From Streptomyces sp. NRRL S-87 (GTDB lineage: Bacteria; Actinomycetota; Actinomycetes; Streptomycetales; Streptomycetaceae), in contig NZ_JOGB01000098.1 in the NCBI RefSeq assembly GCF_000719335.1, forward strand, positions 1 through 13,315: DNA of 13,315 nt. The letters are read 5' to 3'. The notes beneath the pieces were generated by a model. That model saw nothing but the letters and a program-made list of their open reading frames with translations. It had not been told where the DNA came from and made no database searches. Made by a program: the position numbers and the translations under genes. The first letter of the stretch is position 1; each line of letters begins with the position of its first letter. Below, piece after piece: positions 1-13,315 of the stretch.

Positions 1-21
1 CACCCCACCCCACCCCACCCC
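1..21 (-). repeat. G4T tandem tract (G-quadruplex motif)
   Basis: The plus strand reads four ACCCC units in a row, so the minus strand carries four runs of four G separated by single T. This is a canonical sequence for a very stable parallel G-quadruplex. It starts five bases past the stop codon of the thioesterase gene, on that gene's sense strand, so it would be in its mRNA 3' end. It may continue to the left of the window. Seen directly; a function in termination or mRNA stability is inference. Confidence 0.75.
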
Positions 22-26
22 AGGGC

Positions 27-827
27 TCACCCCCGAGGCGTGACGAACAGACTCTGCGCCCCCCGCCCGATCGGCCCCTTCTCGTCGTGCAGCGAGGAGT
101 CCGCGAGCCCGATGCCCGCCGGATCCACGCTCGTGCGCGCGGACACGCACACCCACTCCCCGACCGGGTAGCGGTGCAGGTGCACCGTCAGGTCCGGATT
201 GACGAACACCCACCGCTCGAAGTCCAGGGTGTTGCTGATCCCGTTCCCCGAGTCCGCCGCGACCAGCACCCGGTCCAGCGGCCGCGGCTCGTCCCCGGCC
301 ACCAGCGGCACACGCATCCGCATCCAGCACGTACCCGGCCCCAGCCGGGTCCAGGCACCCTCGGTGAACCGGCTCTCCATCGCCGTGTGGTAGCCCACGT
401 CCCACGGGACGCCGAAGAACGGGGTCTCCCCCACCTCCCCCGGCGGCGCCACCCTCGGCCCCTCCGCCACGGCCGGCCCGGGCTCACCCGCCACCCGGAC
501 CCGCAGCGCCCGCGCGGTCATGACGGGCCCGTCCGCACCCTCGGGGACCAGCTCCGCCGCCACGAGCTCGGTGCCGCGCCCGGCCCGCACCACCTCTGTG
601 ACCACCCGCAGCGGCCCGATCGGCACCGGTCGCAGGATCTCGTACGTCACCCGGGCCAGCCGCATGTCCTCGCGGGCCCCGGTGCGCTCCTCGATCTCCC
701 GCCCCAGCAGCGCCGCCGGCGGCCCCGCGTGCTGCGCCCGCGCGTCCCACGGCCCGCGCGTGAACTCCGAGGCCCGGTAACGCCCGTCCCCGACCCGCTC
801 GTAGAACCCTTCGATCACCTCACCCAT
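27..827 (-). CDS. Thioesterase family protein (double hot-dog acyl-CoA thioesterase-like)
   Basis: A 266-residue cytoplasmic protein without signal peptide or membrane helix. Residues 25-41 (GPWDARAQHAGPPAALL) match the first hot-dog helix of TesB/4HBT_3-type acyl-CoA thioesterases. Residues 192-203 (DSGNGISNTLDF) and the C-terminal ADSSLHDEKGPIGRG region belong to the second hot dog. The length fits tandem hot-dog enzymes. Such proteins hydrolyse acyl-CoA thioesters in lipid or polyketide metabolism; the substrate here cannot be told. The ATG at 827 is chosen because the homology starts close to it. It has no Shine-Dalgarno, but a TAGCCT hexamer ends six bases upstream, so a leaderless transcript is plausible. 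It lies 38 bases downstream of the lysE-like stop on the same strand and could also be co-transcribed with it. Family fairly sure, reaction specificity unknown. Confidence 0.85.
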   Translation of the reverse strand: MGEVIEGFYERVGDGRYRASEFTRGPWDARAQHAGPPAALLGREIEERTGAREDMRLARVTYEILRPVPIGPLRVVTEVVRAGRGTELVAAELVPEGADGPVMTARALRVRVAGEPGPAVAEGPRVAPPGEVGETPFFGVPWDVGYHTAMESRFTEGAWTRLGPGTCWMRMRVPLVAGDEPRPLDRVLVAADSGNGISNTLDFERWVFVNPDLTVHLHRYPVGEWVCVSARTSVDPAGIGLADSSLHDEKGPIGRGAQSLFVTPRG

Positions 828-833
828 CCCCGC

Positions 834-850
834 AGGCTACCGACCGGTAG
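834..850 (-). promoter_or_regulatory. Candidate promoter/operator of the thioesterase gene
   Basis: On the minus strand a TAGCCT (-10-like, 839-834) is followed by six bases and the ATG. It overlaps a perfect inverted repeat, CTACCG-AC-CGGTAG (837-850). A dyad overlapping the -10 is typical of a repressor operator, but it could also be a small hairpin between two co-transcribed genes. No convincing -35 was found (TGGCCG at a 17-bp spacing matches three of six). Inference from pattern only. Confidence 0.3.
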
Positions 851-865
851 GACCGACGGCCAGGG

Positions 866-1474
866 TCAGCGGGCGAGCCCCAGGGTGATGCCGAGGCCGA
901 CGAGGACGGAGCCGATGGCGCGGTTGAGGGCCTTCTGGGCCTTGAGCATGCGGTCGCGCAGGGCAGTGGTGGAGAAGAAGAGGGCGACGGCAGAGAACCA
1001 CGCCACGTGCGCCAGCGACATGAACAGGCCGTAGCCGGCCTGCTGCCACACCGGCGTGTCCGGGCCGACGACCTGGGTGAAGGTGGAGACGACGAACAGG
1101 GTGGTCTTGGGGTTGAGGACGTTGGTCAGGAAGCCCGTGCGCAGCGCGCCGAGGGGCGTCAGGCCCGGCTCCTCTGTCAGGTCGACCGCGAGGTCGGCGC
1201 GGGCACGAATGGTGCGGATGCCGACGTAGACGAGGTAGGCGGCGCCCGCGAGCTTGATCGCGGTGAACAGGGCGGTGGAGGAGGCGATCAGCAGCCCCAC
1301 GCCCAGCATCGTGTACGTGACGTGGACCAGGACGCCCGCACCGACGCCCGCGGCCGCGAAGAGGCCGGTGGTGCGCCCGTACAGGTAGCCGTTGCGGACG
1401 ACCATGGCGAAGTCGGCGCCCGGACTGATGACGGCGAGGACGGTGATGACGGCTACGGCGATCAACTCGGTCAT
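866..1474 (-). CDS. LysE/RhtB family amino-acid exporter
   Basis: A 202-residue polytopic inner-membrane protein of typical LysE-superfamily length. Family marks are ISPGADFAMVVRN (residues 16-28) in and after the first helix and the NVLNPKT motif (118-124) before a later helix. Helices are visible near 1-20, 38-62, 66-90, 112-135, 148-168 and 184-202. Members export amino acids such as lysine, homoserine or threonine by proton antiport; the substrate cannot be read from sequence. The frame stays open far upstream, but the family start is the ATG at 1474. It has a good AAGGA (1486-1482) seven bases before it, and residues upstream of it show no exporter character. It is divergent from the GNAT gene at 1574 and precedes the thioesterase gene by 38 bases on the same strand. 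Confidence 0.9.
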   Translation of the reverse strand: MTELIAVAVITVLAVISPGADFAMVVRNGYLYGRTTGLFAAAGVGAGVLVHVTYTMLGVGLLIASSTALFTAIKLAGAAYLVYVGIRTIRARADLAVDLTEEPGLTPLGALRTGFLTNVLNPKTTLFVVSTFTQVVGPDTPVWQQAGYGLFMSLAHVAWFSAVALFFSTTALRDRMLKAQKALNRAIGSVLVGLGITLGLAR

Positions 1475-1573
1475 GTGCCGATCCTTGCCGAGGGCGGCAG
1501 GAGGATCAACGGATCCGCGGGACAACCGGCCCCTGACCGCGGGGATTTCCCCGACGCGTGCCGATACTGGGGC
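1475..1573. promoter_or_regulatory. Divergent promoter region lysE-like / GNAT
   Basis: This 99-bp space separates two divergent genes. It holds a perfect inverted repeat CGGGGA-TT-TCCCCG (1540-1553), a candidate operator for a shared regulator. A GATACT (1563-1568) lies five bases before the GTG of the acetyltransferase gene and would give a leaderless message. No clear -35 at standard spacing was found. The dyad and hexamer are seen; the roles are inferred. Confidence 0.4.
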
Positions 1574-2290
1574 GTGATCACGCTTCGGGAGTTCGACATC
1601 CGGCAGGAGGGCGGCCTGCTGCTGGGATGGGTCCGCTCGCGCGCCGAGCTGGTCGTCTGGGCAGGCAACACCTTCGCTTGGCCGCTCGACGACGCCCAGC
1701 TCGCCGGGTACGCCGCCGACGCCTCCCTGAGCAAGTACACGGCGGTGGAACGGGCGGGCGGGACGGCGGTGGGGCACGTGTCGCTGCGCCTCCACGAGGA
1801 CGGCAGCGGCGCCCGGCTCGGACGCGTGCTGATCGACCCCGCCGCGCGCGGACGGGGGCTGGCCCGGGCGATGCTCGCCGAGACGCTCCGGCACGCCTTC
1901 GACGACCTGCACGCCGCTTCGGTCGACCTCGGCGTCTTCCGGCACAACAGGACGGCGCTGAACCTCTACGAGAGCCTGGGCTTCCGGGTCGAGAACGTGC
2001 TGGAGGACGTCGAGGAGGTGGACGGGGAACGGTGGACCGCACTGCAGATGCGGCTACCGGCGCCGGGCACCCACACCAGCACCAGCCTCCCCCCAACCCA
2101 AACCCAAACCACCACCCAAACCACCACCCAAACCCAAACCACCACCCAAACCACCACCCAAACCCAAACCACCACCCAAACCACCACCCAAACCCACACC
2201 CAAACCCACACCCCACCCCAACCCCAACCCCAACCCCGACCCCACACCGGCCCCCCACGACCCGAGCCAGCCGGCCCCGCCACCGGGTGA
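1574..2290 (+). CDS. GNAT family N-acetyltransferase with repeat-derived Thr/Gln/Pro tail
   Basis: A 238-residue protein. Residues 1-160 form a GNAT domain: the acetyl-CoA binding loop is DPAARGRGLARAML (88-101), followed by the conserved end NRTALNLYESLGFRVE (125-140). Such enzymes move an acetyl group from acetyl-CoA to an amine; the acceptor is unknown. The GTG at 1574 is chosen because family similarity begins immediately (ITLREFD), although the frame is open much further upstream. There is no Shine-Dalgarno, and a -10-like GATACT sits five bases upstream, suggesting leaderless expression. Residues 163-238 are low complexity, Thr-Gln then Pro-Gln. They are encoded by a 30-bp tandem repeat and C4A2-type tracts, with about 14 Gln codons all CAA, which is unusual in such a GC-rich genome. 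The tail looks like a repeat expansion that moved the stop codon downstream. Confidence 0.85.
   Translation: MITLREFDIRQEGGLLLGWVRSRAELVVWAGNTFAWPLDDAQLAGYAADASLSKYTAVERAGGTAVGHVSLRLHEDGSGARLGRVLIDPAARGRGLARAMLAETLRHAFDDLHAASVDLGVFRHNRTALNLYESLGFRVENVLEDVEEVDGERWTALQMRLPAPGTHTSTSLPPTQTQTTTQTTTQTQTTTQTTTQTQTTTQTTTQTHTQTHTPPQPQPQPRPHTGPPRPEPAGPATG
2101..2190 (+). repeat. Three perfect copies of a 30-bp tandem repeat inside the GNAT 3' end
   Basis: Copies at 2101-2130, 2131-2160 and 2161-2190 are identical. Each is built of one AACCC-type half unit and two AAACCACCACCC-type 12-mers, so the plus strand has only A and C. Thirty bases keep the reading frame and add ten residues (Thr/Gln) per copy, so copy number can change without a frameshift. 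The minus strand is G/T only (GGGTTT and GGTGGTGGG runs) and G-quadruplex prone. Perfect identity implies recent expansion. Confidence 0.9.
2211..2243 (-). repeat. Six G4 runs, telomere-like GGGGTT tract (G-quadruplex motif)
   Basis: The plus strand has six CCCC runs (2211-2214, 2216-2219, 2222-2225, 2228-2231, 2234-2237, 2240-2243) separated by A, AA or GA. The minus strand therefore reads GGGGTT repeats, resembling a ciliate telomere repeat and able to form a G-quadruplex, with an i-motif opposite. It encodes the Pro-Gln end of the acetyltransferase tail. Resemblance to telomere repeats is compositional only. Confidence 0.75.
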
Positions 2291-2323
2291 CAATGGGGGG
2301 TCGCCCCGTACAGGAGTCCCGCC

Positions 2324-3172
2324 ATGTCCCACCCGTCCGCCCCCGCCGAACTGCAGGCCGACTGCGCGAACTGCTTCGGGCTGTGCTGCGTCGCGCTGCC
2401 CTTCGCCGCCTCCGCCGACTTCGCGCGGAACAAGGACGCCGGGACGCCCTGCTCGAACCTCCAGGACGACTACCGCTGCGGGATCCACACCCGGCTGCGC
2501 GAGACCGGGTGGCGCGGCTGCACCGTCTTCGACTGCTTCGGGGCCGGGCAGAAGGTCTCGCAGGTCACCTTCGGGGGCCGGGACTGGCGCCGGCACCCCG
2601 AGACCTCACGGCAGATGTTCGAGGTCTTCCCGATCATGCGCCAGCTGCACGAGCTGCTCCGGTACGCGACCGAGGCCCTCTCCCTGCCCGCCGCCCGCCC
2701 CGCCCACGCCGGGCTGCGCCGCGCCCTGACGAAGGTCGAGGACCTCACCCGCGCCGACGCCGCCACCGTGGCCGGCACCGACGTGGGCGCCCTGCGCACG
2801 GAGGTCAACGCGCTGCTGCTCGAGGCGAGCGAGCTGGTGCGGGCGAAGGTGCCGGGCCGCCGGCGGCGCAACCACCGGGGCGCCGACCTGATGGGCGCCC
2901 GGCTGGCCGGGGCCGACCTGCGCGGCGCGAACCTGCGCGGGGCCTACCTCATCGCCGCCGACCTCACGAAGGCGGACCTGCGCACGGCGGACCTGATCGG
3001 CGCCGACCTGCGCGACGCCGACCTCTCCGGCGCGGACCTGACCGGCAGCATCTTCCTCACCCAACCCCAGCTGAACGCGGCCCGCGGCGACGCCGCCACC
3101 CGCATCCCGGACGCCCTGACCCGCCCCGCCCACTGGACCACCGGCCGAGCCGCCCGCCCGACGGCGGGCTGA
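2324..3172 (+). CDS. Cys-rich (YkgJ-like) domain fused to pentapeptide repeats
   Basis: A 282-residue soluble protein. Residues 14-71 hold eight cysteines (14, 17, 21, 22, 43, 52, 66, 71) beginning CANCFGLCC, followed by CGIHTRLRETGWRGC and FDCFGAGQKV. This resembles the metal-chelating YkgJ pattern (CxxC-G-xCC ... C). Residues 90-180 are a helical linker. Residues 186-245 are about twelve pentapeptide repeats of the A(D/N)LxG type, which fold as a right-handed quadrilateral beta-helix. Pentapeptide proteins can mimic DNA (fluoroquinolone-resistance Qnr/MfpA), but no activity should be assigned here. The ATG at 2324 has AGGAG at 2312-2316, seven bases upstream. It starts 33 bases after the acetyltransferase stop, so read-through is possible. 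The fusion is recognised by motif; metal binding is inference. Confidence 0.85.
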   Translation: MSHPSAPAELQADCANCFGLCCVALPFAASADFARNKDAGTPCSNLQDDYRCGIHTRLRETGWRGCTVFDCFGAGQKVSQVTFGGRDWRRHPETSRQMFEVFPIMRQLHELLRYATEALSLPAARPAHAGLRRALTKVEDLTRADAATVAGTDVGALRTEVNALLLEASELVRAKVPGRRRRNHRGADLMGARLAGADLRGANLRGAYLIAADLTKADLRTADLIGADLRDADLSGADLTGSIFLTQPQLNAARGDAATRIPDALTRPAHWTTGRAARPTAG

Positions 3173-3302
3173 CCCCTCCCAGGGGACCGCCCGCAGAGCC
3201 GACCGGACCGCCCGAACCGCTCACCGAACCGCCCGAACCGCCCCAGCCCCCCTCGCCGGACCGGCCCGGGCCGGATCAGACCGGACCGCCCCCCCCGTCA
3301 CA
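3173..3302. other. Convergent intergenic region with GC-rich repeats and palindrome
   Basis: This 130-bp gap lies between two convergent genes. The left half repeats GACCGCCCG and GAACCGCCC imperfectly (about 3186-3245). A perfect 14-bp palindrome CCGGCCCGGGCCGG sits at 3261-3274 and could act as a bidirectional terminator stem, though it has no T tract. No gene is seen. Confidence 0.5.
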
Positions 3303-4484
3303 TCACAGCCCCACCCCCACCCCCACCCCCTCCAGGAACCCCCGTACCTCCGCCGCGTACGCCTCCGGGGCCGTGGCCCGTACCGTGTGGCCGGCCGGCA
3401 GCTCCGCCAGCCGCGTTCCGGGCCGCCTGCGCACCATCTCCCCCGCATGGTCCGCGCCCAGCACGCCGCTGCGGGTGCCCCGCACCAGCAGGGCCGGGCA
3501 GTCCGAGCCCGTCCAGTCGGCCCACCACGCCCCGTTCATCAGGCCCTGCGAAGCCACCATGTCCGCCGGCGCGAACGCCAGCCCCCAGCCGTCGGCGTAC
3601 TCGCGCACCGCGTCCGCCACGTACGGCGCCGAGCCCCCGAGCGCGGCCAGCAGCGCGTCCCGGGTCGGCGCCCGGTGCGGCCAGGCCAGGACGAAGGAGT
3701 TGTCGGCGTCGACCTCCGCACCGATGTCCTCCACGACCAGGGCGGCCACCAGGTCGGGCCGACGGGCGGCCAGCTGGTACGCGTTGACCCCGCCCAGCGA
3801 GTGGCCCAGCACCACCGCCGGCCCGGTCCCGAGGTGCTCCAGCAGGGCCGCGGCGTCGGCGACGTACCCCTCGCGCGCGTAGTCGGGGGCCCGGTCGGAG
3901 TGGCCGTGCCCGCGCTGGTCCGGCGCGATCAGCCGCCACTCCGGGCCGAGGTCCCGGGCCAGGCGGGCGAAGGACGCGGCCTCCTGGTAGTGGCCGTGCA
4001 GCGCCAGCACGGGCCGGCCGGTCCCGCCGAAGTCCACGTACGACAGCCGGCGCCCGTCGGCGAGGTGCAGTACGCCGCGCAGCGGACCGAGCCGCCCGAT
4101 CACGCGGCGACGCAGCAGCTGGTACTCGTCCCAGCGGCGCGGCAGCCGACCAGGCGGCCGCTCGCGCAGCGCCCAGCCCGGGCTGACCTCCTGGCCGCGC
4201 CGGAACTGGTCCCGGGTGAGGTCGAGCTCGACCCCGCCGGGCAGCCGGTTCCACATGTGGAAGCCCTGCTGCTCGCCGCCGAGGAACACCTTTCCCGCCA
4301 TCAGGTCGCCCCCGAACACGTCCTGCACCAGCAGCGCCGTGAGGTCGCAGTGCCCCCACGCGGGGTTCTCCGGGGTCCAGGGCGCACGCTCCACGTCGTC
4401 GGGGGAGCAGGTGTCCGCGGCGAAGGACGCGCGCAGCGCCGCCTCTAACTCGGTCAGGGTCCGGGGGCCCGGGATCGCGGTCAT
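3303..4484 (-). CDS. YunG-like domain fused to an alpha/beta hydrolase
   Basis: A 393-residue cytoplasmic protein. Residues 10-100 resemble the uncharacterised YunG family (CSPDDVERAPWTPENP, GHCDLTALLVQDVFGG, HMWNRLPGG, LDLTRDQF). Residues 145-386 are an alpha/beta hydrolase: oxyanion-hole LHGH (162-165), nucleophile elbow GHSLGG with Ser229, and late His366 in AGHTV. The acid is less clear: Asp253 (VVEDIG) is one candidate, and the usual Asp after the RGxxS strand is Gly here (RSG, 338-340). Members hydrolyse esters, amides, epoxides or C-C bonds; the substrate is unknown. The ATG at 4484 is chosen because the N-terminal domain begins there. There is no Shine-Dalgarno; CATGCT ends six bases upstream. 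The C-terminus runs into a Gly-Val repeat coded by a G5T tract. The two-domain fusion is the unusual point. Confidence 0.85.
   Translation of the reverse strand: MTAIPGPRTLTELEAALRASFAADTCSPDDVERAPWTPENPAWGHCDLTALLVQDVFGGDLMAGKVFLGGEQQGFHMWNRLPGGVELDLTRDQFRRGQEVSPGWALRERPPGRLPRRWDEYQLLRRRVIGRLGPLRGVLHLADGRRLSYVDFGGTGRPVLALHGHYQEAASFARLARDLGPEWRLIAPDQRGHGHSDRAPDYAREGYVADAAALLEHLGTGPAVVLGHSLGGVNAYQLAARRPDLVAALVVEDIGAEVDADNSFVLAWPHRAPTRDALLAALGGSAPYVADAVREYADGWGLAFAPADMVASQGLMNGAWWADWTGSDCPALLVRGTRSGVLGADHAGEMVRRRPGTRLAELPAGHTVRATAPEAYAAEVRGFLEGVGVGVGL
3309..3330 (-). repeat. G5T tract at the hydrolase 3' end (G-quadruplex motif)
   Basis: Four C runs on the plus strand (3309-3312, 3314-3318, 3320-3324, 3326-3330) separated by single A give four G runs on the coding strand of the hydrolase. 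They code the terminal Gly-Val repeat just before the stop. The mRNA could fold into a G-quadruplex at its 3' end. Confidence 0.75.
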
Positions 4485-4539
4485 GGGTGGAGCATGCCGC
4501 ACGGGTCGGACACCGCCCGACCACAGCCTCCCTGACGCC

Positions 4540-4670
4540 CCCTCACGGCCCCCCTCACGTGTTCCCCCCACGGCCCCCACACCCCTCACGTGCGCCCCCT
4601 CGCGGCCCCCCACACCCCCTCACGTGCGCCCCTCACGCCCCCTCACATGCGCCCCCGCACGCCGGGGGGC
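4540..4670. repeat. C-rich degenerate repeats with CCCTCACGTG cores
   Basis: CCCTCACGTG occurs exactly at 4552-4561, 4583-4592 and 4617-4626, with weaker copies (CCCCTCACGGCC before the first, CCCTCACATGCG after the third). Spacing is 31 and 34 bp, about three helical turns. Each core holds the palindrome CACGTG. This could be an array of regulator sites upstream of the hydrolase gene or simply slippage-derived low complexity. Confidence 0.6.
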
Positions 4671-4767
4671 GCCCCGGCTACCTCCGCGCGCCGGTCGCGC
4701 CACGGGTTACGGCCCCGGTGCATCGTTCCCCCGCACGGGCGACATCACTGCCCCGGCTCGCGCGTCA

Positions 4768-4796
4768 TTGCCCGGCGCCACCCCCCGTGGTACACA
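4768..4796 (+). promoter_or_regulatory. Candidate promoter for the T4SS-like operon
   Basis: TTGCCC (4768-4773) and TACACA (4791-4796) are separated by 17 bp. Each matches four of six positions of a vegetative actinobacterial promoter. Transcription would start near 4803, about 300 bases before the first start codon, placing the 11-bp repeat array in the untranslated leader. Pattern-based, weakly supported. Confidence 0.3.
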
Positions 4797-4876
4797 GAGT
4801 GATCATCCGGACTTTCGCACCCAACCGGCCCTGCCCCAGGTCAGGGCGCCACGGGTCGGCAATCGGGCCAGACCCG

Positions 4877-4988
4877 GGGAAGACCCCGGGACGACTCCGG
4901 GACGACTCCGGGACCACTCGGGGACGCCTCCGGGACGGCTCCGCACGGACTCCGGGAAAGGTACCGGGGAGGACTTCCGGGAGACTCC
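4877..4988 (+). repeat. Array of ten approx. 11-bp repeats (GGGACGACTCC)
   Basis: Seven consecutive 11-bp units run from 4877 to 4953 (starts 4877, 4888, 4899, 4910, 4921, 4932, 4943). Two are identical GGGACGACTCC and the others differ at one to three positions. Three looser units of 12, 13 and 10 bp follow to 4988. The period is close to one turn of DNA, so the same face is presented each time. Eleven is not a multiple of three, which argues against a coding repeat. Each unit has a GGA-N4-TCC half-dyad. It may be a multi-site operator, a bent-DNA element or a repetitive RNA leader. Confidence 0.85.
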
Positions 4989-5104
4989 GGGCAAAGAGAG
5001 CCGCCAAGTCGACCTACTACGGCGGTTTCATCAGCGAAGATAGAGCGTGACCCCTGCCGACGGGCACGGGCTGACGGAACTACCCAACAGGGGCGGTGAG
5101 TTAC

Positions 5105-5413
5105 ATGATCCTGGCGGCCGAAAAAGGCGACATCACCACCATCATCGGCGGAATCGCCCCGAACTGGGGCCCGTTCGGCAGTCTCGGCAACGAAGCGAAG
5201 GTCATGATCGAGGTGGTCATGGCCGTGGCCATCCTCCTCTGCCTGGGCATCGCCATCTGGGGCGCCGCCAAACAGCGCATCGGCGCCACCGCGCTGCGCG
5301 ACACCTTCAGCGCCGAACAGGGCAAGGGCCTCATCGTGGCAGGCCTGACCGGCGTCTTCATCATCGGATCGCTGGGCACCCTGTTCACCATCGTGTACGG
5401 GATGGCGGTCTGA
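5105..5413 (+). CDS. Small two-helix membrane protein, possible VirB2-like pilin subunit
   Basis: A 102-residue protein with two hydrophobic helices (about 33-54 and 75-98). They are joined by a polar loop with basic residues (GAAKQRIGATALRDTFSAEQGKG, given as two parts: 53-66 and 67-75). The N-terminal 30 residues are amphipathic, with no clear signal-peptidase site. Size, two helices and position as first gene of a T4SS-like operon recall VirB2/TrbC pilins, but there is no decisive motif; this is inference. The ATG at 5105 is preferred, with GGTGAG four bases and GGGG eleven bases upstream. A GTG three codons earlier (5096) is in frame but sits only two bases after the G-rich run. A 217-base gap with a GC hairpin separates it from the next gene, so it may be expressed at a different level. 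Confidence 0.75.
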   Translation: MILAAEKGDITTIIGGIAPNWGPFGSLGNEAKVMIEVVMAVAILLCLGIAIWGAAKQRIGATALRDTFSAEQGKGLIVAGLTGVFIIGSLGTLFTIVYGMAV

Positions 5414-5428
5414 GCGCCCCCTAGCGGT

Positions 5429-5442
5429 CCGCGCCCGCGCGG
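5429..5442 (+). other. GC-rich inverted repeat after the first operon gene
   Basis: CCGCGC-CC-GCGCGG lies 16 bases after the stop of the small membrane protein. It would form a very stable stem (a few inner pairs must open), but has no T tract. It might slow transcription or protect the upstream message. The rest of the 217-base gap is C-rich and holds no gene I can support. Confidence 0.3.
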
Positions 5443-5630
5443 CCCGCGCCCCCTCCCGTACGCCACCCAGCCCGGCACCCGACCCGACCCCGACCCCCGC
5501 CCCCTTCCGCCTGCCCGTCCGCCCACTGGCTGAGGTTGCGTTTCCTGATGACGACTCACCACTCCGCGCCCATGCGGGAACCAGCACGGCTACCGTCGTA
5601 CGCCGACACGGCTGAGGGGGCGGGCGCGGC

Positions 5631-6503
5631 ATGAGCCAGGACACGGGCTACGGCGCGGGGCAGGAGCGGTACGACGACGGGTACGGCTACGACGACGGCA
5701 CCCGGGTCGGCGGCACGGGCCAGACCCGCACCCGCCTGCCCGACGCCCCCGGCGGCGACCCCTACGGCTCTGGCCGCAAGCCCGCCCGGTCCTCGCGCGG
5801 CCTCGTGACCGTCGTCGGGGTCGTCGTCCTGCTCGTCGCCGCCATCGCGTTCGCGAACCAGGGCGGCGGCGGCAAGAAGTCCGACGGCCCCTCGGACGCC
5901 AAGGCCCCGGTCACCTCCGCCACCGCCCCCACCGGCGAGCGCCCCGTGGCCGGCCGGCACAACGACGTGCCCATGGGCTTCGGCCACACCGAGCAGGGCG
6001 CCCAGTCGGCGGCGGCCAACTACGCCGTCGTCCTGGGCTCGGAAGCCATGTACGAGACCCCGCGCCGACACCGCATCCTCGCCGCCGTCGCCGACGAGGG
6101 CAGCGCGGCCGGGCTCCAGTCCGCGTACGACGCCACGTACACCAGCGGCCTCTTCGAGCAGATCGGCCTCACCGCCAACGGCACCGCCCCGGCCGGCGCC
6201 ACCTTCGTCAGCCGCACCTCGCCCGTCGGCGCCAAGGTGCTGCGCTACTCGGACACCGCCGCCGACGTCGACGTGTGGTGTCTTGAGCTGTTCGGCCTCA
6301 CAGGAGAGAAGTCCACCAAGCCAGTCACCAGTGCCTGGTACACGCTCACCGTGAAGCTGAAGTGGAACGGGTCCGACTGGAAGGTGCTCAACACCTCCCA
6401 GCGCACCGGCCCCACCCCAGTCACTGGCGACAACCCGGTCTCCAGTTCCGGTGACATCGCCGGGGCTGTCAACGAATTCGGAGGGTTCACCTATGCCCGG
6501 TAG
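5631..6503 (+). CDS. Single-pass membrane protein with extracytoplasmic domain, VirB8-like candidate
   Basis: A 290-residue protein. Residues 1-55 are a Tyr/Gly/Asp-rich cytoplasmic segment, 57-76 a single transmembrane helix, 77-110 a flexible linker. From about 117 there is a folded extracytoplasmic domain. It starts GHTEQGAQSAAANYA, has a helical part to about 170, and ends in strands (WYTLTVKLKWNGSDWKVL, 236-253). A cytoplasmic tail, one helix and a small alpha+beta domain is the layout of VirB8/TcpC scaffold proteins (NTF2-like fold), but sequence identity to VirB8 is not visible, so the role is inferred from architecture and neighbours. The ATG at 5631 has GAGGGGG ten bases upstream. 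The 3' end overlaps the next gene by 11 bases, implying translational coupling. Confidence 0.8.
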   Translation: MSQDTGYGAGQERYDDGYGYDDGTRVGGTGQTRTRLPDAPGGDPYGSGRKPARSSRGLVTVVGVVVLLVAAIAFANQGGGGKKSDGPSDAKAPVTSATAPTGERPVAGRHNDVPMGFGHTEQGAQSAAANYAVVLGSEAMYETPRRHRILAAVADEGSAAGLQSAYDATYTSGLFEQIGLTANGTAPAGATFVSRTSPVGAKVLRYSDTAADVDVWCLELFGLTGEKSTKPVTSAWYTLTVKLKWNGSDWKVLNTSQRTGPTPVTGDNPVSSSGDIAGAVNEFGGFTYAR

Positions 6504-7848
6504 CCCCCGCACGCCCGGCGGCCTCCCCAAGCTTCTCGGCACCCTCGGCGCGGTGCAAGCCGCAGTCCTCCTCTTCGCCGCCCGCGCCTCGGCCGCACCC
6601 ACCCCTGACGCCAGCCCGGCCGCCACCACGCCGCCCGAGCAGTGCCGACTGCTCCGGGGCCAGGTCCGGCTCGTCTGCGAGGGCAATCTCCCCGGTGGCA
6701 AGGTGACCGCACCACCGCCCGGACAGGTGCCGGGCGGCCCGGGCGACAGCCTCGACCCCCTCTCCTCCCTCGCCAAGGGCTGCGCCGACGCCGGCGCATG
6801 GATCGTCGGCAAGCTCAGCGGCGCGGTGAAGTCCACCGCCACCGTCGACTTCACCAACGCCGCCTTCCTGCGCCAGTACGCCGTCGTGTTCGCCGCCTCG
6901 ACCGTCCTGACCCTGGTCCTGTGGCTGCTGGCCGTCGCCAAGCGCGCCATCCGCGGCGTCCCCCTGACCACCGCCCTCTCCGAGGCCATCGGCTTCCTCT
7001 GGCTGACCGTCCTGGCCTCCGCCTTCACGCCCCTGATCCTCTACACCGTGGTCTCGGCGACCGACAGCGTCACCGAGGCCGTCGCCAGCGGGGCGGGCGG
7101 CAACACCGACGTGTTCTTCGGGTCCTTCGCCGAGGCCCTCAAGAAGGGCGAGGACATCGGCGGCGGACCGGTCATGCTGATCGTCGTCGCCCTCGTCACC
7201 GTGCTGGCCGCCGGCGTCCTCTGGCTGGAGCTGGTCATCCGGGCCGCCCTCCTCTACGTCGGCGCGCTGCTGGGCACCGCCGTGTACGCCGGCCTCGTCG
7301 ACCGGAACATGTGGGGGCACGTCCGGCGCTGGGCCGGGATCATGATCGCGGTCATCCTCGTCAAACCGGTCATCGTCATCGTCCTGGGCCTGGCCGGAGC
7401 GCTCGCCGGCGACGACGGCCCCGACGCGTTCTCCGCCGTCGTCTCGGGCCTCGCCATCATCCTCCTGGCGATCTTCGCCTCGGCGATGATCTACCGCTTC
7501 GTACCCGGCTTCGGCGACGAGATCTCCGCCGCCCGCACCAACCGCAAGCAGGCCACCGACGGGGCCCAGGCCGCGGCCGTCATCAGCTCCCCGGCCTCCC
7601 TCGTCTCCCAGGGCATCAAGACCCACAGCAGCCGCGGCGGCGCCCACCGCCCCGGCGGCGGCGAAGCCCGCCCCGCCAACCCGCTCTCCGGCGGCGTGGC
7701 GGCCCACAGCAGCCGGGGCTCCTCCGGCGGGACCGGGGTCGGCGGCGGAACTGTCCCCTCCGCCGCACCCCCGCCGCGCAGCTCCGGAGTCAGCACCCCG
7801 CACACCAGCAGGACCACCGGCACAGGCACAGGAGGTGACGGGCGTTGA
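6493..7848 (+). CDS. Polytopic membrane protein, TrbL/VirB6-like T4SS channel component
   Basis: A 451-residue protein. A signal-peptide-like segment (13-35, ending ARASAAP) is followed by a Pro-rich stretch and two cysteines (51, 62). Five to six membrane helices then follow: about 128-150, 161-187, 226-245, 246-268, 280-304 and 314-336. From 340 a hydrophilic Gly/Ser/Pro-rich tail begins, with a twice-repeated HSSRG. The helix cluster with long loops and a charged tail fits TrbL/VirB6, which builds the inner-membrane channel of T4SS. I believe Streptomyces homologues carry the placeholder name SCO6881 family, but this is from memory. The ATG at 6493 has GGAGGG at 6480-6485, seven bases upstream, inside the preceding gene. 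The stop overlaps the next start (TTGA). Confidence 0.85.
   Translation: MPGSPRTPGGLPKLLGTLGAVQAAVLLFAARASAAPTPDASPAATTPPEQCRLLRGQVRLVCEGNLPGGKVTAPPPGQVPGGPGDSLDPLSSLAKGCADAGAWIVGKLSGAVKSTATVDFTNAAFLRQYAVVFAASTVLTLVLWLLAVAKRAIRGVPLTTALSEAIGFLWLTVLASAFTPLILYTVVSATDSVTEAVASGAGGNTDVFFGSFAEALKKGEDIGGGPVMLIVVALVTVLAAGVLWLELVIRAALLYVGALLGTAVYAGLVDRNMWGHVRRWAGIMIAVILVKPVIVIVLGLAGALAGDDGPDAFSAVVSGLAIILLAIFASAMIYRFVPGFGDEISAARTNRKQATDGAQAAAVISSPASLVSQGIKTHSSRGGAHRPGGGEARPANPLSGGVAAHSSRGSSGGTGVGGGTVPSAAPPPRSSGVSTPHTSRTTGTGTGGDGR
7831..7838 (+). promoter_or_regulatory. Ribosome binding site deciding a TTG start
   Basis: GGAGGTGA is a full anti-16S match and lies six bases before the TTG at 7845. It selects this rare start codon, whose last two bases begin the TGA stop of the upstream gene. 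A GTG inside the site belongs to another frame and is not a gene. Confidence 0.8.
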
Positions 7849-9404
7849 CGACCCAGTCCCATCAGATCCACCCGGTCGCGCCCCGCCGCACGTATCTCAT
7901 CGGCCGCGCCCGGCCGAACGCGATCGTCGGCAAGAACCGCGAGACCGGCGAGATCGCGCTGATCGTCTTCGGCGCGTTCCTCGGGATGATGAGCGGACTG
8001 CTCGTCCCCAACCTGATGCTCCGCATCGTCTGCCTCGCCGGCTTCCCGGTCATCGCCCTGGCCGCCGTCTACGTGCCCTACCGGCACCGCACCTTCTACA
8101 AGTGGTTCGAGATCAACCGCAGCTACAAGCGCACGCTGCGGCGCGGCACCACGTACCGCTCGACCGCCATGGAGGCCGGCACCCGCGGCGACGGCCGCGA
8201 GATCGAGGTCGGCCCGCCGCCCGGCATCGGCCGGATCAGCTGGCTGGCCGCCCCCTTCGGCCCCGACGAGATCGCCGTCCTGCTGCACGCCGACCGGCGC
8301 ACCGTGACCGCCGCCATCGAGATCGAGGGCCCGGGCGTCGGCCTGCGCGACAGCGAGGACCAGGAGGCCCTCGTCGACCGGTTCGGCACCCTCCTCAAGC
8401 ACGTGGCCAACGGCGACGGCTTCGTCACCCGCCTGCAGATGCTCGCCCGCACCCTGCCCGCCGACCCCGACGCGCACGCCAAGGACGTCGCCCAGCGCGG
8501 CGACGCGCACGCCCCGGGCTGGCTCCGCGACTCGTACGACCAGCTGCAGTCCATGGTCTCCACCTCCAGCGAGCAGCACCGCGCCTACCTCGTCGCCTGC
8601 ATGCACTACACCCGCGAGCTGGCCGCCGAGGCGCACGCCATGGCCCGCGCCGCCACCCCCCAGAAGGGCCGCCGCCTCGACAGGGACGCCGGCCTCGCCG
8701 TCGTCATGGCCCGCGAGCTCACCGACATCTGCGCCCGCCTCGCCGAGGCCGACATCCGCGTCCGCCAGCCGCTGGGCCAGGGCCGGCTCGCCTCCCTCGT
8801 GCACTCCATGTACGACCCGGACCACCCCATCGACCACATCCAGGCCATGACCAAGCGCAACGCCTGGCCGGCCGAGCTGGACGCCGTCGAACCCACCTAC
8901 CTCCAGGCCAAGACCCGCGAGTCCCAGACCCGCGCCCCCTGGTGCCACGCCACCGCGTGGGTCAAGGAGTGGCCGATGACCCCGGTCGGCGTCAACTTCC
9001 TCGCCCCGCTCCTGGTCCACACCCCGGACGTGATCCGCACGGTCGCCGTCACCATGGACCTCGAACCCACCGAGGTCGCGATCGAGCGCATGCTCACGGA
9101 GAAGACCAACGACGAGGCCGAGGCCTCCCGTGCCGCCAAGATGAACCGCACGGTCGACCCCCGCGACATCGCCGCCCACGGCCGGCTCGACCAGAGGGGT
9201 GAAGATCTCGCCAGCGGTGCGGCGGGAGTCAACCTGGTCGGGTACATCACGGTGTCCTCGCGTTCTCCCGAAGCCCTCGCCCGCGACAAGCGGACCATCC
9301 GGGCCTCGGCGGGCAAGTCGTACCTGAAGCTGGAGTGGTGCGACCGCGAGCACCACCGCGCGTTCGTCAACACCCTGCCGTTCGCCACCGGCATCCGACG
9401 CTAG
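7845..9404 (+). CDS. PrgI/VirB3-like membrane segment fused to VirB4 N-terminal-like domain (SCO6880-type protein)
   Basis: A 519-residue protein. Two close helices (about 36-55 and 59-78) near the N-terminus, after RTYLIGRARPN and before YRHRTFYKWFEINRSYKR, look like a PrgI/VirB3 unit. From about 130 a soluble domain follows (EIAVLLHADRRTVTAAIEIE, 141-160; EDQEALVDRFGTLLKHV, 171-187). The last 55 residues (GYITVSSRSPEALARDKRTI ... HHRAFVNTLPFATG) closely resemble the end of the VirB4/TraC N-terminal domain just before the ATPase domain. There is no Walker motif. The ATPase domain is in the next gene, so VirB4 appears split. Relatives are, from memory, called SCO6880 family. It starts with TTG in a TTGA overlap with the preceding gene, and ends 18 bases before the ATPase gene. 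Expected at the cytoplasmic membrane as the docking part of the motor. Confidence 0.85.
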   Translation: MTTQSHQIHPVAPRRTYLIGRARPNAIVGKNRETGEIALIVFGAFLGMMSGLLVPNLMLRIVCLAGFPVIALAAVYVPYRHRTFYKWFEINRSYKRTLRRGTTYRSTAMEAGTRGDGREIEVGPPPGIGRISWLAAPFGPDEIAVLLHADRRTVTAAIEIEGPGVGLRDSEDQEALVDRFGTLLKHVANGDGFVTRLQMLARTLPADPDAHAKDVAQRGDAHAPGWLRDSYDQLQSMVSTSSEQHRAYLVACMHYTRELAAEAHAMARAATPQKGRRLDRDAGLAVVMARELTDICARLAEADIRVRQPLGQGRLASLVHSMYDPDHPIDHIQAMTKRNAWPAELDAVEPTYLQAKTRESQTRAPWCHATAWVKEWPMTPVGVNFLAPLLVHTPDVIRTVAVTMDLEPTEVAIERMLTEKTNDEAEASRAAKMNRTVDPRDIAAHGRLDQRGEDLASGAAGVNLVGYITVSSRSPEALARDKRTIRASAGKSYLKLEWCDREHHRAFVNTLPFATGIRR

Positions 9405-9422
9405 CTGGAGGGCAGACCCGCC

Positions 9423-10841
9423 ATGCGAGATCCGCTGTCCGCGCTGACGGACGCCTTCACCAGCTTCCTCTTCGGGAAGGTCGAGACGACCCGGCTGCCG
9501 GTCCGTACCTCCACCGGCCAGGCCCAGGCCGTCTACCTGCCCACCGCCGCCCCCGGCCTCGGCGACTCCGGCGTCATCATCGGCCGCGAGGTCTACAGCG
9601 GCAAGGGCTACATCTACGACCCCTTCCAGCTGTACGGGCAGCAGCTCCCGGCCCCGCACTGGCTGGTGCTCGGCGAGTCCGGCAACGGCAAGTCCGCGCT
9701 GGAGAAGACCTACGTCCTGCGCCAGCTGCGCTTCCGCGACCGCCAGGTCGTCGTCCTCGACGCCCAGGGCGAGGACGGCGTCGGCGAGTGGAACCTGATC
9801 GCCCAGGAGCTGGGAATAACTCCCATCCGCCTCGACCCCGTCGCCGCCGCCGACGGCGGGATCCGCCTCAACCCCCTCGACCCGGCCATCACCACCACCG
9901 GGCAGCTCGCGCTGCTGCGCACCATCATCGAGGTGGCGATGGGCCACGGCCTCGACGAGCGCGCCGGCTTCGCGCTCAAGGTGGCGCACGCGTACGTCAA
10001 CGAGACGATCCTGGACCGCCAGCCGGTCCTCACGGACATCGTCGAGCAGCTGCGCCACCCGGAGGCCGCGTCCGCGGAGGCCATGAACGTCGACATAGAC
10101 GATGTCCGCGCCTGGGGCCTGGACGTCGCCCTCGTCCTGGACCGGCTGGTCGACGGCGACCTGCGCGGCATGTTCGACGGCCCGACCACGGTCGGCATCG
10201 ACCTCGACGCGCCGCTGATCGTCTTCGACCTGTCCCACATCGACCGCAACTCGATCGCCATGCCGATCCTGATGGCGATCGTGGGCGTCTGGCTCGAGCA
10301 CACCTGGATCCGCCCGGACCGGAAGAAACGCATCTTCCTGGTCGAAGAGGCCTGGCACATCATCAACTCGCCCTTCGTCGCACAGCTGTTCCAGCGGCTG
10401 CTGAAGTTCGGGCGCCGGCTCGGCCTGTCCTTCGTCGCCGTCGTCCACCACCTCTCCGACGTCGTCGACGGCGCCGCGGCGAAGGAGGCGGCGGCCATCC
10501 TCAAGATGGCCTCCACCCGGACCATCTACGCCCAGAAGGCGGACGAGGCCCGCGCCACCGGCCGCGTCCTCGGCCTGCCCCGCTGGGCCGTGGAGATCAT
10601 CCCGACCCTCACCCCGGGCATCGCCGTATGGGACGTGAACGGCAACGTCCAGGTGGTGAAACACCTGATCACGGAAGCGGAACGGCCCCTTGTCTTCACG
10701 GACCGGGCCATGACAGAGTCCTCGGCACCCCAACCGGCGCTCCCCGAGGACGTCCTCGCCGCCGAACGCGAAGCGGAGGAGAGAGCGATGCTCATCGAAC
10801 GCCACAGGAACGGCGAATCCGCGGAATCCACGGTGGCCTGA
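9423..10841 (+). CDS. VirB4-like ATPase (separate C-terminal ATPase domain)
   Basis: A 472-residue soluble ATPase. The lead-in (GVIIGREVYSGKGYIYDPF, 50-68) is what precedes the P-loop in VirB4/TraC. Walker A is GESGNGKS (84-91), Walker B is IFLVEEAW (304-311, Glu308/Glu309), and motif-III-like VVHHLSD (340-346) follows. ADEARATGRVLGL (373-385) and the closing strands (GIAVWDVNGNVQVVKH) complete the fold, so catalytic residues are intact. VirB4 hexamers energise T4SS assembly and transfer. At 472 residues it lacks the N-terminal half of VirB4 (usually about 800 in total), which is encoded by the gene just upstream. The ATG at 9423 has GGAGGG (9407-9412) ten bases before it. The stop is one base from the next start. 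Of the operon's calls this is the firmest. Confidence 0.93.
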   Translation: MRDPLSALTDAFTSFLFGKVETTRLPVRTSTGQAQAVYLPTAAPGLGDSGVIIGREVYSGKGYIYDPFQLYGQQLPAPHWLVLGESGNGKSALEKTYVLRQLRFRDRQVVVLDAQGEDGVGEWNLIAQELGITPIRLDPVAAADGGIRLNPLDPAITTTGQLALLRTIIEVAMGHGLDERAGFALKVAHAYVNETILDRQPVLTDIVEQLRHPEAASAEAMNVDIDDVRAWGLDVALVLDRLVDGDLRGMFDGPTTVGIDLDAPLIVFDLSHIDRNSIAMPILMAIVGVWLEHTWIRPDRKKRIFLVEEAWHIINSPFVAQLFQRLLKFGRRLGLSFVAVVHHLSDVVDGAAAKEAAAILKMASTRTIYAQKADEARATGRVLGLPRWAVEIIPTLTPGIAVWDVNGNVQVVKHLITEAERPLVFTDRAMTESSAPQPALPEDVLAAEREAEERAMLIERHRNGESAESTVA

Positions 10842-10842
10842 C

Positions 10843-12594
10843 GTGGCGCGGGACGACCGGGAACGGTACGGCCAGGAACGGCGCGCACCCGCCCGGGAGC
10901 AGACCCGGGGCATCCCGGACGCCCTGCTCGTGGGCCTGCTCGCCTTCCTCCTGGGCCTCACCGTGATGGTGTGGTCGGCCACCGGCCTCGCCGCGCTCTT
11001 CGCGCGCGGCGCATGGCCGGCGGGAGTCACCTTCACGCGCACGCCCATGGCCCTGCACGCCCTGCTCACCGCCCCGCACGACCTGGCCCGCGCCTGGCCC
11101 CACACCGATCCGGCGGCCCTGTCGGGCTGGGGGCTGTTCTGGGGCATCCTCGTCAGCGAACTGCTGGTGCTGTTCGTCCTGACGGTCTTCGCCATCGGCG
11201 TCCTGGCCCGCACCAAGGCCCGCCGCGCCCGCATCCGCGCAGAGCGGCAGCACCCCAAGGACCCGGTGCCCGCCCCCACCCACGACCCCGGCCCTGGCCC
11301 CGGCCCCGGCCCCGTCGAGCCCCCCGCCCGCACCTCGCCCGAGCCCGCGGCGGTACGCCCATCCGCACCCCGCACCTCCGACGCCCCCACCGCCGCCGCA
11401 CCGGACGCGGACCACGTCCCCGTACCCACCGCCCCGGCTGACCCGGCTGACCCGGCCACCGAACCGGCCCCGGCCCCCGAACCGGCGGCCCCGGCCCCCA
11501 CCCCGCGCCGGGAACCGCCCGCCCCGCGCTCCGAGCCCACCCAGGACGCCTACCGCTACGGCTTCGGCTACGCCCCCCGCAGCACGGCTCCCGCCGACCC
11601 GCGGTCCGCCGACCCGCAGTCCGCCCACCCGCAGCCCGTGGCACCCCACGCCGACCCGGCCCCCGGCGCCCGCCTCGCCTACGCCGCCCCCGCCGACCGC
11701 CGCCGCGCCGCGGCCCACCGGATCGCGGAGGCCGAGGGGGCCGTACTCGTCGTGACGTCCTCCCCCGCCCTGTGGGCCGAGACCAAGGACGCCCGGGCCA
11801 AACTCGGCCCCGTCCTCCTCTACGACCCCTCGCACCTGTGCGACACCCCGGCCCGCATGCACTGGCACCCCGGCACCGGCTGCACCGACCGCGACACGGC
11901 CGCCTCGCGCGCCATCGCGCTGCTGGCACCCGTACGCCCGCAGTCCCGCATCGACGCGGCCGTCGCCGACACGGCGGAAACGCTCCTGCGCAGCTGGCTC
12001 CACGCGGCCGCCCTCGACGACCGCCCGTTCAAGCAGCTGCACCGCTGGGCCCTCGGCTCCGCCGCGCACGAGCCCGTACGCATCCTGCGCACCCACCCCA
12101 AGGCCGCCCCGGGCACGGCCGGTGAACTCGAGAACGCGCTCACCGCCCACCCCGAGCGACGCGAGATCGCCCAGGAGCTCACCGCCCGGGCCCTGTCCGC
12201 CCTCTCCTCGATCCACATCCGCGAGTCCTGCACACCGAATCGAACGGATTCGCTCACGCTCGCATCATTCGCCGACGAGGGGGGCACCCTCTACCTGGTG
12301 GGTGAGCCAGTCGAGGATCCCCGGACCTCGCCCGGAGCGATGCCCCTGCTCACCGCACTCGCGTCAAGCGTGGTCGAGTACGGCCGCCGCGTGGCCGTAC
12401 GGTCATCCGCCGGTCGGCTCGGCCCACCACTCACGCTGGTCCTAGACGACGTGGCGGCGGTGGCCCCGATCCCCCAACTCCCGGAGCTCCTCGCCGACTC
12501 CGGACCGGCGGCCCTCCCCGTACTGGCCCTCCTCCGCAGCCGCGAGCAGGCCCGCTCCCGCTGGCCCGCCCTCGCCTCCGAAGCCCTCCTCTGA
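10843..12594 (+). CDS. VirD4/TraG-like coupling-protein relative lacking the P-loop
   Basis: A 583-residue protein. Two helices (about 26-55 and 99-122) with an intervening external loop match the N-terminal anchor of VirD4/TraG. Residues 137-275 are a Pro/Ala-rich disordered stretch, where the Walker A should follow. Residues 298-362 resemble the part just after Walker A in coupling proteins (GAVLVVTSSPALW, GPVLLYDP, then MHWHPGTGC). Residues 530-550 (LTLVLDDVAAVAPIPQLPEL) align with Walker B, but the usual catalytic DE is DD. No GxxGxGK(S/T) occurs anywhere in the protein, and the chain ends soon after SREQARSRW, so it is also short at the C-terminus. It probably binds substrate or partners without hydrolysing ATP; inference. 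The GTG at 10843 follows the upstream stop by one base, with only a weak GGTGG before it, suggesting coupled translation. Confidence 0.8.
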   Translation: MARDDRERYGQERRAPAREQTRGIPDALLVGLLAFLLGLTVMVWSATGLAALFARGAWPAGVTFTRTPMALHALLTAPHDLARAWPHTDPAALSGWGLFWGILVSELLVLFVLTVFAIGVLARTKARRARIRAERQHPKDPVPAPTHDPGPGPGPGPVEPPARTSPEPAAVRPSAPRTSDAPTAAAPDADHVPVPTAPADPADPATEPAPAPEPAAPAPTPRREPPAPRSEPTQDAYRYGFGYAPRSTAPADPRSADPQSAHPQPVAPHADPAPGARLAYAAPADRRRAAAHRIAEAEGAVLVVTSSPALWAETKDARAKLGPVLLYDPSHLCDTPARMHWHPGTGCTDRDTAASRAIALLAPVRPQSRIDAAVADTAETLLRSWLHAAALDDRPFKQLHRWALGSAAHEPVRILRTHPKAAPGTAGELENALTAHPERREIAQELTARALSALSSIHIRESCTPNRTDSLTLASFADEGGTLYLVGEPVEDPRTSPGAMPLLTALASSVVEYGRRVAVRSSAGRLGPPLTLVLDDVAAVAPIPQLPELLADSGPAALPVLALLRSREQARSRWPALASEALL

Positions 12595-12600
12595 GCCGCC

Positions 12601-12616
12601 GGCCCTCCCGGGGGCC
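12601..12616. terminator. Possible GC hairpin between convergent genes
   Basis: GGCCC-TCCCGG-GGGCC forms a 5-bp GC stem six bases after the stop of the coupling-protein relative, facing the end of the acetyltransferase gene. There is no T tract, as is common in Streptomyces. Weak evidence for a shared terminator in a 45-bp gap. Confidence 0.3.
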
Positions 12617-12639
12617 CGTACGTCCCGCGGCGCGACCGC

Positions 12640-13191
12640 TCAGCGGACGAGGACGTGCTCCAGTTCCCTCTCCGCCGGGTCGGTGGGGGCGGGGGCGGTG
12701 ACGCCGGTGGGCTCGAAGCCGAAGCGCCGGTAGAAGCCGACGGCCCGGTGGTTGTCCTCGTGGACGTACAGGCGCACGCGTACGGGCGCCGGCTCCCGCA
12801 GCTCCCAGCACCAGCCGACGGCGGCCTCGAAGAGGCCCTCGATCAGACCGGTGCCCCGGCTCTCCTGCCGTACGAAGACGCCGACGATCACCGCCTGGTC
12901 CTGCGCGGGCTCGCCGTCCCCGAGCAGCGTCGGCACGCCGGCGGGCTCGACGAGGACGGTCACGGTGCCGTGCCAGACCCCGTCGGGGCCCTCGGCGACG
13001 AACTGCCGTACGGCGTCGCTGTCGGCGGCCCGCTCGGTGCGCTCCTGCCAGAACAGGTCCGGCTGGGCCGAGGCCTCCTCGTACGTCTCGTGGAAAGCGA
13101 GCCGGGCCGCGGGGTCCCGCAGGGCCTCCAGCCGCAGCTCCTTGACCTTCTTCCACTCGTCTGCGCGCACGGCGCGAATCACATGATCCAT
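12640..13191 (-). CDS. GNAT family N-acetyltransferase
   Basis: A 183-residue soluble enzyme of normal single-domain GNAT length. It opens with IRAVRADEWKKVKELRLEAL, has central strands leading to the acetyl-CoA loop VFVRQESRGTGLIEGLFEAA (105-124), and closes with NHRAVGFYRRFGFEPTG (137-153). The acceptor substrate is unknown. The ATG at 13191 is chosen for family fit. TAGGAT ends six bases upstream, giving either a leaderless start or a modest AGGA ribosome site. It is transcribed toward the T4SS-like operon (convergent) and lies just downstream of the rrn terminator on the same strand, so it probably needs its own promoter. Confidence 0.9.
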   Translation of the reverse strand: MDHVIRAVRADEWKKVKELRLEALRDPAARLAFHETYEEASAQPDLFWQERTERAADSDAVRQFVAEGPDGVWHGTVTVLVEPAGVPTLLGDGEPAQDQAVIVGVFVRQESRGTGLIEGLFEAAVGWCWELREPAPVRVRLYVHEDNHRAVGFYRRFGFEPTGVTAPAPTDPAERELEHVLVR

Positions 13192-13197
13192 GAAGAG

Positions 13198-13227
13198 ATC
13201 CTAGGCGGCCGGCTCACGGCCGGTAAA
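13198..13227 (-). promoter_or_regulatory. Promoter of the GNAT gene, leaderless type
   Basis: On the minus strand TTTACC (13227-13222) and TAGGAT (13203-13198) are 18 bp apart, and six bases separate the -10 from the ATG. The start point would fall on or next to the ATG. A CCGGC-TCACG-GCCGG dyad (13209-13223) fills the spacer and could be an operator. Confidence 0.55.
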
Positions 13228-13233
13228 CGCAGA

Positions 13234-13263
13234 AAAGCCCCGCACCAGAAGGTGCGGGGCTTT
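13234..13263 (-). terminator. Rho-independent terminator of the rRNA operon
   Basis: A perfect 13-bp stem (13234-13246 with 13251-13263, loop of four, GC-rich core GCCCCGCACC) lies 12 bases beyond the 5S end. On the minus strand the stem ends in a run of four T. Position and shape are those of an rrn terminator. Confidence 0.9.
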
Positions 13264-13275
13264 CCCACAATGATT

Positions 13276-13315
13276 GTTCGGCGGCGTCCTACTCTCCCAC
13301 AGGGTCCCCCCTGCA
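13276..13315 (-). rRNA. rrf: 5S ribosomal RNA, 3' end (partial)
   Basis: Read on the minus strand, the last 40 bases match the 3' part of actinobacterial 5S rRNA, including GGGACCCUGUGGGAGAGUAG and the end GGACGCCGCCGAAC. The 5' two thirds, and presumably the 23S and 16S genes, lie to the right of the window. The exact 3' end may differ by one or two bases. Confidence 0.92.

Follow-up and report, generated by a model that had tools for sequence, protein, structure and literature searches.

A chromosomal six-gene set of Streptomyces resembling a type IV secretion system, with a split VirB4 and a VirD4-like protein that lacks a P-loop

The locus analyzed here raises the question of what a six-gene set built like a type IV secretion system (T4SS) is kept for in the chromosome of Streptomyces sp. 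NRRL S-87. The window, the whole stretch of 13,315 nucleotides that was analyzed, comprises bases 1–13315 of contig C98 in a draft assembly of 255 contigs. Six open reading frames on the plus strand (genes A to F, 5096–12594) show GC3 values of 0.90–0.97. A gap of 217 bases separates A and B, and the last five genes are joined, as a first sequence-only reading of the window had described, by overlaps of 11 (B/C) and 4 bases (C/D) and gaps of 18 (D/E) and 1 base (E/F). The same reading had proposed a six-gene chromosomal T4SS-like set and suggested synteny across Streptomyces as a check; a tblastn comparison found all six genes with conserved order and strand in 73 out of 80 Streptomyces loci, indicating an arrangement beyond chance. 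These are the best 80 of 587 confirmed loci, ranked by similarity to gene E, and their conservation is therefore not that of a neutral sample. Downstream lie a GNAT acetyltransferase gene outside the system (12640–13191, minus strand; PF00583, E = 8.7e-10) and the 3′ end of a 5S rRNA gene that is cut by the window end (13276–13315, minus strand). The latter match (RF00001 positions 80–120, 17.3 bits, E = 0.23) is weak alone and below the gathering score, with no match at the gathering threshold; an identical 27-base 5S end is present in 41 out of 136 loci and continues into complete 5S, 23S, and 16S genes in one relative (L028), so the rRNA operon that had been suspected beside the gene set is real.

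The six-gene set is very probably the orthologue of the cmdABCDEF operon of S. coelicolor (SCO4126–4131; Xie et al. 2009, PMC2782261), as judged from layout, Lys90, and a primer match. Both contain six co-directional genes in the same layout, encoding five membrane proteins and one ATP/GTP-binding protein, with the ATPase in the same place and Lys90 within its Walker A motif. The CmdB primer contexts in print read ESGNGxSALE and VQVVxHLIT, for lysines 90 and 404 (PMC2782261); gene E contains Lys90 within GNGKS and Lys413 within VVKHLITE, and the latter was counted as the printed lysine 404. One printed 31-base CmdB primer matches gene E at 10645–10675 with 3 mismatches, and the second, whose reading frame was taken by eye, has no match in the DNA within 3 mismatches; the primer names K90A and K404A appear to be swapped in the paper. 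The shared layout, Lys90, and the primer match, combined with the two transmembrane (TM) domains predicted in print for SCO4131, support the identification. According to Xie et al., cmd mutants display defects in sporulation and chromosome segregation and some overproduce actinorhodin (PMC2782261). The genes cmdBCDEF are also named in an independent transposon study whose main text does not contain SCO4126. In the portions of the cmd paper used here, only CmdB is linked to VirB4, and the VirB8-type fold, the split VirB4, the order-wide range, and the P-loop-less or lost coupling ATPase are new relative to those portions.

Gene D (7845–9404, plus strand; 519 aa), the probable cmdC (SCO4128) orthologue, encodes a TM hairpin fused to a VirB4 N-terminal domain and belongs to the SCO6880 family (NF042935, E = 3e-55). 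In the structure model the hairpin (residues 34–76, 7944–8072) consists of helices at residues 34–53 and 57–76 and occupies the place of VirB3/PrgI, followed by the VirB4 N-terminal domain (residues 121–519, 8205–9401). The hairpin alone yielded no match of its own, some homologues of D carry the source name “PrgI family protein”, and the position of the hairpin suggests that the start of D represents the VirB3 segment. Gene E (9423–10841, plus strand; 472 aa), the probable cmdB (SCO4127) orthologue, encodes the C-terminal ATPase half of VirB4. It matches AAA_10 (E = 7e-13), the NCBIfam VirB4/TraC models under their cut-offs, and the VirB4-like structure 4ag5 (E = 3.5e-6), and its Walker A motif GESGNGKS (9672–9695) includes Lys90, which has the residue number that Xie et al. 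mutated in CmdB. VirB4 is split over two chains: the VirB3-place helices and the N-terminal domain reside in D, as identified by fold, and the ATPase half resides in E, as identified by sequence, which bears out the VirB4 assignments that both genes had been given from the letters alone.

The single-pass extracytoplasmic protein that had been proposed as VirB8 is encoded by gene B (5631–6503, plus strand; 290 aa; probable cmdE orthologue, SCO4130). A TM helix at residues 57–75 precedes a domain with a VirB8/NTF2 fold (residues 118–265, 5982–6425), and the model reaches a pLDDT of at least 90 at 139 out of 290 residues. B has a VirB8-type fold and thereby supplies the VirB8 expected of a T4SS. 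DUF8175 (PF26526) is a precomputed annotation on B and its homologues and was absent from the results of the family scan of the window proteins. Gene C (6493–7848, plus strand; 451 aa), the probable cmdD (SCO4129) orthologue, encodes a polytopic protein whose N-terminus resembles a signal sequence and which has about six TM spans; it is a candidate TrbL/VirB6-like channel. It shares 38–41% identity with its homologues in mobile sets, one of which (L085) weakly matches TrbL_4 (E = 0.031, under the cut-off), and has no match among solved structures. Gene A (5096–5413, plus strand, with a possible ATG at 5105; 105 aa), the probable cmdF (SCO4131) orthologue, encodes a small protein with TM spans at residues 32–60 and 78–105 that may, based on topology and position, be a VirB2-like subunit. 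The same-position genes of three mobile sets show 39–46% identity to A, and the homologue in one of them (L084) matches a pilin-like model under the cut-off (E = 0.053); a comparison of A with solved structures gave no match. A is present in 74 of the best 80 of 587 loci, with a median identity of 95%, and is located on a separate contig from B–F in two of the 29 class-search genomes that contain it (G192 and G210).

Gene F (10843–12594, plus strand; 583 aa), the probable cmdA (SCO4126) orthologue, had been read as VirD4-like; that it is a working VirD4 is not supported. The protein contains two TM helices (residues 27–45 and 102–120), a long and barely conserved A/P-rich linker, and a degenerate VirD4/TraG ATPase domain (residues 301–583, 11743–12591; TraG-D_C, E = 0.041, under the cut-off) that lacks the upstream P-loop and ends just past a QARxRW motif. 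This remnant is 29–31% identical to four plasmid or plasmid-like coupling proteins, which retain GPMGSGKT, GPTGSGKT, or APPREGKT and extend past the end point of F. A Walker A motif (G-x(2-4)-G-K-[ST]) occurs in none of 77 Streptomyces copies of F (eight are truncated at a contig end and another six are shorter than 410 aa) but in 80 out of 80 copies of E (best 80 of 587 loci); the ATPase motifs that had been reported from the sequence are thus present in E and missing from F. GK[STA] is found anywhere in F in six of the 77 copies, as GKA in four and as GKT, at linker residue 182, in two; as judged by eye, it never lies in a P-loop context. Among 28 loci of other genera (L100–L115, L117, L119–L126, and L129–L131), a non-random sample to which L129–L131 were added after L112 proved to lack F, 12 lack the gene and in two only its membrane part is left. 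The loss of the ATP-binding motif from the presumptive DNA-loading part suggests that the remaining machine was retained for another function in the cell envelope.

The distribution of the set was analyzed in genomes sampled by taxonomy. E is present in 101/101 genomes of the genus and 121/121 genomes of the family (17/17 genera), and D in 80/80 genomes of the order, 15 of which belong to two other families; E was found at E ≤ 1e-60 in only one of the 268 genomes of other genera sampled from the class. In a tree of E, calculated without L086, whose matched segment contains a stop, and without L117, which was omitted beforehand, the sequences group by family and order and four out of five mobile relatives fall outside, whereas a position outside the cmd group could not be established for the fifth (L085). 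L116, which is of the same genus, is included in error under the tree label “cmd_family”. These sequence comparisons indicate vertical inheritance of an order-wide core set. Purifying selection on genes A, D, and E is strong, with median dN/dS values of 0 (24 close pairs), 0.084, and 0.047 compared with 0.40 for F (25 of 425 equal-length pairs, picked for closeness, of which 22–25 were usable per gene). The ATPase remnant of F is itself under purifying selection in Streptomyces (0.185), which indicates that F does something there.

No integrase or relaxase family was found among ten scanned window proteins or among ten flanking genes from three longer relatives, and no cell-wall hydrolase was seen beside the six genes. 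Together with the presence of the set in every genus, family, and order genome sampled, this agrees with the sequence-only reading, which had excluded a plasmid or an integrative and conjugative element (ICE) and would have given way to a relaxase and integrase just outside the set. Relaxase-family matches occur on other contigs of the same genome (PF03432 on C8 and C23, PF08751 on C10), so a relaxase acting in trans is possible; this counts against the explanation preferred below. The earlier argument that Streptomyces conjugation works without a T4SS is weak, as Streptomyces plasmids bear homologous six-part sets.

The preferred explanation, with a rough probability of 0.6, is a conjugation-type T4SS that was captured by the chromosome, inherited vertically, and kept for development, where it would assemble an envelope structure from A. 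It is highly likely that the set is a domesticated T4SS that lacks a functional coupling ATPase, the specific mechanism of A assembly is tentative and stands somewhat below even odds, and it is possible, though less likely than not, that the set amounts to an order-wide core developmental organelle, a VirB-only T4SS with a dead or deleted VirD4 whose split VirB4 builds an envelope structure from a VirB2-like subunit. Capture would have occurred in the chromosome of the Streptomyces order, with vertical descent thereafter. During aerial growth a D/E motor on a C/B platform would build the nearly invariant A, by insertion or polymerisation, into the envelope of the aerial hyphae, where it would form a ring, a pore, or a short filament. 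Where retained, F would serve as a non-catalytic adaptor. Loss of the machine would derange aerial branching and septation, with secondary effects on chromosome segregation and antibiotic timing. A secretion or envelope role rather than DNA transfer had been suggested from the sequence; a developmental or envelope role is favored by the developmental mutant phenotype and by the transfer of an SLP2-derived plasmid, which did not change significantly in cmd mutants (data not shown by the authors; PMC2782261). The decayed coupling ATPase also fits the reported cmdA null mutant, which sporulates as the wild type (PMC2782261). The blue pigment is overproduced in cmdB, cmdD, cmdE, and cmdA-F null mutants and little or not at all in cmdA, cmdC, and cmdF null mutants (PMC2782261), a poor fit to one simple machine. 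Other points against the preferred explanation are the failure of A and C to match solved structures, the separate contig of A in G192 and G210, the purifying selection on the F remnant, and the placement of L085 in the tree.

The VirB core might instead release a protein or peptide with a morphogenetic role from the aerial hyphae by the logic of Ptl or Brucella VirB, which is unlikely. Protein-exporting T4SSs without VirD4 are described (PMC12857230), B is a VirB8-like protein whose one TM helix leads to a large outer domain, and the pleiotropic cmd phenotype could stem from a missing signal (PMC2782261), but no candidate substrate gene is located in the operon or constantly adjoins it: among the neighbour genes present in the window the commonest is the acetyltransferase gene (GNAT2), at 57 of the best 80 of 587 loci, some of which stop short of its position. 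Xie et al. raised a “type IV-like channel” through which CmdB, a predicted RecA/FtsK-like motor, would drive DNA in sporulation for chromosome segregation or mycelial DNA movement (PMC2782261). Such a pump would be in line with the 8% and 6% anucleate spores in cmd mutants compared with 0.1% (PMC2782261) and with the mobile relatives of all six genes, but it is improbable given that the would-be DNA loader F is absent or without a P-loop and that transfer of the SLP2-derived plasmid is unchanged; moreover, the authors trace the main effect to an early stage of aerial growth (branching and collapse; PMC2782261), so segregation may be secondary. A device for DNA uptake or exchange like archaeal Ced/Ted or Helicobacter pylori ComB, T4SS derivatives without VirD4, would share the minimal logic of chromosomal VirB2, VirB4, and VirB6 (PMC9905601), and gene E gives a weak match to the CedB model (E = 0.00045; 19 bits, with the cut-off at 700); the phenotype reported for cmd mutants is developmental (PMC2782261), and this explanation is very improbable. 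An ICE or plasmid remnant without selective maintenance, to which the plasmid homologues of the whole set, with conserved gene order, might point, has next to no probability given the order-wide presence, the selection on A, D, and E, the lack of a nearby integrase or relaxase, and mutant phenotypes in three species, which effectively refute it (PMC2782261).

Knowledge of T4SSs rests largely on mobile elements and pathogens, whereas the machine described here is a core set of the Streptomyces order in which natural lineages reveal a dispensable part, the coupling ATPase. A core set with a mutant link to sporulation and antibiotic timing and with lineages that lost F offers a tractable non-pathogenic system for a VirB apparatus without VirD4. 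The main text of a 2025 T4SS nomenclature review contains none of the terms “cmd”, “CmdB”, and “sporulation”. The closest known systems are the mobile sets of a Streptomyces sp. NBC_00015 plasmid (L084), S. alboflavus pMDJK44.2 (L085), and genome G095 (L127), which contain the complete set with its gene order unchanged, at 27–49% identity per protein, but encode a coupling protein with a P-loop and a longer C-terminus; the two plasmid sets adjoin cell-wall hydrolase genes (M23 in L084, lytic transglycosylase/C40 in L085). According to Xie et al., SLP2.21–23 resemble SCO4127–4129 (PMC2782261). T4SSs without VirD4 have known functions that include adhesive pili and two-step export, and Ptl, Brucella VirB, and ComB are likewise VirB machines without a coupling ATPase, but these are diderm systems in which VirD4 is wholly absent, whereas a P-loop-less VirD4-like F is often kept here (PMC12857230). 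Archaeal Ced/Ted are also chromosomal domesticated T4SS derivatives with VirB2, VirB4, and VirB6 homologues but import DNA, and VirB8 is not mentioned in the portions of that source used here (PMC9905601). The T4SSs of Patescibacteria are similarly chromosomal, of monoderm type, mostly without a relaxase, and thought to be co-opted, but belong to another phylum and have a role in epibiotic growth (PMC12102498).

The six open reading frames of the T4SS-like set lie on one strand at positions 5096–12594 of the window, which has a GC content of 73% and spans bases 1–13315 of contig C98 in an 8.15-Mb genome of 255 contigs. In order along the DNA they encode a VirB2-like candidate (A), a VirB8-like protein (B), a TrbL/VirB6-like candidate (C), a hairpin in the VirB3 place with a VirB4 N-domain (D), the VirB4 ATPase half (E), and a VirD4-like protein (F). 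The set described in the sequence-only reading was confirmed, as was its gene spacing. The flanking genes are ordinary: family searches identified an acyl-CoA thioesterase, a pentapeptide-repeat protein, a YunG-alpha/beta hydrolase and a GNAT, inspection by eye added a LysE-type transporter and another GNAT, and the last 40 bases hold the 3′ end of a 5S rRNA gene, a match that is weak alone and is supported by relatives.

Locus tags of Streptomyces coelicolor pointed to Xie, Zeng & Qin (2009). In that article SCO4126–4131 are described as cmdABCDEF, six co-transcribed genes; CmdB binds ATP/GTP, and the products of the other five are membrane proteins (PMC2782261). The Walker A lysine of E is Lys90, one of the CmdB primers given in the article agrees with E at all but 3 of 31 bases (a second has no match at ≤3 mismatches), and A has two transmembrane spans, the number listed for SCO4131. 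Based on these features and the six-gene layout, A–F were assigned by order to CmdF, CmdE, CmdD, CmdC, CmdB and CmdA, respectively. The locus is almost certainly the published developmental operon. Read against E, the primers PcmdBK90A and PcmdBK404A printed in the methods of the article appear to have swapped names and codons that give Arg and Glu, not Ala (PMC2782261).

According to the same article, cmd mutants display aerial branching, poor septation, 6–8% anucleate spores and earlier transcription of actII-orf4; blue pigment is overproduced in the cmdB, cmdD, cmdE and cmdA–F nulls, and little or not at all in the cmdA, cmdC and cmdF nulls. Mutants of S. lividans and S. avermitilis are described there as likewise developmentally defective, transfer of an SLP2-derived plasmid as not significantly changed (data not shown by the authors), and a type IV-like channel is recommended for investigation (PMC2782261). 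A later transposon study reports SCO4127–4131 (cmdBCDEF) as down-modulators of actinorhodin; SCO4126 is absent from its main text.

Of 587 matches to E, the best 80 formed the Streptomyces sample; all are Streptomyces by name except one titled only "Actinobacteria bacterium". Within these 80 loci, the numbers in which tblastn recovered A–F were 74, 77, 79, 80, 80 and 80, respectively (median identities 95%, 51%, 72%, 92%, 93% and 63%), and 73 loci have all six genes in order. Wider samples were chosen by taxonomy. E was present in 101/101 genomes of the genus and, at E ≤ 1e-60, in 121/121 genomes of the family representing 17/17 genera, where a few copies are fragmented or contain stops. D was present in 80/80 genomes of the order, 15 of which belong to two other families (71–75% identity). 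Within the class, E reached 1e-60, a line that leaves out its more distant mobile relatives, in 29 of 296 genomes (28 of the own genus and 1 of 268 others), and an A profile at 1e-5 gave the identical tally. In a tree of E, the cmd sequences cluster by family and order, and of five mobile relatives four branch outside them; the fifth, from S. alboflavus pMDJK44.2, is unplaced on a long branch. The order-wide distribution and this grouping are read as vertical inheritance of the cmd set.

The one class genome from another family (G221:C878, L118) carries A–E at 43–78% identity and has a contamination estimate of 6%; its set may reflect contamination or a real transfer. In four draft genomes, E (G198:C23, L116; G168:C4, L117; G121:C183) or D (G534:C2) is in two pieces or contains in-frame stops, which may be assembly error or decay. 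In genomes G192 (L134, L135) and G210 (L132, L133), A (78–88% identical) is located on a different contig from B–F, so that the gene of the VirB2-like subunit need not stay with the rest of the operon. The F match of G192 is split in two pieces. A second, strong A copy, 88% identical to that of the window, lies far from the cmd operon at G213:C1:9338174-9338473 (L136).

The motif G-x(2-4)-G-K-[ST] is present in E at all 80 loci and in none of 77 F copies, of which 8 end at a contig edge and 6 more are shorter than 410 amino acids. The looser pattern GK[STA] occurs in six of the 77, twice as GKT within the linker and four times as GKA, and never in a P-loop context. Alignment with the coupling proteins that mobile sets encode covers F from immediately after the site of the P-loop up to a QARxRW motif, where the window copy and four other aligned Streptomyces copies stop, whereas the mobile proteins carry GPMGSGKT, GPTGSGKT or APPREGKT and extend past QARxRW. 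The TraG-D_C profile gives E values of 4e-23 and 1e-24 for two plasmid coupling proteins and 0.041 for the window F; L119, a relative from the same order with the loop GPARSGKA and a C-terminus extending further, gives 3.6e-7. Among 28 loci from other genera, 12 have no F behind E and two (L100, L103) have only the membrane part; some that have F retain the longer C-terminus. A whole-genome search (E ≤ 0.001) of eight F-less genomes found no F relative in five and one elsewhere in three (32–34% identity), and recovered F in a ninth, control genome with F at the locus. Judged from these sequences, the coupling ATPase has decayed. Short 16S rRNA-like matches located within a shortened F or immediately after it (L022:12138-12413, 62.6 bits; L030:12252-12369, 78.3 bits), with two and 101 N bases, respectively, are probably assembly joins.

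Over 25 close pairs, the median dN/dS values of A, B, C, D, E and F are 0, 0.37, 0.32, 0.084, 0.047 and 0.40, respectively. The ATPase remnant of F gives 0.185 in these pairs, indicating that the Streptomyces F is a still constrained protein but no P-loop ATPase.

Each of the six genes has a homologue, at 27–49% identity and with gene order kept, on two Streptomyces plasmids and in one set of another genome (L127), pointing to a conjugative set of this type as the most likely source of cmd. Cell-wall hydrolases adjoin the T4SS genes of both plasmids, and an annotated CATRA conflict system (CASPASE/TPR, CHAT) lies close behind the set of the Streptomyces sp. NBC_00015 plasmid (L084:17327-23899). 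If there was a single capture, it most likely preceded the divergence of the order's sampled families. The window's own genome contains a distant second set on another contig (G000:C8:61000-80000, L128; D 25%, E 32%, F relative 26% with APRSGKT) and, about 22 kb away, a PF03432 relaxase match (G000:C8:92537-92842); this second set is probably an ICE.

When its coupling ATPase does not work, a VirB core cannot load DNA in the usual way. The envelope or secretion role, rather than DNA transfer, that the sequence-only reading had suggested is supported in part. Of three proposed mechanisms, the most likely is the assembly of an A-based structure in the envelope (probability about 0.4), given that A is under the strongest constraint of the six proteins and that VirB4 is the motor still in place. 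Protein export by the cmd machine would rank second and is rather unlikely; a DNA pump would rank after export and is improbable. To the published operon, the analysis adds a list of its parts, its place in the core gene set across the order, and the observation that the coupling ATPase has decayed. T4SSs that lack VirD4 include, according to a review, protein exporters, DNA uptake systems and adhesive pili (PMC12857230), and the Ced and Ted systems are described as domesticated minimal relatives of T4SSs (PMC9905601).
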